Source of the DNA: Emcibacter sp.
GTDB taxonomy: Bacteria > Pseudomonadota > Alphaproteobacteria > Sphingomonadales > Emcibacteraceae
Length of the DNA: 64,000 nt
Assembly: GCA_021741205.1 (NCBI GenBank)
Contig: JAIOYI010000004.1
Span: 62,001 to 126,000, forward strand
Reading direction: 5' to 3'
Within the stretch, counting starts at the first letter, position 1, and each line of letters starts with the position of its first letter. Of the stretch, positions 1 to 64,000 are shown piece after piece. The translations under genes were made by a program, and so were the position numbers. The notes under the pieces were generated by a model that saw only the letters and a list, made by a program, of their open reading frames with translations, was not told the DNA's origin and did no database searches.

Positions 1-237
1 AAGAAATTTCTCAGAAAAATCAGGGTCTAATTTTGCCTTCTCAGACAAGCTACGTAGACGTTTAATTTGGTTTTGTTCCCGCCTCTTATCGGCGGGGGGC
101 AGACCGTATTTTGCCTTTAATTTTCCAACGGCTTTGGTAATCTTAAAACGCTCAGCCAGCATGTGGATAAGGGCCGCATCAATATTATCGATACTATTTC
201 TGTATGAGGCGAGAAGGTCGTTTTTCTGATCAGTCAT
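1..237 (-). CDS. Chorismate mutase (AroQ type), 3' end outside window
   Basis: The minus-strand frame from the ATG at 237 stays open to the window edge and gives 79 residues, so the C-terminus is missing. The text resembles the helical AroQ-class chorismate mutase: an early N-S-I-D-N-I-D-A helix followed by L-A-E-R-F, a lysine-rich stretch (ITKAVGKLKAKYGLPPAD) and K-R-R-E-Q. Known members convert chorismate to prephenate for phenylalanine and tyrosine synthesis. It is a stand-alone domain at the N-terminus; a fused partner beyond the edge cannot be excluded. It lies 35 nt downstream of the CDP-alcohol phosphotransferase gene on the same strand and may be co-transcribed with it. Confidence 0.8.
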   Translation of the reverse strand, partial: MTDQKNDLLASYRNSIDNIDAALIHMLAERFKITKAVGKLKAKYGLPPADKRREQNQIKRLRSLSEKAKLDPDFSEKFL

Positions 238-272
238 GGGTTCTTCTTTTTCGTGTGAACTGTTTATGACGG

Positions 273-1166
273 TCATGACAGTATTTCTTTAAGCCGCAAT
301 AAAAACAGTTGGTTTAACAGACGTTGTCTTTGTACTAAGAATATCAGAGCAGGGGTCAATATGACAATCACAAACCAGAAAAATAAGCTTGGTTGTCCTA
401 TAACACAGGCAATGAATATGGCGATCGTACGATAATTGGCGCACATCATTGACCATCCCTTGACGCAAGGCGCATAAATTTCTCGGTAAAGCGATCTGAT
501 GTCAGCATCTTTTTGGGGGTTGTTTTTGAGGCTTTCTTTGAGAGATTGTCTGAAATCTGTGTTGATGCCAGAAAATCGACGCTGCATACGGACATAGCCG
601 ATATGGAGTTGGCTCATCATAAAGGATAGCCAATTCTTATCCTTGAGATTTTCAATCATCTCCTTGATTTCAGGTAGGGCTGAAGATTTTTTGTCATATC
701 CCCAATAATCATATTCCCCCCGTTGCATTTCATAGGCACCAGATTGAATGGCATGTAAGGCACCCGCACCAAAGACCAGATACCAGATATTGGTATCGCC
801 TTGGGCAGAAAGAGCAAGGCCAATGCCAACATAAACACTTATGAAGGTTACGTAATCGCATATTCCGTCAAGGATCATGCCAACTTCGGAATAGCTTTTG
901 GTTAGGCGAGCCAACTGACCATCTGCCCCATCCATAATATGCCACAAAACCATACAGAGGAAACCCGCAAGAGCCATATAGGGCATTTGATAATGATTAT
1001 AGGCAACGCCACCAAGGATACCGAACGTCATACCTGTTAGGGATACCATATTTGGTGTGATATTAAGTTTTGCGAACTTTGGAACAAGCCAGCCACTAAT
1101 GGGGTGAATAAAGTGAAGATTAGTGAATTCTTCAATTTCATTTGTACGCTTTATGGAATTTGGCAT
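273..1166 (-). CDS. CDP-alcohol phosphatidyltransferase family membrane protein
   Basis: A 297-residue integral membrane protein. Around residues 78-105 it carries the complete family signature D-G-x2-A-R-x8-G-x3-D-x3-D (DGADGQLAR, then G and two Asp), which binds metal and the CDP-alcohol. Family members move a phosphoalcohol from a CDP-alcohol to a second alcohol or a diacylglycerol. Several hydrophobic helices follow, with a polar insert near residues 150-230 and two helices at the C-terminus. It follows the fused nucleotidyltransferase gene by only 13 nt, so the two probably act in one pathway, one making the nucleotide-activated alcohol and this one transferring it. The exact substrate is unknown; phospholipid or polyol-phosphate synthesis are both possible. 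Confidence 0.8.
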   Translation of the reverse strand: MPNSIKRTNEIEEFTNLHFIHPISGWLVPKFAKLNITPNMVSLTGMTFGILGGVAYNHYQMPYMALAGFLCMVLWHIMDGADGQLARLTKSYSEVGMILDGICDYVTFISVYVGIGLALSAQGDTNIWYLVFGAGALHAIQSGAYEMQRGEYDYWGYDKKSSALPEIKEMIENLKDKNWLSFMMSQLHIGYVRMQRRFSGINTDFRQSLKESLKNNPQKDADIRSLYREIYAPCVKGWSMMCANYRTIAIFIACVIGQPSLFFWFVIVILTPALIFLVQRQRLLNQLFLLRLKEILS

Positions 1167-1179
1167 GTTGTCTTAATTT

Positions 1180-2538
1180 CTATAATATTTTTGTTTTTTT
1201 GAAATTCTTGGCGAATAGTTCGCTATTCTCTATCATGATGTTTTTGAGATGATACACAACTCTTATCTGATGTACAAAGAAAGTTATTATTCCATATATC
1301 CCTATAAATAATAAACCAACAACCCATTGATTATAAAGAGCAAAGGGCAAGAGACTCCACATATATGTGTTACGTCCGCCTGCAATAATTTCGAATTTTC
1401 GATCAAAAGGGTCTGTATTGCATATTTCGGTGTTTGTCATGCGGCGGAAAAATTCACTTTGAATGATATCAGCAAGGTTAAATAATATCAGAGTTGTTGC
1501 TATGATCAGGGGGAGTAGCCCGTAGAGATTAGACAAATAGGCTGCAATGGCAATATACCAACAATATTCAAGAGTTTTGTCTATGAGTGGTTTTAATTGC
1601 TCTGTTTTTGATTGAAACATTTTAAGATAAGCCAATTTGGTCTCAACACCAGACAATATGAGTGCAAGATAGGCACCAACCAAGGCGGGTATCATAAATC
1701 CATTCCAAAATAGATAGATGATTAAAAGACTTAATATGCCATTGGCTATTATGATGTAAGGGGGGATAATCGGAAATTTGCAAAGATATTTGATAATAAA
1801 ATCTTCAAGAGGGCTGTGGATATATTTTGCGGGCCAATCTAAAATATCTTTATGGGCATGGCTCAATAAAATCTTGGTACCCTTGTCACCTTCATCACGG
1901 CGGGTTATGGGCAGCCAAACCAAGTCCACATTGCGTCTGTTTTCTGGGACATAAAGCGGGATTTCGGTCACATTTACAATGATACAATCATTTGCCCGTG
2001 AGATGGCATGCAAGGCATGGGGCAATCCCTCCAAGCTATTGAGTTTACGCACATTAGCCGCCAACGTCTGGCTTGATAATTTTGCGATTGATCCGAAAAA
2101 CCCCTGTTGTGTTTCAAGGTGTAAAACAATGGCCTTGGCGGTGCGTTCTTCTAAAAAATCATTATGGCCAATGAAGCTTAGTACTGTTGGAGAAGAATGG
2201 TGATCTATGAGCCGAATAATGCGTTCGTCAAGGATGACGCCTTCTTCGATCAAAAGCCACTGATTACCCTCGTTATTATGTTCCAAAAGTTTTAAGGGGG
2301 CATCTTTGGTGCTGTGGATGAAAATATTTGCGGGTCTTGATGAGCAGTTCTTAATTTCTTTTTCAAAGTCCGGGACAAACCAATCGGTGACCACATGCAT
2401 TTCATCAACGCCAATGGCCTTCATTTGTTTCATCTGTCGGGCAAAAATGCTCATGCCTGCTACAGGAATAAGGTTCTTTGCCAAAATACTAATGGTTTCG
2501 GATTCTTGGCCTGTAATCAGAAGCGCTTTTTTGGTCAT
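1180..2538 (-). CDS. Nucleotidyltransferase-like / degenerate CDP-alcohol phosphotransferase fusion
   Basis: A two-part protein. The first ~250 residues look like a sugar-nucleotidyltransferase (MobA-like) fold: an early A-K-N-L-I-P-V-A-G-M segment, where K and P fall as in NTP transferases, then alternating beta/alpha text. The second half has several membrane segments and aligns by eye with CDP-alcohol phosphotransferases, but the signature is eroded: the region around G-V-E-T-K-L-A-Y keeps one Asp and replaces others by Glu, and the A-R pair reads A-Y. Such fusions are known for inositol-phosphate phospholipid or solute synthesis. I start at MTKK (2538) because conserved-looking text begins there; an in-frame ATG at 2559 exists without a better ribosome site. 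It lies upstream of the intact family member. Confidence 0.6.
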   Translation of the reverse strand: MTKKALLITGQESETISILAKNLIPVAGMSIFARQMKQMKAIGVDEMHVVTDWFVPDFEKEIKNCSSRPANIFIHSTKDAPLKLLEHNNEGNQWLLIEEGVILDERIIRLIDHHSSPTVLSFIGHNDFLEERTAKAIVLHLETQQGFFGSIAKLSSQTLAANVRKLNSLEGLPHALHAISRANDCIIVNVTEIPLYVPENRRNVDLVWLPITRRDEGDKGTKILLSHAHKDILDWPAKYIHSPLEDFIIKYLCKFPIIPPYIIIANGILSLLIIYLFWNGFMIPALVGAYLALILSGVETKLAYLKMFQSKTEQLKPLIDKTLEYCWYIAIAAYLSNLYGLLPLIIATTLILFNLADIIQSEFFRRMTNTEICNTDPFDRKFEIIAGGRNTYMWSLLPFALYNQWVVGLLFIGIYGIITFFVHQIRVVYHLKNIMIENSELFAKNFKKTKIL

Positions 2539-2743
2539 TTCTATTTCATCCCATAACAAGCTTTTAAATTATCATATATCATCCCTATAAGGCAATATTC
2601 CGGCAGGGAGGAATTAATATATTTTAATAAACTTTCAGTATATATATTTGGTTTATACCTGTCGTTTATAGCTATGCTTGACTAGAATTGATATTTTTAA
2701 GTTACCTTAGATCAATTATTTTAATAAGCAGAGAGGTTCTTAA

Positions 2744-3019
2744 ATGAATATCAAATTAAAAAGCATTACCGCCTTACTTATAGCAAATTCCTTGTCATTG
2801 ACAGTATATGCATCAGATAACAAATGCGATGCGGGTCCAAAGTCTGACTGGATGACAAAAGAGGCTATCACGCAATCCCTAACAGCGAATGGCTATACCG
2901 TCAGAAAGATAGAGGAAGAAGATGGCTGTTATGAGGCATATGCCCTAAAAGATGGCAAAAAAATTGAAATATATATCAATCCCAAAACAGGTGATTTTGT
3001 GAAAACTAAAGAAAAATAA
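2744..3019 (+). CDS. Secreted PepSY-domain protein
   Basis: A 91-residue protein with a typical signal peptide (KLKSITALLIANSLSLTVYA, cleavage near residue 23). The mature part matches the small PepSY type: W-M-T-K-E-A-I-T at its start, then Y-T-V-R-K-I-E-E-E-D-G-C-Y-E-A-Y and a closing K-I-E-I-Y-I-N-P-K-T-G-D. It contains two cysteines. PepSY domains are periplasmic and often sit beside cytochromes or membrane sensors, where they may modulate partners. It has an AGAGAGG ribosome site and is followed 41 nt later by a cytochrome b gene, so the pair is likely an operon. The molecular role is not known. Confidence 0.85.
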   Translation: MNIKLKSITALLIANSLSLTVYASDNKCDAGPKSDWMTKEAITQSLTANGYTVRKIEEEDGCYEAYALKDGKKIEIYINPKTGDFVKTKEK

Positions 3020-3060
3020 TCTTTATCAGGCGTATGAATATTTCAAGCAGGAGAGATGAA

Positions 3061-3576
3061 ATGCAAGACATTAAAGTGTGGGATCTATTTATACGCCTTT
3101 TCCATTGGTCGGTGGTGGCTATTGTTTTGATTAATTTTGCCCTCTTTGATGAGGGTTCAATTCATGAATTTTTGGGCTATATTTTAATAGGTTTATTATG
3201 CCTTCGGTTTATTTGGGGATTTGTTGGATCAAAATATGCCAGATTTAAAGATTTTTTTCCAAGCCCCCATAAAATAAGAAAATATATTAAAAATAGGGAC
3301 GCAGACAGCAGGCCTCAGTATCTTGGTCATAATCCCATTGGGGCGGTCATGATATTTAATCTGTATCTTACCTTGATTCTTGTCAGCCTGACGGGATATT
3401 TGGCTATTACAGATCGCTTTTGGGGTGTCGAGTGGGTAGAGGAGGTCCATGAATTTTTTGCCAATTATCTTTTGTTTAGTGTGGCGATACATATTGCAGG
3501 GGTTATTTTTGAATCCTTTCGGTCTGGGGTAAATTTGATTTCTGCGGTGGTTACTGGCATAAAGAGAATTCCTTGA
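3061..3576 (+). CDS. Cytochrome b561 / Ni-Fe hydrogenase-type cytochrome b
   Basis: A four-helix membrane cytochrome b of about 171 residues. It begins with the family hallmark V-W-D-L-F-I-R-L-F-H-W, where the His is a haem ligand; further His residues occur at H-E-F-L-G-Y, E-V-H-E-F-F and in the last helix (A-I-H-I-A-G). Known members pass electrons between quinones and periplasmic or membrane partners. I start at ATG 3061 because AGGAGA sits six bases upstream; an ATG at 3034 is in frame but has no such site. It follows the PepSY gene and its stop overlaps the next gene, which fits a three-gene redox-linked unit. Confidence 0.85.
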   Translation: MQDIKVWDLFIRLFHWSVVAIVLINFALFDEGSIHEFLGYILIGLLCLRFIWGFVGSKYARFKDFFPSPHKIRKYIKNRDADSRPQYLGHNPIGAVMIFNLYLTLILVSLTGYLAITDRFWGVEWVEEVHEFFANYLLFSVAIHIAGVIFESFRSGVNLISAVVTGIKRIP

Positions 3577-4130
3577 AAAAGTTGGATAAAATGATTAAAT
3601 TTTCAAATTTGTTGCAAATTAAACTATCCCATGATTATTCCAAAAGAATAACCATATTATGGATTGGGATGATTTTGTCCACGGTTTGTATGGTATTTTT
3701 TGCATTGGATGTTTTTGGGGATGTGTTTTTTGGACATGATTTCCCTAATGAAAAGGCTCATCTTATTATTGAAAGTTTTGTGGTGGTTCTATCCCTTGGG
3801 GCGTTCATTTTCCACATTCGGGAGCTTAATATCTTTTTTAAACGGCATCATAAAATGAACGATCAAATGAGGGTAGCGTCAGGTCAGTTTGCCCTTGTGA
3901 TTGAAACCTTGTTTGATGAATGGACATTAACGCCCGCCGAGAGAGATGTGGCTATTTATCTGATAAAGGGTATGAGTTTTTCAGAAATAGCGGACATAAG
4001 ACAGTCCAAGGAAGGCACCATAAAGGCACAGACCAACGCGATTTACCGCAAAGCCAACGTCGGCAGCTGTCATGAATTGCTTTCCTTATTCCTTGATGAG
4101 CTTTTGACAGATATTTCACTGAGGAAATAA
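3573..4130 (+). CDS. Membrane-anchored LuxR/GerE-type transcription regulator
   Basis: A 185-residue protein with two membrane helices (about residues 22-48 and 63-85), a short charged linker, and a C-terminal LuxR-type helix-turn-helix: L-T-P-A-E-R-D-V-A, G-M-S-F-S-E-I-A, then G-T-I-K-A-Q and I-Y-R-K-A. The family binds DNA through this domain; here it would be tethered to the inner membrane. The start is a TTG that overlaps the stop of the cytochrome b gene by four bases (TTGA), suggesting translational coupling; an ATG at 3591 is the alternative. With PepSY and cytochrome b upstream, a redox or envelope-sensing role is a reasonable inference. No phosphorylation receiver domain is present. 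Confidence 0.75.
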   Translation: MKKLDKMIKFSNLLQIKLSHDYSKRITILWIGMILSTVCMVFFALDVFGDVFFGHDFPNEKAHLIIESFVVVLSLGAFIFHIRELNIFFKRHHKMNDQMRVASGQFALVIETLFDEWTLTPAERDVAIYLIKGMSFSEIADIRQSKEGTIKAQTNAIYRKANVGSCHELLSLFLDELLTDISLRK

Positions 4131-4150
4131 ACAATCAATACAGTGATTCT

Positions 4151-4168
4151 AAGGCAAGTTTTTGCCTT
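4151..4168. terminator. Hairpin between convergent genes
   Basis: AAGGCAA and TTGCCTT form a perfect seven-base stem with a GTTT loop. It lies between the convergent LuxR-type gene and the TolB-like gene, touching the stop codon of the latter. There is no long T-run on the plus side, so terminator activity is only probable. Confidence 0.4.
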
Positions 4169-5751
4169 CACTCAACAAGATTGGCCTCTTGCAGGCCATC
4201 AATATATTTCATCAGATCTTCTTCCCGCCTAAACCATTTGCGGCATTCTTTTTCTGCATTTTTGGGAAAATCAGGATAGAGTCTTAGGACATTTTCCCGA
4301 GACTCTATCATATTTTGTTTTTGGCCGAGTTTGGCATAAATAATGGCTTGCAAGGCATGGGGCCAGAACCAATTTGGCGTTTCGATAATGCGCACCTGTT
4401 CAATGGCCTTTTTATATTGTCCCCGAATGTAATAATCGTGACACAGGGCAAATCGGCACCAACTCGGATGTTGGGGATTTAATTCCATCGCCTTTTTCAC
4501 CAGCGATAACCCCTCATCCAGTTTGCCCAAAAGACAAAGATAAACCCCACTGTCGGCGAGAATGGCGGGGCTGTTGGGGGCGATGCTGAGGCCAAGTTTA
4601 ATATTATCTTCAAATCTTTCAATATCACCCCGATGAAAATTGATGATGGTCATTGCATACCAAGCAATAGAATATTTCGAGCTAAGGCCGATGGATTTTT
4701 CCGTATATTCTAAGGCCAGTTTAAGGGGATCATTTGCCCGAACATTAAAATTAAAGCGATATTCATCAAGAGTGAGAAAGGCAAGACCCGCCCAAGCATC
4801 GGGATAGTTTGGATCAATTTTAACGGCCTTTTCAAGACTTTCCCTTGCCTTTAAATGTGATTCAGGAGAAAGCTTGAACAGATAGTCATGGAGCAGCAAC
4901 ATGCTTTCATAGGCTTCCATATATTCTGTGCTGCTGCGCTTCATGTCAATGGCACTTGTGCGCATGACGGCGCCGTAGGTGTCGCCGATTGTTGCGGCTA
5001 CATGGGTTGCAATTTCATCCTGAACGTCAATAAGATTTTCAGGATTGAGTTTTCGGTCATAATTTTCTGACCATATGACGGCGCCATTCGTTGCATTAAG
5101 CAGTTGGGCCGAGACCCGTAAATGCTCACCAGCAAGGCGAATACTGCCTTCAAGGATATAGTGAGCTTCTAGCTCTTCGCTTAATTGTTTGATATCAATG
5201 GCTCTGCCCTTATAGCGTGATGTCGTTCGTCTTGATATGACGTAAAGAGAAGGACTTAAGGAAAGGTGATTTATGATTTCTTCGGTGATGCCGTCACAGA
5301 AAAGTTCATTTGATGTTTCACCGCTTAAATTATCAAAGGGCAACACCGCAATGGCAGGCCCCGTAGGAGGGGCGGCTGCAGCAGAAAAAACGGGGTCTTT
5401 TTTTGTGGCTGGGGATGTGTTTTTTATAATCTCAATTTTTGGAACATAAGATCCCTTTGGTAAGGTGATTCTGACCTTATCTTCTTGACCTTCTTCCATA
5501 TAATAATGTTCAAGAAGCCGTCGTAATCGACCTGCTTCCACCCGAACAATGGCATCCGCCTGCGGGTCAAAAGTTTCAAGCTTGTCAAAAACTTCGATCC
5601 CAAGGGAATAGCCCTTAATTAATTCAGCCCGACCCGCAAGATATTCTTCAACCACATATTTAAGAAACCGTTGAATACGGATCTTATTATGAAAGGTATC
5701 GCTCTTTACGATGCGCTCTAATTGTTCTGTTGTGTTAATTTTGGTTGGCAA
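4168..5751 (-). CDS. wHTH-like / TolB-like / TPR protein
   Basis: A 527-residue soluble protein in three parts. Residues 1-115 resemble the small N-terminal domain common in TPR proteins of this type (R-I-Q-R-F-L-K-Y-V-V-E, D-A-I-V-R-V-E-A-G-R-L-R-R-L-L). Residues ~137-250 match the TolB amino-terminal-like domain (I-A-V-L-P-F-D-N-L-S-G, F-C-D-G-I-T-E-E-I, L-E-G-S-I-R). The remainder is tetratricopeptide repeats (D-P-N-Y-P-D-A-W-A-G-L-A, P-Q-H-P-S-W). Related proteins are often annotated as adenylate cyclase or CadC-like regulators, but no cyclase domain is present here. Signal peptide and membrane segments are absent. Function is unproven; a regulatory or scaffolding role is likely. Confidence 0.7.
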   Translation of the reverse strand: MPTKINTTEQLERIVKSDTFHNKIRIQRFLKYVVEEYLAGRAELIKGYSLGIEVFDKLETFDPQADAIVRVEAGRLRRLLEHYYMEEGQEDKVRITLPKGSYVPKIEIIKNTSPATKKDPVFSAAAAPPTGPAIAVLPFDNLSGETSNELFCDGITEEIINHLSLSPSLYVISRRTTSRYKGRAIDIKQLSEELEAHYILEGSIRLAGEHLRVSAQLLNATNGAVIWSENYDRKLNPENLIDVQDEIATHVAATIGDTYGAVMRTSAIDMKRSSTEYMEAYESMLLLHDYLFKLSPESHLKARESLEKAVKIDPNYPDAWAGLAFLTLDEYRFNFNVRANDPLKLALEYTEKSIGLSSKYSIAWYAMTIINFHRGDIERFEDNIKLGLSIAPNSPAILADSGVYLCLLGKLDEGLSLVKKAMELNPQHPSWCRFALCHDYYIRGQYKKAIEQVRIIETPNWFWPHALQAIIYAKLGQKQNMIESRENVLRLYPDFPKNAEKECRKWFRREEDLMKYIDGLQEANLVE

Positions 5752-5840
5752 CAGGTTCTGCCCTATTTATATTGTCTATATATCTTATAGAATGGACATT
5801 TCGGTAACAAATTCAATAGTTATTACAATAAAAAGATATT

Positions 5841-6980
5841 TCAGGATGGATTAATCATTGACCGATTGATGATCATGCGTTGAATGTCCGATGTTCCCTC
5901 ATAGATTTGACAAACACGCACGTCTCTATAAATGCGTTCCAAGGGGAAATCTTTTAAATAACCATAACCGCCGAGCGTTTGTACGGCCGCCGAACAGACC
6001 TCTTCAGCAATTTCAGAGGCAAAGAGCTTTGCCATACAGGCCTCGGTCAAGCAAGGAACGCCTTTATCTTTAAGGGCGGCAGCACTTAGCACCATAAGCC
6101 GTGCTGCTTCAAGTTTCGTTGCCATGTCCGCAAGTCTAAAACCAACCGCCTGATGCTGGATGATGCTTTTGCCAAAAGATTGCCGTTCATTGGCATAATG
6201 TATGGCGTGATCAAGGGCGGCACGCGCCATGCCCACACTTTGGGCGGCAATGCCGATGCGGCCTGTTTCCAAATTGGCTAAGGCCACACGGTACCCATTG
6301 TTTTCAGTCCCGAGCAGCATATCTTCGCTCACGAACATATCCTCAAAAATAAGGGTGCAGGTATCCGATGATTTCTGGCCTAATTTTTCTTCTATACTGG
6401 CAACCGTATATCCTTTGAGATCAGTAGGGATAAGAAAGGCTGAAATACCCTTTTTGCCTCGCTCTGGATCCGTTACAGCGAAAAGTACCGCCGCACCGCC
6501 AATTTTTCCCGATGTGATAAATTGCTTGGTGCCATTAATGAGCCAACCGCCCTCTGTTTTCTTGGCACGGGTTTTGAGCATGCTCGCATCGGAACCTGCT
6601 TGTGGTTCTGTTAAGCAAAAGGCACCAATGATTTTTCCTTGGGCAAGGGGTTTTAAATATTCTTCTTTTTGAGCATCACTGCCTTCCTTTAGGATAGCCG
6701 CACAAACGGGGGCGTTATTGACACTCATGATGGTGCTCACGCCGCCGTCACCACCAGCAATTTCCATGAGGGCCAAGGCATAAGAAACATAATCCGTTTC
6801 CGCGCCGCCCCATTGTTCGGGTATGGTCATGCCCATAAGACCAAGTTCCCCCATTTGATGGAGTATATTCATGGGAAGATTACCCGTCTTGTCCCAGTCT
6901 GCCGCATGGGGAGTCAATTCATTTTGGGCGAATGTACGGGCCATATCCCGTATCATTTCCTGCTCTTCGGATAAAATCAT
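5841..6980 (-). CDS. Acyl-CoA dehydrogenase
   Basis: A 379-residue flavoprotein of the medium/short-chain acyl-CoA dehydrogenase family. Visible signatures are C-L-T-E-P-Q-A-G-S-D-A in the FAD-binding middle domain, Q-T-L-G-G-Y-G-Y near the C-terminus, and Y-E-G-T-S-D-I-Q-R, which contains the usual catalytic Glu. It oxidises an acyl-CoA to the 2-enoyl-CoA and hands electrons to ETF. The start is ATG 6980 (MILSEEQE), one base after the thiolase stop, in place of a longer upstream reading that overlaps the thiolase. The tight spacing shows an operon with the thiolase. Chain length or branched-chain preference cannot be told from the sequence. Confidence 0.9.
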   Translation of the reverse strand: MILSEEQEMIRDMARTFAQNELTPHAADWDKTGNLPMNILHQMGELGLMGMTIPEQWGGAETDYVSYALALMEIAGGDGGVSTIMSVNNAPVCAAILKEGSDAQKEEYLKPLAQGKIIGAFCLTEPQAGSDASMLKTRAKKTEGGWLINGTKQFITSGKIGGAAVLFAVTDPERGKKGISAFLIPTDLKGYTVASIEEKLGQKSSDTCTLIFEDMFVSEDMLLGTENNGYRVALANLETGRIGIAAQSVGMARAALDHAIHYANERQSFGKSIIQHQAVGFRLADMATKLEAARLMVLSAAALKDKGVPCLTEACMAKLFASEIAEEVCSAAVQTLGGYGYLKDFPLERIYRDVRVCQIYEGTSDIQRMIINRSMINPS

Positions 6981-6981
6981 C

Positions 6982-8178
6982 CTATATAATCTCCACAGCC
7001 ATAGCCGTTGCCTCACCGCCACCAATACAAAGGGAGGCTATACCGCGTTTTTTACCATGGGTTTTTAGGGCAGCAATTAATGTCACAATAATACGCGCCC
7101 CCGATGCACCAATGGGATGACCCAAGGCACAGGCACCGCCGTGAATATTGACCTTGTTATGGTCAAGTTTAAGATCCCGCATAGCCGCCATCGTGACCAC
7201 GGCAAAGGCTTCGTTAATTTCATAAAGATCAACGTCTTTATCCGTCCAGCCGACTTTCTTATAGAGTTTTTTAATGGCATCAATGGGGGCGGTGGAAAAC
7301 CATTCTGGTGCGTTGGCATGAGTGCTGTGGCCGATAATTTTGGCGATTGGGGTAAGATTACGTTTTTTGGCTTCGGATTGTTTCATTAAAATGAGAGCCG
7401 CTGCCCCATCTGAGATGGAACTGGAATTTGCCGCCGTGACGGTACCATCCTTTGCAAATGCAGGCCTCAGGGTTGGAATTTTTTCAGCTTGCGCTTTCCC
7501 CGGTTGCTCGTCTGTGTCGATGATCCTGTCGCCTTTTCGGCTGGTAATCGTTACGGGAGAAATCTCGCCTTTAAAATAACCTTTTTCAATGGCCGCATTG
7601 GCGCGGTTCAATGATGATACGGCGAATTTATCCTGTTCCTCACGGGTAAAACCGTAATGCTGGGCAGTCTTTTCTGCAAAAACCCCCATGAGCTTCCCCT
7701 TGTCATAGGCATCTTCAAGTCCGTCAAGAAACATGCTGTCTTTCACGTCACTATGACCAAGTCTTGCTCCGCCCCGCATTTTAGACAGAAGGTAAGGTGC
7801 ATTTGTCATGCTTTCCATGCCACCCGCTATCATGATATCAGCAGACCCCGCAAGAATAGAATCATGCGCCATCATAGCCGCCTGCATGCCAGAACCGCAC
7901 ATTTTATTAACAGTTGTGCAGCCCACATGCTGTGGAAGGTTCGCGCCTAATATGGCTTGGCGAGCGGGTGCCTGTCCCTGTCCTGCGGGTAGCACACACC
8001 CCATATAGGCCTCGTCAATGTCGTCAGGTTTTAGACCAGAATGATCAAACGCCCCACGAACCGCCACCGCACCAAGCTCTGAGGCTGTCTTAGTCGTAAA
8101 ATCACCTTGAAATCCGCCCATAGCTGTTCTAGACATGCCAACAATGACAATGGGATCTGAGGAATTAGTGTGGGTCAT
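6982..8178 (-). CDS. Acetyl-CoA C-acyltransferase (thiolase)
   Basis: A 398-residue thiolase of normal length. The nucleophilic Cys lies in N-K-M-C-G-S-G-M-Q-A (about residue 94), the catalytic His in G-H-P-I-G-A-S-G, and the second Cys in C-I-G-G-G-E-A. The enzyme cleaves 3-ketoacyl-CoA or condenses two acetyl-CoA. A good ribosome site (AGGAG) precedes the ATG. It is the first gene of a two-gene operon with an acyl-CoA dehydrogenase and diverges from a TetR-type gene. A 16-base palindrome lies in the shared gap, so control by that regulator is likely. Acetoacetyl-CoA versus longer-chain substrate is undecided. Confidence 0.9.
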   Translation of the reverse strand: MTHTNSSDPIVIVGMSRTAMGGFQGDFTTKTASELGAVAVRGAFDHSGLKPDDIDEAYMGCVLPAGQGQAPARQAILGANLPQHVGCTTVNKMCGSGMQAAMMAHDSILAGSADIMIAGGMESMTNAPYLLSKMRGGARLGHSDVKDSMFLDGLEDAYDKGKLMGVFAEKTAQHYGFTREEQDKFAVSSLNRANAAIEKGYFKGEISPVTITSRKGDRIIDTDEQPGKAQAEKIPTLRPAFAKDGTVTAANSSSISDGAAALILMKQSEAKKRNLTPIAKIIGHSTHANAPEWFSTAPIDAIKKLYKKVGWTDKDVDLYEINEAFAVVTMAAMRDLKLDHNKVNIHGGACALGHPIGASGARIIVTLIAALKTHGKKRGIASLCIGGGEATAMAVEII

Positions 8179-8211
8179 TTTGATATTCTCCTAAAAATAT
8201 GTTGAGTTTAA

Positions 8212-8227
8212 GTTACTCATGGGTAAC
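8212..8227. promoter_or_regulatory. Palindromic operator candidate
   Basis: GTTACTCATGGGTAAC is a 16-base inverted repeat with a single mismatched pair. It sits 34 bases before the thiolase start and 38 bases before the divergent TetR-type gene. Its placement and symmetry are what one expects of the operator of that TetR protein. Confidence 0.6.
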
Positions 8228-8265
8228 AATATAGGGATGATAAACAAAAATGGCAAGATAGGAAT

Positions 8266-8880
8266 ATGAACAAAAAAATAGAATTATCGAAGCCGGCGCT
8301 TAATCGTAAAGCAAAAAGACAGACAAAACTGGATGCTATTCTGCGGCATGCGGCGAAAGCGTTCATGGAAAATGGTTATTATAAAACATCTCTTGATGAT
8401 ATAGCAAAATTGCATAATGTCACAAAACCAACCTTATATTATTATGTCAAAAATAAAGAAGATATTTTGATTAAATGCGAAGATGTGGCGTCTAAGCGCA
8501 TCAATGGTCTATTGGATGAGGTAACGGCAACAGATGAAAATGGCTTTTTGCAGCTAAAAAAATTCATTGTAGGATATGTGGAAATTGTCACTGATGATAT
8601 CATTCGTTGCCATATTCGCCACCGTGGGCAACGAGAAAATAGCGATGCTCGTGAAGCAAGCCTTAATATGCACCGTGGCATAGAGCATCGGGTGAGAGAA
8701 ATCATACGTCAAGGTGTCAAGGATGGCTCTATAAAATCCTGCAATTCAACCATCATCGCCATATTATTATTTGATGCGCTGAATGGTATTTCAGCATGGT
8801 ACCGAAATGAGGGAGAATTGAACCACGAAGATCTTGTGGGGCAGGTTCTATTGCTTGTTACAGATGGCTTAAGAAAATAA
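8266..8880 (+). CDS. TetR/AcrR family regulator
   Basis: A 204-residue TetR-type protein. The N-terminal DNA-binding domain is clear: D-A-I-L-R-H-A-A-K-A-F, N-G-Y-Y-K-T-S-L-D-D-I-A, then V-T-K-P-T-L-Y-Y-Y-V-K-N-K-E. The rest is an all-helical ligand domain of normal size. It diverges from a thiolase/acyl-CoA dehydrogenase operon with a palindrome between them. By analogy with similarly placed regulators of acyl-CoA catabolism, it probably represses that operon and itself and responds to an acyl-CoA; the ligand is inference. Confidence 0.85.
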   Translation: MNKKIELSKPALNRKAKRQTKLDAILRHAAKAFMENGYYKTSLDDIAKLHNVTKPTLYYYVKNKEDILIKCEDVASKRINGLLDEVTATDENGFLQLKKFIVGYVEIVTDDIIRCHIRHRGQRENSDAREASLNMHRGIEHRVREIIRQGVKDGSIKSCNSTIIAILLFDALNGISAWYRNEGELNHEDLVGQVLLLVTDGLRK

Positions 8881-8977
8881 AAATATAAAATTTTTTAGGA
8901 AGAAAATAGTTATACTTTTGGTAATGTTTATCCCTTAGAATAGCGGGAGATAATTATAATTTAGGCTGGGAATATTG

Positions 8978-9298
8978 ATGTTTACAAAAGCAGAAGAAGG
9001 TCAAAAAAGAGTTGATGACCGATTGGATGTCTTGTGGGATGCAATCGCAATCATTGATGGAAAGGAATATCCCTGTGAGGTTGCCAATGTTTCAACAGGG
9101 GGTGCCTTGATGAAACTTGATATTGATTTGGACTATAAACATCACTTTATACTGGATGTGCAGGAATTAAGTGATTATGCAGCAGAAGTCGTTTGGGTCA
9201 ATCGGCCTTTTTATGGATTAAGACTATTGGTGGGTGATAATATAAAACTAAAGGAACATGCTGATAAAATCGGGCTAAGAACGCATAAAACACCCTGA
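8978..9298 (+). CDS. PilZ-domain protein
   Basis: A 106-residue single-domain protein. It carries both halves of the PilZ c-di-GMP signature: R-V-D-D-R (RxxxR) near the start and N-V-S-T-G-G-A-L (N/DxSxxG) about 25 residues later, followed by alternating beta strands. PilZ proteins bind c-di-GMP and relay it to motility or exopolysaccharide machinery. An in-frame TTG just upstream (8975) is less likely than the ATG. It ends 18 bases from the convergent peptidase gene. No partner gene is adjacent. Confidence 0.75.
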   Translation: MFTKAEEGQKRVDDRLDVLWDAIAIIDGKEYPCEVANVSTGGALMKLDIDLDYKHHFILDVQELSDYAAEVVWVNRPFYGLRLLVGDNIKLKEHADKIGLRTHKTP

Positions 9299-9316
9299 AA
9301 ATTCTAATTTTTTACC

Positions 9317-10534
9317 TCATGCCTCATAACCAAAAGGGTCGTCTATGCTGTGGCTTGGGTTTGTAAACCATTTTGGGCCACTTTCAGTCATATAGAAATG
9401 ATCCTCCAACCTGATACCAAATTCACCAGGCACACAGATCATGGGTTCATTGGAAAAACACATGCCTGCGGCAAGGATCGTATTATCACCAGAATTAAGG
9501 TAAGGCCATTCGTGAATATCCATGCCTATTCCATGTCCTGTTCTATGGGGAAGACCCGGCAATTTATAATCAGGGCCTAGTTGATATGTTTCGAGACATG
9601 CTCTTGCGGCAAGATCAACATCGCCGCATCTTGTCCCAATTTGAGCCTTATTAAAGGCTTGGGCTTGGGCTTCCTTTTCTATGGCCCAGATTTGCCGCTG
9701 ACTTGCATTGGCCTTACCATAAACATAGCTGCGGGTAATGTCTGAAACATAGCCATAATATTCACAGCCCGTATCAATGAGTACCATGTCATTTTCTTCC
9801 AATGTTTTTGGTGCGCTTACGCCGTGAGGGTAGGCCGTATCCGCACCAAAAAGAACAATCACAAAATATGATCCAGCAGGGGCGCCAACTTTTTTATGGG
9901 CCTGATGGATGAAATTTTCAACTTCTTCGCTTGTGATGCCAGAACGCAGTATCCGTGCCGCAGCCTTGTGGACTTCTAATGTCATATCTTTGACCCGTTG
10001 CATAAGGGCAATTTCATTTTTGGATTTTATTTGACGGCAAGCAGCGGTGATACAGGCGCCATTAATATAGCTAAATTCTGGTGCGGCAAGTGCGATGCCA
10101 TTGCTTATAAAAAAGGGACATGCCTCATCAAGGGCTATTTTTCCCCCTGTAGGAACATGAGGTTCAATTATTTTTTTGAAAAGATCATAGGGCTGCTCAT
10201 GTTCCTGCCATCCATGGACTTTGCCAGAAATTTTCATATACTGCTTAAGCGTGCCTATTTCAAATACGGGGGAAATATACTCTATATCACCTTTTACGGG
10301 AATTATGGCGCCCACCATACGTTCGCTAGCGCGCCACTGGGTTCCTGTAAAATAAGTGAGATTAGTTCCCGCATGGATATAGAGAATAGCAATGCCTTTT
10401 TCTTCCATTAATTTCTGAGCTTTTTTTATGCGCTCAGCCCTTTCAGCATTTCCAATAGGCATAAGATCAGCGGCCATGTTTGACAGTTTGCTTAACTCTG
10501 TTTCTGCATTTGATCCGCCAACACCTATTGTCAT
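9317..10534 (-). CDS. M24 family aminopeptidase (Xaa-Pro type)
   Basis: About 405 residues. The C-terminal pita-bread domain shows the five metal ligands: two Asp in L-I-D-T-G and V-S-D-I-T-R, His in H-R-T-G-H-G-I-G, and Glu in S-N-E-P-M and L-E-D-H. The N-terminal creatinase-like domain is present (G-I-A-I-L-Y-I-H-A-G-T-N-L-T-Y-F-T-G). Family members remove N-terminal residues before proline or split dipeptides. I place the start at 10534 because AAGGAA stands six bases upstream; the ATG at 10552 has none. It diverges from a TetR-type gene across a gap holding operator-like repeats, so it may be regulated by that protein. Confidence 0.85.
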   Translation of the reverse strand: MTIGVGGSNAETELSKLSNMAADLMPIGNAERAERIKKAQKLMEEKGIAILYIHAGTNLTYFTGTQWRASERMVGAIIPVKGDIEYISPVFEIGTLKQYMKISGKVHGWQEHEQPYDLFKKIIEPHVPTGGKIALDEACPFFISNGIALAAPEFSYINGACITAACRQIKSKNEIALMQRVKDMTLEVHKAAARILRSGITSEEVENFIHQAHKKVGAPAGSYFVIVLFGADTAYPHGVSAPKTLEENDMVLIDTGCEYYGYVSDITRSYVYGKANASQRQIWAIEKEAQAQAFNKAQIGTRCGDVDLAARACLETYQLGPDYKLPGLPHRTGHGIGMDIHEWPYLNSGDNTILAAGMCFSNEPMICVPGEFGIRLEDHFYMTESGPKWFTNPSHSIDDPFGYEA

Positions 10535-10564
10535 AATATTTTCCTTGTTCATGTAAATTTGTCA

Positions 10565-10596
10565 AATAGTCCGAATGGTTGGTCAATGTTTTGACC
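10565..10596. promoter_or_regulatory. Operator candidates: CCAACC-ATTCGG motif and GGTCAA inverted repeat
   Basis: On the minus strand 10582-10565 reads CCAACCATTCGGACTATT, which matches 16 of 18 bases at 15829-15846 in the paaG/paaN gap. Directly beside it, 10581-10596 is a perfect inverted repeat, GGTCAA-TGTT-TTGACC. Both lie between the M24 peptidase and the TetR-type gene, a natural place for autoregulation. Confidence 0.55.
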
Positions 10597-10659
10597 TTTT
10601 TGATTTTTATATATAAGATGTGCCTATCATTTAATCCATAAAAAAGAATTTGTTTAAAT

Positions 10660-11277
10660 ATGGCAAGAAAACAAGCAGAAGATTACGATGAACGACGCCT
10701 TAATATCCTCGATAAGGCCGCAGAGTTATTTGCAGAGCGAGGATATGCAAGGTCATCAATCTCGGAGTTGGCAACGGCGTGCAATGCCTCAAAATCATGG
10801 CTATACCATTATTATCCGTCAAAGGAGGCGATTTTATATGACATTATGCGGCGCCATGTATCAGAGCTTGTTGCCATGGCCGAGGAAGCCTTGGCTCATA
10901 AGGGCAGCCCTGAACAAAAATTTCGGTTGCTTGCCCGTAATTTTATGAAAATTTATGTCAATGCAGGATCAAAACATGTCATTCTTCTGAATGATAGGGG
11001 CTGTTTACCAGACTCTATGCGGGATGATATTTTAAGACTGCAAGATCAAGTCGTCAATTGTGTGGCTCGTCTTGTTCTTGAACTAAATCCTGCCATAGAC
11101 CAATCGAAAGACTATAAAAAACCCATTACGATGGCCTTTCTTGGTATGATTAATTGGACTTATATCTGGTTCCAGAAAGACGGTCCGATCAATGAGGAAC
11201 AGTTTGCTGATCTTGCGGTTGAAATTTTTCTGAATGGCTTTGCGACGTTAGATGGCAAGCGTTTATCCAATATATAA
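10660..11277 (+). CDS. TetR/AcrR family regulator, candidate phenylacetate regulator
   Basis: A 205-residue TetR-type protein. The DNA-binding helices read I-L-D-K-A-A-E-L-F-A-E-R-G-Y, S-I-S-E-L-A, and C-N-A-S-K-S-W-L-Y-H-Y-Y-P-S-K-E; the ligand domain follows. It is near the paa genes and shares an operator-like motif with the paaG/paaN gap, so it is a good candidate for a PaaR-type repressor that senses phenylacetyl-CoA. PaaR proteins of several phyla are TetR members. The assignment rests on location and motif, not on a distinctive residue. Confidence 0.8.
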   Translation: MARKQAEDYDERRLNILDKAAELFAERGYARSSISELATACNASKSWLYHYYPSKEAILYDIMRRHVSELVAMAEEALAHKGSPEQKFRLLARNFMKIYVNAGSKHVILLNDRGCLPDSMRDDILRLQDQVVNCVARLVLELNPAIDQSKDYKKPITMAFLGMINWTYIWFQKDGPINEEQFADLAVEIFLNGFATLDGKRLSNI

Positions 11278-11292
11278 CATTGAGGTCTTGAA

Positions 11293-11712
11293 ATGGCGCT
11301 GATTTTAAATATTTTGTGGTTATTATGCGGCGGTGTTTTTATGGCGGCGGCGTGGGTACTTGTGGCCTTTGTTATGGCTATTACAATTATAGGGCTGCCG
11401 TGGTTCGTTGCCGCCATGAATATGGCTCGTCTTAGCCTTCTGCCCTTTGGTCATGAGGTGGTTAATCGGGAAATAGTTTCTGGAGAAAAGGATATCGGGA
11501 CAGGCCCGCTTGGTGTGATCGGTAACATAATCTGGTTTTTATTTGGCGGAATTTGGCTTGTTTTAGGGCATTTATGCTGGGCAGTTGCTTTGTCTTTAAC
11601 GGTCATTGGTCTACCGTTTGCTTTTCAGCATTTGAAGCTAGCGGGCCTTGCTCTTGCCCCCATTGGCAAGATTGTAATCAGTTTGAATGATATTCCAAAA
11701 GCCCGCTATTAA
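11293..11712 (+). CDS. yccF: YccF family inner-membrane protein
   Basis: A 139-residue membrane protein made of two similar halves, each with N-I-L/I-W-x-L-x-G-G near its start and an I-G-L-P-x-(F/W) turn (I-I-G-L-P-W-F, V-I-G-L-P-F-A), which is the YccF pattern. Four membrane segments are predicted. The biological role of YccF is unknown. It follows the TetR gene by 15 bases and converges with paaJ, separated by five bases. Confidence 0.85.
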   Translation: MALILNILWLLCGGVFMAAAWVLVAFVMAITIIGLPWFVAAMNMARLSLLPFGHEVVNREIVSGEKDIGTGPLGVIGNIIWFLFGGIWLVLGHLCWAVALSLTVIGLPFAFQHLKLAGLALAPIGKIVISLNDIPKARY

Positions 11713-11717
11713 TACTG

Positions 11718-12923
11718 TTAGACCCGCTCAATAATCATGGCGATTCCTTGGCCAACGCCAATACACATGGTGCAAAGCGCATAGCGACCACCTCTGCGGT
11801 GAAGCTCATACATGGCCGTGGTGACAAGTCTTGCGCCACTCATGCCCAAGGGATGACCAAGAGCAATAGCCCCCCCGTTTGGATTTACATGTTCCGCATC
11901 ATCGGCAAGGCCAAGGTCCCGCATGACAGCAAGCCCTTGTGAGGCAAAGGCTTCATTGAGTTCTATGACGTCCATTTGATCCAAGGTCAGACCCGTTTGG
12001 GCAAGGAGCTTTTTAGTAGCAGGGGCAGGACCAAATCCCATAATACGGGGAGCAAGTCCAACGGTTGCCATGCCCACCACACGCGCCTTTGGTGTGAGGT
12101 TATGTTGCTTGATCGCTGTATCAGAGGCCAATAGGATGCCGCAGGCACCGTCATTAACGCCTGATGCGTTGCCAGCGGTCACTGATCCTCCCTCACGGAA
12201 GGGCGCACGGAGTTTGGCTAAATCTTCTAATGTAGTGCTCGCACGGGGATGTTCATCTTTTGAGACAATAATGGGATCGCCCTTTCTCTGGGGGATTGTA
12301 ACGGGCGTTATTTCTTCGTCAAAGCGGCCTGCCTTTTGTGCGGCGGCCGTTTTTTGTTGAGAGCGCAAAGCAAATAAATCCTGATCGGCACGGGAAATAT
12401 TAAAATCTTCCGCTACATTTTCAGCCGTTTCTGGCATGCTGTCGATCCCATATTGGCTTTTCATCAGGCGGTTGACAAAACGCCAGCCTATCGTTGTGTC
12501 ATATATTTCCGCATTGCGAGAAAAGGCCTCTGTTGCCTTACTCATCACAAAAGGAGCACGGGACATGCTTTCAACACCACCTGCTATCATGAGATCTGCT
12601 TCGCCTGATTTAATGGCACGTGCGGCAATGCCCGTGGCGTCCATACCAGACCCACAAAGACGATTTACCGTCGTTCCTGAAACATTGATTGGCAGACCAG
12701 AAAGCAGGGCGCTCATACGGGCCACATCACGATTATCTTCGCCCGCCTGATTGGCACAGCCCATAATGACATCGTCAACAAGTGACCAATCTACTTGTGG
12801 ATTTCGTATCATCAAAGCTTTGAGGGGAATAGCGCCTAAATCATCGGGCCGCACAGAAGACAAGCTTCCGCCGTAACGGCCAATGGGGGTGCGAATGGCG
12901 TCACATATAAAAGCGTCTCTCAT
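11718..12923 (-). CDS. paaJ: 3-oxoadipyl-CoA / 3-oxo-5,6-dehydrosuberyl-CoA thiolase
   Basis: A 401-residue thiolase of the PcaF/PaaJ type. The nucleophile is in N-R-L-C-G-S-G-M-D-A, the catalytic His in G-H-P-L-G-M-S-G, and the second Cys in C-I-G-V-G-Q-G; the N-terminal A-I-R-T-P-I-G-R-Y-G-G is typical of 3-oxoadipyl-CoA thiolase. In phenylacetate breakdown PaaJ acts twice in the lower pathway and releases acetyl-CoA. Its start overlaps the stop of paaI by four bases (ATGA), and it ends the paaH-paaI-paaJ operon. A role in protocatechuate catabolism is possible in principle, but the neighbours favour phenylacetate. Confidence 0.85.
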   Translation of the reverse strand: MRDAFICDAIRTPIGRYGGSLSSVRPDDLGAIPLKALMIRNPQVDWSLVDDVIMGCANQAGEDNRDVARMSALLSGLPINVSGTTVNRLCGSGMDATGIAARAIKSGEADLMIAGGVESMSRAPFVMSKATEAFSRNAEIYDTTIGWRFVNRLMKSQYGIDSMPETAENVAEDFNISRADQDLFALRSQQKTAAAQKAGRFDEEITPVTIPQRKGDPIIVSKDEHPRASTTLEDLAKLRAPFREGGSVTAGNASGVNDGACGILLASDTAIKQHNLTPKARVVGMATVGLAPRIMGFGPAPATKKLLAQTGLTLDQMDVIELNEAFASQGLAVMRDLGLADDAEHVNPNGGAIALGHPLGMSGARLVTTAMYELHRRGGRYALCTMCIGVGQGIAMIIERV

Positions 12924-13357
12924 GAATTATCTCCTAAAACTTTATCTTTTGTGGAATGGGATTTGCCGCGAAAAGTGGCAATCAGATGATCATGTTGATT
13001 TGTTATCATAATATCGTAAATACCTTGTCGTCCGCGTCCTCCTTGGAATTTCCCCGTTGCGGTTAATGTATCACCAGGAAAAGATGGGGCAAGATATTCG
13101 ATAGAGCAGCCAGAGGCAACCGTGATAAAATTTTTACTGTTGCAGGCATAGGCAAAAACCGCATCGGCAAGGGCAAAGATCGCTCCCCCATGGGCACTGC
13201 CATAAACATTGACCATATCATGGGTCAGGGTCATTTTCATGGTTGCCGTACCGACGCCAATGGTGACAAATTCCATATTCAGATATTTATCAAGGGTGCG
13301 CCGTTCATTGAACTTACGGGCGATTTCATCGGCCTGTTCTTGGGTGGGTTCGGTCAT
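12920..13357 (-). CDS. paaI: Phenylacetate-pathway hotdog thioesterase
   Basis: A 145-residue single hotdog-fold protein. The central helix and strand are clear (V-Y-G-S-A-H-G-G-A-I-F-A-L-A-D, then C-S-I-E-Y-L-A-P), the PaaI-type pattern with the active Asp in the helix. PaaI hydrolyses ring-hydroxylated phenylacetyl-CoA and related dead-end thioesters, freeing trapped CoA. It overlaps by four bases both the upstream paaH and the downstream paaJ, so all three are translationally coupled. Confidence 0.88.
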   Translation of the reverse strand: MTEPTQEQADEIARKFNERRTLDKYLNMEFVTIGVGTATMKMTLTHDMVNVYGSAHGGAIFALADAVFAYACNSKNFITVASGCSIEYLAPSFPGDTLTATGKFQGGRGRQGIYDIMITNQHDHLIATFRGKSHSTKDKVLGDNS

Positions 13358-14871
13358 ATAATGCTCTTCCCCGCTGTAACGGCTCTTCTGATGAGGGGAG
13401 AGGTGCGATAGCGGTCTTCCCCATAAAAACTTTCCAATGCACTTAATACCATTTCAATATGCTCAAGGCCAATTTCCTCTGCCCAAGCCATGGGGCCTTT
13501 GGGGTAGTTTACGCCATTGACCATGGCAATATCAACGCCTTCTGGACTTGTAACACCCTGATAGACGGCGTCACCGCCTTCATTGGCGAGCATAGAAACA
13601 ATACGCATGACAATAAGAGCTGGACAGTCATCAATGACGGATACTTTTTTACCCAAGGTCTGAAAAAATCCGACAGCGATCTCAAGATTCTTGTCTGATA
13701 CCTGATCACCCTTAGCAAGGGCAATACGGGAGGCTGCCCTGTAATCAAGAGCCAAATCAAAAACAATAACTGGTTTCCCCAAGAAACCCGTCATTTCCGA
13801 GGCCGTCGTACCATCGGTGAGCAAGATTAGCGTATCATCAATCCTAAAACCTGATAGGTTCTCAACGATTTCAAGCTTTACGGTAATGCCCGCCGTTTTG
13901 GCAAGCTCTGTTAAGGGCAGAAGAAGGGGGTTCTCGCCTATTTGGGTAATGGATTTAGGGGCTTTTACCGTATCTGCTGTATTTGGTTCAGGGTTGATGG
14001 CGCCCGCACGATAATCATAATATCCTTGACCAGATTTTCGGCCAAAACGGCCTGCCGCCACTTGTTCCTGCTGAATAAGGGAAGGGCGGTAGCGAGGTTC
14101 CTGAAAATAGGCATTATAGACGGATTTTGTCACCGAAAAATTAATGTCATTACCAATTAAATCCATAAGCTCGAAAGGTCCCATGCGAAATCCGCCAGAT
14201 TCCTTGATACAGCTATCTATTGTGGGAATATCGGCGCCGCCCTCTTGTAAAATACGCAAAGCTTCCGAATAAAAGGGACGAGCCACACGGTTTACGATAA
14301 AGCCTGGTGTGGATTTGGCGTGAACGGCCTTTTTTCCCCATGCTACGGCGGTATCAAAGACAATATCGGCAACCTGCCTGTCGGTGACTAATCCATGAAT
14401 GACCTCGACCAGTTTCATGATAGGGGCTGGATTAAAAAAATGCATACCCACCATGCGTTCTGGGCGTTTTAATTGTGCAGCGATTTCTGTAATCGAAATG
14501 GATGACGTATTAGAGGTCAGAATGGCGTCTTCGGACAGGATATTTTCCAATTCACCAAAAACAGACCGTTTCACATCAATATTTTCCACGATGGCTTCAA
14601 TAACAAGCTTTGCAGGGGCTAAATCCTCAAGTTTATTACAGCGATGAATGCGAGCCAAGATTGCGGTGCATTGTGATTCTTCGAGCCGACCTTTGACGAC
14701 GGATTTTTTTAAAAATTCTTCGATTTGGGTGATGCCACGGTCTATGGCGGCCTCTGAGGTGTCAAAAAGATATACCGAATGCCCTGCGGTGGCGGCCACC
14801 TGCACGATACCCGCCCCCATGGTTCCAGCACCAATAACAGCGACAGCGTTCGAGACAGAAAGTGCAGTCAT
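13354..14871 (-). CDS. paaH: 3-hydroxyadipyl-CoA dehydrogenase
   Basis: A 505-residue 3-hydroxyacyl-CoA dehydrogenase. The NAD-binding loop V-I-G-A-G-T-M-G-A-G-I-V lies at residues 12-23; N-T-S-S-I-S-I-T and G-M-H-F-F-N-P-A-P mark the catalytic region, and N-R-V-A-R-P-F begins the first C-terminal domain. A second C-terminal domain gives the long ~500-residue PaaH form. It oxidises 3-hydroxyadipyl-CoA to 3-oxoadipyl-CoA. It heads the paaH-paaI-paaJ set; paaG lies 88 bases upstream on the same strand. Confidence 0.88.
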   Translation of the reverse strand: MTALSVSNAVAVIGAGTMGAGIVQVAATAGHSVYLFDTSEAAIDRGITQIEEFLKKSVVKGRLEESQCTAILARIHRCNKLEDLAPAKLVIEAIVENIDVKRSVFGELENILSEDAILTSNTSSISITEIAAQLKRPERMVGMHFFNPAPIMKLVEVIHGLVTDRQVADIVFDTAVAWGKKAVHAKSTPGFIVNRVARPFYSEALRILQEGGADIPTIDSCIKESGGFRMGPFELMDLIGNDINFSVTKSVYNAYFQEPRYRPSLIQQEQVAAGRFGRKSGQGYYDYRAGAINPEPNTADTVKAPKSITQIGENPLLLPLTELAKTAGITVKLEIVENLSGFRIDDTLILLTDGTTASEMTGFLGKPVIVFDLALDYRAASRIALAKGDQVSDKNLEIAVGFFQTLGKKVSVIDDCPALIVMRIVSMLANEGGDAVYQGVTSPEGVDIAMVNGVNYPKGPMAWAEEIGLEHIEMVLSALESFYGEDRYRTSPLIRRAVTAGKSII

Positions 14872-14959
14872 GTAAAATACCTTTATTGTTTTAAGTATGA
14901 AATTGTTTAATCAATCTCGCATAATATATCAATATACAAGAGCGTTATAAGGGCATATT

Positions 14960-15751
14960 TTATTTTCCAGTGAAAGTTGGTTGGCGTTTTTCTAGAAAGG
15001 CCGCGACGCCTTCTTGGTAATCATCTGAAAAGCCAGCCTGCTTTTGATAGTCTTTTTCCAACGATAATTGGGTTTCAAGATCATTATTAGAACTGCACCT
15101 TATGGCTTTTTTAATGAGTGATAATCCGAATGTGGGCTGGGTTGTAAAATAACGAGCCTGTTTTAAAGCCACGTCCATCAGATCTTCATCATCCACAGCT
15201 TTCCATATCATGCCCCATTCCTCGGCCTGTTCGGCCATTATTGGCTCCCCCGTGAGGGTAAGCCCCATTGCCCGTGCCGTGCCCACGAGTCTTGGCAAGT
15301 TATAGGTGCCACCACAATCAGGAATAAGGCCAATTTTACAGAAAATCTGAATAAATTTAGCGGATTTGGCCGCAAAAACCATATCACAGGCAAGGGCTAT
15401 ATTGGCTCCGGCACCTGCGGCAACGCCGTTTACGGCACAGACTACTGGTATTGGTAAGTTGGCCAGTTTTAAAATCAAAGGGTTATAGTTTTTTTCAAGA
15501 GTTTCTGTTAGATCACGACGTTCTGTTCCTGGTTTCGTCGCCCGATCATTAAGGTCTTGCCCCGTACAAAAACCCCGACCATTTCCCGTAATCAGCAAAC
15601 ATCTGATGTTTTTGTCATTTTCGACTTTTGTAATGGCATCACGCACTTCTTCATGCATTTCTCCGTTGAAGCTGTTTAAACTTTTGGGACGGTTAAAGGT
15701 TAAAATAGCTAAACCTTCGGTAATATTAAATTCAATATTTTTATAAGACAT
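14960..15751 (-). CDS. paaG: 1,2-epoxyphenylacetyl-CoA isomerase (enoyl-CoA hydratase family)
   Basis: A 263-residue crotonase-fold protein. The oxyanion-hole segments read G-F-C-T-G-Q-D-L and A-V-N-G-V-A-A-G-A-G-A-N-I-A; L-I-P-D-C-G-G-T-Y carries the Asp that PaaG uses for isomerisation. PaaG turns the ring-epoxide of phenylacetyl-CoA into the oxepin. ATG 15751 is preferred, because AAAGG lies eight bases upstream; a GTG six bases earlier is the alternative. It probably begins the paaG-H-I-J transcript and diverges from paaN across a gap with operator-like motifs. Confidence 0.87.
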   Translation of the reverse strand: MSYKNIEFNITEGLAILTFNRPKSLNSFNGEMHEEVRDAITKVENDKNIRCLLITGNGRGFCTGQDLNDRATKPGTERRDLTETLEKNYNPLILKLANLPIPVVCAVNGVAAGAGANIALACDMVFAAKSAKFIQIFCKIGLIPDCGGTYNLPRLVGTARAMGLTLTGEPIMAEQAEEWGMIWKAVDDEDLMDVALKQARYFTTQPTFGLSLIKKAIRCSSNNDLETQLSLEKDYQKQAGFSDDYQEGVAAFLEKRQPTFTGK

Positions 15752-15828
15752 GTGCACAACCTTTATTGTTTGGGATATATCATATCACACCAAAGAAATA
15801 ATTATTTAATCTATTTAACTTGAATTAT

Positions 15829-15874
15829 CCAACCGTTCGGTCTATTAATTACAAAATAATATCGTTTGGTCAAT
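15829..15874. promoter_or_regulatory. PaaR-like operator candidates
   Basis: 15829-15846 reads CCAACCGTTCGGTCTATT, containing ACCG-TT-CGGT, an inverted repeat that fits the ACCGNNCGGT core described for PaaR-type regulators. It matches 16 of 18 bases with the motif before the TetR-type gene at 10660. A second partial copy, CGTTTGGTCAAT, lies at 15863-15874. Both sit between divergent paaG and paaN. Confidence 0.6.
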
Positions 15875-15953
15875 AAATATGTTAAATAATAGTAATAATA
15901 TTTTGGATTTTAATCCATAAATATCTCTAGAATTATAGCAGGAGCAATGAAAT

Positions 15954-17615
15954 ATGTCACAATCTTCTTTATTTGAACGTCATAAAAATACTCTAGAAGA
16001 AGGAATACGTGCAAGCCGCACACGGGAATATTGGACGGCATATCCCGAAAATCCAAGCCCACATGTTTATGGTGAAAATGCGAGCGCAGAGGGTGAGGCG
16101 GCCTTTAAGTCTTATCTTAACAAGGCCTTTGATATAGATCAAGCCGCAACCATTGGTGCGATTGGCTCCGAAAAATCACCTTATGGTTTTGATTTGGGAA
16201 TTACCTATCCCAAGGTGGATGTGGATGGGCTTATTATGCATGTGGAATCAATTCGCGGGGATTGGGCACAGACTTCTGTTGAAACCCGCACAGGTATTTG
16301 TCTTGAAATATTAAGTCGCATCAATAAACGTAGCTTTGAAATTGGTTATGCGGTTATGCACACAACTGGTCAGGCTTTCATGATGGCCTTTCAGGCGGGT
16401 GGTCCCCATGCACAGGACCGAGGTCTTGAGGCTGTGGTCTATGCTTATGAGGATATGAAACGTACACCAGCCGTTGCCCGTTGGGAAAAACCACAGGGCA
16501 AACGTGACCCCATCGTTATGGAAAAACATTTCAGCATAGTACCTCGTGGTATTGGTCTTGTTATTGGCTGCTCTACTTTCCCCACATGGAACAGTTATCC
16601 TGGGTTATTTGCAAGTTTGGTTACAGGCAATGCGGTTATTGTGAAACCTCATCCTGGGGCAATTTTACCCGCGGCTATTTCCGTGAAAATTTGTCGTGAT
16701 GTTTTAAAAGAAGAAGGTTTTGATCCCAACATCGTCACATTGGCGACTGATAGTGCCAATGAACCCTTAACCAAGATACTCGCCCTGCGCCCCGAAGTAA
16801 AATTGATTGATTTCACAGGCAGCACAAGTTTTGGCGACTGGCTGGAAAATAATGCACGTCAAGCCTTGGTCTATACGGAAAAGGCGGGTGTTAATTGTGT
16901 AATCATTGATAGCACGGATAGTTTTCGGGCTATGACGTCTAATCTTGCCTTTACGCTTAGCCTTTATTCAGGACAGATGTGTACAACACCACAAAATATT
17001 TTCATTCCAAAGGGAGGTATTGAAACCGACGAAGGTCATAAAAGCTTTGATGAGGTTGTAGCGGGTCTTGCGGGTGCTGTAGATAAGCTGCACAGTGATG
17101 AGGGGCGAGCTTGTGCAATTTTGGGTGCTATCCAGAGTGAGGCAACGCTTAATCGTATCAAAAAATACGGCGCTCAGGATAATGTGGTTTTACAGTCTCG
17201 CGCGGTTCCTATGGCAGGATTTGATAAGGCAACAATTCAGACGCCTCTGATTTTGAAGGCTGTCGATAAAACGTCTCATAACAGTGAATTGTTTGGCCCA
17301 ATATCCTTTGTTGTACCAACAGAAAATACGCAGGATAGCTTGAAGATAGTTGAAGACAGTGTGAAAAAACAAGGTGCTATAAGCTTTGGAATCTATTCCA
17401 CATCAGAAGATGTTCTGGGTCAGGCAGAGGGTGTTGCTTGCCGTGCGGGTGTTGCGGTGTCTTTTAACTTAACGGGTGGTGTTTATGTGAATCAGACAGC
17501 GGCCTTTAGTGATTTTCATGCAACGGGATGCAATCCTGCGGCCAATGCGGCATTATCGGATACGGCCTTTGTCTCAAATCGTTACCGCGTCGTTCAGAGC
17601 CGTAAACATATTTAA
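15954..17615 (+). CDS. paaN: Phenylacetate degradation aldehyde dehydrogenase PaaN
   Basis: A 553-residue aldehyde-dehydrogenase-superfamily protein of the PaaN type. The active Cys is in S-G-Q-M-C-T-T-P-Q-N; the conserved Glu region reads Y-T-E-K-A-G-V-N, and F-T-G-S-T-S-F-G is the cofactor loop. Unlike PaaZ (about 680 residues), there is no C-terminal MaoC hydratase domain, so ring opening must use a separate hydrolase. PaaN is thought to oxidise the pathway semialdehyde. A ribosome site (AGGAG) precedes the ATG. It is transcribed away from paaG and ends at a strong terminator. Confidence 0.85.
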   Translation: MSQSSLFERHKNTLEEGIRASRTREYWTAYPENPSPHVYGENASAEGEAAFKSYLNKAFDIDQAATIGAIGSEKSPYGFDLGITYPKVDVDGLIMHVESIRGDWAQTSVETRTGICLEILSRINKRSFEIGYAVMHTTGQAFMMAFQAGGPHAQDRGLEAVVYAYEDMKRTPAVARWEKPQGKRDPIVMEKHFSIVPRGIGLVIGCSTFPTWNSYPGLFASLVTGNAVIVKPHPGAILPAAISVKICRDVLKEEGFDPNIVTLATDSANEPLTKILALRPEVKLIDFTGSTSFGDWLENNARQALVYTEKAGVNCVIIDSTDSFRAMTSNLAFTLSLYSGQMCTTPQNIFIPKGGIETDEGHKSFDEVVAGLAGAVDKLHSDEGRACAILGAIQSEATLNRIKKYGAQDNVVLQSRAVPMAGFDKATIQTPLILKAVDKTSHNSELFGPISFVVPTENTQDSLKIVEDSVKKQGAISFGIYSTSEDVLGQAEGVACRAGVAVSFNLTGGVYVNQTAAFSDFHATGCNPAANAALSDTAFVSNRYRVVQSRKHI

Positions 17616-17640
17616 TCTTCTGAATATAGTTCCTTAAAAT

Positions 17641-17673
17641 ATCCTCTTAAAACATCCTCTTAAAACATCCTCG
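17641..17673. repeat. 13-nt direct repeat after paaN
   Basis: ATCCTCTTAAAAC occurs twice in tandem (17641-17653, 17654-17666), followed by a partial copy ATCCTCG that runs into the terminator; a decayed copy (TCCTTAAAAT) precedes them. Confidence 0.7.
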
Positions 17674-17704
17674 GTGGCAATATGCTGTCGGGGATTGTTT
17701 TTTT
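17667..17704 (+). terminator. Rho-independent terminator of paaN
   Basis: ATCCTCGG pairs with TCGGGGAT (eight pairs including two G-U), the loop holds a small GCA/TGC inner hairpin, and seven T residues follow at 17698-17704. Confidence 0.7.
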
Positions 17705-17762
17705 ATGCCATTAGGATTACCCTATATAAAATTATAAATAGATATATTGTGAATGGGTGTAA

Positions 17763-18116
17763 ATGTTTAGGGAATTTATCAAATATATTCTGGTGATGAT
17801 CACAATCTTTGCGGTGTCTGCTTGCGGGAAGAATGAAGAAGAGGTTTATGAGGGGACACGGGAAACGGTTCGTTTGATAAAAAGCTTTCAGAATGCAACG
17901 CCAGAAATGCAGGATTATATTGATGAAATCATTAAAGAGGCGAATGATCTTAACTATCAAGATGCCATGAATAAGCTTGCTCTGCTATCTGCGACACATA
18001 AAACAACAAAACAACAAAAGATCGCCATAGAACTTATGGTGAAACAATTGCGTTATGATATGGAAGAAGAAATATTCAAAGCACAGGCGCAAGCTGGCGG
18101 AGAAAATGAAAGATGA
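17763..18116 (+). CDS. Small lipoprotein of unknown function
   Basis: A 117-residue protein with a lipoprotein signal: hydrophobic stretch I-L-V-M-I-T-I-F-A-V-S-A-C, giving the lipid-anchored Cys near residue 20. The mature part is short, charged and helical (Y-I-D-E-I-I-K-E-A-N, K-L-A-L-L-S-A-T), with a likely coiled-coil tail. No family is recognised. Its stop overlaps the start of the next gene (ATGA), so the two small envelope proteins are coupled. Confidence 0.7.
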   Translation: MFREFIKYILVMITIFAVSACGKNEEEVYEGTRETVRLIKSFQNATPEMQDYIDEIIKEANDLNYQDAMNKLALLSATHKTTKQQKIAIELMVKQLRYDMEEEIFKAQAQAGGENER

Positions 18117-18373
18117 ATAAGTCAACCTTAAATCTTATTTGGAAGCTTCTTTTGGCCTCTCTTCTTGTAGGACTTTTGCTTGATTTTCTCGGTATTAGTC
18201 CTATTGATCTTATTCACAATATTCCAGAAACAGTGGGAAAGATTATTGATTATGTGGTTTCGGCTGTAAAGTGGGGTGGAAAATATGTTCTGCTTGGCGC
18301 AATTATTGTTGTACCGGTATGGATATTTATGAATTTGGGTTCGATCAAAAATATATTTAGACGTAAAAATTAA
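18113..18373 (+). CDS. Small membrane protein (DUF6460-like)
   Basis: An 86-residue protein with two membrane helices, one at residues 7-28 (W-K-L-L-L-A-S-L-L-V-G-L-L-L-D-F-L) and one at 58-77. The G-I-S-P-I-D-L-I turn between them resembles small alphaproteobacterial proteins annotated DUF6460, though this match is from memory. It starts inside the stop of the lipoprotein gene. Function unknown. Confidence 0.55.
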   Translation: MNKSTLNLIWKLLLASLLVGLLLDFLGISPIDLIHNIPETVGKIIDYVVSAVKWGGKYVLLGAIIVVPVWIFMNLGSIKNIFRRKN

Positions 18374-18403
18374 TTTTATCATGCAAACAAAATAGGGTGT
18401 AAA

Positions 18404-18973
18404 ATGGACATTAAAAATACGAATACTTCATATGGTTCTATTGCAAAATTATTTCACTGGGGGATGTTTTTGATCATTGCAGGTTTATTGATCTTAGGTA
18501 TCTATATGGGTGATTTACCAAAAGACACACCCGAACAGATGAGTTATAAATATAGTCTTTATGATTATCATAAGTCGTTTGGTGTATTGATACTTTTGCT
18601 TGTTATTGTTCGGCTTGGATGGCGCATGAAAAATCCTGTTCCAGAGATGCCAGACAGCATGAGCAAAATTGAAGGATTAAGTGCCCATGCCATGCATATT
18701 TTACTTTACGTTATTATGTTTGCTCAACCTTTATCGGGTTGGATGATGAGCAATTCTGCGGGAATTCCTGTGAAAATCTTTGGTCTGGAAATGCCATCAT
18801 TAATAGATAAAGATAAAGCTATGTCAGATTTTTTCCATGAAGCACATGAAGTTATTGCGGCCCTTCTGATGGTTGCTATAGCTATTCATGTGGCAGCAGC
18901 ATTATTCCATCATTTTATTCGTAAAGACGATGTCATGGAAAGAATGTCACCCCATCCCAAAAAAACAAATTGA
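18404..18973 (+). CDS. Cytochrome b561
   Basis: A 189-residue four-helix cytochrome b561 of the YceJ/CybB type. Haem-ligand histidines appear in K-L-F-H-W (residue ~18), D-Y-H-K-S-F-G, L-S-A-H-A-M-H and A-I-H-V-A-A-A-L-F-H-H. W-M-M-S-N-S-A-G is the conserved loop. Members oxidise quinol, often as superoxide:ubiquinone oxidoreductases. It is a different subfamily from the cytochrome b at 3061. It stands 30 bases after the small membrane gene and may share a transcript. Confidence 0.85.
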   Translation: MDIKNTNTSYGSIAKLFHWGMFLIIAGLLILGIYMGDLPKDTPEQMSYKYSLYDYHKSFGVLILLLVIVRLGWRMKNPVPEMPDSMSKIEGLSAHAMHILLYVIMFAQPLSGWMMSNSAGIPVKIFGLEMPSLIDKDKAMSDFFHEAHEVIAALLMVAIAIHVAAALFHHFIRKDDVMERMSPHPKKTN

Positions 18974-19024
18974 TATCATGTCATCGTGAAACATTAAAAA
19001 TATGTTCAATAAGGATAATAGATA

Positions 19025-19408
19025 ATGGACGGGGAACGATTGGTTAAATTTATAATATGGGTGTTAAGTCTCGTCCTAGCCATTGTGTTTTTTTATAATG
19101 GGATTAGTAAAATAGCAGAAACCTCTTCTCAGACGGAGCAGTTTGAAGCTTTGGGCATTTCTTCCAATGTGATGAGGCTTGTTGGCATATTCGAATGTCT
19201 GGGAGCTTTGATGTTGACCTTACCCCGTTTGGCCTTGTTTGGCGGGGGGATTTTGGGCAGCATAATGTTGGTGAGTGCAGGATTGCATTTTTTTCATGGT
19301 AATATGATGTCCTCTTTCAGGGCTTCGGTCATAATTTTGATGCTGGTGAGCATTTGTTATCTTCGGTATAAATATCGGGACACAGCAATAGAAGATGAGC
19401 AGTCGTAG
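19025..19408 (+). CDS. DoxX-like membrane protein
   Basis: A 127-residue protein with four membrane helices in the DoxX arrangement: F-F-Y-N-G-I-S-K-I-A after the first helix, L-V-G-I-F-E-C-L-G-A-L-M-L in the second, then G-G-G-I-L-G-S-I-M-L. The family is widespread and its biochemical role is poorly defined. It precedes the GntP permease by 36 bases. Confidence 0.8.
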   Translation: MDGERLVKFIIWVLSLVLAIVFFYNGISKIAETSSQTEQFEALGISSNVMRLVGIFECLGALMLTLPRLALFGGGILGSIMLVSAGLHFFHGNMMSSFRASVIILMLVSICYLRYKYRDTAIEDEQS

Positions 19409-19444
19409 AAAGTTAATGACTTTAGACGAGAGGAATATAGCATC

Positions 19445-20761
19445 ATGTTAGGTATAATTGGATTGATAGGGGGGCTTGTTCTTCTTATTATACTGACGAT
19501 CAGGGGGATGAATATTTTAATTGCAGCACCGCTTTGTGCGCTGTTGGTTGCGATTTGTAGTGGTATTGCCCTTATGCCACCAATGACGGATGGCCCAAGT
19601 TTCACTGAAAACTATATGATGGGGTTTGCGGGTTTTCTGAAAGACTGGTTTATTGTATTTTTGTTAGGCGCCATGTTTGGCAAGGTCATGGAGGCAAGCG
19701 GTGCCGCTGATAGCGTTGCCCATTTTGTTGTCCAAAGGCTTGGCATGCGTCATGCCGCCCTTGCGGTTATTGCTGCTTGCGGCATTTTGACTTATGGGGG
19801 GGTGAGCGTTTTTGTTGTGGCCTTTTCCGTTTTTCCCATGGCACTCAGCCTTTTTAAAGAGGCCAATCTTCCTCGCCGTTTTATCCCTGCAGCCTTGGCC
19901 TTTGGATCGGTGACTTTCACCATGACCTCTGCGGGATCAGTGGAGATCCAGAATTTTCTGCCGATGGAATATCTGGGCACCACGCAATTTGCGGGATGGC
20001 AGGTCAGCATCATTGTAGCCATAACCATGGCTTTGAGCGGATATTGGTGGTTTGAAAAAATGATTAAACGGGCCAAGGCTCAAGGCGAATGTTATGATGA
20101 GCGAGCAGATGATCCTAAAGAAAAATCCTATGATAAATTGCCCAACCCACTTTTGGGATTAATTCCTTTGATTTCTGTTCTTGCGACGTCCTTTTATTTT
20201 AGTGTGATTTTACACTACGGCAAGTCATCTCTTATTATTGCGCTGCTTGTGGGATTGCTGCTTTCTATTGGTCTTTATTGGAAAAAATTTGATAATCTTG
20301 GACTTGCTCTGTCTTCTGCGACATTTGGGGCATTGGTTGCCATCGCCAATACCTGTGCGGTTGTGGGTTTTGGCAGTATTGCAAAATTAACCCCCGCCTT
20401 TAATGATGCCCTGATATATATGACATCAATTCCGGGAAATGGGCTTATTGGAGCGGCGGTCGCTATTAGCGTTATTGTGGCCTTGACGGGGTCGGCTTCT
20501 GGCGGGCAGGCCATTGCCTTACCTCTTATTGCTCCCCATTATTTGGAAGCGGGCGTCGATCCAGAAGCCTTACACAGAGTAATTGCGCTGACCTCAGGGG
20601 GACTTGATTCCTTGCCTCACAATGGCTATGTAGTGACAACGATCCGTGCCATTTGCGGGGAAACACATAGAACGGCCTATATGCCTTTGGCGGCCTTAAC
20701 GGTTATTATTCCCTTTGTGGGTGCTATTTTTGCCATCTTTTTATTCGCTCTTGGATTATAA
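19445..20761 (+). CDS. GntP family permease
   Basis: A 438-residue inner-membrane transporter with about 12 helices. The GntP signature is visible: W-F-I-V-F-L-L-G-A-M-F-G-K near residue 67, T-Y-G-G-V-S-V-F-V-V-A-F in the middle and G-G-L-D-S-L-P-H-N-G-Y-V near the C-terminus. Members take up gluconate, hydroxy-acids or 3-hydroxybutyrate by proton symport. Given the many acyl-CoA genes nearby, a short hydroxy-acid is plausible but unproven. It is followed six bases later by the ybiB-like gene. Confidence 0.85.
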   Translation: MLGIIGLIGGLVLLIILTIRGMNILIAAPLCALLVAICSGIALMPPMTDGPSFTENYMMGFAGFLKDWFIVFLLGAMFGKVMEASGAADSVAHFVVQRLGMRHAALAVIAACGILTYGGVSVFVVAFSVFPMALSLFKEANLPRRFIPAALAFGSVTFTMTSAGSVEIQNFLPMEYLGTTQFAGWQVSIIVAITMALSGYWWFEKMIKRAKAQGECYDERADDPKEKSYDKLPNPLLGLIPLISVLATSFYFSVILHYGKSSLIIALLVGLLLSIGLYWKKFDNLGLALSSATFGALVAIANTCAVVGFGSIAKLTPAFNDALIYMTSIPGNGLIGAAVAISVIVALTGSASGGQAIALPLIAPHYLEAGVDPEALHRVIALTSGGLDSLPHNGYVVTTIRAICGETHRTAYMPLAALTVIIPFVGAIFAIFLFALGL

Positions 20762-20767
20762 GGTAAG

Positions 20768-21751
20768 ATGATAAACCCTTATGCAGAGATTATCAGGACG
20801 CTAGGTCGTGGCCCCACAAAATCAAGGCATCTCACTCGTGAAGAAGCCCGTTTTGCATTTTTAGGTGTATTGAACGGCCAAATGGCTGATATGCAAGTGG
20901 GCGCATTATTGTTGTTGCTGCGCTACCGCAGCGAAAATGCAGAAGAATTAGCAGGGATCGTTGATGCCATTAATGAGCATCTTTCCCTTATAGACACCCT
21001 CCCAAATAATAATATAATAGACTGGCCGAGCTATGCATCAGGCAAGAGCCGTGGACTGCCGTGGTTTTTATTGTCGGCAAAATTATTGGCAGAAAATGAT
21101 ATCAAAATTTTTATGCACGGCTTTAACAGCCACTTGGATAATGGTCTTTTGACAGAGTTTTGCCTTGATGCCGTGGGGGAAAAACCCGCAGTGTCTCTAG
21201 CAGAGGCTAGACAAAGACTGGAAACGGAAAATTTTGTTTATCTGCCGCTTCGTTGTTTTTGTCCGAAATTACAGGAATTATTACAAATAAGATCCGTGCT
21301 TGGGGTGCGTTCCATTGTCAATACGGCGGTGAAGCTCGTTAATCCCTTGCGGGCGAAATTAATTTTTCTGGGCATCTTTCATCCCGCCTATATCAGTTTG
21401 AACATTGCAGCCGCAAGACTTTTGAACCAGCCAAATCTTGGGGTTATCAAAGGCGGTGGTGGCGAGGCGGAACGCAATATTTTAAAACCCATAAAACTTT
21501 TTACGCTTTGTCATGAGCAGGAAAATACGAGCCAGTGGAAGGCGTTGCCGATGGATGCTCCAGATTATCCGATGACGGTCAATTACTTGGCGGATATCTG
21601 GCGGGGAAAAATCCACGATCCTTATGCAGCGGCCATGATCACGGGCACGGCTGCACAGGCGCTTTATTTAATGGGGCGGGCAAATAGCGTTTTTGATGCT
21701 GAAAAAATGGCCGAAGACTATTGGGGCAAGCATATAGATGCCTGTGCCTAA
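20768..21751 (+). CDS. ybiB: YbiB/TrpD2-like phosphoribosyltransferase-fold protein
   Basis: A 327-residue protein of the anthranilate phosphoribosyltransferase fold, YbiB/TrpD2 branch. The N-terminal helical part (L-T-R-E-E-A-R-F-A-F, D-M-Q-V-G-A-L-L-L-L-L-R) and a later V-I-K-G-G-G-G-E-A-E-R fit; the P-rich anthranilate site of true TrpD is not seen. E. coli YbiB binds nucleic acid and lacks anthranilate activity. It is translationally close to the GntP gene and its end overlaps the convergent MATE gene by four bases. Confidence 0.75.
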   Translation: MINPYAEIIRTLGRGPTKSRHLTREEARFAFLGVLNGQMADMQVGALLLLLRYRSENAEELAGIVDAINEHLSLIDTLPNNNIIDWPSYASGKSRGLPWFLLSAKLLAENDIKIFMHGFNSHLDNGLLTEFCLDAVGEKPAVSLAEARQRLETENFVYLPLRCFCPKLQELLQIRSVLGVRSIVNTAVKLVNPLRAKLIFLGIFHPAYISLNIAAARLLNQPNLGVIKGGGGEAERNILKPIKLFTLCHEQENTSQWKALPMDAPDYPMTVNYLADIWRGKIHDPYAAAMITGTAAQALYLMGRANSVFDAEKMAEDYWGKHIDACA

Positions 21752-23115
21752 GCGGGTGCCATCCCCCGCACGGTTTTCATAATCCAAATATAGGCGATAA
21801 TACCCGCCAGAATATTAGACAGGCAGGATGCCGCATAGACATAGGTCATGTCGGAAATGAAAAATGTTGCAATGAGAACCAAAGGCAACTGAAAAATTAC
21901 AACCCGAAAACTTGATATCAGCACACCAGGCAGCGGATTTCCTATGCCATTAAAGGCAGCATTAGCAATCATAACAAAGCCATAAGCACCATAAGAAATA
22001 GGCACAATATATAAATAGCTGTTGGAAAATCCTTGTATAGCTATAACATCGCTAAATTCTTTGGTGATGTGAGGGGCAAGGAACGCCATAATAAACGCTA
22101 GACATATGCCCCAAAGGACTGAAAAGATAGCGCATTGTTTCAGGGCGACCTCTAGGCGATCAAATTTATTGGCCCCGATATTCTGTCCAGCAAAGGGGCC
22201 GATGACGGCGGACAGGGCATAAAAAACAATCAAAATTATAGATTCTATGCGTATGGCAACATTGGTTCCTGCAACCGCATCATTACCAAAGGTGGCAATA
22301 ATCGCAATGACAACACCGCCTGCAAGCGGAATGATCATGTTGGTGCCCATGGCGGGAATGCCCACATGGGTGATCTTTTTAAAGGATTCCTTAAAATGGC
22401 CTAAGACCTCGGATGAAAATTTAATCACATGGAAACGATAGGTCAGAAAATACATAACGGCGATGAGCGTTCCCGCACGGGTAATCAATGTGGCGAGGGC
22501 GGCACCAATCATTTCTAAACGAGGGAAACCAAACAGGCCAAAAATCATAATGGGGTCAAGAATCACATTAAACAGAGCACCAATAATCATTAGCTTACCT
22601 TGCAGTGCCGTATCGCCAAGAGCCCGCATAACGCCCATGGCAACCATAGGAATTATGATAAATACTGGCGACCAATACCAGACCAGCATATAATCATGAA
22701 TCATCCCTAGGGTCATTTCATCGGCTCCCATCATTGTAAAAAGCGGATCAATGGTCAAAAGCCCAATCAGGGTAAAAAACAAAGAAATGATAACAGAAAT
22801 AACGATGCTGTTGGTGGCAATTTTTACAAGCTCATCATGGCTCCCCCGTCCAGATGCCCGTGCCATAACAGAGGATGCTCCCGCACTAAGTCCAATAGAG
22901 GCTGATATAACAATCATGACAATAGGACCGATGAATCCCATGGCGGCAAGTTCGGTGGGCCCAAGTTGTCCAATAAAATAGGTGTCAGCCAATAAAAAAC
23001 CCATGGACGCAAATATTCCAACCATCATGGGTAAACACATACGGATCAAATGTTTGATGATTGAGCCGTCAGTAAGATCGACGTGGCTATTATGTTTCTG
23101 AATTGGCCCTGACAC
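21748..23115 (-). CDS. MATE family efflux transporter
   Basis: A 455-residue, 12-helix exporter. It shows the MATE repeat halves: an N-terminal M-C-L-P-M-M-V-G-I-F-A with D-T-Y-F-I-G-Q-L-G, G-A-S-S-V-M-A-R-A, and in the second half P-F-A-G-Q-N-I-G-A. Members export cationic drugs, dyes or metabolites with Na+ or H+. It stands alone on the minus strand and its 3' end overlaps the convergent ybiB-like gene by four bases. Confidence 0.9.
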   Translation of the reverse strand: MSGPIQKHNSHVDLTDGSIIKHLIRMCLPMMVGIFASMGFLLADTYFIGQLGPTELAAMGFIGPIVMIVISASIGLSAGASSVMARASGRGSHDELVKIATNSIVISVIISLFFTLIGLLTIDPLFTMMGADEMTLGMIHDYMLVWYWSPVFIIIPMVAMGVMRALGDTALQGKLMIIGALFNVILDPIMIFGLFGFPRLEMIGAALATLITRAGTLIAVMYFLTYRFHVIKFSSEVLGHFKESFKKITHVGIPAMGTNMIIPLAGGVVIAIIATFGNDAVAGTNVAIRIESIILIVFYALSAVIGPFAGQNIGANKFDRLEVALKQCAIFSVLWGICLAFIMAFLAPHITKEFSDVIAIQGFSNSYLYIVPISYGAYGFVMIANAAFNGIGNPLPGVLISSFRVVIFQLPLVLIATFFISDMTYVYAASCLSNILAGIIAYIWIMKTVRGMAPA

Positions 23116-23307
23116 TTAAATTTCTTTCTTGATGGTTTTATTTATAAGCGAATAAGAGAAGAATTATATGATTTGGTGAATATAATATAGTTATTTTTTA
23201 AGGTATTAAAAAATATTAAAGTTAATTACGCTGTTGTCTTTTGTCTGTTTTGGTTGCTATTGTGTGATTTATACAGGGTATTAAAACAAAATAGAAACAG
23301 GAAAAAG

Positions 23308-24081
23308 ATGCTAGTTACAACCTCTCCCGCCAAGAAACTTGATTTTTCAGAAGACGTGACAAGGTCATCATGGTCTGTACCGCATTTTCTGGATGATAGT
23401 GAAATTTTAATTGAGTCAGCAAAAAAATTAACCCGATCTGATATCGCAAAACTTATGAAGATCAGTGATAAACTTGCCGATTTGAATTATAAGCGATATC
23501 GAGCCTTTTCCACACCCTTTACGCCAGCCAATTCAAAACAGGCAATTTTCGCTTTTACGGGGGATACTTATGTGGGGCTAGCTGCAAATAGTTTAAGTGA
23601 AGATGATCTTGATTATGCCCAGAACCATTACCGTATTTTATCTGGTCTTTACGGTTTGTTACGTCCTTTGGATTTGATGCAGCCTTACCGCATGGAAATG
23701 GGGAAAAACATCGTGACTGATCGGGGACGCACATTATATGATTTTTGGGGAAATAAACTTACCGATGATCTTAATCATCTTATGAAGGCACAAGATACAA
23801 ATATTTTGATCAATTGTGCTTCTCAGGAATATTTTAAGGCGATCAATCAAAATAAGTTAAACGGTCAGATTATAACGCCTGTTTTTAAGGAAGTTAAGGA
23901 TGGTCATGCCCGTATTCTTAGTATGTTTGCCAAAAAGGCTCGTGGTATGATGACCCGCTATATCATTCAGAACCGTTTGAAAAAATTTGATGATCTAAAG
24001 AGTTTTGATTTGGGGGGATATAAATTTCAACCCACATTGTCAGACCACAATATATTAGAGTTTCACAGAGTTATGGGCTAG
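23308..24081 (+). CDS. yaaA: Peroxide stress protein YaaA
   Basis: A 257-residue YaaA/DUF328 protein. The N-terminus M-L-V-T-T-S-P-A-K-K-L-D-F and the later segments F-T-G-D-T-Y-x-G-L, L-S-G-L-Y-G-L-L-R-P-L-D and N-C-A-S-x-E-Y-F are family signatures. In E. coli YaaA lowers free iron and DNA damage during hydrogen peroxide stress. ATG 23308 is chosen because AGGAAA lies just upstream and family homology begins there; an upstream in-frame start would add 18 unrelated residues. It precedes the TauE gene by six bases. Confidence 0.92.
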   Translation: MLVTTSPAKKLDFSEDVTRSSWSVPHFLDDSEILIESAKKLTRSDIAKLMKISDKLADLNYKRYRAFSTPFTPANSKQAIFAFTGDTYVGLAANSLSEDDLDYAQNHYRILSGLYGLLRPLDLMQPYRMEMGKNIVTDRGRTLYDFWGNKLTDDLNHLMKAQDTNILINCASQEYFKAINQNKLNGQIITPVFKEVKDGHARILSMFAKKARGMMTRYIIQNRLKKFDDLKSFDLGGYKFQPTLSDHNILEFHRVMG

Positions 24082-24087
24082 GGAAGA

Positions 24088-24852
24088 ATGACAGACCCGC
24101 TTTGGTTTTTTATACTTGCCGTTCCTGTTGTTTTGCTCACAGGCATATCAAAGGGGGGCTTTGCGGGCGGGCTTGGAACCTTGGCGGTGCCTTTACTTAC
24201 GCTGATGGTTGATCCAAGACAGGCGGCGGCTATTATGCTGCCTATTTTATGTGTTATGGATATTTTTACGGTATGGCGTTACCGAAGAGGCTGGGATGCA
24301 AGGTCGCTCAAAATTTTAATACCAGGTGCCTTAATCGGAATCGTCATCGGGGGGGTAACATTTCGTATGATGAATGAGGATATGATCCGTGTTCTTGTGG
24401 GGTTAATGGCGCTTTATTTTGTGGGGAATTATTGGTTTGTGCAAAGACATAGGGGGGAGGTGGAACCCCATGGTCATAATATGGTCAAGGGCGGACTGCT
24501 TGGGCTGCTGAGCGGCTTTTCAAGCTTCATTGCTCATGCGGGTGGCCCACCTGTGTCTCAATATCTTTTTCCGTTAAAGCTTGATAAAACCGTTCTTGTG
24601 GCAACGTCTGTGATGTTTTTTGTGACCGTGAACTATGTGAAACTCATTCCCTATGCGTGGCTTGGTCAATTTTCAAGTGCAAATCTTTCTCTATCGCTTT
24701 ATTTACTGCCTTTTGCCCCTCTTGGGGTATGGTTTGGCATTTGGCTGCATAATCGGGTATCCAATATTTTATTTTACCGCATCTGTTATGGGCTTTTGTT
24801 TTTGGTTGGTCTTCGGTTGTTGATCGAAGGCATGCTTGCCCTTTTATCGTAG
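24088..24852 (+). CDS. TauE/SafE family membrane exporter
   Basis: A 254-residue protein with eight or so membrane helices. The TauE/SafE features G-I-S-K-G-G-F-A-G-G-L-G near residue 20, and a matching second half beginning G-G-L-L-G-L-L-S-G-F-S-S-F-I-A-H-A-G-G-P-P, are present. Members move sulfite, sulfoacetate or related small anions. The substrate is unknown. It follows yaaA closely. Confidence 0.9.
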   Translation: MTDPLWFFILAVPVVLLTGISKGGFAGGLGTLAVPLLTLMVDPRQAAAIMLPILCVMDIFTVWRYRRGWDARSLKILIPGALIGIVIGGVTFRMMNEDMIRVLVGLMALYFVGNYWFVQRHRGEVEPHGHNMVKGGLLGLLSGFSSFIAHAGGPPVSQYLFPLKLDKTVLVATSVMFFVTVNYVKLIPYAWLGQFSSANLSLSLYLLPFAPLGVWFGIWLHNRVSNILFYRICYGLLFLVGLRLLIEGMLALLS

Positions 24853-24955
24853 GAATTGTAAAAAATCTTGACAGATTTGGCGGTTTTTTATGAATTATTT
24901 TACAGCATTTGAATTGTCTATACTATAACATATTGATTTTTAAGTATTATTTTAT

Positions 24956-24970
24956 TGGCACGATATATGC
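24956..24970 (+). promoter_or_regulatory. Sigma-54-type promoter of the PEP-CTERM gene
   Basis: TGGCACG-ATAT-ATGC matches the sigma-54 consensus TGGCACG-N4-TTGC with one change, and keeps the invariant GG and GC exactly ten bases apart. The PEP-CTERM start codon is 55 bases downstream of its end. Confidence 0.7.
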
Positions 24971-25025
24971 ATATCTTAAAGGTATCTTTTTTTGTATTTT
25001 AATAACTTTTTTAGAGGAAAATGAA

Positions 25026-25637
25026 ATGAATAAAAATATTTTGGCTTTGGCTGTTACTGGACTATTATCCTTTTCAACTTCTGCTTTGGCAACACCAATT
25101 ATAGGTCAAGGATTGCCAACAGACAACGCAAATTTAACCGGTGGTACAGTTATTGATTTTGAAGGTGGAGCTTCGAATTCTGCCACATTGACACTTGGCA
25201 ATGTGACATTTTCTGGCGATGCCAATATTATTGTGGATGGTGATTATGCGGGTAATTATAACACCCGTGGTCGTTATCACATTACAAATTATGGTGACGT
25301 ACCTACGATGTTCCGATTTGATTTTGCCACAGCTGTAGATGCCTTTGGCTTTTTATTTGGCGCATCGGACGTGGATTGGTATCTGTCTGCCTATGATGCA
25401 AATGGCTTACTTGAAACATTAACGGTTAATCCCGTGCATGGCAGCAATGCAGGAGACTATTTTGGTATTGCCCAAAGTGGTATGACCTATGCGACGTTGA
25501 CAATTAGTGACTATGTTGACTATGTCTTTATCGATAATTTCACCTATGCAACATCAGACGTGCCAGAACCAGCCCCAGTTGCGCTTTTGGGTCTTGGTCT
25601 ACTTGGTCTTGGTCTTGCTCGGAAACGTCGCGGCTAA
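25026..25637 (+). CDS. PEP-CTERM sorting-signal protein
   Basis: A 203-residue exported protein. It has a signal peptide (I-L-A-L-A-V-T-G-L-L-S-F-S-T-S-A-L-A), a beta-rich Gly/Asp/Asn middle, and at the C-terminus V-P-E-P-A-P, a Gly/Leu transmembrane stretch and R-K-R-R-G. This is the tripartite PEP-CTERM signal that exosortase cleaves at the envelope, usually in exopolysaccharide makers. No exosortase is in this window. The start is ATG 25026 (AGAGGAAA upstream); a longer upstream frame would precede the signal peptide. A sigma-54-type promoter lies before it. The passenger domain has no recognised function. Confidence 0.85.
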   Translation: MNKNILALAVTGLLSFSTSALATPIIGQGLPTDNANLTGGTVIDFEGGASNSATLTLGNVTFSGDANIIVDGDYAGNYNTRGRYHITNYGDVPTMFRFDFATAVDAFGFLFGASDVDWYLSAYDANGLLETLTVNPVHGSNAGDYFGIAQSGMTYATLTISDYVDYVFIDNFTYATSDVPEPAPVALLGLGLLGLGLARKRRG

Positions 25638-25661
25638 TTTCAATTTGATTATGATATAAGA

Positions 25662-25694
25662 AAAGGCGGTTTCCTTATAATGGATGCCGCCTTT
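25662..25694. terminator. Bidirectional terminator
   Basis: AAAGGCGG and CCGCCTTT form a perfect eight-base stem with a 17-base loop. It lies between the convergent PEP-CTERM and eipA genes. On the minus side the stem is followed by TTCTTAT, on the plus side by CTCTTTG, so it can serve both. Confidence 0.65.
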
Positions 25695-25713
25695 CTCTTT
25701 GTGTTATTATTGA

Positions 25714-26322
25714 TTAAAAAGGTAACCAATCTCTTTTTTTGGTGAAGTGAAGATAGCCTAGATTGACGCCCGCCCGAAGTCCGACACCAACGCGGATTGG
25801 GGCAATGATGATATCACCACGTTGTTGATAATTCATCCCAACGCCACCAATATAGTAAAGGCTGCCTTCGACAGCGGGGAAGCGCTGATAAAGTTCTTCC
25901 ACATCATGAAGGTTATAGACAAGGGCGAATACCCGTGATCCATTGGCGCCAACATCAAAACCGATGCTAGGGCCTTTCCAATAAACTCTGCTGTTGCCTT
26001 CTATTTTATGAGATAAGGTGCCGTCACCATAGCGCAGTCCGACCACAAGGGCGGCACTACCCTCGGTGCCGATAATATAACCATTGGGTCTGCCGTTATC
26101 TTTGAAGGCCTTCTCGATAACCTTGGCAATGGCCTCAGATCCACCACCCAAGAAATCAGAGGCCGCATTGACAATGCTTTTTTCATCATAAGTCGTGGCA
26201 TAATTGGTTTCATCCATATTTTGCCTCACCTGTTGGGTTTCAGAGGGTTTGACCGTATTGTTACTGCATCCCATAAGAATAAGCGTAAGGGGTACGACTA
26301 AAGTTTGGAAAAATATTTTCAT
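25714..26322 (-). CDS. eipA: EipA/DUF1134 envelope lipoprotein
   Basis: A 202-residue protein with a lipoprotein signal ending L-M-G-C. The mature domain is a close match to DUF1134: A-S-D-F-L-G-G-G-S-E-A-I-A near its start, G-R-P-N-G-Y-I-I-G-T-E-G-S-A-A, W-K-G-P-S-I-G-F-D-V-G-A-N-G, and R-V-G-V-G-L-R-A-G-V-N-L-G-Y-L. Brucella EipA is a periplasmic beta-barrel protein needed for envelope integrity and virulence. The family is largely alphaproteobacterial, which supports the taxonomic placement. It ends a long minus-strand gene run. Confidence 0.88.
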   Translation of the reverse strand: MKIFFQTLVVPLTLILMGCSNNTVKPSETQQVRQNMDETNYATTYDEKSIVNAASDFLGGGSEAIAKVIEKAFKDNGRPNGYIIGTEGSAALVVGLRYGDGTLSHKIEGNSRVYWKGPSIGFDVGANGSRVFALVYNLHDVEELYQRFPAVEGSLYYIGGVGMNYQQRGDIIIAPIRVGVGLRAGVNLGYLHFTKKRDWLPF

Positions 26323-26337
26323 AGCATCCTCTATATA

Positions 26338-26535
26338 TTATTTGTTTTTCTTAGGTCTATACCACCAACGGATAAACCACATAGCAGGAAATATCCAGCC
26401 AATACCTGCTATGGCATAAAAAATCATTTGCAGGGCAATGTGACTTGGTAAAAAGGCCTCAATAAGGCGGGCTGCGATTAAAATGTATAATATCAGCCCA
26501 AAAAGTCCCAAAAAATAGCCCAATAATTTTTGCAT
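26338..26535 (-). CDS. DUF2842 small membrane protein
   Basis: A 65-residue protein beginning M-Q-K-L-L-G, with two membrane helices and a C-terminal W-F-I-R-W-W-Y-R-P-K-K basic end. This matches the alphaproteobacterial DUF2842 pattern. I prefer ATG 26535; an in-frame start at 26580 would add 15 residues that overlap the preceding small gene. Function unknown. Confidence 0.7.
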   Translation of the reverse strand: MQKLLGYFLGLFGLILYILIAARLIEAFLPSHIALQMIFYAIAGIGWIFPAMWFIRWWYRPKKNK

Positions 26536-26546
26536 TAGATTATACT

Positions 26547-26702
26547 CTATAAAATGGTTTCGACATAACGTACGAACCATATCAAAATATGAACCAGAAA
26601 ATAAGCTGCCATACCAAAGGTGACAGCGATAGCCGCAACGCGTAAATGTCCCTTTATGGATTTTAGCAGGCGCTCTAGTAAAAATTCTTTTTCATCTGTC
26701 AT
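26547..26702 (-). CDS. 51-residue single-pass membrane protein
   Basis: A short frame starting M-T-D-E-K-E-F-L-L-E-R-L-L and continuing with a basic patch (K-S-I-K-G-H-L-R) and a hydrophobic helix (V-A-A-I-A-V-T-F-G-M-A-A-Y-F-L-V-H-I-L-I-W-F). Its start overlaps the end of the Nudix gene by 11 bases and it stops 11 bases before the DUF2842 start, so it fits neatly into the operon. The charged-then-hydrophobic layout is protein-like, but no family is recognised. Confidence 0.55.
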   Translation of the reverse strand: MTDEKEFLLERLLKSIKGHLRVAAIAVTFGMAAYFLVHILIWFVRYVETIL

Positions 26703-27156
26703 TTTTAACCTGTCTGGTTAATGTTTCAAGTGCCTTGTGTATGATTTTTTCTGTTTCTATCCAAAGATTGTAATCACAAAGTTTATCTATGGGAACCCAT
26801 TTGGCATCCCTTGCATCATCCCCAGCATTTAACGTGCCAGAATGATAATAGGCACCGTAGTCTACAAGGGTATAATGATGTCTTATAGCGTTATTTTCAT
26901 CCTGATCTATATAATCAATAATGTCCAGAAAAGACAGATTTTGAATAGTAATGGCGGTTTCTTCCATCACTTCACGGCAAGCAGCCTCTATCACTGTTTC
27001 GCCAATTTCCTGCATCCCCCCAGGTATGCTCCAACTATCTGGTTTTGGGGGTTTTGACCTTTTGATCAATAGGACGCTGTCTTCTTTTATAACAACAACC
27101 CCTACACCGATATAGGGTCGGGTTGGATATTCTCTTTCTATAGTATAATGGGTCAT
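26692..27156 (-). CDS. Nudix hydrolase
   Basis: A 154-residue Nudix protein. The box reads G-G-M-Q-E-I-G-E-x7-R-E-V-M-E-E-T-A-I, so the metal-binding R-E-x2-E-E core is intact, while the usual Gly near its end is Ala. Members hydrolyse nucleoside diphosphates linked to another moiety; ADP-ribose or an NADH-like substrate is possible. ATG 27156 begins one base beyond the stop of the alpha/beta hydrolase gene; an earlier start would overlap that gene heavily. Confidence 0.85.
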   Translation of the reverse strand: MTHYTIEREYPTRPYIGVGVVVIKEDSVLLIKRSKPPKPDSWSIPGGMQEIGETVIEAACREVMEETAITIQNLSFLDIIDYIDQDENNAIRHHYTLVDYGAYYHSGTLNAGDDARDAKWVPIDKLCDYNLWIETEKIIHKALETLTRQVKNDR

Positions 27157-27157
27157 A

Positions 27158-28027
27158 TTATAGCGGGCCAATAAAATTGGTGATTTCCTGTATACTAATG
27201 GCTTCATTCAGGTCGGGGGCATGGCCTCGATTGGGCACGGTAACTTGGGCGAATTTTGGGTGATCTATCGCCATTTTATAAACCGTTTCACGAGATAATA
27301 TATCACTATTCTCACCCCGCAATATCATGATAGGGATATCTTGCAGGCTATTCCATACTGGCCAAAGATCCACAGGCTCCACATTCTCACTATTTTCCTT
27401 CATAGCCATTCCAATGGCGGGATCATAATCCATAATTATGGTGCCGTCATCTTGCTCACGGAAAGAATTACGGGTGAAAATTTCCCAATCCTCGTCAGTA
27501 TAGTCAGGAAATAAAAAACCACTGACAATTTTTATGCCATTTATGGTCTGTTGCCAATTTTGCAGAATAACTTTGTTGCCAACATATTTGGCAATGCGGT
27601 CCAATCCGCTCGGGTCAATTTCAGGCCCGATATCATTCAATATTATGGCCTTAAATATGTCTGGCTTAAAGGCGCCAAGCATCATGGAAATAAGCCCACC
27701 CATAGATGTCCCCACCGCAATCACTTGATTAATTTTTTCATGACCTAGAAAGGTCATAATATCCTGAACATAAACGGGAATTTGATAATTCTGGTAATTT
27801 TTGTCATAATCAGACCGTCCCCGTCCTCGGATATCAAGGCAAAAGACTTGCCGATCCGTAGAAAAATAACGGGCAAATTTATCAAAATCTTTTGAATTAC
27901 GGGTCAGACCATGCAGGCATAATAGAGGGGTTTTAAGGAAATTTTTTTGACCATATACTCGGTAATAAAGTTTTAAATTATCCTGACTTATGTAATATTT
28001 TTCTTGAAAAGATAGTTGTTGGTACAT
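27158..28027 (-). CDS. Alpha/beta hydrolase
   Basis: A 289-residue alpha/beta hydrolase. The oxyanion region is L-C-L-H-G-L-T-R-N, the nucleophile elbow G-T-S-M-G-G, a candidate acid lies in R-G-E-N-S-D, and the final His in N-R-G-H-A-P-D. The fold covers esterases, lipases and C-C hydrolases; the substrate is unknown. It lies 10 bases after the FAD-linked dehydrogenase and one base before the Nudix gene. Confidence 0.85.
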   Translation of the reverse strand: MYQQLSFQEKYYISQDNLKLYYRVYGQKNFLKTPLLCLHGLTRNSKDFDKFARYFSTDRQVFCLDIRGRGRSDYDKNYQNYQIPVYVQDIMTFLGHEKINQVIAVGTSMGGLISMMLGAFKPDIFKAIILNDIGPEIDPSGLDRIAKYVGNKVILQNWQQTINGIKIVSGFLFPDYTDEDWEIFTRNSFREQDDGTIIMDYDPAIGMAMKENSENVEPVDLWPVWNSLQDIPIMILRGENSDILSRETVYKMAIDHPKFAQVTVPNRGHAPDLNEAISIQEITNFIGPL

Positions 28028-28037
28028 TTTCTGAGGC

Positions 28038-29465
28038 CTATTTTTTTAAAATGACATTAGGGTTCATAATCATATCAGGATCAAGGCTATTTTTTATTTT
28101 TCGCATCATATCCAATTCAATTTTTGATTTGTAGCGTTCCATATCATCAATTTTGAGCCGTCCAATACCATGTTCGGCACTGAAACTGCCGTTATATTCC
28201 TTAACCAGATCATGGACATGATGGTTGAGATGTTCCCATTTATCCAGAAATTCTGCCTTGTCCATGGTGATGGGTTGACTGATGTTATAATGAAGATTGC
28301 CGTCCCCCAGATGACCAAAGGGAACGGGGCGTGCCGAAGGGATTACTTTTTCCACAACAGCACCCGACTTGATTAAAAATTCGGGAATAGCAGATATTGG
28401 TAGGGATATGTCATGTTTTATACTGCCACCTTCATATTTTTGGGCATCAGACAAATGTTCCCTTAACCGCCATAATTGAGCGCTCTCTGTTTCGTTTTTG
28501 GCAATGACACCGTCCAGTACTAACCCCTTATCCATGGCCGACGATAATATATGCTCCATAACCTGTTCAAGATTAAGCAGGTCACGACCAAGCGATGATG
28601 TGCATTCCAGCAGGATGTACCAGTCATAGGATGTCTCAAGAGGATCACGATTGTTCGGAATATGGCGGATTACAATGTCTAGACCAAGACGGGGTATGAT
28701 TTCAAAGGCGGTAATCATATTGCCACTAATACGGCGGGCGAGGGTTAAAAAATCAACTGCGGCCTTGGGGTCTTTTACCGCCACAAAGGCGGTTTGTTTT
28801 TCGTGGGGATAGGGAAATAGTTTAAGGGTCGCCGCTGTGATAATCCCCAATGTTCCCTCAGCCCCAATAAAAAGCTGTTTTAAGTCATAGCCTGTATTAT
28901 TCTTGCGCAAGCCATTGAGCCCATGCCAAATATCGCCGTTCGGTAGCACAACCTCAAGACCAAGGACGAGATTTCTCATATTGCCGTAATGCAGCACATT
29001 AACGCCCCCCGCATTGGTGGAAAGATTACCCCCAATCATGCAAGAGCCTTCTGCGGCGAGGCTTAAGGGGAATAAACAGTCCACTTCTTTTGCCTGTTCT
29101 TGAATATGGGCGAGAATACAGCCCGCCTCCACGGTCACGGTCTGGTTGTCGATGTTTACTTCACGAATGTGGCTGAGCCGTCTAAGGCTTATGAGGATTT
29201 CATCACCTGCGCTTGAGGGAATTCCTCCGCCCACAAGTCCGCTATTGCCGCCTTGGGGGACAATAGGTATTTTATGTTGTGCGCAGTAACGGACAATTTC
29301 AGAAACCTGATCGCGATTTTCTGGCAGCAGAATTAAATCCGTATGGCCTTTGAATTTATCACGTGGCTCTTCAAGAAAAGATTGCATATTTGATGGATTA
29401 TCAATCCAGCCTTTGGAGCCCGCAATTTCTTTGAGTTTTTCAATATGGGTGGGATTTATGGTCAT
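28038..29465 (-). CDS. FAD-linked D-2-hydroxyacid dehydrogenase
   Basis: A 475-residue VAO-type flavoprotein of the GlcD / D-lactate / D-2-hydroxyglutarate dehydrogenase group. The FAD-binding half shows P-Q-G-G-N-S-G-L-V-G-G and N-L-S-T-N-A-G-G; the C-terminal half shows G-H-L-G-D-G-N-L-H-Y-N and S-A-E-H-G-I-G. Members oxidise a D-2-hydroxyacid and pass electrons to quinone, cytochrome or ETF. The substrate cannot be set from sequence. Its start overlaps the tsaC stop by four bases (ATGA). Confidence 0.87.
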   Translation of the reverse strand: MTINPTHIEKLKEIAGSKGWIDNPSNMQSFLEEPRDKFKGHTDLILLPENRDQVSEIVRYCAQHKIPIVPQGGNSGLVGGGIPSSAGDEILISLRRLSHIREVNIDNQTVTVEAGCILAHIQEQAKEVDCLFPLSLAAEGSCMIGGNLSTNAGGVNVLHYGNMRNLVLGLEVVLPNGDIWHGLNGLRKNNTGYDLKQLFIGAEGTLGIITAATLKLFPYPHEKQTAFVAVKDPKAAVDFLTLARRISGNMITAFEIIPRLGLDIVIRHIPNNRDPLETSYDWYILLECTSSLGRDLLNLEQVMEHILSSAMDKGLVLDGVIAKNETESAQLWRLREHLSDAQKYEGGSIKHDISLPISAIPEFLIKSGAVVEKVIPSARPVPFGHLGDGNLHYNISQPITMDKAEFLDKWEHLNHHVHDLVKEYNGSFSAEHGIGRLKIDDMERYKSKIELDMMRKIKNSLDPDMIMNPNVILKK

Positions 29466-30472
29466 AATATTTCTTGTATCTCATCCGTTGCGGCGGCGCG
29501 CTGAAGCCTGTCATTTATTGCGACGCCCAGTCCCTTATTTGGAATGGGGCTTACGGCAATGGTTGTACATCCCGTATCATCCAGTTCATGGAGCATGGAA
29601 AATAAATTTGAGGCCGCTTCCAGAAGGCTGCCTTTGGGGCTTAAATTACGCATGATTTTGGCTTCTTTTGGATAAAGACTGCCAAAAGCGAGCAGGGCTT
29701 CACCCGCTTGGACGGCTTCTGCATTAAGCCTAACCTTCGTTTTTGGGGCATAATGGCTGACAAGTTGCCCGGGCGCTGTTGGGTTTTGAGCATTTTCAAA
29801 CGCCATTACCCGAAGACCAGTAAGATTTTCTATGTCGCGTTCTGTGATATTACCAGGGCGTAATAGCCGGATCTCACTGCCCCAAACTTGGGCTATGGTC
29901 GATTCTATGCCATTCCGACAAGCACCGCCATCTAATATCATCGCAAGCTTTGAGGAGAGATCACGGGCCACATGTTCGGGTCGTGTGGGGCTCAGCCTTC
30001 CAGAGATATTGGCACTTGGGGCTGCTATGGGATATTTGAAATGGTCCAGCAATTGTCTTGCCACGGGATGTTCTGGCACCCTTATTGCCACCGTATCAAG
30101 ACCCGCAGAAACAAGTTTGGATAATATGCTGTCTGGTTTTTTCTTGAGAACCAATGTGAAAGGACCCGGCCAAAAGGCCTTGGCCAGTTTGCGGGATATA
30201 ATATCAAATTCCACATATTTCTCAGCCTCCTCCAAGGAGGATACATGAATAATAAGGGGATTGAAATTTGGTCTTTTCTTGGCTTCAAATATAGCGGCGA
30301 CGGCTGTGTCATTGGTGGCGTCTGCGCCCAGGCCATAAACCGTTTCGGTGGGAAAAGAGATTAATTTTCCCTGTAAGAGATATTTAACCGCCAGATGATA
30401 ATTGGATAAGTTTGGCGGCATAATTTTTTTATATAACTCTTCGGTCTTGGTTTTTTTATTTTCACTATGCAT
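29462..30472 (-). CDS. tsaC: Threonylcarbamoyl-AMP synthase (Sua5/TsaC)
   Basis: A 336-residue Sua5-type protein: the YrdC domain (G-K-L-I-S-F-P-T-E-T-V-Y-G-L-G, K-R-P-x-F-N-P-L-I-I-H, P-S-A-N-I-S-G) plus the extra C-terminal Sua5 domain after about residue 220 (A-P-G-Q-L-V-S-H-Y-A-P). It makes threonylcarbamoyl-AMP for the t6A modification of tRNA. The first ~17 residues are charged and could be dispensable; M at 30421 is the alternative start. It heads the minus-strand run down to eipA. Confidence 0.92.
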   Translation of the reverse strand: MHSENKKTKTEELYKKIMPPNLSNYHLAVKYLLQGKLISFPTETVYGLGADATNDTAVAAIFEAKKRPNFNPLIIHVSSLEEAEKYVEFDIISRKLAKAFWPGPFTLVLKKKPDSILSKLVSAGLDTVAIRVPEHPVARQLLDHFKYPIAAPSANISGRLSPTRPEHVARDLSSKLAMILDGGACRNGIESTIAQVWGSEIRLLRPGNITERDIENLTGLRVMAFENAQNPTAPGQLVSHYAPKTKVRLNAEAVQAGEALLAFGSLYPKEAKIMRNLSPKGSLLEAASNLFSMLHELDDTGCTTIAVSPIPNKGLGVAINDRLQRAAATDEIQEIL

Positions 30473-30549
30473 TTTTGGGTGTTGTTGCTCTTTAAATGTC
30501 TTTGCTATAATGCGCTTGTCTTCGCCTGTTCATTCCTGTAAGTTTAATT

Positions 30550-30567
30550 TTAAAACGATTGTTTTAA
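30550..30567. promoter_or_regulatory. PsrA-like palindrome before the fatty-acid oxidation genes
   Basis: TTAAAAC-GATT-GTTTTAA is a perfect inverted repeat with seven-base arms. The core AAAC-N4-GTTT resembles sites of PsrA-type TetR regulators, which control fatty-acid oxidation. It lies 95 bases before the acyl-CoA dehydrogenase start and 78 bases from the divergent tsaC start. Confidence 0.5.
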
Positions 30568-30661
30568 TTTTACATATTTAAAAGAATATTATCAGATTAA
30601 ATTTATAATAGCATATTGATAAATTTACGACCTAAATAAAGAAAAAAAATAGGAGTCTGCC

Positions 30662-32455
30662 TTGGTTGAATATATTGCCCCAACCCGTGAAATGAAATTT
30701 GTGCTGAATGATATTATTGATATATCGGAAATCTCGCAAATCGATCGATTTGAGGATGCAACGCCTGATATTATTGATGCGGTGTTGGAGGAGGCGGGAA
30801 AATTTTGCGGTGATATATTATCGCCCCTGAATGTGGTGGGGGATACACAAGGTGCCCGCTTGACTGATGACGGGGTTAAGCCTGCTCCAGGCTTTAAAGA
30901 GGCCTATATATCTTATGCGGAAAATGGTTGGACGAGTGTTGCGGGCGATGTGAATTACGGCGGGCAGGGTTTGCCCATTACTTTGGCCTCGGCTGTCTAT
31001 GAATTTGTTGATGCTGCCAACATGGCGTTTAGTTTGAATGCCATGTTAACCACGGGTGCTATTGAATCTATTTTGGCACATGGCTCAGAGGAACAAAAAA
31101 ACACTTATTTGGAAAAAATGATTTCTGGTCAATGGGCAGGTTCCATGAATTTGACGGAACCTCATGCGGGAACAGATGTGGGCGCACTTCGTACCAAGGC
31201 CGAACCTTTAGGGGACGGCACCTACCTCATTAGCGGTCAGAAGATATTCATCACATGGGGTGATCATGATATGACGGAAAATATCATTCATCTTGTGTTG
31301 GCGAGAACCCCTGGAAGCCCAGAGGGGACACGGGGAATATCGCTTTTTATTGTACCGAAATTTCTGGTGAATGAAGATGGGAGCCTCGGGGCACGTAATG
31401 ATGCAAAATGTGTTTCTCTGGAACATAAGCTTGGCATCCACGGCAGCCCAACCTGTGTTATGGCTTATGGAGAAGAAGGAAAATGTGTCGGTTATATGAT
31501 CGGTGGTGAAAATAAGGGCATGGCGGCCATGTTTACCATGATGAATAATGCGCGACTTAATGTGGGTATTCAGGGTGTGGCGTGCGCTGAGCGGGCTTGG
31601 CAAATGGCGGTCCTCTATGCCAAGGAAAGAGTTCAGGGTGTGGCTGTTGGGGCAACAAAACCGGGGCCTAGTGCCATTATTGAACATGCCGATGTGCGCC
31701 GCATGCTGATGACCATAAAATCCACGACCGAGGCGGCACGCGCCATAACCATGTTAAATGCCAAGGCACTTGATATGGGGGAACATCATGCTGATGCAGA
31801 GGTGCGGGAAAAATATAAGGGACTTGCGGATTTATTAACCCCTCTGTCCAAGGCCTATGGGTCGGATATTGGGGTCGAAAATGCATCGCTTGCCCTTCAA
31901 ATTCATGGGGGAATGGGTTTTATTGAGGAAACAGGAATTGCCCAGATTTATCGGGATTCAAGGATAAATCCTATTTATGAGGGAACGAATGGGGTGCAGG
32001 CCATGGATCTTGTGGGACGGAAATTATCTATGGCAGGCGGTAAGCATTGGCGATCATTTCTGGCCGAAATTGATTCATTTTGTGATGATTTACCTAATTC
32101 ACAAGAATTTAAATCTATTGGCAAAAATTTAAAGATAGCTGTGATGACAACAATGGATTGTGCCGAATGGATCTTGGCGCAGCATGTGAATAATATGCGT
32201 TCTGCCCTTGCGGGGTCTTCCCCCTTCTTGCGTCTTTTTAGTGTGACGGTCGGGGCCTATCTTTTGGCCAAGGGGGCGAGGGCGGCTCGTACTCGTCTGG
32301 ATAATAATGATCAGGATAAAGTTTTCCTAGAATCAAAAATTATCACTTGCCGTTTTTATGTGGAACAAATTATACCTCCATGCATTGGGCTTAAAGATAG
32401 CATTTTAGCCGGGGATGATTTGTTTTTTGCGATAGAATCAGAAAATATGGCGTAA
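30662..32455 (+). CDS. Long acyl-CoA dehydrogenase (FadE-like)
   Basis: A 597-residue acyl-CoA dehydrogenase of the long type, with an N-terminal extension (Y-I-A-P-T-R-E-M-K-F-V-L-N-D) and an extra C-terminal helical domain. The core shows N-L-T-E-P-H-A-G-T-D-V-G, Q-I-H-G-G-M-G-F and Y-E-G-T-N-G-V-Q-A. It oxidises longer acyl-CoA to enoyl-CoA. The start is TTG with AGGAG seven bases upstream, and the family N-terminus begins there. An acyl-CoA ligase follows, consistent with a fatty-acid activation and oxidation unit. Confidence 0.9.
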   Translation: MVEYIAPTREMKFVLNDIIDISEISQIDRFEDATPDIIDAVLEEAGKFCGDILSPLNVVGDTQGARLTDDGVKPAPGFKEAYISYAENGWTSVAGDVNYGGQGLPITLASAVYEFVDAANMAFSLNAMLTTGAIESILAHGSEEQKNTYLEKMISGQWAGSMNLTEPHAGTDVGALRTKAEPLGDGTYLISGQKIFITWGDHDMTENIIHLVLARTPGSPEGTRGISLFIVPKFLVNEDGSLGARNDAKCVSLEHKLGIHGSPTCVMAYGEEGKCVGYMIGGENKGMAAMFTMMNNARLNVGIQGVACAERAWQMAVLYAKERVQGVAVGATKPGPSAIIEHADVRRMLMTIKSTTEAARAITMLNAKALDMGEHHADAEVREKYKGLADLLTPLSKAYGSDIGVENASLALQIHGGMGFIEETGIAQIYRDSRINPIYEGTNGVQAMDLVGRKLSMAGGKHWRSFLAEIDSFCDDLPNSQEFKSIGKNLKIAVMTTMDCAEWILAQHVNNMRSALAGSSPFLRLFSVTVGAYLLAKGARAARTRLDNNDQDKVFLESKIITCRFYVEQIIPPCIGLKDSILAGDDLFFAIESENMA

Positions 32456-32515
32456 CAAATTTATTTTTATGATAACTTAATGAAAAATATTAAGTCATAA
32501 GAGTGGAATTATGGA

Positions 32516-34210
32516 ATGATTCAACGTCCTTGGTTGTCAAATTACCCAAACCACGTAAAGTGGGATCAGAAATTTATCGCAAAGCCGTTGCATACAATGG
32601 TGGAGTCTGCCGCTCAGAATTTTCCAAATTCCGTTGCCTATGATTTTTTGGGTAAAGAACTTACCTATAAAAACTTTCTAAAGGATGTAAATCACTTTGC
32701 CAAGGGATTGCAAAAACTGGGTGTCGGCAAGGGCACCCATGTTGGTATATTTATGGTTAACTGTCCTCAATTTGCGGTTGCTTATTTTGGGATTTTAAAG
32801 ACGGGGGCTACAGTTGTAAATTACAGTCCGCTTTATTCGGAAGATGAGCTTATCCATCAAGTGGAGGATTCTGAGACCGATATTATGGTCACGTTGGATC
32901 TGAAAATATTATATCCAACCATACAGGAGGTGGCAAAGAAAACCCGTTTAAAGCATTTGGTGGTGGATCACTTTACCAATAGTCTACCTTTTCCAAAGAA
33001 TATTCTTTTTAAACTTTTTAAAAGTGTGCATCTTTCAAAGGTTGTTCACGATGAATATTATATAGATTACCGTACCCTTATGAATAATGACGGCCTTGTT
33101 GCTCCTGTGGAAATTAATGTGGATGAGGATATTGCCGTTATTCAATTTACGGGGGGGACAACAGGATTTCCAAAAGGGGCTATGCTCACCCATTCTAATA
33201 TCTATTGCAATGTTCTTCAGCTTGAAAAATGGGCTATTGATATAGAACGGGGAAAAGAAATTGTTATTGGATTTCTGCCTTTTTTTCATGTTTTTGCTAT
33301 GACCGTTGTTATGGATCTAAGCGTTCATATAGGGGCTAAAGTTTTTATTGAGATGAAATTTGAACCTCTCGCCGCCATTGAATTGATGAAAAAAATAAAA
33401 CCAACCTTATTTGCGGCTGTTCCGACCATGTATACGGGTTTGCTTAGTAACAGCAAATCAGCAGATATAGGGCTGGACAGGATCAAGATGTGTATGTCGG
33501 GTGGTGCACCGTTGCCTGCGGAATTGGCCTTGGCCTTTAAAAAGAAGATGGGGGTCGCTATATCGGAAGGCTACGGCTTAACAGAAACATCTCCCGTCTG
33601 TATTTCCAATCCCTATGATAGAGAAAGTAGAAGTGGATCAATAGGTCTGCCTTTACCCGCAACAGAGGTTATTATTGTGGATCGTAATGATCCGTCAAAA
33701 GTCATGCCTTTGGGCGAGGCTGGTGAGATTTGCATCAAGGGGCCACAAGTGATGAAAGGCTATTGGAAACGACCAGAAGCCACGGCGGAAGTCATGATCA
33801 ATGGGTTGCTCAGAACCGGTGATGTGGGTTATATGGACGATGAGGGCTATACCTATATTATTGACCGTAATAAGGATCTTATTCTTGTGGGTGGATTTAA
33901 TGTTTACCCTCGGGTGGTAGAAGAGGCCATCTATAAACATCCCTCCGTTCATGAGGTGACCGTTATCGGTGTTCCAGATGATTATCTGGGCGAAAGACCA
34001 AAAGCTTTTGTCAGTTTAACAGATCCAAACGAAAAATTGACCGAGCAAGAATTAATGGCTTTTATCAAGGATAAACTCGGTAAGCATGAGCGACCAAAGG
34101 AAATTGAATTCAGAGCAGAATTGCCAAAAACGATGATTGGAAAATTATCCAAAAAAGAACTTGTTGCTGAAGAAAAAGCCAAATATGAACAAAATAAGAT
34201 CAATGCTTAA
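32516..34210 (+). CDS. fadD: Long-chain fatty-acid-CoA ligase
   Basis: A 564-residue AMP-forming ligase. The P-loop reads F-T-G-G-T-T-G-F-P-K-G-A-M-L, followed by E-G-Y-G-L-T-E-T-S-P, then T-G-D-V-G-Y-M-D-D-E-G and D-R-N-K-D-L-I-L-V-G-G-F-N-V-Y-P; the C-terminal Lys region is K-T-M-I-G-K-L-S-K. It activates fatty acids to acyl-CoA at the membrane face. It follows the acyl-CoA dehydrogenase by 60 bases and likely shares its promoter. Confidence 0.88.
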   Translation: MIQRPWLSNYPNHVKWDQKFIAKPLHTMVESAAQNFPNSVAYDFLGKELTYKNFLKDVNHFAKGLQKLGVGKGTHVGIFMVNCPQFAVAYFGILKTGATVVNYSPLYSEDELIHQVEDSETDIMVTLDLKILYPTIQEVAKKTRLKHLVVDHFTNSLPFPKNILFKLFKSVHLSKVVHDEYYIDYRTLMNNDGLVAPVEINVDEDIAVIQFTGGTTGFPKGAMLTHSNIYCNVLQLEKWAIDIERGKEIVIGFLPFFHVFAMTVVMDLSVHIGAKVFIEMKFEPLAAIELMKKIKPTLFAAVPTMYTGLLSNSKSADIGLDRIKMCMSGGAPLPAELALAFKKKMGVAISEGYGLTETSPVCISNPYDRESRSGSIGLPLPATEVIIVDRNDPSKVMPLGEAGEICIKGPQVMKGYWKRPEATAEVMINGLLRTGDVGYMDDEGYTYIIDRNKDLILVGGFNVYPRVVEEAIYKHPSVHEVTVIGVPDDYLGERPKAFVSLTDPNEKLTEQELMAFIKDKLGKHERPKEIEFRAELPKTMIGKLSKKELVAEEKAKYEQNKINA

Positions 34211-34255
34211 CGACGAAATAGATTGTTAAGTTATGAAGAGTGACAGGAGATTTTT

Positions 34256-35179
34256 TTGACGACAGGTTTTTTCTTCCATTCAGAATGTGAAGGTCATATC
34301 ACACCAGAGAAACATCCAGAGGCAAGCACGCGATTATCTGTTATTTTTGATCATCTGGATAGGCCAGAATATAAGGATTTAAAAAGAATAGAGGCGACTG
34401 CGGCCACAATAGAAACACTCAATCTTGCCCATGATAAGGACTATATCCAATATGTTTTGGATAATGTCCCAAGCGAGGGGCATTTTAGCCTAGATGATGA
34501 TACTTATCTTTCGAAAGGCTCCGTCCTTGCAGCATTGCGGGGCGTAGGGGCGACGTGTCAGGCCATTGATCATATTATGGACGGGCGGCTTGATAATGCC
34601 TTTTGTGCCATTCGACCACCAGGACATCATGCGGAACCTGATCGGGCGATGGGCTTTTGTTTGTTTAATAATGCGGCAATCGGGGCGCTTTATGCCCGCA
34701 CCACTCATTTTTGTCATCGTGTTGCTATTATTGATTTTGATGTGCATCATGGAAATGGCACCCAAACCATAGTGGGACGTAACAAAGGTCTTTTTTATGC
34801 CTCAACGCATCAATCGCCCCTTTTTCCAGGCACGGGACATTTGAACGACACAGGGGACGGTGTGATCGTTAATGCGCCCTTAGCGGCAGGTAGCGGAGGG
34901 CGCGCATTCCGTATGGCTTTTGAGACCCGTATTTTTCCAGAGTTAGAGAAATTTAATCCTGATTTTATTATTATTTCAGCTGGGTTTGACGCCCATGTTA
35001 TGGATCCTTTGGCGGATTTAAGACTTGAGGATGATGATTTTTTCTGGGTAACGGACGAAATCATGAAATTAGCAAAAAAATATTGTAAAGGGAGGGTGGT
35101 ATCTTGCCTAGAAGGGGGATATAACCAAAATATTCTAGGGCAAAGCGTCGCAACACACATTTCTGCATTGATGCAGTAG
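34256..35179 (+). CDS. Histone deacetylase family protein
   Basis: A 307-residue HDAC-fold enzyme (AcuC/acetylpolyamine amidohydrolase class). The zinc site and active His are clear in R-P-P-G-H-H-A, I-I-D-F-D-V-H-H-G-N-G-T-Q and S-A-G-F-D-A-H, with G-G-Y near the C-terminus. Bacterial members deacetylate small amines, polyamines or proteins. The start is TTG with AGGAG upstream. It leads into xseB with a 52-base gap. The natural substrate is unknown. Confidence 0.9.
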   Translation: MTTGFFFHSECEGHITPEKHPEASTRLSVIFDHLDRPEYKDLKRIEATAATIETLNLAHDKDYIQYVLDNVPSEGHFSLDDDTYLSKGSVLAALRGVGATCQAIDHIMDGRLDNAFCAIRPPGHHAEPDRAMGFCLFNNAAIGALYARTTHFCHRVAIIDFDVHHGNGTQTIVGRNKGLFYASTHQSPLFPGTGHLNDTGDGVIVNAPLAAGSGGRAFRMAFETRIFPELEKFNPDFIIISAGFDAHVMDPLADLRLEDDDFFWVTDEIMKLAKKYCKGRVVSCLEGGYNQNILGQSVATHISALMQ

Positions 35180-35231
35180 GCAAATTTCCCTTATACCAAA
35201 GCATTAATAATTCATAGGAAAGGAATATAGC

Positions 35232-35501
35232 GTGTCAAAAAATACAAATGATCCTCACGTTATTCCAGAAGAAATTGCACAGATGAGCTTTGAAGAAGCC
35301 TTGAGTGCGTTGGAGGAAATTGTCAAAAATTTGGAAAGTGGACAGGTATCACTAGAAGACTCTATTGATATTTATACCCGTGGAACGGCACTTCGACAAC
35401 ATTGTGATAATAAGTTAAAGGATGCCAGTGCCCAAATTGAGAAAATAACCAAACTTCAGGATGGTTCCCTTGGGGTGGTTCCATTGGATTCGGATCAATA
35501 A
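35232..35501 (+). CDS. xseB: Exodeoxyribonuclease VII small subunit
   Basis: An 89-residue XseB with the typical M-S-F-E-E-A-L-S-A-L-E-E-I-V and L-E-S-G-Q-V-S-L-E-D-S-I-D-I-Y motifs. With XseA it forms exonuclease VII, which degrades single-stranded DNA. The start is GTG, with AGGAAAGGA upstream. It sits three bases before ispA, a common bacterial arrangement. Confidence 0.93.
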   Translation: MSKNTNDPHVIPEEIAQMSFEEALSALEEIVKNLESGQVSLEDSIDIYTRGTALRQHCDNKLKDASAQIEKITKLQDGSLGVVPLDSDQ

Positions 35502-35504
35502 TTT

Positions 35505-36407
35505 ATGTTTATTATTAAGGATGATTTAGACAAAGACGCCTTGCAAAATGCCGCAAAAAAAGTTGAAGAAAAATTTCTGAAGCTTTTGCCTAAGGCTGTT
35601 GATTTGGAACAGCAGGTTGTTGATGCCATGACATATGCACTCATGGCCGGCGGAAAACGCATCAGACCCTTTCTCGTTATGGAAAGTGCGCGTATTTTTG
35701 GGGTGGGGGAATCGTCCGCACTTCGGGTAGCGGCGGCGGTGGAATGTGTGCATACCTATTCGTTGATTCATGATGATCTGCCCTGTATGGATGACGATGA
35801 TATGAGAAGAGGACAGCCTTCCGTTCATAAGAAATTCGACGAGGCAACAGCTGTTTTGGCTGGTGATGCTTTGCTAACGTTGGCTTTTGAAATTTTAGCA
35901 GATGAAAAAACCCATGCGGATCCACGGGTGCGATGTGAACTGATAAGCTATATGGCAAAAGCTTTGGGTGTGAATGGTATGGTCGGAGGGCAAATGTTTG
36001 ATCTTTTGGCTGAAAATCAGGAATTGGATAAAATTCGCATCACCCGATTGCAACGTATGAAAACGGGGGCATTGATTGTCTTTTCAAGTGAAGCGGGCGC
36101 CATATTGGGTAAGGCTGAAGACAAACGGCGACAAGCGATTAAGGGCTATGCCCATGACGTGGGACTTGCCTTTCAGATTACCGATGACTTATTAGACGAA
36201 GAAGGTAGTTCAGAAGAGGTTGGTAAAACGGTTGGCAAGGATGCGACGTCTGGCAAGGCAACATTTGTGTCCTTATTTGGCATTGATCAGACACGAATTA
36301 TGGCGACTATGTTGATCAGTCAGGCTATCAAACATCTTGATGGTTTTGGAAAGAAAGCAGAAAACTTGCGCAATCTTGCAAAATTCATTATTAATCGTGC
36401 CCATTAA
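35505..36407 (+). CDS. ispA: Farnesyl diphosphate synthase
   Basis: A 300-residue short-chain polyprenyl synthase. The first Asp-rich motif is D-D-L-P-C-M-D-D-D-D-M-R-R-G and the second D-D-L-L-D; the G-G-K-R-I-R-P substrate-binding loop is present. It joins IPP units into FPP, the precursor of quinones and undecaprenyl phosphate. It directly precedes dxs, linking the two ends of isoprenoid synthesis in one operon. Confidence 0.93.
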   Translation: MFIIKDDLDKDALQNAAKKVEEKFLKLLPKAVDLEQQVVDAMTYALMAGGKRIRPFLVMESARIFGVGESSALRVAAAVECVHTYSLIHDDLPCMDDDDMRRGQPSVHKKFDEATAVLAGDALLTLAFEILADEKTHADPRVRCELISYMAKALGVNGMVGGQMFDLLAENQELDKIRITRLQRMKTGALIVFSSEAGAILGKAEDKRRQAIKGYAHDVGLAFQITDDLLDEEGSSEEVGKTVGKDATSGKATFVSLFGIDQTRIMATMLISQAIKHLDGFGKKAENLRNLAKFIINRAH

Positions 36408-36425
36408 ATAAATAAGGTAGGTCCG

Positions 36426-38348
36426 TTGGGTATAAAATCAGTAACACCATTGCTTGATCAGATATCATCTCCTCAAGATGTGAAGAAACTCCGAGAAGAT
36501 CAGCTTCAGCTGCTCGCCGATGAAGTGCGGGCTGATATGATTGATAAGGTTTCCAAAACGGGTGGACATTTGGGAGCAGGTCTTGGTGTCGTGGAATTAA
36601 CGGTTGCGCTTCATTACGTCTTTAATATGCCCAAAGATAAACTGATTTGGGATGTGGGACATCAATGTTACCCGCACAAGATTTTAACGGGTCGCAGGGA
36701 TCGCATGACGACCATTCGGCAAGGCGGTGGATTGGCCGGATTTACCAAACGCAAAGAAAGTGAATATGATCCCTTTGGAGCGGGGCACAGCTCGACCTCA
36801 ATTTCTGCGGGGCTCGGTATGGCGGTTGCCCGTGACTTGCAAGGTCATGATGAAAATATTATTGCCGTTATTGGGGACGGCTCTATGAGTGCTGGCATGG
36901 CCTATGAGGCTATGAATAATGCGGGCGCTTTAAATTCCCGATTGATCGTGATTTTAAACGACAATGATATGTCAATTGCGCCCCCTGTTGGGGCGATGAG
37001 TGCTTATCTTGCTCGCCTGTTATCGTCTCGTTCCTTTTTAAATCTTCGGGATTTCGCCAAGAATATTGTCAAGCACTTTCCCCGCACCATAAGCGACAAG
37101 GCCAAACTTGCCGATGAATATGCCCGTGGGATGGCCATGGGCGGGGGAACCTTGTTTGAAGAAATGGGATTTTATTATGTTGGTCCCGTTGATGGCCATA
37201 ATATGGAACATCTTTTGCCTGTTTTGGAAAATGTTCGGGATGCGGGTATGGGACCTGTTTTAATTCATGTGGTAACCCAGAAGGGGAAAGGCTACCGCTA
37301 TGCAGAGGAGGCTGAAGATAAATATCACGGCGTATCCAAATTTAATGTGGTTACGGGGGCACAAAATAAATCTACACCAAACGCACCGAGCTATACCAAT
37401 GTTTTCGCCAAGGCATTAATTGCCGAAGCCAAGCAGGATGATAAAATTGTGGCGGTTACGGCGGCGATGCCGACAGGCACTGGGCTTGATAAATTTTCGG
37501 AAATTTTTCCAGACCGTTGTTTCGATGTGGGAATTGCGGAACAACATGCTGTGACCTTTGCCGCTGGTATGGCAACAGACGGCTATAAGCCTTATGTGAC
37601 CATTTATTCCACCTTCCTGCAACGGGCCTATGATCAGGTTGTTCATGATGTGGCGGTGCAAAATTTGCCCGTACGCTTTGCCATTGATAGAGCGGGGCTT
37701 GTGGGCGCTGATGGCCCAACCCATGCGGGCTCATTTGATGTGACCTATTTGGCATCGCTACCCAATTTTGTTGTTATGGCCGCTGCTGATGAACTTGAAC
37801 TAATGAATATGATCGCAACATCCGCCGCCATTAATGACAGACCGTCTGCCGTGCGCTATCCAAGGGGCGAGGGAATTGGGATAGCTTTGCCAGACAGGGG
37901 TGAAATACTAGAGATTGGTAAGGGGCGTATTGTAAAGAAGGGCTCTCATATTGCCATATTATCCCTTGGAACCCGCCTTGCGGAGGCTTTAAAGGCGGCT
38001 GAGATTCTTAAAACTCACGGCCTGACCACAACCGTTGCCGATGCGCGTTTTGCCAAACCCCTTGATATGGATATGATACGGGAACTCGCCCTTAATCATG
38101 AGGTGCTTGTGACCATAGAAGAAGGCTCGATTGGCGGATTTGGCAGCCATGTATTGGATTATCTGAGCAATGAGGGCTTGATTGAAAACGGGTTGAAGGT
38201 GCGCACCTTGAAATTACCTGATGTTTTTCAGGATCAGGACAGCCCCGACGTCATGTATGAACAGGCCGGACTTTGCGCCAAGGATATCGTTGAGGTATCC
38301 TTAAAAGCCTTGCGCCGTAATGATACCAGTTCATCATTTATAGGATAG
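36426..38348 (+). CDS. dxs: 1-deoxy-D-xylulose-5-phosphate synthase
   Basis: A 640-residue Dxs of full length. The thiamine diphosphate motif [10 protein letters not shown], the active [12 protein letters not shown] and G-H-S-S-T-S-I-S, and the C-terminal transketolase part G-I-A-E-Q-H-A-V-T are all present. It condenses pyruvate with glyceraldehyde 3-phosphate in the MEP pathway. The start is TTG, 18 bases after ispA, with GGTAGG upstream. tlyA follows three bases later. Confidence 0.95.
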
Positions 38349-38351
38349 GCT

Positions 38352-39107
38352 ATGGCCATTAAAAAGATGCGCGTTGACCAGATGTTGGTTGAACGGGGGC
38401 TTGCGGAAAGCCGATCAAAGGCGCAGGCTTATATTATGGCGGGGGCGGTCTTTAGTGGGGATATAAAAATCAATAAACCTGGTACGCAATTTCCAGAAGA
38501 TATCCCTCTGGAACTTCGTACCAAAGACCATCCCTGGGTGAGCAGAGGCGGTCTGAAACTGATGCAGGCGATTGAGGAATATGAGCTTGATGTTCAGGGC
38601 AAGACGGTGATTGATGTGGGGGCATCCACGGGCGGATTTACGGATGTTTGTTTGTCTCACGGGGCAAAAAGAGTTTATGCCGTTGATGTGGGGCATGGAC
38701 AGCTTGCATGGAAATTACGGGGTGATGAACGGGTTGTGGTGCTGGAAAAAACCAACGCCCGCTATTTGACGGTGGATCAAATTCCAGAGCCTGTTGATAT
38801 GATTGTCTGCGATGCAAGCTTTATTGGTTTGCAAACGGTTTTGCCTGCCGCCATGTCTTTGGGGAGTGAGGGTTGCATTTTGGTGGCCTTGATCAAACCG
38901 CAATTTGAGGTTGGTAAGGGAAATGTAGGTAAAGGCGGAGTGGTGCGGGACCCTGAACTTCATGAGAGCGTCTGTGAGAAGATAAAAAACTGGATAAATC
39001 ATGATATGGCGGGTTGGTCTGTGAGGGGTATAACCACAAGTCCGATCAAGGGGCCCGAAGGTAATATTGAATTTCTCATCATAGCGGATTATCACTCATG
39101 CGTATAA
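38352..39107 (+). CDS. tlyA: TlyA family rRNA 2'-O-methyltransferase
   Basis: A 251-residue protein with an N-terminal S4 RNA-binding domain (R-V-D-Q-M-L-V-E-R-G-L-A-E-S-R) and a FtsJ-like methyltransferase domain (V-I-D-V-G-A-S-T-G-G-F-T-D as the SAM-binding loop, A-L-I-K-P-Q-F-E). TlyA methylates 16S and/or 23S rRNA. It overlaps the next methyltransferase gene by ten bases. Confidence 0.92.
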   Translation: MAIKKMRVDQMLVERGLAESRSKAQAYIMAGAVFSGDIKINKPGTQFPEDIPLELRTKDHPWVSRGGLKLMQAIEEYELDVQGKTVIDVGASTGGFTDVCLSHGAKRVYAVDVGHGQLAWKLRGDERVVVLEKTNARYLTVDQIPEPVDMIVCDASFIGLQTVLPAAMSLGSEGCILVALIKPQFEVGKGNVGKGGVVRDPELHESVCEKIKNWINHDMAGWSVRGITTSPIKGPEGNIEFLIIADYHSCV

Positions 39108-40348
39108 AAATAGATCATATTGGTGCGGGGGGTGATGGGGTTGCTATGGGATCTGATGGGCCGATTTATGTGCCTTATGCAGTGGATGGGGACGATATAG
39201 AGATTAAATTTAAGGGAAAACAGGCTCATATAAGCCATATTCACACCCCGTCCTCTTATCGTACTACGCCCAAATGCAAGCATTTTGGACGTTGCGGAGG
39301 TTGTGCTCTTCAACATGTGTCGCCCGATTATTATATCAGTTGGAAACAAAAGCAAATCAAGCTTGCCTTGGGGCATAGGGGGTTTGAGGATATTACTATA
39401 TTGCCTCCAGAAATCAGTAAACTTGGCAGTCGCAGGCGGGCAAGATTTTCGGTTCTGGGGCAGGGCAAGGGGATTGCGCTTGTGGGATTTTCAGAAAAAT
39501 CCAGTCATAATATTGTGAATGTGACCGAATGTCCCGTTCTTGATCCTAAAATTTTGGCTTTGACGGATGATTTGCGGAAATTTTTGGGCAAGGCCTTGGC
39601 TAAAAATCAGAAAATGGCGATTCAAGTCAATCTTGCGGATAATGGGTTGGATATAGTTTTTGAAATGGCGGGTGAGCCTGATCTTGAGATGCGTATGGAT
39701 AGTGCGGCCTTTGCGGACGTCCAAGATATTGCCCGTATTTGTTGGCTGGATACCAGGCTGAAAAAGCCCTTTAATGAAATCTTGTGTGAAAGACGAAAGC
39801 CTTATGTGACTTTTGACGGACGGCAGGTGTATATACCTTCTGGCGCCTTCCTTCAGGCCACAAAAGAGGGCGAGGAAGCCTTGAGCGGTTATGTGAAGCA
39901 TGCTCTGAAAAATGTGGGTAAAATTGTTGATATTTTTTCAGGCTGCGGCACCTTTGCTATTGCTCTCATCTCTGATCATGGGGTGCATGCGGTTGACGGC
40001 AATTTGGAGATGGTGACAGCCTTAAAAAACAGTGCTAATCGAATGGGTCGAATTCGTAACCTCACCACAGAGGTGAGAGATTTATTTTTGCGGCCTTTGC
40101 TTGTTCATGAATTGAAGAATTATGACGGTGTGGTTATTGATCCACCAAGAGCAGGCGCACGAGAACAAATAGAAGAAATTGCCAAATCTGATATTAAAAA
40201 TATTGTGATGATTTCCTGTAATCCCGCAACCTTTGCGCGGGATGCGAGAAGATTGGTTGATGGGGGATTTATCATGGGTGATATTCTGCCCGTTGATCAA
40301 TTTCTATATGCCGCGCATCTTGAAGTCGTTGCTTCTTTCAGCCGTTAA
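39098..40348 (+). CDS. RumA/TrmA-type RNA m5U methyltransferase
   Basis: A 416-residue class I RNA methyltransferase. It has an N-terminal TRAM-like strand region (H-I-G-A-G-G-D-G-V-A), the iron-sulphur cysteines C-K-H-F-G-R-C-G-G-C and a later C-P-V-L, a SAM motif (I-F-S-G-C-G-T-F) and the catalytic S-C-N-P. It methylates a uridine in 23S rRNA or tRNA; which position is not known. It ends the xseB-to-methyltransferase run. Confidence 0.88.
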   Translation: MRIKIDHIGAGGDGVAMGSDGPIYVPYAVDGDDIEIKFKGKQAHISHIHTPSSYRTTPKCKHFGRCGGCALQHVSPDYYISWKQKQIKLALGHRGFEDITILPPEISKLGSRRRARFSVLGQGKGIALVGFSEKSSHNIVNVTECPVLDPKILALTDDLRKFLGKALAKNQKMAIQVNLADNGLDIVFEMAGEPDLEMRMDSAAFADVQDIARICWLDTRLKKPFNEILCERRKPYVTFDGRQVYIPSGAFLQATKEGEEALSGYVKHALKNVGKIVDIFSGCGTFAIALISDHGVHAVDGNLEMVTALKNSANRMGRIRNLTTEVRDLFLRPLLVHELKNYDGVVIDPPRAGAREQIEEIAKSDIKNIVMISCNPATFARDARRLVDGGFIMGDILPVDQFLYAAHLEVVASFSR

Positions 40349-40526
40349 ACGGGAAAAAGGGTAAATTTCTTTATATCTTTAATTCTCCTTTAATTCCTCT
40401 TTATTATACTGTGACATAGGCAATAAATGCCTTATTTTATAGTTAATAAAGTATTAATATTGCTTTATTAACAATATGTTAGGTTTTAATGGCTGAATTC
40501 TGCCGTATAAAGGAAAGGAGCGTTTC

Positions 40527-40541
40527 TGGCACGTTATTTGC
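40527..40541 (+). promoter_or_regulatory. Sigma-54 promoter (near-perfect consensus)
   Basis: TGGCACG-TTAT-TTGC equals the sigma-54 consensus TGGCACG-N4-TTGC. It ends 39 bases before the ATG of the orphan gene. An inverted repeat ATATTG/CAATAT at 40457-40477 lies 50 bases further upstream, where an enhancer-binding protein could sit. Confidence 0.8.
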
Positions 40542-40580
40542 TTAGTCGTAAGGGCAGATTATTATAGCGAAAGTTGAGTA

Positions 40581-41078
40581 ATGATTATCAATAAAATATT
40601 TTCAGATGCAGGGGACATTATTCGGCAGGATAATAAAACCCTTCTTGAGCAGACAAAGAATGCTGTTCGTGATGTAAAGGTAGACAATATAAAAAATAAT
40701 TCCCCCAAATTATTATCAGAGCCATTATCAGGACCATTATCAGAAAAAGATAATGTATCGGTATCTGGCATTTGGGCAAAGGTTGCCAAAGAAATCAATG
40801 TGAGAGAGGCTCGCCCAGGAGATATTATGACTCTGAGCAATGCGCTTTATAAAGCAGGGGCAATCAGTTATGATGACCATATTAATTTGAGCTTTCAGCC
40901 AGAAATTAATCACGATACCCCACTTGAAAGTAAACCTTTTAGCCATGAGCAAAAAGATTATATTGCGCTCTGGCAGACTAAGGAACGAAATGTTCTTCGC
41001 TTTGGCGGCGATCGTCAACAAATAGAAGATACCCACCGTATTCAGGCAATATTGACCTATGTTGATAGTCTAAAATAA
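40581..41078 (+). CDS. Unknown protein under a sigma-54 promoter
   Basis: A 165-residue soluble protein I do not recognise. There is no signal peptide or membrane helix. An acidic/polar N-terminal third contains a small in-register repeat (S-E-P-L-S-G-P-L-S-E). A compact middle follows (G-I-W-A-K-V-A-K-E-I, R-P-G-D-I-M-T-L-S-N-A-L-Y-K-A-G), then a charged helical C-terminus. The strong sigma-54 promoter upstream makes it very likely a real, regulated gene. In alphaproteobacteria sigma-54 often drives flagellar, nitrogen or envelope genes, so a motility or surface role is a guess. It converges with a polysaccharide deacetylase gene. Confidence 0.7.
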   Translation: MIINKIFSDAGDIIRQDNKTLLEQTKNAVRDVKVDNIKNNSPKLLSEPLSGPLSEKDNVSVSGIWAKVAKEINVREARPGDIMTLSNALYKAGAISYDDHINLSFQPEINHDTPLESKPFSHEQKDYIALWQTKERNVLRFGGDRQQIEDTHRIQAILTYVDSLK

Positions 41079-41132
41079 ATAGGGTTAAGTATGCCGTATC
41101 AGATCAATTTATGGTAAGGCGCAACCCAGCTC

Positions 41133-42140
41133 TTATTTTTTTCTTATCTTCCTAATGAACTCATTAAATCCCGATAGTTCGGCCTCAAATTCAATTTGGG
41201 ATACGCGTGCGCTGTCAAGAATTCTGCCCAAACTATAATTGGGCATGTCATAGTCTATTAATTTTGGTTCACATGTTGTTGCGGTTAGGATGTCTTGTTC
41301 TGCCAATATGGGCCAGTGGTCTTTGCTCCAGTCTCCACTTGGATAACAAAAATGGGTCATAGGAGTGGGCAAATGATTATTGATGGTCTGTTTATTTTTT
41401 TCAATTTCATAGGTTGCCACCTTGTGTTCTGTGGGAAAACGGTGTCTATGGGTATGTAATTGTATGTCTATTCCGCCAGCCATTAATGCCTTCATTTCAG
41501 CGAGGGTGATCAGGTTTAATGTGCGGCTTTTATTAAGATTGTCATAATCAACGTCTAATAGCTTGCCCAGTTTTTTTAAAATAATAATGCGCTCTTCTTC
41601 GGTTGCAAGCTTCTTACCAAAATCAATGATTTTTTGGACGGCATCAGGATCATTTTGAGAACTTGCTCCTGAAATGGCCAGACTTTTCAAGTCAATATCA
41701 GTCTTTTGGGTTTTAAAAAACATATATTGGGTGGCAAGATTAAAAAGAGGACAATCTTTGTCGAAATAATAAGAGGTCAGATATAGTGTTGCGGGAAAAT
41801 TTAAGTTTTTAAGTATGGGGAGCGCTTCTTTGAAAACGCTGTAAAAACCATCATCAATGGTCAAAACAACGGCATCATCGGGAAAATTTCGCTGTTCTTT
41901 ATAATCATATGCCTTTTGCAGTGTGATGATGTTATATTTCTTATCCGCCAGATACTGCATGCGCTTATGGAAAATCTCAGGCTGAATGAATAAACCGGGA
42001 ACAAATTCATCTTCATCCTTCATTGTAAAGCCATGATAGCATAATATTCGGAGCTTACTTTTGAACAGCATGCGAGAAATCCAAAAGAAACCAAGATATT
42101 TACACAGATGCAAAAAATAAATTTTAAATTTATAAAACAT
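41133..42140 (-). CDS. Polysaccharide deacetylase (NodB family)
   Basis: A 335-residue NodB-fold protein. The first motif L-T-I-D-D-G-F-Y supplies the metal and catalytic Asp; H-T-H-R-H gives the metal His pair, and C-Y-P-S-G-D-W is the later loop. There is a short hydrophobic N-terminus, possibly a membrane anchor. Members remove N- or O-acetyl groups from polysaccharides. It diverges from the GNAT gene and lies in a surface-glycan set. Confidence 0.85.
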   Translation of the reverse strand: MFYKFKIYFLHLCKYLGFFWISRMLFKSKLRILCYHGFTMKDEDEFVPGLFIQPEIFHKRMQYLADKKYNIITLQKAYDYKEQRNFPDDAVVLTIDDGFYSVFKEALPILKNLNFPATLYLTSYYFDKDCPLFNLATQYMFFKTQKTDIDLKSLAISGASSQNDPDAVQKIIDFGKKLATEEERIIILKKLGKLLDVDYDNLNKSRTLNLITLAEMKALMAGGIDIQLHTHRHRFPTEHKVATYEIEKNKQTINNHLPTPMTHFCYPSGDWSKDHWPILAEQDILTATTCEPKLIDYDMPNYSLGRILDSARVSQIEFEAELSGFNEFIRKIRKK

Positions 42141-42256
42141 TAAATGGTTCCAAATATTTATATAATGCTCTTGGTAAGGCTATGTTATAGTATTGTAAAT
42201 TAAAAAATATGTTAATATAATATTGTAATATAAGCTTAGGTTTTTTTGTAATAATT

Positions 42257-42277
42257 AGTTAAGAGTTAAGAGTTAAG
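42257..42277 (+). repeat. AGTTAAG x3 tandem repeat before the GNAT gene
   Basis: Three perfect copies of AGTTAAG end seven bases before the ATG at 42284, directly before an AGAG that may be the ribosome site. Gain or loss of a unit by slippage would shift the distance of upstream elements. Confidence 0.7.
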
Positions 42278-42283
42278 AGAGTA

Positions 42284-42955
42284 ATGAAGCGTTTTTCTAA
42301 GCAATGGATAAAATATCATTTTTATAACAATCGCTTGTCGCTATGGATCAAGAGCAGCCGTTTCCAAACCATATATATGGTTAAAGAAAATGATATTTTA
42401 GACCAAGACATCCTATACAATTTTAGCATCAACAGTATGGATCATATAAAATCTTTTCAGGAAACAGAAAGATGGCATGATTATCATATTTTTGTATCCA
42501 AGGCGGAAGAAAATATAGCCGCAGGCAATTATTGCATCACATTTGTTGAGAATAATATTTTGTCTTATTGTGGCTGGGTTGCTTGTGATGCTGTTCAAAG
42601 TAAATTTTCTTATATTGGACAAACGGTGAAATATCCTCCCAAGACGGTCACATCTTATTCCGTTTATACACATCCCTTATGCCGTGGCAAAGGATTGAGC
42701 AGGGAGGCCGCCAAATTTGTTGTAAAAACCTTCATCTCAGAAGGGAACCAAAACCAATTGGTTGCCGCTGTTGATGGTAACAATATTCCCGCCCATAGAT
42801 TTCATCTTTCCGCAGGCTTTGAAAGGATTGCGGTTTTATATACCCATTGCCTTATGGGGCGTAAAAAATACCATCTTGAAAATATTAAAAATTCTTTTGG
42901 GGCATTCTTAAAAGCCGATGAAGAGGCCGTTTGGATATTGGACAATAATGAATGA
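42284..42955 (+). CDS. GNAT family N-acetyltransferase
   Basis: A 223-residue protein with a GNAT core in its second half: V-Y-T-H-P-L-C-R-G-K-G-L-S carries the acetyl-CoA loop (R-G-K-G), and V-A-A-V-D-G-N-N-I-P-A-H-R-F-H is the later strand. The N-terminal half is not a known domain. Its stop overlaps the next ATG by four bases, so it is coupled to the ATP-grasp gene. The acceptor may be an amino sugar or amino-acid-like group of a surface glycan, by context only. Confidence 0.75.
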   Translation: MKRFSKQWIKYHFYNNRLSLWIKSSRFQTIYMVKENDILDQDILYNFSINSMDHIKSFQETERWHDYHIFVSKAEENIAAGNYCITFVENNILSYCGWVACDAVQSKFSYIGQTVKYPPKTVTSYSVYTHPLCRGKGLSREAAKFVVKTFISEGNQNQLVAAVDGNNIPAHRFHLSAGFERIAVLYTHCLMGRKKYHLENIKNSFGAFLKADEEAVWILDNNE

Positions 42956-44154
42956 TAAATATTCTCGTTCCGGAGGCGCATACACGGGCGAATATTGCTG
43001 CTATTCGTTCATTGGGTCGTGCGGGCTATAGTGTTCACGCCTGTTCCTATCAAAAAAATGCTTTGGGTTTAAAATCAAATTATGTGACATATGCCGTGAT
43101 ACAACCCGATTATTCCGCACCTGAATATCTTGATTGGCTAGAAGATTATATTCGTCATCATGACATTAAAATGATTGTACCAACGGGTAATTTCCTTAAT
43201 AGCATTCGTTCCCATTTTGAAAAATTCAAACATCTCCTGCCTGTGAGTCAAAATCCCGATATTTTATACAAATTTTTTGGCAAAACCGACATTGTTGATT
43301 GCTATCAAAAGGCACCGTCCGAATTGCATTTGATGGATCATCATCCAGACTCTGTCATTATTGATATAAAAAATGATGATGTAAAAATTCCTAAGGAAAC
43401 ACCGTTTGGTTATTTTGTAAAATTTGAAGATCGGGTTGAAAATGTCTCTGATGAGGAAAATATCCCTGAGTTGAATTTTGCCAAAAATCCCGCCGAGGTT
43501 AGGGAGATAATTGATAATGCCCGTCATGTTTGGCAAACTGCATTAATCCAGAGCGGTTGTACGGGGCGCCAAGTAGGGGTCAGCATTTTGATGGATAAGG
43601 GCGAGGCCTTAGCGGTTTCCTGTGTTAGAGATGTGCATTTGAAGCCCCATAGTAAGGGAACCATGTCCTTAAGAGAAACCTGTTGGTATGAGGATATCGT
43701 TAGTGATGCCATCAAAAGATTACGCTTTCTTGATTGGCAGGGCTGTGCGATGGTTGAATATCGGCGAGAGGAAAATGGCAATTTCACCCTTATTGAAATT
43801 AATGCCCGCTATTGGCAGTATCTTCATCTGGATATAAAAAGTGGTGTCGACTTCCCCAAATATCAGGCAGAATGGTTTTTGGAGGGTAAAAAGGAATTTA
43901 CCTATCGCCCCATTTTGGGCACAAAGTCCCGAGATACATGGCCGGGGGAGGTGGCATGGGCCACCAATGAACTAAGAGATAGTTCAAATGCGGGACTAAG
44001 GAAACTAAGGGTTATTGAGAAATTTATCGCAGGATTTATCTTGTATGATGATGACTTTAATTTCACAGGGGACAGAAAATTGTATTTTTATAATTTCCTG
44101 AAATATATAAAAAGTGAATTTACAGCATTAATCCATAAAACCCATGTGGGTTGA
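42952..44154 (+). CDS. ATP-grasp superfamily ligase
   Basis: A 400-residue ATP-grasp protein. It starts with a nucleotide-binding-like strand (I-N-I-L-V-P-E-A-H-T-R-A), has a central lid region, and near residue 263 shows C-A-M-V-E-Y-R followed by L-I-E-I-N-A-R-Y-W, where E and N are the metal ligands. Members join a carboxylate to an amine or thiol through an acyl-phosphate. The substrate is unknown. Coupling to GNAT and proximity to Wzx suggest glycan decoration. Confidence 0.75.
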   Translation: MINILVPEAHTRANIAAIRSLGRAGYSVHACSYQKNALGLKSNYVTYAVIQPDYSAPEYLDWLEDYIRHHDIKMIVPTGNFLNSIRSHFEKFKHLLPVSQNPDILYKFFGKTDIVDCYQKAPSELHLMDHHPDSVIIDIKNDDVKIPKETPFGYFVKFEDRVENVSDEENIPELNFAKNPAEVREIIDNARHVWQTALIQSGCTGRQVGVSILMDKGEALAVSCVRDVHLKPHSKGTMSLRETCWYEDIVSDAIKRLRFLDWQGCAMVEYRREENGNFTLIEINARYWQYLHLDIKSGVDFPKYQAEWFLEGKKEFTYRPILGTKSRDTWPGEVAWATNELRDSSNAGLRKLRVIEKFIAGFILYDDDFNFTGDRKLYFYNFLKYIKSEFTALIHKTHVG

Positions 44155-44317
44155 GGGCATTTTTTTAAAATGAATTTTCACAAGACATTTTTTAACTTTT
44201 AAAAAAATATTTTATAGAATAATTTTATATATAAGGGATATTCTTTATTTTCTTTTTATCATATATCCCTACAACAGGGTATTAAAGTTTAATGCAGTAA
44301 GGCGTATCTAAAATAGT

Positions 44318-45823
44318 ATGAGCGAAACCGCAAAAAATAATGATGATATAGATCTATCCAGTACCATGATACGGGGTTCAATTTGGATGCTCAGTATGAA
44401 TTGGCTGGTTCGTATTCTTGGCATTATCAGCACATCTATTCTTGCAAGACTCTTGGTTCCAGAAGACTTTGGTCTAATGGCTATGGTCATGGTTATCGAA
44501 GGAATTACGTGCGCTTTCTTAGACTTTGGAGTTATTTTTGCTCTCATTCAGAAGAAGAATGCAGAACGAAGACATTATGATAGCGGTTGGACAATACGGA
44601 TCATTCAATCCTTTACTATTGCTTTTATTTTAGCATCCTCTGCCCCGTTAATTTCTTCTTTTTATGGCGAGGAGAGACTGAATATATTGGTTATTATAAT
44701 CGCCCTTTCTATTGCTGTAGGAGGTTTTGAAAATATTGGTACGGTTCTTTTCAGAAAGAACATGGATTATAAGAAAGATTTTATTTTTAATATCACAAAG
44801 AAAATGCTGTCGGTTATTTTTGTCCTATCCTTAGCCGTCTATTTTCGTAACTATTATGCCTTTGCAGTGGGTATTCTCCTGAATAGTATCGCTCTGGTTA
44901 TTCTTAGTTTTATTCTAAGTCCATATCGACCAAAATTAACGATGAAGGGCGCCAAAGATATATGGTCTTTCTCCCAATGGAACATGCTAAAGGGCATAGC
45001 CCAATATCTTTATATGCAGGGCGATAAACTCATTGTTGGTAAAGTTTCCAGTGCTCAAGATCTTGGCTTTTACGTTGTTGGTAAGGAAATATCATCTCTT
45101 GCATCCACTGAAATTATTTCACCATTAGGCCGTGCCTTGGTTCCTGGATTTTCTGTCATCCAACATGATATTGAACGTGTGCGGAGCGGATTCTTAAAAT
45201 CTTTTTCTGCCATGCTTTTGATCGCCCTTCCCGTTGGTGTGGGCATTTTTGCCATTTCAGCAGATGCCATTCCTATACTTTTAGGGGATGGATGGGATGA
45301 TGCTATCCCTTTGTTGCAAGCGTTGTGTCTATTTGCGGTGACACGGGTTCTCTCTGATTTTGCCGGAAATATTATTATTGTGGTGGGGAAAATAAAAATT
45401 TCTTCTTTTCTGTCATGGCTGGAACTGATTATCTTTTTCTCTCTTGTTTATCCCGCTTTTCTATGGAATGGCATTATAGGGATTGCTTTTGCCCGTGTTC
45501 TTACAGGCTGTTTTTCCGTTCTGTTTAATTTAAGCGTTTTGTCCCACCTCATTAAAACAACAGTTTTAAATTATTTTATGGCGATGTATCGCCCTGTACT
45601 GGCCGTGGCATTTATGATGGTTGGTATAGAAATGACCCATATCGCCTTATTGCAAGGTACCCCATATGAAGTCAGTATATTTTCACTTTTATTAAAAATT
45701 ATTGTTGGAGGCCTAGTCTATGTCATTTCGGCACTGACATTATGGGCTGTCACGGGTAAGGTTGAGGGTATCGAGAAAATAATTATACACGCTGTCATTT
45801 CTAAAATTAAACGCCCTTCGTAA
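44318..45823 (+). CDS. Wzx-type flippase (MOP superfamily)
   Basis: A 501-residue protein with about 12-14 membrane helices. The N-terminal pattern M-I-R-G-S-I-W-M-L and A-R-L-L-V-P-E-D-F-G-L-M-A is typical of the PST/Wzx exporters of lipid-linked sugars. It should flip an undecaprenyl-linked repeat across the inner membrane. It lies 163 bases after the ATP-grasp gene. No polymerase or glycosyltransferase is adjacent in this window. Confidence 0.85.
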   Translation: MSETAKNNDDIDLSSTMIRGSIWMLSMNWLVRILGIISTSILARLLVPEDFGLMAMVMVIEGITCAFLDFGVIFALIQKKNAERRHYDSGWTIRIIQSFTIAFILASSAPLISSFYGEERLNILVIIIALSIAVGGFENIGTVLFRKNMDYKKDFIFNITKKMLSVIFVLSLAVYFRNYYAFAVGILLNSIALVILSFILSPYRPKLTMKGAKDIWSFSQWNMLKGIAQYLYMQGDKLIVGKVSSAQDLGFYVVGKEISSLASTEIISPLGRALVPGFSVIQHDIERVRSGFLKSFSAMLLIALPVGVGIFAISADAIPILLGDGWDDAIPLLQALCLFAVTRVLSDFAGNIIIVVGKIKISSFLSWLELIIFFSLVYPAFLWNGIIGIAFARVLTGCFSVLFNLSVLSHLIKTTVLNYFMAMYRPVLAVAFMMVGIEMTHIALLQGTPYEVSIFSLLLKIIVGGLVYVISALTLWAVTGKVEGIEKIIIHAVISKIKRPS

Positions 45824-45890
45824 TTGACGATAAGAAAGCCTGTAAAATCATCATGGGTTGTGATCTGGTTATAGTTTGCGTTGTGGGATG

Positions 45891-46982
45891 TTAGGCAAGC
45901 ATATCATACATGTCTAGGGGCGTTTTGTGCTCTCCGCCGATTTCATTGATAAAGAAATCATAAAATTGATCCATATCTTGTAAAAATATTTCAAGTTCCT
46001 TGGTATTTGTAACGTAAGGTGTACCGCCAATTAATAATGAAGAACTATGATATGAATAATTAAAATGATATTGTCCAATATGGATCATTTTTCGAACCAT
46101 TCGGGTAATATCCTTAATATGAATTCCCTCTGATGTTAACGGAATGCGTTCTAAAAGTCGGGTATTAGCAAGTCCTCCAGCAACAAATGCCCGGAACCCA
46201 GTGGCGCCTGCAATTTTTGGATAGAGGAAACGTCCCCATCTTGCCAATAATCCATCATAACCACGAGAATTAGGCAGTTCGAGGATTTTTACCCCGTCAA
46301 CATCAAACCAGTAAGGTTGGGTTGGTAATCCAATAAAATTTGGTCCATGATCATGAGAAAAATTGGTATCTGCGATAACGCTGACATCAACTTTATAATC
46401 AAGTTCCTTTAATATACGCGCGGTATTTGGGCCTGCTCCATATCGTCCAGCTTTAAATATCTTTGGACGCTGGCCAGTTTTTTCTTCTATGGCATTGGTC
46501 AGGGTTTCTATCTTTTCCTTTTCTATGTCATAAGGCAAATTACCCGCATAGGAATTATACCGATTAACTTCCTCAACATAGGGAGGGGATACCCAAGGAT
46601 GAAGATGAGTGCCGATAAGGCATTCCCCCTTATCCGCCCAGTCTTTTAAAACGCCAATGGCTTCGTCATTTTCAACCACTGGATAATCAACGCAATAGGT
46701 TGGTACAATCCCATATTTCTTAAAAATATTTTGCGCCAAATGTTGAGAAGAGATATTATGAACAGATCTGCTTTTTCGATTGAAATCTTCAGACCAGTTA
46801 AATTCCTCTTCCGTATCAATGACCACTGTTAATAATGGCTTTGACCTAAAACAATGTGCTTTATTTTTCTTAGAAAACAAAAAGACACTCCAAATACATA
46901 TAATTAATATGATTACAATAAATAAATATAATAAACATTTGATTACAGAAAATAAGATTTTTCCCTGAATATAGATATACAT
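45891..46982 (-). CDS. WalW-like polysaccharide deacetylase
   Basis: A 363-residue protein with an N-terminal membrane helix (residues ~14-32) and a NodB-like domain of the WalW type: V-V-I-D-T-E-E-E-F-N-W gives the acidic first motif, G-T-H-L-H-P-W the His motif, and F-K-A-G-R-Y-G-A the third. The variant D-x-E-E first motif differs from the standard D-D. It is the second deacetylase of the glycan set and converges with the flippase gene. Confidence 0.8.
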   Translation of the reverse strand: MYIYIQGKILFSVIKCLLYLFIVIILIICIWSVFLFSKKNKAHCFRSKPLLTVVIDTEEEFNWSEDFNRKSRSVHNISSQHLAQNIFKKYGIVPTYCVDYPVVENDEAIGVLKDWADKGECLIGTHLHPWVSPPYVEEVNRYNSYAGNLPYDIEKEKIETLTNAIEEKTGQRPKIFKAGRYGAGPNTARILKELDYKVDVSVIADTNFSHDHGPNFIGLPTQPYWFDVDGVKILELPNSRGYDGLLARWGRFLYPKIAGATGFRAFVAGGLANTRLLERIPLTSEGIHIKDITRMVRKMIHIGQYHFNYSYHSSSLLIGGTPYVTNTKELEIFLQDMDQFYDFFINEIGGEHKTPLDMYDMLA

Positions 46983-47161
46983 TATTTTCCACGATTGAGT
47001 ATCTCTATTTCTTTCTTATTTCTTTATTTTGCGAATGTTTTTAATAAACCCGTATACTATAGCCTTAAATTCAATTTATGATCTCCTTAATTCATAGGTC
47101 AACAGATCAACATAATTTGGAAAATATCTAGTTAATGGCATATGGGTCTGATGAGGGTTTC

Positions 47162-47190
47162 TTGACATAGACTTGGAAAATGCATAAAGT
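47162..47190 (+). promoter_or_regulatory. Sigma-70-type promoter for the secreted pair
   Basis: TTGACA is a perfect -35 hexamer; 17 bases later TAAAGT matches four of six -10 positions. It lies 82 bases before the small secreted gene. Confidence 0.5.
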
Positions 47191-47271
47191 TTTATATATG
47201 AACAATTTGAGTATGGTATGGATTCAATTCAATCATCATTCATATGGTTTGATCATAAATATAAGGAAAAT

Positions 47272-47550
47272 ATGATGAACAGAATCGCAATCCTATTACT
47301 TGTTATGGTTTCTTTCGTTGTCTTTGGGGGGATATCAAAGGCAAATGAAACCGATAAAAAATTTTACAGTCGGTTATCACAACTTAACGATGAAATAAGA
47401 GCAATAGATGGAGGAACATCTGTAAAAGGTACAGCCTGCGAAGCACGGTTAACAATTTTAATAAATGAATTCCCTGATTTATATTTACAGAATTACGTTT
47501 GTGAACCCGATTCAAACGGGACAGCTCAAATCATGCTAAGGCAGTGGTAA
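47272..47550 (+). CDS. Small secreted protein of unknown function
   Basis: A 92-residue protein with a clean signal peptide (I-A-I-L-L-L-V-M-V-S-F-V-V-F-G-G-I-S-K-A). The mature ~70 residues include two Cys (T-A-C-E-A-R and Y-V-C-E-P), likely a disulphide, and a helical start. AAGGAAAA stands just upstream of tandem ATG codons (47272, 47275). I recognise no family. It is followed after 46 bases by the lectin-WD40 gene, so the two probably form an operon and work together. Confidence 0.7.
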   Translation: MMNRIAILLLVMVSFVVFGGISKANETDKKFYSRLSQLNDEIRAIDGGTSVKGTACEARLTILINEFPDLYLQNYVCEPDSNGTAQIMLRQW

Positions 47551-47596
47551 AATTCAGGTAAAGACGGCAATATCATAAATTAATAAGAGATGACGT

Positions 47597-50500
47597 ATGG
47601 TTAAGAAAATTATTTCCTTTATAGCTTTTGTGACAATCTTAGCTCAAGCCAGCGTCATGATAGGTATGGGGCTCGCCAATGGGGCCCCTCAAAGCACTTA
47701 TGGTAGAATTGTTATAGGACACAGTCAAAAATGTCTTGATGTACCAAATGGTACGACCGATGATAATATCCCTATCAATCAATTTCAGTGTGATGGCTCA
47801 CCAGAGCAGAACTTCACTCTTATGGATGTGGGGGGCGGTTATTTTCGTATTGTAGCCTCCCATAGCGGTAAGTGTCTTGATGTGCCGAACGCTATGATGA
47901 ACGATAATATAACCATCAATCAAACGCAGTGTGATTATTCTCCCGAACAGAGCTTTAAGCTCGTTCCCGTTGGTAACGATTATTATAATGTTGTGGCAAA
48001 GCACAGTGGCAAATGCGTCAATGTGTGGAATGGCTCAAATGACGACAACGCCGCAATCACCCAGCAACAATGCGACGGACAACAATATCAGATGTTTTGG
48101 TTCGCAGCATTGCCCGCAACAAACACGGTGCAGTCAACGCAGCAACAATCCACACAACAACAATCAAATCAGCAGCAGCTCGCCCAACAACAACTAGCCC
48201 AGCAAAAATTGGCGCAGCAGCAGCTCGCTCAACAACAACTCGCTCAACAACAACTAGCCCAGCAAAAATTGGCGCAGCAGCAGCTCGCTCAACAACAACT
48301 CGCCCAACAAAAATTGGCGCAACAACAACTCGCCCAGCAGAAATTGGCCCAACAACAGCAACAACAGCAACAGCAAATCCAAACTGGTGGGGTGATCAGT
48401 AGGCTGACGGAAATGCTTAATGTTAGTACCGAGACACAGACCATCGCCATTAGCCCGAATAGCTTGCGCATGGTCAGCGGGGGATGGGATAATATTCTCA
48501 CAATCTGGGATACCTCTGGCTCTTCATTGATCAAGGCCTTGACGATCCCGCTTCGGGGTCGTGGTGATTTGCTGCTTGATACGGCCTTCAGCCCAGACAG
48601 CAAGCGGATCGTGACGGGAAGCCGTCAAAATGGTGCTACCCTCGAAACAACCGTTCATGTGTGGGATGCTTATTCGGGGGCAGAGCTATTGGTTCTTCAG
48701 GGTGCTCCTGCTGAATTTTGTCGTGATGTGGCCTATGATCCAAGAGCACTCTATATTGCGGCTGGTTGCTTTAATCAGACGAGCGGGAAAAGCACACTTT
48801 ATATTTGGGATGCGAATACAGGTGCTCAATTATTGAATATTGATGGCGTGGCGGGTCCCGTGGTGTTTAGCCCTGACGGTAAACGTCTTACGGGCGGAAA
48901 TGGCCATGCTCAGACATTAAAACTGTTTGACATGGATACGGGCAATGAACTCATGACCCTTCAGGGAAGCGGCGTCGGAGGATTTCAGAGTGCAGTCTTT
49001 AATGCCAATAGCACCAGCATTTTGACCGGCAACGGTAATGGTACAATGACATTTTGGAATGCAAGCACTGGGCAAGAGATTATAAACTTTTTTGCCCATA
49101 CAAATGCAGTTAATGATGTTGCGGTCAGCTCGGACAACAGCCGTTTTGTCAGTGCAGGCGAAGATGGGACTCTTATATTATGGGATGGGAATTCAGGCCA
49201 AAAGCTCGCAACCTACAAGAATACGAAAGCCATCAGATCCGTGAGTATCACTGCCGATAACAAGCATATTATTGCGGGCGGTGATGATAATATGCTCAGA
49301 ATATTTGCTGATGGTGCCGTTGCCAGCACATCGCAAACAGGAACCCAAACAACCTTAGCCCAGCAGCAGCTCGCTCAACAGCAGCTCGCTCAACAACAAC
49401 TCGCTCAACAGCAGCTCGCTCAACAGCAACTCGCTCAACAGCAACTCGCTCAACAGCAACTCGCTCAACAACAGCAAGTCTCAACCGCGAGCAGCAATAA
49501 TTTGCCCGTGACTCAGTCCACAAGAGCCTACCTTCTCTATAACGATACCGCCAATAAGCTTTTCTTTGACACCTATGATCCCACCAGAGGAACATGGATG
49601 CCCATCAGCCTTGATCCTCATATGCAAATTGAAGTTGTTGGCATGACAATGGGCTCAGGAGGGCTTCAGGTGCGCATAGAAACCCAAGGTAAAGGGTATA
49701 ATCAATATGGCATGGAAGTGGGCGGCAGCTATCGTCTTTATGCCAATCCCCAAACCGGCATGTGGGACGTTAGCACAACACAGGCACCAAATGCTGTTGC
49801 GGTAGCCGCCGCCCAACAACAAGCTCAACAACAAGCTCAGCAGCAAACACAACAACAAAACCAACAACAGCTAGCGCAACAACAGAAAATTCAGCAGCTG
49901 CAGCAGCAATTGGCGCAACAGCAACAAGCGCAACAGCAGGGGCAAGTATCCAATGATCCATTAGCCAATGATCCCTATGTGCAAGCAAATATAGCTGCGG
50001 AAAAACTAAAATTACAGAGACTGACTCAGGGTCTGAATCCCGATGGTACGAAAAAGGAACCCGCTTGGGGGACTCCAGAGTATGACCTCTTGATGATAGA
50101 AAGAAGTAAACAACAGAAATATATTCGCATGGATAATGGGCCCCTTCCTGCGGTTGTTGCGCTTCATATTGAATATGTTGTTGCCAACAGGGTATCGAGG
50201 GGGACAGATACGGCGACGTCCGTTTTGTTTAATACTCTGGATATGGCCGTGAGCAAGATTGGCGGCAAGGCTGCTGGTGTTGGGGGGGCGTTGACTGTTG
50301 GTGCCCTGAGAGGCGTTGGCGTGAGCTTTGATGACTTATTGGGTTCAGACATTGTGGCTGGTAATGATGACCTGTTAATTAAGTTGGATAATATAGGGCA
50401 GTGGCCGCCGGCGTGGACGGGGTCCGATTCCATCTCAATTTCGAACGGGGAAAAAGTTGCTGTCCATATGTCATGGAATCTGCCGACAAATAGAGGTCAT

Positions 50501-50749
50501 CACATAGAACTTGAAGAGCGCGATTCTGCCAGCGACAATGATCACCTAGGATTTATTAGGTTTCCCGTTGGGAGCCTCAGGCCTGGGTTTGTTGAGGAAT
50601 ATGTGCTTCCCAATAGGAGTGAAGGAAGTCTGTATACGGTCAAGGTTTCTGTTACCAACCGTTTGGCAGATGAGCGAAATGGCTATGTCCACGCTTCTAT
50701 GTGGCACAACAATAAGGCCTATTGTTTCGCTGAGTTTGGCTGTAATTGA
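47597..50749 (+). CDS. Secreted lectin / LAQQQ-repeat / WD40 giant protein
   Basis: A 1050-residue exported protein of unusual build. Residues 1-30 are a signal peptide. Residues ~34-172 hold ricin-type beta-trefoil repeats, three copies of a K-C-L-D-V-P-N / Q-C-D pattern, a sugar-binding fold. Residues 195-254 are twelve LAQQQ/LAQQK units with Gln-rich flanks. Residues ~265-571 are WD40 blades (S-P-D-S-K-R-I-V-T-G, L-Y-I-W-D-A-N-T-G, L-I-L-W-D-G-N-S-G). Residues 587-626 are eight more LAQQQ units. A small beta domain (~641-728) and a third Gln tract (~737-783) follow, then a C-terminal region whose last ~130 residues (D-D-L-L-I-K-L-D-N, E-L-E-E-R-D-S-A-S-D-N-D-H-L-G) look like a C2-like beta sandwich. 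Two final Cys occur. No enzymatic site was seen. It could bind surface glycan and act as a scaffold. Confidence 0.8.
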   Translation: MVKKIISFIAFVTILAQASVMIGMGLANGAPQSTYGRIVIGHSQKCLDVPNGTTDDNIPINQFQCDGSPEQNFTLMDVGGGYFRIVASHSGKCLDVPNAMMNDNITINQTQCDYSPEQSFKLVPVGNDYYNVVAKHSGKCVNVWNGSNDDNAAITQQQCDGQQYQMFWFAALPATNTVQSTQQQSTQQQSNQQQLAQQQLAQQKLAQQQLAQQQLAQQQLAQQKLAQQQLAQQQLAQQKLAQQQLAQQKLAQQQQQQQQQIQTGGVISRLTEMLNVSTETQTIAISPNSLRMVSGGWDNILTIWDTSGSSLIKALTIPLRGRGDLLLDTAFSPDSKRIVTGSRQNGATLETTVHVWDAYSGAELLVLQGAPAEFCRDVAYDPRALYIAAGCFNQTSGKSTLYIWDANTGAQLLNIDGVAGPVVFSPDGKRLTGGNGHAQTLKLFDMDTGNELMTLQGSGVGGFQSAVFNANSTSILTGNGNGTMTFWNASTGQEIINFFAHTNAVNDVAVSSDNSRFVSAGEDGTLILWDGNSGQKLATYKNTKAIRSVSITADNKHIIAGGDDNMLRIFADGAVASTSQTGTQTTLAQQQLAQQQLAQQQLAQQQLAQQQLAQQQLAQQQLAQQQQVSTASSNNLPVTQSTRAYLLYNDTANKLFFDTYDPTRGTWMPISLDPHMQIEVVGMTMGSGGLQVRIETQGKGYNQYGMEVGGSYRLYANPQTGMWDVSTTQAPNAVAVAAAQQQAQQQAQQQTQQQNQQQLAQQQKIQQLQQQLAQQQQAQQQGQVSNDPLANDPYVQANIAAEKLKLQRLTQGLNPDGTKKEPAWGTPEYDLLMIERSKQQKYIRMDNGPLPAVVALHIEYVVANRVSRGTDTATSVLFNTLDMAVSKIGGKAAGVGGALTVGALRGVGVSFDDLLGSDIVAGNDDLLIKLDNIGQWPPAWTGSDSISISNGEKVAVHMSWNLPTNRGHHIELEERDSASDNDHLGFIRFPVGSLRPGFVEEYVLPNRSEGSLYTVKVSVTNRLADERNGYVHASMWHNNKAYCFAEFGCN
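48179..48358 (+). repeat. LAQQQ tandem tract 1 (15-nt units)
   Basis: Twelve 15-nt units encode LAQQQ or LAQQK. A higher 60-nt period is visible: 48181-48240 and 48241-48300 differ by one base. The near-identity shows recent tandem duplication. Gln codons mix CAA and CAG, so units are not all identical. Confidence 0.9.
49355..49474 (+). repeat. LAQQQ tandem tract 2 (15-nt units)
   Basis: Eight 15-nt units encode LAQQQ without the Lys variant of tract 1. Codons are CTC-GCT-CAA followed by CAG or CAA. It joins the WD40 part to the small beta domain. Confidence 0.9.
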
Positions 50750-51070
50750 ATGAGCCGATCCATGATCGGGTGTCAGCAAGACATTAGGACAGAACAATCA
50801 AGAGATTAGCAGCGGCTGATCTATTTGATTGCATTTAAGTTTGGCGTTGCGATGAAGTGTGCAAGTGTGATGCATGGTAATTGGGCAACTTTTGTCCATA
50901 TTTAGCTGCTCAAACCCTTAATCTAAGAATTTTTCTTTATATATAAAAAATATCTGTTACGCTAAAATTGACTTCGATCAAAGACTTTAGAAGATGTATT
51001 TATTAAGTATCTTTATATGAAGGGGTGTATCAACTTTTTCTAAATAATAATAACGCAGGAGAATTCTATT
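50750..51070. other. Intergenic gap before norC
   Basis: About 320 bases with no convincing gene. It holds a small perfect hairpin (CCGATC-CAT-GATCGG, 50755-50769) after the lectin-WD40 stop, which lacks a T-run, and the norC control region with an FNR-type box. The rest is A+T-rich with no repeats. Confidence 0.6.
50968..50981 (+). promoter_or_regulatory. FNR/DNR-type box before norC
   Basis: TTGAC-TTCG-ATCAA matches TTGAT-N4-ATCAA in nine of ten positions. Its centre is 96 bases before the norC ATG. A TAAGTA at 51004-51009 lies 22 bases after the box, the spacing expected for a -10 element at an FNR class II promoter. Confidence 0.65.
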
Positions 51071-51523
51071 ATGTCGGAAGGAATGACTAAGACTGCTGCC
51101 CGCAATATATTTTTTGGCGGGACAATTTTCTTTTTCGTTATATTCGTGGTTCTGACGGCTCAGAGCCATTTTTATATTCTGGAAGAGAGTACAGATGTGA
51201 GCACATTAACGGCATCTGTTGAAAGAGGCAAAAGGGTGTGGGAGGAAAACGCCTGTATCAATTGTCATACTTTATTTGGTGAGGGCGCTTATTTTGCCCC
51301 TGAACTTGGTAAGGTATGGGTGAAATTTGGTGGTGCGGATGATCCAGAAACGGGTCGTGAAACGCTCAAAGCATGGATGAACGCCATGCCAACAGGCATC
51401 GAAGGTCGCCGCCAAATGCCTCAATTTAATTTGACAGATCAAGAACATGAAGATCTTGCTGCATTTTTTGAGTGGATCAGTAGGGTTGACACCCAAAACT
51501 GGCCACCAAAGCCAGCAGAATAA
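51071..51523 (+). CDS. norC: Nitric oxide reductase subunit C
   Basis: A 150-residue membrane-anchored cytochrome c. One helix at residues ~13-30 is followed by the haem site C-I-N-C-H (62-66) and a distal Met in R-R-Q-M-P-Q. NorC takes electrons from periplasmic donors and passes them to NorB. AGGAGAATTC precedes the ATG. It opens norCBQD. Confidence 0.95.
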   Translation: MSEGMTKTAARNIFFGGTIFFFVIFVVLTAQSHFYILEESTDVSTLTASVERGKRVWEENACINCHTLFGEGAYFAPELGKVWVKFGGADDPETGRETLKAWMNAMPTGIEGRRQMPQFNLTDQEHEDLAAFFEWISRVDTQNWPPKPAE

Positions 51524-51540
51524 GGGAGTGGATTAATATT

Positions 51541-52860
51541 ATGAAATATCAAACACAAAAACTGGCTTATCCATATTTTATAGCGGCGATGGGCCTCTTC
51601 GTGGCACAGGTGCTTGGCGGTGCGATTGCCGGTACAATTTACGTTTTCCCGAATTTTTTATCGGAAATTATGCCATTTAACATTATTCGCATGATTCATA
51701 CCAATGCCTTGATTGTATGGTTATTGATGGGATTTTTTGGGGCGGCTTATTATCTGATCCCCGAAGAGGCTGAAACAGAAATTTACAGCCCGAAACTTGC
51801 ATGGATACAATTCTGGCTCTTTTTATTCGGAGCGGCGGCTGCGGTTGTGGGTTATTTGTTTGGGATACACGAAGGCCGTGAATTTCTGGAACAGCCTTTG
51901 TGGATTAAAGTAGCCATTGTGGTTGTGGCGCTTATGTTCCTTTTTAATATAACCATGACCTTGTTAAAGGGCAAAAAAACCGTTGTTGCTATTATCCTGA
52001 CTATGGGACTTTGGGGATTGGCTTTATTCTTCTTATTTGCCTTTTATAATCCTTCCAATCTGGCATTGGACAAAATGTATTGGTGGTATGTTGTCCATCT
52101 TTGGGTTGAGGGTGTATGGGAACTTATTCTGGCCTCTATCCTTGCCTTCATGCTGATTAAAATGACAGGTGTTGACCGTGAGGTTATTGAAAAATGGCTT
52201 TATGTGATCGTGGGTCTTGCCCTATTCTCTGGGCTTTTAGGAACGGGTCACCATTATTATTGGATCGGCACACCCGGTTACTGGCAATGGCTCGGCAGTA
52301 TCTTCTCTACTTTGGAAGTATTCCCTTTCCTTGCTATGGTGATATTCTCTTTCTATATTGTTCGTAAGGGAAATCGTAACCACCCCAACAAGGCAGCAAT
52401 TCTGTGGATTTTGGGCTGTACCGTGCTTTCCTTCTTTGGTGCAGGCGTATGGGGTTTTATGCATACACTGGCGCCCATTAATTACTATACCCACGGCACA
52501 CAGATAACGGCATCTCATGGACATTTGGCCTTCTTTGGCGCTTATGTTATGATTAACCTTGCCATTATCACCTATGCCATGCCGCATTTGCGGGGTCAAC
52601 AACCCTATAATCAGACCCTTAATATGTGGAGTTTCTGGATTATGTGTTCTGGCATGTGTTTCATGACCTTTACCTTGACGGCGGCGGGTGTTTTACAAAC
52701 CCATCTGGAACGGGTTATGGGGTTGGACTTCATGGAAGTGCAGGAACAGATCGCTCTCTTCTATTGGATGAGGCTCGGGTCTGGAGTGGTTGTGATACTG
52801 GGTGTCTTGCTTTTTGTTTACGCAACCTTTAGCAAAGGCAAAGAAAAACAAGCCAGCTAA
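51541..52860 (+). CDS. norB: Nitric oxide reductase subunit B
   Basis: A 439-residue, 12-helix haem-copper-family protein of the short cNOR form, which needs NorC. The ligand regions are visible: M-I-H-T-N-A-L-I-V-W, H-L-W-V-E-G-V-W-E with the Glu near the iron site, and G-T-G-H-H-Y-Y-W-I-G. It reduces two NO to N2O. It follows norC by 17 bases and ends at a hairpin pair before norQ. Confidence 0.96.
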   Translation: MKYQTQKLAYPYFIAAMGLFVAQVLGGAIAGTIYVFPNFLSEIMPFNIIRMIHTNALIVWLLMGFFGAAYYLIPEEAETEIYSPKLAWIQFWLFLFGAAAAVVGYLFGIHEGREFLEQPLWIKVAIVVVALMFLFNITMTLLKGKKTVVAIILTMGLWGLALFFLFAFYNPSNLALDKMYWWYVVHLWVEGVWELILASILAFMLIKMTGVDREVIEKWLYVIVGLALFSGLLGTGHHYYWIGTPGYWQWLGSIFSTLEVFPFLAMVIFSFYIVRKGNRNHPNKAAILWILGCTVLSFFGAGVWGFMHTLAPINYYTHGTQITASHGHLAFFGAYVMINLAIITYAMPHLRGQQPYNQTLNMWSFWIMCSGMCFMTFTLTAAGVLQTHLERVMGLDFMEVQEQIALFYWMRLGSGVVVILGVLLFVYATFSKGKEKQAS

Positions 52861-52863
52861 TAC

Positions 52864-52920
52864 AAGGATCACGATCCTTAAATTTAAGGCGGTGGCGGCT
52901 TTTCCTGTCACCGTCTTTTT
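52864..52920 (+). terminator. Double hairpin after norB
   Basis: AAGGATC-AC-GATCCTT (52864-52879) is a perfect stem; AAGGCGGTG pairs with CACCGTCTT (52886-52917) and T-run follows. It could end or attenuate the norCB transcript before norQD. Confidence 0.65.
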
Positions 52921-52951
52921 AATTTCTGATGATTATCTAGAGTAAAATAAA

Positions 52952-53737
52952 ATGACTGATGAAAAAATTCCGTTCTATCTGCCTTCTGCCAATGAATGCA
53001 CGCTTTTTGAGAAAGCCTATGAGAATGGTCTGCCGGTGATGTTAAAAGGCCCGACAGGATGCGGCAAGACCCGTTTTGTGGCCCATATGGCGGCACGACT
53101 TGGTCTCACCCTTAATACGGTTGCCTGCCATGATGATTTGACGGCGGCTGATCTTACGGGGCGATATCTTTTGAAGGGCGGTGAAACCCATTGGGTTGAT
53201 GGTCCCCTTACCCAATCCGTTCGTCATGGCGGTATATGCTATTTGGATGAGGTGGTCGAGGCCCGCAAAGACGTTACCGTTGTGCTGCATCCCCTTACTG
53301 ATGACAGACGGTTTTTACCCTTAGAAAGAACGGGAGAATTGTTGATCGCACCAGATAATTTTATGATGGTGATTTCCTATAATCCAGGCTATCAGAATAT
53401 TTTAAAATCTTTAAAACCGAGTACTCGTCAACGTTTCATCGGTATTCACTTTGATTATCCTAGTGCAGATCATGAAGTGGATATTATTATCAAGGAAACG
53501 GGCATTGATAGGGCACGTTGTGTGCCGCTTGTCAATCTTGCGCGGCGTATTCGTTCTTTAAAGGATCTTGATCTGGAGGAGGGGGCATCGACACGGTTAT
53601 TGGTTTATTGTGCAACCCTCATTATGGCAGGAATTTCTCCATTAGAGGCGACTCTGGCCACCTTAATAGAGCCTTTGAGTGATGATGAAAGTGCAAAGGA
53701 TGGGTTGATGGAAGTGGTGCAAGCCACCTTTGGTTAA
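52952..53737 (+). CDS. norQ: NorQ AAA+ ATPase
   Basis: A 261-residue MoxR-type AAA+ protein. Walker A is G-P-T-G-C-G-K-T (residues 33-40) and Walker B is I-C-Y-L-D-E-V. NorQ works with NorD to activate nitric oxide reductase. It sits after the norCB terminator and precedes norD by 22 bases. Confidence 0.93.
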   Translation: MTDEKIPFYLPSANECTLFEKAYENGLPVMLKGPTGCGKTRFVAHMAARLGLTLNTVACHDDLTAADLTGRYLLKGGETHWVDGPLTQSVRHGGICYLDEVVEARKDVTVVLHPLTDDRRFLPLERTGELLIAPDNFMMVISYNPGYQNILKSLKPSTRQRFIGIHFDYPSADHEVDIIIKETGIDRARCVPLVNLARRIRSLKDLDLEEGASTRLLVYCATLIMAGISPLEATLATLIEPLSDDESAKDGLMEVVQATFG

Positions 53738-53759
53738 GACTATTGCATAAGGAAACGGC

Positions 53760-55718
53760 GTGTTTGAATTTTTTGAACCTGAAGAATTGGTCGGTAAAAA
53801 ATGGCATATGCTTGTCCGTGACCAATCAAGCTATCCCCATTATAAGGACTGCGCTGTAAGGCTCGAAGACATCACGGAAATGATCAGTATATTTTTCCGA
53901 GGGATCGGTGGTGATCCGGGGATTGATGTTTCAAGCGTCAGTGAAACGTCCCAAAATCACAGACTTTCGTGGCGTATGCGGCTTGGCATGGATAATGAAC
54001 GGCTTCCCATGGCACGACGGGATAATGACAGTTTGTTATTGCCCAATGTTATAGATTATTTTCCAGATAAAGATTTAAACAGATCGCTCTATCTTTGGCT
54101 GGCGACTTTTCTGTCCTATGAAAGAGAAAAAACTACCATTACACCGTGCAATGCCTTGCATGGGGATTTGTTGTTTATAGCCGAGGCATGGCACACCACG
54201 GAAATTATTATGGAAGAATTTCCGGGTCTTCGAAAGAAATATAAGGATCTCTGTTGTGCCTTAAAGCAGATAAGACCCACGAGAAACCTCCCCACCTATG
54301 AGGCACGGTTAGAGAAAATCATTGGTGACTTGCTTTTCGAGGAAGGATCAAGCCATGACGAGGCCGTCGATTTGATGCGATTGATTGTCCGTAATGAAAA
54401 TTTGCCGAATTTTCCAAAAATTTCCAGAAAATATAAAAATTTTCTGCCCATTCCTTTGTGGGGAAAAATTGATGTGAGCCATAGGGATATTATGGAATCC
54501 ATGGACTATAACGAAGAGGATGAAAGCGGAAATAATATTTTCAAAGATTTAAGAGATGGGCGTAAACATACAGGTGTTCGCGAGGAAAACGATCAGACGG
54601 AAAAGGATGATCCCCTTGTGCTTAATCGCTTTGAAAAGGTGGTGTCGCTTGCGGAAATGGTCAATGTTAATAGGGCTATTGATGACGAGGAAGACGAGGA
54701 TGTGCAGTCTGCGGTTGATGATTTGGATGAACTTTCATTGACCCGTAACAAAAAGACAGTGGCCTCAACCATTAAGCTTGATATGTCCGTTGCTGGCCAG
54801 GGCATTGAAACGACGTCGCTGATTTCGGAATATTGTTATCCTGAATGGGATTACCGTTTGCAGGGCTATAGAGAAAATTACTGTGCTGTTTTTGCGGCTC
54901 TTGCCAAGGATGCCACGAAAGAGGAGGGGGAAGAACAATGGATGCAAGATACGGCCTCAAAACGTCGTATCAAAAGAATTCAACGCCAGTTCGAGGCATT
55001 GCGCCCCAGAAGACAAACAATCCATAGGCAGCAGGATGGTAAAGAACTTGATATAGATGCCATGATAAGATCACGCTGTGATATTGCCGCCATGGGGGAG
55101 GGAAGCGATCAGATTTATACGGATTACAAGAATCAGACCCGTGATCTTGCGGCGGCAATTCTTGCGGATGTATCCCTGTCCACGGATTCATGGCTTGATG
55201 GACGACGGGTTCTTGACGTGGAAAAGGAGGCGCTGCTGACTTTGGCGCTCGGATTAAAGGCCAGCGGCGATGACAATGCCATATATTGTTTTTCTTCTCG
55301 TAAGCGTCATAACGTTAGAGTGGACTGTCTTAAGGAATTTGATGAAGTAATGTCAGAATGTGTACAGCACAGAATTGCCGCACTAAAACCTGGATTTTAC
55401 ACCCGTATGGGGGCTGCAATACGTCATGTGACCAATGAACTTAAGGATCGCCCCAATCATCATAAACTTTTGCTTTTACTTAGTGACGGCAAACCCAATG
55501 ACATGGATCATTATGAGGGACGTTACGGCATCGAAGATACCCGTATGGCCATTCGGGAGGCAAGAAAGATTGGTATTGCCGTATTCGGTGTTACGGTTGA
55601 CGAGAAGGCACGGGATTATTTTCCCTATCTTTTTGGTCCAGGAGGAGGAGCCATTATTCCTCATATTGACAATCTGCCTGCGGCACTGCCTGCTATTTTC
55701 AGGAATCTTCTGGCCTAA
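53760..55718 (+). CDS. norD: NorD, VWA-domain activator of nitric oxide reductase
   Basis: A 652-residue protein. The C-terminal ~190 residues are a von Willebrand A domain with the metal-binding D-V-S-L-S motif (about residue 474) and S-D-G-K-P-N-D. A strongly acidic stretch (D-D-E-E-D-E-D) lies mid-protein. NorD pairs with NorQ to load or mature the non-haem iron of NorB. The start is GTG. It converges with the cupredoxin gene, only two bases apart. Confidence 0.93.
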   Translation: MFEFFEPEELVGKKWHMLVRDQSSYPHYKDCAVRLEDITEMISIFFRGIGGDPGIDVSSVSETSQNHRLSWRMRLGMDNERLPMARRDNDSLLLPNVIDYFPDKDLNRSLYLWLATFLSYEREKTTITPCNALHGDLLFIAEAWHTTEIIMEEFPGLRKKYKDLCCALKQIRPTRNLPTYEARLEKIIGDLLFEEGSSHDEAVDLMRLIVRNENLPNFPKISRKYKNFLPIPLWGKIDVSHRDIMESMDYNEEDESGNNIFKDLRDGRKHTGVREENDQTEKDDPLVLNRFEKVVSLAEMVNVNRAIDDEEDEDVQSAVDDLDELSLTRNKKTVASTIKLDMSVAGQGIETTSLISEYCYPEWDYRLQGYRENYCAVFAALAKDATKEEGEEQWMQDTASKRRIKRIQRQFEALRPRRQTIHRQQDGKELDIDAMIRSRCDIAAMGEGSDQIYTDYKNQTRDLAAAILADVSLSTDSWLDGRRVLDVEKEALLTLALGLKASGDDNAIYCFSSRKRHNVRVDCLKEFDEVMSECVQHRIAALKPGFYTRMGAAIRHVTNELKDRPNHHKLLLLLSDGKPNDMDHYEGRYGIEDTRMAIREARKIGIAVFGVTVDEKARDYFPYLFGPGGGAIIPHIDNLPAALPAIFRNLLA

Positions 55719-55720
55719 GG

Positions 55721-56065
55721 TTATTTGACAATCACAGAACCCAACATTTGCGGATGGGGACCACAGCGATAGGGAAAAACGCCCACTGTGTCGAATGTTC
55801 TGCTATAGGATTCGCCTGGAAAGAAATAATCAGGTTCAGGTTCCGCCAACTGTTCAAACCAGACGCTGTGATACTGGCGTTTTTCCTGATTAACCCAAAT
55901 GACCGTATCCCCCTTGTTGATTGTGACGTCTGCGGGGACAAATTGAAATTTTATAATATCAACCTGAACAGTCTTGGCCAGAGAAGTCACGGGCTGCGTT
56001 GGTCCTTCACTTCTGCAGCCACTGACTGAAAAAGCGATCAGTATTAATAGTAATAGGTTTTTCAA
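55721..56065 (-). CDS. Cupredoxin lipoprotein
   Basis: A 114-residue protein. The signal ends V-S-G-C, giving a lipid-anchored Cys. The mature part is a plastocyanin/pseudoazurin-like fold; the copper ligands are His in Q-Y-H-S-V-W and the C-G-P-H-P-Q-M cluster. Small blue copper proteins of this type feed NirS in other bacteria. The start is TTG with AGGA upstream. It sits 24 bases after the NirT-fusion gene on the same strand and may receive electrons from it. Confidence 0.82.
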   Translation of the reverse strand: MKNLLLLILIAFSVSGCRSEGPTQPVTSLAKTVQVDIIKFQFVPADVTINKGDTVIWVNQEKRQYHSVWFEQLAEPEPDYFFPGESYSRTFDTVGVFPYRCGPHPQMLGSVIVK

Positions 56066-56089
56066 AGCTCTTTTTCCTCGTCATATAAT

Positions 56090-57868
56090 CTATTGAGATT
56101 TTGCATTTACCTCAACCGTATCATTATCAAAGCCCAATTTATAGCCAAGTGAGACATGATGGAAGCGTGAATCGCTGTAATCATCATGAATGGCAAAACC
56201 GAAATTATATACTTTGTCCAAGGACAGAGAAATATCGCCAACCTGATCAGAGGTTAATTTACGTTTCATGATGAGTGACCATTTTCCAGCCTTTAATACG
56301 GCATCAAATTCAACATCCTGACCACCAGTCATTTTTCTTTCTGCAAAAACATGACCGTTTTCAGATATTTTTTCACCAGATTTATAACGGATCAGATCAA
56401 TATATTTATCAGCATCCATTTCTGCCTTTAGGGCATCTGTCTCTTTCAGTTTGTCCCAACCTCCCCGTTTTTTACCACGACGGCCTTTGACTTCTATATC
56501 GGTACGGCTTTCTTTCACATATTTGGTTACGCCACCACTCAGATCAAGCTCTGCGGCAAAGGAGCTTGCCGTTAAGCTGTCCATGTCAGGAGTATCGGGC
56601 ATGTTCCTTGCGTCATGATGGCAACTGCTCCAACAACCTGCACGGTCTGCATACTCCACATCATCTGTGGTGAGCATGATGGCAAGTTTCATGGGGTTGT
56701 TTGGGTCCATTTTTCCACCCTCCACAAAGGGAACAGGAGCATGATTATCTTCATCCCAACTAAAGCGCATATAAAGATAGTCATTATCATGGGTTGCCTG
56801 AACCGTCACAGGGATACTGCCACGTTTGCCGGGAATGGGGTTTGTTTCCGCCTTTTCACCGGTAACCATTTTCTGTCCCATGTTGGCAGTCTCTTTGTCA
56901 TGGCATGTTACGCAGCGGTCATTACCTTGCTCAAAAGGACGAGCACCACCGTGATCTTTACCGTTCAATACCCATTCTAAAGATGTCTCCCCAGGATAGA
57001 ATAGGGTAATATTGCGACTTGATGCCTTTGACCAATCAACATTTATGCTGCTATTATTTTTGTCGCTTTTGGTTTTTTTCTCGCTCATTTTGGCGGCTTG
57101 TTGTGCAAGAGCTTCTTTTACGGCGACTTCTATTCTTTGTTCTTCCTTTTCTTTGGTATTGGCTAAGGTTTGTTTTTCAGCTTCTGCCGCCGCGGCTTCT
57201 TTTATGGCTAATTTTTTCAAGCCTTCGGCAAACATTTCAGGAACATCTCTTATGAAGGCGGGATTTGGCTTTTCCAGTTCCTCCAATTCTTCATCAGTAA
57301 GCAGATTGCGAACATTGTGATGAGCGATTCCTTTGTGGCAATCAATACAAGTCTGTCCCGTTGAGAAGGCATTAAGATGTTGCATCCGAGCACGAGGTTT
57401 CTGAAATTCTGAATTCATGGTGTCAAAATGGTGACAGTTACGGCATTCACGAGAATCCGTTTCTTTCATTGTTTTCCAGACCCGTTTGGCCATGGTAAGA
57501 CGATGTGCATTAAATTTTTCAGGAGTATCAACAGTGCCCATAACTTTATGATAAAGTTCATTTGTAGCTTGAATTTTGCGAACTATTTTATGAATCCAAG
57601 GATCAGGGACGTGACAATCAGGGCATCCCGCCCGTACGCCTGTACGGTTTGCATAGTGAATGGTGGGTTTATATTCCTGATAAACGTTATTTTCCATTTC
57701 ATGGCAGCTGATACAGAATTCCATATTGTTGGTCGCTTCCATGGCAGTGTTGAAAAAACCCCAGAAAATAATGCCAAAAATAAAAAAGGCAAAGGCTCCG
57801 ACGATGGTTGTGCCAAATATCATTTTACGGGAAAAAAAGGTGTCTTTATTAAAACTAAACTTTGCCAT
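56090..57868 (-). CDS. NirT/NapC-type multihaem cytochrome fused to an EB_dh-like haem domain
   Basis: A 592-residue periplasmic protein anchored by one N-terminal helix (~17-40). Residues 52-178 form a NapC/NirT tetrahaem unit (C-I-S-C-H 52-56, C-P-D-C-H 82-86, C-R-N-C-H 142-146, C-I-D-C-H 174-178). A charged, coiled-coil linker (about 200-275) leads to a second part with C-V-T-C-H (319-323) and an unusual C-W-S-S-C-H (C412, C416), i.e. CX3CH; its strand text near the C-terminus (H-D-D-Y-S-D-S-R-F-H-H-V-S-L-G) resembles the ethylbenzene-dehydrogenase/cytochrome-552-like domain. NapC/NirT units take electrons from quinol. The fusion could carry them to NirS or the cupredoxin. Confidence 0.82.
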   Translation of the reverse strand: MAKFSFNKDTFFSRKMIFGTTIVGAFAFFIFGIIFWGFFNTAMEATNNMEFCISCHEMENNVYQEYKPTIHYANRTGVRAGCPDCHVPDPWIHKIVRKIQATNELYHKVMGTVDTPEKFNAHRLTMAKRVWKTMKETDSRECRNCHHFDTMNSEFQKPRARMQHLNAFSTGQTCIDCHKGIAHHNVRNLLTDEELEELEKPNPAFIRDVPEMFAEGLKKLAIKEAAAAEAEKQTLANTKEKEEQRIEVAVKEALAQQAAKMSEKKTKSDKNNSSINVDWSKASSRNITLFYPGETSLEWVLNGKDHGGARPFEQGNDRCVTCHDKETANMGQKMVTGEKAETNPIPGKRGSIPVTVQATHDNDYLYMRFSWDEDNHAPVPFVEGGKMDPNNPMKLAIMLTTDDVEYADRAGCWSSCHHDARNMPDTPDMDSLTASSFAAELDLSGGVTKYVKESRTDIEVKGRRGKKRGGWDKLKETDALKAEMDADKYIDLIRYKSGEKISENGHVFAERKMTGGQDVEFDAVLKAGKWSLIMKRKLTSDQVGDISLSLDKVYNFGFAIHDDYSDSRFHHVSLGYKLGFDNDTVEVNAKSQ

Positions 57869-57877
57869 TTTTTTTGC

Positions 57878-57940
57878 TCACAGGAAATAATCACAGGGTG
57901 TAATCACAGGAAATAATCACAGAGTGTAATCACAGGGTAA
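57878..57940. repeat. 13-nt tandem repeats before the nirT-fusion gene
   Basis: Five consecutive 13-base units start with TCACAG: GAAATAA, GGTGTAA, GAAATAA, AGTGTAA and a final GGTAATA tail. On the minus strand each reads as a TGTGA-type half site every 13 bases. They end ten bases before the ATG of the fusion gene and so lie in its 5' leader. Confidence 0.85.
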
Positions 57941-57962
57941 TATTGATTAAAAATTAAAAAAT

Positions 57963-58003
57963 AAGCGGGCCAGACATAAAATAAATTAGGTATCAGCCCG
58001 CTT
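57963..58003 (-). terminator. Terminator of nirS
   Basis: AAGCGGGC and GCCCGCTT form a perfect eight-base stem with a 25-base loop. On the minus strand it is followed by ATTTTTTAATTTTT, a T-rich tail, 21 bases after the nirS stop. Confidence 0.65.
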
Positions 58004-58023
58004 ATAACTTTTAGGATCATCTA

Positions 58024-59655
58024 TTAGCTAACATGGTTTACACGGTTATAAACATTAAATTTACCTGTAGGTGTCGTTAGTCCTTTGATGCGATATAGTT
58101 CTTTCAAGCTATTGGCATCATAAACCACGATTTCACCATTTGGCAGACTAGATTCCTTACGGTTCCAGACAGAAACCCATACCTCGGTACCGGCGGCATT
58201 GAACTCCATGTGAAGAGCAGCTTTGCCATCTTCTTCGGTTACACGGATTGTTTTAACAATTTCGCGTGTTTCCTTGTCAATAACCTGTACAGATTGTTGT
58301 ACTTCTGGCTCTGGGTGTTTCAACTGATCAGCCCAAACATATTTGCTTTTTGGGTGTGTACGGATGAAAGCTCCTGCACCGTCTGTTTCAACTTCATAGC
58401 AGATTTTCCATGCTTGGTCGGGGTGATCTGCGGGATCATTACCCCATACGGTCACTTTACCTTCACCAAGATGAGTTGTTCCACCGACAGGACCGCATTT
58501 TGCATCCAGCCAGTTTGCACCAGGGCCAGGATGGGGTTTAGAGGCAGTGTCGATGATTTTCTCGAGTTTACGTTTCTCGGTATCAATCATAACCATCTTG
58601 TTTGATGCATTGGCGGCAATTTGGAAATAACGACCCGTTCTATCGAAAAATCCATCATGAAGGAATTTTGCCGTATCCATCGTATCAATGCGGAGGTTAT
58701 TAAGATCGCTGTAATCCACTTGCCACATTTGACCCAATTCCTTTACAGCAACAAGGAATGTTGGTGCATTGGGCGTGGTGTAAATTGCGGCCACACGGGC
58801 TTCGTTGACAAAATCACCATCCACATTTACGCCTCGAGTAGAAACAACTTTGAGAGGTTCCATGGTTTCGGCATCAAGAATAACAAAATGAGGGGGCCAA
58901 TATCCGCCGCCGATGACATATTTCCCATCACCTGAAACCGCAACATCACGGGCATCATAGGCCATTTGTGTTTCTGCAACCAACATTTTGTCAGGGGACT
59001 GCCACAGGTCAATTTTGGTCATTTTACCGTCGCGGCCTTGAGTGTACCAGAAACGACCAAGAGCATCTTTTGGATGTTGGGTGCTATGGTGTTCTGTTCC
59101 TTTTAACACATGAACCGCATAGCCCGTATTAACATGGGTTACAATTTTATGGGTATCGCCGTCGATGATGGCAACCTTGCCCGCATCGCGTTCGATTACG
59201 ATAAAGAAATTTTCCCAGTTAAGATTATGCATAGGCTTTGTAGGGTAATCTTTTGGCTCTATATAAACTTTATGGCGTTCTTTCATTAATGACAATGGCA
59301 TTTCTGGTGGAACGGGTGGTTCAAGTTGGATATAGGTCGCAAGGAGAGAGATTTCTTCTTTGGTGAAGATATCGTTGAAGTTATTCATACCACCTTCAGT
59401 GCCAAAGGTCAGAATTTTTTCAAGACGTGCCTGTCCCAATTTGGCGGTATCCTGCGGTAATAAACTTTTTCCTGTTGCACCTTTACGTAATACGCCGTGG
59501 CACCCAGCGCAACGCTGGAAATACATTGATTTTGCTTTGTCGAAATCAGCTTCAGAGAGGCTTGGTTCCGCTGCTGCAGCATTCATACTGAATCCTGCTG
59601 TCAACAGTCCGAACGCTACTCCTAGAGCTGGGAATTTGAAATTAATTTTTGTCAT
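58024..59655 (-). CDS. nirS: Cytochrome cd1 nitrite reductase
   Basis: A 543-residue periplasmic enzyme with a signal peptide ending A-A-A-A. The cytochrome c site is C-A-G-C-H (49-53); the rest is the eight-bladed d1-haem propeller (V-A-I-I-D-G-D-T-H-K, D-A-R-D-V-A-V-S-G-D-G-K-Y-V-I, H-T-H-P-K-S). It reduces nitrite to NO. A GAGGGAACC ribosome site precedes the ATG. Genes for d1 haem synthesis (nirDLGHJEN) are not in this window. Confidence 0.96.
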   Translation of the reverse strand: MTKINFKFPALGVAFGLLTAGFSMNAAAAEPSLSEADFDKAKSMYFQRCAGCHGVLRKGATGKSLLPQDTAKLGQARLEKILTFGTEGGMNNFNDIFTKEEISLLATYIQLEPPVPPEMPLSLMKERHKVYIEPKDYPTKPMHNLNWENFFIVIERDAGKVAIIDGDTHKIVTHVNTGYAVHVLKGTEHHSTQHPKDALGRFWYTQGRDGKMTKIDLWQSPDKMLVAETQMAYDARDVAVSGDGKYVIGGGYWPPHFVILDAETMEPLKVVSTRGVNVDGDFVNEARVAAIYTTPNAPTFLVAVKELGQMWQVDYSDLNNLRIDTMDTAKFLHDGFFDRTGRYFQIAANASNKMVMIDTEKRKLEKIIDTASKPHPGPGANWLDAKCGPVGGTTHLGEGKVTVWGNDPADHPDQAWKICYEVETDGAGAFIRTHPKSKYVWADQLKHPEPEVQQSVQVIDKETREIVKTIRVTEEDGKAALHMEFNAAGTEVWVSVWNRKESSLPNGEIVVYDANSLKELYRIKGLTTPTGKFNVYNRVNHVS

Positions 59656-59750
59656 CTTTGGTTCCCTCTATCTCGTTTGGAAAGGTTGTCGGGCTACGCA
59701 TTGTAATGATGTACCCGAAATGCATGTTATTACATTAAACCCTAAAAACT

Positions 59751-59764
59751 TTGATACATATCAA
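59751..59764 (-). promoter_or_regulatory. FNR/DNR-type box for nirS
   Basis: TTGAT-ACAT-ATCAA is a full-consensus palindrome (ten of ten half-site bases). Its centre is 102 bases before the nirS start. Confidence 0.82.
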
Positions 59765-59840
59765 GAATTTTAGGTTATTAGATATACTATCCCATGTGCA
59801 AATAGGTATTGTCTTTTATGTATTATATAATTTCAATAGT

Positions 59841-59854
59841 TTGATGAATATCAA
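59841..59854 (+). promoter_or_regulatory. FNR/DNR-type box for the TonB receptor
   Basis: TTGAT-GAAT-ATCAA is a second full-consensus palindrome, centred 101 bases before the receptor start. TATACT follows at 59871-59876 as a possible -10. The two boxes are 90 bases apart and nearly symmetric to the two genes. Confidence 0.78.
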
Positions 59855-59907
59855 TGTTTAAGAGCAAATCTATACTAATGCTCTAAATAAAAATAAGGAT
59901 CATTATT

Positions 59908-59943
59908 ATGTTACAGAATTACTATATATATATGGAAGTATAA
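59908..59943 (+). other. Candidate leader mini-ORF before the TonB receptor
   Basis: ATG followed by MLQNYYIYMEV and a stop, five bases before the receptor ATG at 59949. An AAGGA lies about nine bases before it. This could be a leader peptide, or chance. Confidence 0.25.
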
Positions 59944-59948
59944 GTATT

Positions 59949-62207
59949 ATGAGTATCATTTGTACGGAAAATCAAAACAGAACAATTGAGTTTAAAGATA
60001 ATAAGTTGGACTTAAAATTTAGAAAATTAATATTATTAACACTCAGTGGATCAATCATAACATTTTACCCCTTATCTTGTTCTTTTGCTAGAGAAATATC
60101 ATATAATGATGATGCCGCACTGGATGAAATTGTAGTTTTTGCCCGTAAACGCCGTGAAAAAATACAAGATATTCCTGCATCCGTGAATATATTATCCGCA
60201 TCCCAGATAGAAGGTTCAGCAATCAGTGGTTTAAAAGATGTTGCATCATTTACCTCTAATTTTTCTTATGATGAGGCCTTTGGCCGTAATAATTTACAGC
60301 GACCCGTTATTCGGGGAATGTCCAATATTTTGGGAACAGCCAATGCGGGCTTTTTTATTGACGGCGTTTATGTTTCGGGGGGCATGGCCTCAATCCCTCT
60401 TTTTGATCTGGCAAGAGTTGAAGTGTTGAAGGGGCCTGGCACTGCACTTTACGGGCGATCAACCTTGGCGGGAGCCATAAATTACATAACAATGCGTCCA
60501 TCGGACGTTTTGGAAGGACAGATTTCTGCATCTGCGGCAAGTCATAATGAATTTGAAGCAACAGGCAGGATTTCTGGCCCCTTGATCAAGGATAAGGCGG
60601 GGTTTTCTTTATCCGCCCGTCACTATGAATATGGGGGTGAATATGAAAATACAGGCCCGGGCGGCGGTAAAGTCGGTCAAGAAAAAAGCCAAAGCATAGC
60701 GGGTGGACTAACGTTGTCACCAAGTGATAATTTCGGCGCATATCTGAGGGTTTTTTATCAGCATGATGACGATGGGCATACGGTAAATACGGTGCAACCC
60801 GCTACAGATAATAATTGTTATCTGGATAAGGGGGGGTATTTTTGCGGTGAAATAAAATCACCTGATTCTGTGGCTCTTAATCTTGATATTTTTGATGATC
60901 CAGGTATTAAGCGCGATATCTTCCGCACCAGCCTTCTGATGGATTGGCAACATAATTACACACGCATTTCATCCATTTCCTCTTATAGCAAGGATCGTCT
61001 GAAGGATCAGCGGGATAATGATTATTTGCCCATTGCCGCCTTGGGTGGGGCTTTTCATGTTTTGTCGGATACAGAAATAAAAACTCTCTCGCAGGAACTC
61101 AGATTAAATTATAATAATGGCGGGGCATTGCGTTGGCTTTTTGGCGGATATTTTTACACGGAAAAGATTGATGACAGCTTGTCAGCTCCCTTCACAGCAA
61201 GACCTTCTACAACGATTTCTCCTGTGGGCAAGGTGACGAATTATGCCATTTTTGCCTCCCTTGAGTATGATATTCTGGATAATTTGAGTGCGACAATGGA
61301 AATGCGCAGCAATTGGGATAAAATTTCTATTGAGCCTGAATCTGGCCTTAGGTCAGAAACCTTTAAATCAGTAACACCGCGTTTTGCCTTAAGCTATAAA
61401 TTTTCGCCAGATTTCAATTTATATATGACGGTGGCCAAGGGAACAAAGCCTGGTGGTTTCAATGGGGATCTTTTTAATTCAGCCGTACCAGAATCAGAAC
61501 GCACAAGGCTTAGAAATTATTTGACCTTTGCCGAAGAAAAGGTTTGGAATTACGAAATTGGCCTAAAATCAAATCTGATGGATGGCCGGGTCCATATTAA
61601 TGTTGCTGGATTCTTTATAGATTGGACGGATCAGCAATTAACAACATCCTTGCCCATTATTGGACATCGTCGAGCCAGACCCCTTATCCATAATGCGGGT
61701 AAAACCGAAATATGGGGTTTTGAGGCCGAAATGCAGGCAAGACCCAGTGACCAATGGAGCCTTTCGGCAAGTTATGGCTTTGTCAATGCGACATTCAAGG
61801 AATTTGAGGACGAAACTCAAGAGAAACTTACTGGTGATGCGTCTGTTGTGGGAAACCATAGTCCTCGGTCGCCAAAGCATAGTTTTAATCTGTCTTCCCG
61901 ATATACGTATCCTTTGAAAGCCAATATGGATTTCTTTTTACAAGGTGATTTAAATTATAAATCGAGCCGTTTTGTGCAGGTGCATAATTTGGCTGTGATC
62001 GGAGATGTGACCAAGGTTAATATTCGAAGTGGTGTTGAGTGGCAGGATGTGCGCGTGAGCGCATTTGTTGAAAACTTGTTTCAGAATGATACACCAGCCG
62101 ATGTCACAAGATATTTTGATGCTTCTTCGCCCTTCATGCCGAGAGCCTTTCTGATCACCTTGCCAAAGGGGCGTGTGTTTGGCCTTGATATCAACTATTC
62201 ATTCTAA
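59949..62207 (+). CDS. TonB-dependent outer-membrane receptor
   Basis: A 752-residue protein. After a signal region ending near C-S-F-A, the TonB box L-D-E-I-V-V-F-A and plug domain (I-P-A-S-V-N-I-L-S, R-P-V-I-R-G-M, R-V-E-V-L-K-G-P-G-T-A-L-Y-G-R) follow; the barrel closes with L-D-I-N-Y-S-F, ending in the typical aromatic Phe. Such receptors import siderophores, haem, copper complexes or carbohydrate. It is divergent from nirS and shares a gap with two FNR-type boxes, so it may import iron, haem or another need of denitrification. The substrate is unknown. Confidence 0.88.
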   Translation: MSIICTENQNRTIEFKDNKLDLKFRKLILLTLSGSIITFYPLSCSFAREISYNDDAALDEIVVFARKRREKIQDIPASVNILSASQIEGSAISGLKDVASFTSNFSYDEAFGRNNLQRPVIRGMSNILGTANAGFFIDGVYVSGGMASIPLFDLARVEVLKGPGTALYGRSTLAGAINYITMRPSDVLEGQISASAASHNEFEATGRISGPLIKDKAGFSLSARHYEYGGEYENTGPGGGKVGQEKSQSIAGGLTLSPSDNFGAYLRVFYQHDDDGHTVNTVQPATDNNCYLDKGGYFCGEIKSPDSVALNLDIFDDPGIKRDIFRTSLLMDWQHNYTRISSISSYSKDRLKDQRDNDYLPIAALGGAFHVLSDTEIKTLSQELRLNYNNGGALRWLFGGYFYTEKIDDSLSAPFTARPSTTISPVGKVTNYAIFASLEYDILDNLSATMEMRSNWDKISIEPESGLRSETFKSVTPRFALSYKFSPDFNLYMTVAKGTKPGGFNGDLFNSAVPESERTRLRNYLTFAEEKVWNYEIGLKSNLMDGRVHINVAGFFIDWTDQQLTTSLPIIGHRRARPLIHNAGKTEIWGFEAEMQARPSDQWSLSASYGFVNATFKEFEDETQEKLTGDASVVGNHSPRSPKHSFNLSSRYTYPLKANMDFFLQGDLNYKSSRFVQVHNLAVIGDVTKVNIRSGVEWQDVRVSAFVENLFQNDTPADVTRYFDASSPFMPRAFLITLPKGRVFGLDINYSF

Positions 62208-62222
62208 GAATATATCAGAGAC

Positions 62223-62259
62223 GTATCTTTAAAACTATTTACAGGCACTTAAAAGATAC
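62223..62259. other. Hairpin in the receptor/rpoH gap
   Basis: GTATCTTT and AAAGATAC form a perfect eight-base stem with a 21-base loop between the convergent receptor and rpoH genes. No T-run follows on either strand, so terminator function is uncertain. Confidence 0.35.
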
Positions 62260-62341
62260 CATATGCAACAAATAGATAGGGCCTTTGCAACATTATGGGT
62301 CGTGTTGCGTTCGTCTTTTGGTGCCTCGTCTTTTAAAGTGT

Positions 62342-63211
62342 TCAGCTATTGTCGGCGGAATGCATGGCCTTTTGCAACTTTTCAAAGGCACGTACTTCAA
62401 TTTGACGAACCCGTTCACGGCTAATATTGTAAATTTTGCTTAAATCTTCAAGCGTTGCTGGATTGTCCTTTAGCCGTCTTTCCGTTAGGATATATTGCTC
62501 ACGTTCGTTAAGGCTTTGCATGGCATTAGCCATCAGGGCGCGGCGATAGGTCATTTCCTCATCTTCGGCATAGGCTGTTTCTTGGTCAACGGCATCTTGA
62601 TCCTCGAGCCAGTCCATCCACTCGCCTTCGGAATCGGCACGCATTGGGGTATTAAGAGAATGATCAGCACCCGTCATCCTACGGTTCATTTGCACAACAT
62701 CATCTTCGCTCACGTCAAGACGTGTGGCAATTTCTGTTACATGTTCCGGATGCAGGTCGCCTTCTTCTATGGCCTGAATTTGACCTTTGACTCGGCGCAG
62801 ATTGAAAAATAATTTTTTCTGGGCGGCTGTCGTGCCAATTTTAACCAATGACCAAGACCGCAGAATATATTCCTGTATAGAGGCCTTTATCCACCACATA
62901 GCATAAGTGGCTAGCCTAAATCCTCGATCAGGATCGAAGCGTTTTACGGCCTGCATCATGCCAACATTTCCCTCAGCAATAAGTTCCCCGATGGGAAGGC
63001 CATAACCACGGTAACCCATGGCAATCTTTGCCACAAGACGCAGGTGGGATGTGACAAGTTTATGGGCGGATTCGGAATCACCATGCTCCGTCCATGCCTT
63101 CGCAAGCATAAATTCCTCTTCAGGTTTAAGCATAGGAAATTTGCGAATTTCCTGAAGATACCTTGTTAGGCTGCCTTCTGGGGTAATTGATGGGGCTAAT
63201 TCCTTGGCCAT
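62342..63211 (-). CDS. rpoH: RNA polymerase heat-shock sigma factor RpoH
   Basis: A 289-residue sigma-32. Region 2 shows E-L-I-A-E-G-N-V-G-M-M-Q-A-V-K-R-F-D-P and L-A-T-Y-A-M-W-W-I-K-A-S-I; the RpoH box Q-K-K-L-F-F-N-L-R-R follows; region 4 ends in I-S-R-E-R-V-R-Q-I-E. It directs heat-shock transcription. A GGAGAG site precedes the ATG. It lies 70 bases downstream of the rluD-type gene on the same strand, a common alphaproteobacterial pairing. Confidence 0.93.
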   Translation of the reverse strand: MAKELAPSITPEGSLTRYLQEIRKFPMLKPEEEFMLAKAWTEHGDSESAHKLVTSHLRLVAKIAMGYRGYGLPIGELIAEGNVGMMQAVKRFDPDRGFRLATYAMWWIKASIQEYILRSWSLVKIGTTAAQKKLFFNLRRVKGQIQAIEEGDLHPEHVTEIATRLDVSEDDVVQMNRRMTGADHSLNTPMRADSEGEWMDWLEDQDAVDQETAYAEDEEMTYRRALMANAMQSLNEREQYILTERRLKDNPATLEDLSKIYNISRERVRQIEVRAFEKLQKAMHSADNS

Positions 63212-63281
63212 ATAATCTCTCCACCTTTCGGTTGAATTTATTTTTTCTTAATTTTCAGTCTTGGATAATTTATAAGTTATC

Positions 63282-64000
63282 TTAATCCCTTTCCAAGGCC
63301 GAAATAAGGCGTTTCATATCATTTGGTAATTCTATTTCAAATGTCAAGTCTTCGCCAGTTGTGGGATGAACAAATCCAATCACATAAGCATGGAGGGCTT
63401 GGCGTTTAAAGTCAAGAATGGCGCTTTGTGCCTTTTCAGAAAAATTCTTGGACTGAATGGGGCCAGACTTGCCATAAGAAGGATCGCCAACAAGGGGATG
63501 TTTGATATGGGACATATGAACCCGAACCTGATGGGTGCGTCCCGTTTCAAGCCGACATTCCACAAGACTTAGACTAGGCGGCAGCATTTTAAGAGCAGCT
63601 CCCTTCTCGAATGTTTTGCGTTTTGGTTCTAAGCGTTTGATGACCTGATAATGGGTGATCGCATCTCGTCCCCGTTTGCTTTCAACGGGAATAACGGACA
63701 TTTTAAGGCGGTTTTTTGGGTCGCGGCCAATTTTTTCGTGAATGGTGCCAACGGCGGGATTCGGGACGCCCCAAACAATCGCCATATAGGCCCGCTCTAA
63801 ACTATGTTTGGCAAATTGCTTGGCAAGTTTCTGATGGGCACGGTCCGTTTTTGCCGCAACCATTAATCCGCTGGTTTCCTTGTCGATGCGGTGAACGATC
63901 CCCGGACGTCTAACACCATTGATACCAGATAGGCTGTCGCCGCAATGATGGATGAGCGCATTGACCAAAGTACCATCAGGATTACCAGGGGCAGGGTGGA
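63282..64000 (-). CDS. rluD: RluD-type 23S rRNA pseudouridine synthase, 5' end outside window
   Basis: The frame is open to the window end, so the N-terminus with its S4 domain is missing; a TTG at 63968 is internal, since matching text (H-P-A-P-G-N-P-D-G-T) continues upstream of it. The catalytic motif G-I-V-H-R-I-D-K-E-T-S-G-L holds the active Asp, and C-R-L-E-T-G-R-T-H-Q-V-R-V-H is the second motif. RluD-type enzymes turn several uridines of 23S rRNA to pseudouridine. A RluC-type relative is possible, but the full text favours RluD. Confidence 0.85.
   Translation of the reverse strand, partial: HPAPGNPDGTLVNALIHHCGDSLSGINGVRRPGIVHRIDKETSGLMVAAKTDRAHQKLAKQFAKHSLERAYMAIVWGVPNPAVGTIHEKIGRDPKNRLKMSVIPVESKRGRDAITHYQVIKRLEPKRKTFEKGAALKMLPPSLSLVECRLETGRTHQVRVHMSHIKHPLVGDPSYGKSGPIQSKNFSEKAQSAILDFKRQALHAYVIGFVHPTTGEDLTFEIELPNDMKRLISALERD

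What the first reader, a model, noticed from the sequence alone, without database searches (positions are those of the whole stretch)
47272..50749. Secreted lectin-WD40-repeat protein with a small secreted partner
Seen: a signal peptide, ricin-type lectin repeats, WD40 blades and two to three Gln-rich LAQQQ linkers in one exported protein, next to a 92-residue two-Cys secreted protein. Known: each fold exists alone in bacteria. Inference: this linear order looks rare, and the pair may form a glycan-binding scaffold made together with nearby polysaccharide deacetylases and a flippase.
Basis: partly seen in the sequence, partly recalled or inferred. Interest (0 to 1): 0.85.

Follow-up and report, generated by a model that had tools for sequence, protein, structure and literature searches.

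The report
Secreted lectin-propeller protein with small partner
A bacterium of the Emcibacter group carries a two-gene unit that makes an exported multi-domain protein with a sugar-binding-type head, an interaction propeller and a conserved tail of unknown fold, plus a small exported partner; the pair is real and looks rare, but its job is still inferred.

Summary
The 92-aa gene 46 bases upstream is a second exported protein. Of the genomes searched, one other (MAG NORP123, same genus) has the intact pair (71% and 52% identity) behind a shared promoter block but among other neighbours. OFTM17 keeps a deleted, stop-bearing remnant without the small gene; in NORP208 only the 3' end is on the contig. 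So the pair is an accessory unit of its own, and the link to nearby polysaccharide genes is not supported.

New here: (1) the C-terminal block has a distant homologue (E 6.9e-11) in an exported trefoil + VHL-domain protein from another class; (2) the 3' end is mosaic: synonymous difference to NORP123 falls from 0.5-0.8 to 0.12 (aa 905-990) and 0.28 (aa 991-1050), and all ambiguous bases of the 19 kb fetched there lie in the gene's last 540 bases.

Most likely a modular extracellular or periplasmic bridging lectin with a dedicated small partner. Function, sugar specificity and partner binding are inference. New variant of a known kind.

The parts
47162..47190 (+). sigma-70-type promoter TTGACA-17-TAAAGT, likely of the pair
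   Evidence: 10 of 12 consensus, though the scan as a whole is only modestly above chance (15 sites, 9.8 expected); GGTTTCTTGACAT, 16 bases, TAAAGTT upstream of the small gene in both own and NORP123; the 13-base identical run is reached in 0 of 200 Markov shuffles
47272..47550 (+). small exported protein, 92 aa, 2 Cys, no known family
   Evidence: Pfam and NCBIfam hits far below cut-off (best: NORP123 copy to lipoprotein YqhH, E 0.0027, 18 bits against a cut-off of 120)
47597..50749 (+). large exported multi-domain protein, 1050 aa
47597..47680 (+). signal peptide, about aa 1-28
   Evidence: read from the sequence: K-rich start, hydrophobic core, Ala-containing end (cleavage rule recalled); aa 1-33 are 45% identical in NORP123, the lowest of nine segments tabulated
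47699..48097 (+). ricin-type beta-trefoil, three repeats, aa 35-167, two Cys per repeat
48137..48376 (+). Gln-rich linker 1, LAQQQ/LAQQK pentads, aa ~181-260
48404..49312 (+). WD40 propeller, about seven blades, aa ~270-572
49355..49480 (+). Gln-rich linker 2, LAQQQ pentads, aa ~587-628
49505..49792 (+). orphan domain, aa 637-732, about 79% identical in NORP123
   Evidence: no Pfam or plasmid match
49814..49939 (+). Gln-rich linker 3, aa ~740-781
50135..50746 (+). conserved C-terminal block, aa 847-1050; aa ~905-1050 possibly C2-like and mosaic at DNA level

Best explanation
A self-contained two-gene transcription unit makes two Sec-exported proteins, probably disulfide-bonded. The large one is a bead-on-string bridging protein. 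The N-terminal trefoil binds a carbohydrate (inferred). Gln-rich helical spacers hold the domains apart (predicted, low confidence). The WD40 propeller docks one or more proteins (inferred from the fold). The C-terminal block, perhaps a C2-like sandwich, docks the protein to a second surface such as membrane lipid or an anionic glycan, possibly with calcium (inferred). The small protein, encoded first, is most likely a dedicated partner that helps fold, hold or dock the large one (inferred from co-conservation). The unit is an accessory trait that is gained, lost and recombined within Emcibacter-group bacteria, not part of the neighbouring polysaccharide or nitric-oxide-reductase genes.
For: Shown: domain calls; conserved Cys (14, 15, 73); intact pair in NORP123 behind a shared promoter block (7, 8, 14, 15, 110, 112) with other neighbours; purifying selection on trefoil, propeller and middle domain between own and NORP123 (pN 0.10-0.18 against pS 0.61-0.84); the C-terminal block found behind a trefoil in another exported protein; patchiness (4 of 396 genomes of the order; a remnant in G013); mosaic 3' end. 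Inferred: ligand, docking, surface bridging, partner role.
Against: No expression, localisation or binding data. By eye, against recalled ricin contacts, the trefoil keeps the Asp in two of three repeats, an aromatic in one, and has Glu where Asn is usual in two, so canonical galactose binding may be lost. Pfam's C2 model does not match; C2 chains score only E 0.17-1.4 with the block's profile, and the G982 copy alone gives TRAF4 and a T-cell receptor chain instead, E 0.6-1.1. AlphaFold gave no usable model of trefoil, middle or C-terminal parts. Only two intact pairs argue co-conservation, and the small gene is under weaker constraint (pN 0.24, pS 0.37).
Confidence: 0.45

Rival explanations
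1. A lectin-aimed secreted factor acting on other cells (predator, competitor or animal/algal cell): trefoil for targeting, C-terminal block for membrane contact, small protein as a protective or carrier partner.
For: Three of the seven PDB matches of the trefoil carry names of that kind (7y78, 8bad, 1vcl). Patchy presence, a remnant and recombination at the C-terminal block fit a conflict gene.
Against: No catalytic or pore-forming family above cut-off in either protein (aa 1-178 alone do match CDtoxinA, PF03498, above its cut-off, but that is itself a trefoil fold, recalled) and no PADLOC match. The C-terminal block is the part found in all four genomes, whereas conflict genes usually vary there (recalled). 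The small gene precedes rather than follows and is itself exported.
Confidence: 0.2
2. A piece of the cell's own polysaccharide surface: the lectin binds the exopolysaccharide made by the neighbouring genes and holds it to the cell.
For: Flippase, GNAT, ATP-grasp-like protein and two deacetylase-like genes lie within about 6.2 kb. The trefoil's best natural solved match is the lectin domain of a galactan-acting enzyme (3vsf; enzyme identity recalled).
Against: Opposite-strand gene in between, own promoter, no such neighbours in NORP123 (that MAG is 69% complete and has no match to the deacetylase-like gene at all), and in 7 of 7 fetched relatives that gene lies beside norC without the pair.
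Confidence: 0.15
3. A decaying or lineage-specific accessory gene with no strong current function.
For: Present in 4 of 16 genomes of the genus, broken in one, cut by a contig end in another; pN about equal to pS in aa 905-990.
Against: The own and NORP123 copies are both open over about 1000 codons although synonymous sites are near saturation in most of the gene, with strong constraint on trefoil and middle domain.
Confidence: 0.12

Closest known systems
R-type (ricin B) lectins / CBM13, nearest solved natural chain 3vsf (E 7.8e-17) and designed ThreeFoil 3pg0 (E 1.9e-28)
   Same: three-fold repeated trefoil with LDV, LDV, VNV motifs and a QxF variant of QxW in each repeat
   Different: two Cys per repeat; recalled sugar-contact Asn replaced by Glu in repeats 1 and 2; joined to WD40 and a C-terminal block instead of an enzyme
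Bacterial WD40 propellers, e.g. T. curvata PkwA 5yzv (E 7.8e-23, target TM 0.91)
   Same: WD40 propeller, 25% identity
   Different: exported, with two conserved Cys of its own (C375, C391); of the 20 plasmid rows shown, all map to the WD40 part and are annotated as WD40, caspase, kinase, NB-ARC, TIR, peptidase, HTH or ribosome-assembly proteins
   Same: signal peptide, a trefoil, then two blocks in the same order as the C-terminal block here (30% over 112 aa, E 3e-10; second block E 7e-4)
   Different: no WD40 hit, no Gln-rich linkers; two similar segments of another kind in front (by eye), VHL beta domain behind; the one small ORF compared on its 6.4-kb contig is not similar to the small gene (E 1.3)
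C2 domains (PKC gamma/alpha, synaptotagmin-5, MCTP2)
   Same: weak profile hits; the PKC gamma alignment shares a D-x-x-S-x-N-D-x-(L/M)-G loop
   Different: no significant match and no Pfam C2 hit

Membership tests
R-type (ricin B) lectin domain | three trefoil repeats above Pfam cut-offs | tested here: met
   PF14200 147.7 bits (cut-off 25.6), PF00652 62.4 bits (cut-off 29); three repeats read
R-type (ricin B) lectin domain | sugar-contact residues (recalled: Asp, aromatic, Asn/Gln) | tested here: inconclusive
   by eye: Asp in repeats 1 and 2, Asn in 3; aromatic only in 1; Glu for the usual Asn in 1 and 2
R-type (ricin B) lectin domain | binds carbohydrate | not testable with these tools
   needs a glycan array
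WD40 beta-propeller | repeats and propeller fold | tested here: met
   PF00400 E 4.5e-28; model pLDDT 58-92 by 10-residue block over aa 271-570; Foldseek
C2 domain | match to the family model | tested here: not met
   no PF00168 hit at E <= 10; PDB C2 chains only at E 0.17-1.4; none with the G982 copy alone
C2 domain | calcium-loop motif | tested here: inconclusive
   pattern seen in A7 and in the printed PKC gamma alignment; motif knowledge recalled
Neighbouring polysaccharide / exosortase A gene set | conserved linkage of the pair with these genes | tested here: not met
   absent beside the pair in NORP123; deacetylase-like gene and norC linked without the pair in 7 of 7 fetched relatives
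Known anti-phage defence systems | PADLOC model match | tested here: not met
   0 families for both proteins at E <= 0.01
Two-gene unit | small gene beside every intact large gene | tested here: met
   2 of 2 intact (own, NORP123); lacking beside the broken G013 remnant; G001 not testable (contig end)

The most novel reading that the evidence does not exclude
The pair is a horizontally exchanged extracellular bridging system of a new design: lectin head, protein-docking propeller and a recombining membrane- or glycan-docking tail, loaded or matured by a dedicated small exported partner. The tail block belongs to an unnamed family that links trefoil lectins to other docking domains (WD40 here, VHL in another class), and related populations swap the tail.
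Probability: 0.22. Interest if true: 0.6.

Novelty: new variant of a known kind. Interest (0 to 1): 0.38.

Why it matters
If right, it adds an unusual domain order to exported bacterial lectins, defines a conserved C-terminal block without a Pfam family that occurs with trefoils and other docking folds in two bacterial classes, and gives a case where a protein's end, not the whole gene, seems to be exchanged between related populations. It makes the role of an exported bacterial WD40 propeller testable in one small operon.

Tried and rejected
Phage or plasmid origin: no relative of the large protein in phages; in viral contigs none for the C-terminal profile, the small protein or the G982 block (pattern-based; the whole protein was not scanned there); on plasmids none for the C-terminal part, the G982 block, the middle domain or the small protein. 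The whole protein hits 278 of 72,556 plasmid records, none covering 80%; the 20 rows shown map to the WD40 part. A tRNA was found only beside the G013 remnant.

Repeated 3' cassette in the own genome: rejected, one copy. Overlapping antisense gene as the cause of low synonymous change: over the last 147 codons every antisense frame has 5-9 stops in the three longer copies. Against this, one codon-aligned antisense frame is open over residues 985-1051 in all four copies (989-1051 in L026, which starts there); it does not cover most of aa 905-990, where pS is lowest, so I do not think it explains the drop, but it is not excluded as a small gene.

Structure: full-length model useful only for the propeller; C-terminal model unusable, mean pLDDT 35, so it was not searched. 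The genome-contig scan with the whole protein found nothing; the one with the C-terminal profile worked. An FNR-like box upstream of the small gene in NORP123 has no exact match at the own site, so regulation by it was dropped.

Papers: in the listings of searches (open-licence PMC only) I saw no title or abstract start that describes this architecture. I read only passages of PMC5587647 and PMC9426424; all others were seen as listings.
Full report
What is there. The large ORF 47597-50749 encodes 1050 aa and the small ORF from 47272 encodes 92 aa. Pfam places a ricin-type trefoil at aa 35-167 and WD40 repeats between about aa 282 and 572. A full-length AlphaFold model is confident only for the propeller (27 strands, aa 270-571; the trefoil and everything after aa 572 are under pLDDT 50); Foldseek matches it to WD40 propellers. 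Three Gln-rich linkers (55-68% Q) separate the domains. Two regions have no Pfam family: aa 637-732 and aa 847-1050. The large protein has 10 Cys (six in the trefoil, two in the propeller, two at the C-terminal end), all with counterparts in the homologue.

Relatives of the pair. Of 60 genomes searched, own included, 8 have some match to the large protein, but only own and G004 cover it end to end; the rest are a C-terminal piece plus a trefoil fragment (G013), a C-terminal piece (G001), WD40-only hits (G059, G008, G049) or a linker hit (G058). The small protein is in 2 of the same 60 and in 2 of 392 genomes of the order: own and G004. Large proteins are 71% identical, small ones 52%. In G004 the small gene lies 97 bases upstream (46 here), and GGTTTCTTGACAT, 16 bases, TAAAGTT lies upstream of it in both; the 13-base run was reached in 0 of 200 Markov shuffles. 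Promoter-like sites as a class are only modestly above chance in the region (15 against 9.8). G013 holds a trefoil fragment fused to the C-terminal block with an in-frame stop, no small gene, near tRNA-Leu. In G001 the contig ends inside the gene.

The C-terminal block. Its profile hits 4 of 396 genomes of the order, all one genus, 1 of 385 of the class (own) and 2 of 259 of the phylum: own and G982, E 6.9e-11. The G982 protein (868 aa from its ATG, signal peptide) has a trefoil (PF14200 E 7.7e-7), then two blocks in the same order as here (BLASTP 3e-10 and 7e-4), then a VHL beta domain (E 2.7e-7). So the block accompanies trefoils in exported proteins of two classes. Its fold is open: C2 domains are among the best PDB profile hits, but at E 0.17-1.4 and beside unrelated chains (UvrA, RNA polymerase); the G982 copy alone hits TRAF4 and a T-cell receptor chain instead; Pfam C2 does not match. 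The separate model failed.

Mosaic 3' end. Between own and NORP123, pS is 0.84 in the trefoil, 0.61 in WD40, 0.67 in the middle domain and 0.52 at aa 847-904, then 0.12 (bootstrap 0.04-0.20) at aa 905-990 and 0.28 (0.14-0.44) at aa 991-1050; pN in aa 905-990 is 0.14. norB between own and six relatives has pS 0.65-0.74, and one gene shared with G004 has 0.73. Own against the G013 piece after its stop has pS 0.38, own against G001's 62 codons 0.30, and G004 against G001 0.10. The 19 kb fetched around the pair in NORP123 hold 11 ambiguous bases, all at L015:12542-12962, inside the gene's last 540 bases. The small gene is intermediate (pS 0.37, 0.23-0.51). Recombination of the 3' end between related populations is the simplest reading; a chimeric assembly of the NORP123 contig is not excluded, nor is a short antisense frame open over residues 985-1051 in all four copies. 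A paper on North Pond MAGs that bear NORP names reports that homologous recombination is common there; NORP123, NORP208 and Emcibacter do not occur in its main text (passages, PMC9426424), so that the two MAGs belong to that series is inferred from their names.

Neighbourhood. In 7 of 7 fetched regions of other genus members the 45891 gene lies about 1.1 kb from norC on the same strand (norBQD follow in six; in G005 the contig ends within norB) and the pair is absent. In the five whose ORFs I listed, one gene lies between them; for G012 it is hydrolase 1 of the exosortase A system. In the own genome hydrolase 1, the O-ligase and wecB lie about 85-88 kb away on the same contig, while the 45891 gene (inverted) and norCBQD flank the pair. 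So the own locus is rearranged, and closeness to polysaccharide genes is not a conserved feature. The label deacetylase for 45891 is itself weak: PF01522 E 0.022, below cut-off, no NCBIfam hit; that of 41133 is firm (PF01522 E 2.7e-15).

How rare. PF14200 at E <= 1e-8 occurs in 5 of 385 alphaproteobacterial genomes; none of the other four proteins has a WD40 hit at E <= 0.01. On plasmids no record covers 80% of the protein; phages have no match. I could not search protein databases, so the same order may exist elsewhere. A systematic study of prokaryotic WD40 proteins contains none of the words ricin, lectin or signal peptide in its main text (word search, PMC5587647).

Interpretation. The best-supported picture is an exported, modular, bridging lectin with a dedicated small partner, kept as an accessory unit. 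Shown: export-type features, domains, co-conservation in two genomes, shared promoter block, patchiness, mosaic end. Inferred: sugar binding (contact residues only partly kept, by eye), propeller docking, C-terminal docking, partner role. Rival readings are a lectin-aimed factor against other cells, a cell-surface polysaccharide anchor, and a near-neutral accessory gene.

Noticed in passing
window 45891-55718: norCBQD and the neighbouring deacetylase-like gene have moved together in the own genome: other genus members keep them beside exosortase-A-associated genes, which here lie about 85-88 kb away; the deacetylase-like gene is inverted.
   Followed up: partly
window 50968-50981: FNR/NNR-type box (name recalled) TTGACTTCGATCAA upstream of norC; the pattern occurs 5 times in the window against 0.5 expected, and 10 of 10 fetched norC loci (L037-L046, own included) have one about 90-140 bases upstream of norC.
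   Followed up: partly
L015:9565-9578: FNR-type box TTGACATAAATCAA about 86 bases upstream of the small gene in NORP123, no exact match at the own site.
   Followed up: no
L016:8665-9430: The G013 remnant ends about 40 bases from the 3' end of a tRNA-Leu gene, possibly a trace of site-specific integration.
   Followed up: no
L067:937-3543: Exported bacterial protein with a trefoil, the C-terminal-type block and a VHL beta domain.
   Followed up: partly
window 50546-50797 and 985-1051 of the large protein: A codon-aligned antisense frame is open over the last ~67 codons of the large gene in all four copies.
   Followed up: partly
L019:1548-4415 (G059): 955-aa WD40 protein whose N-terminus reads like a TIR domain, from the same order (TIR by eye).
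   Followed up: no
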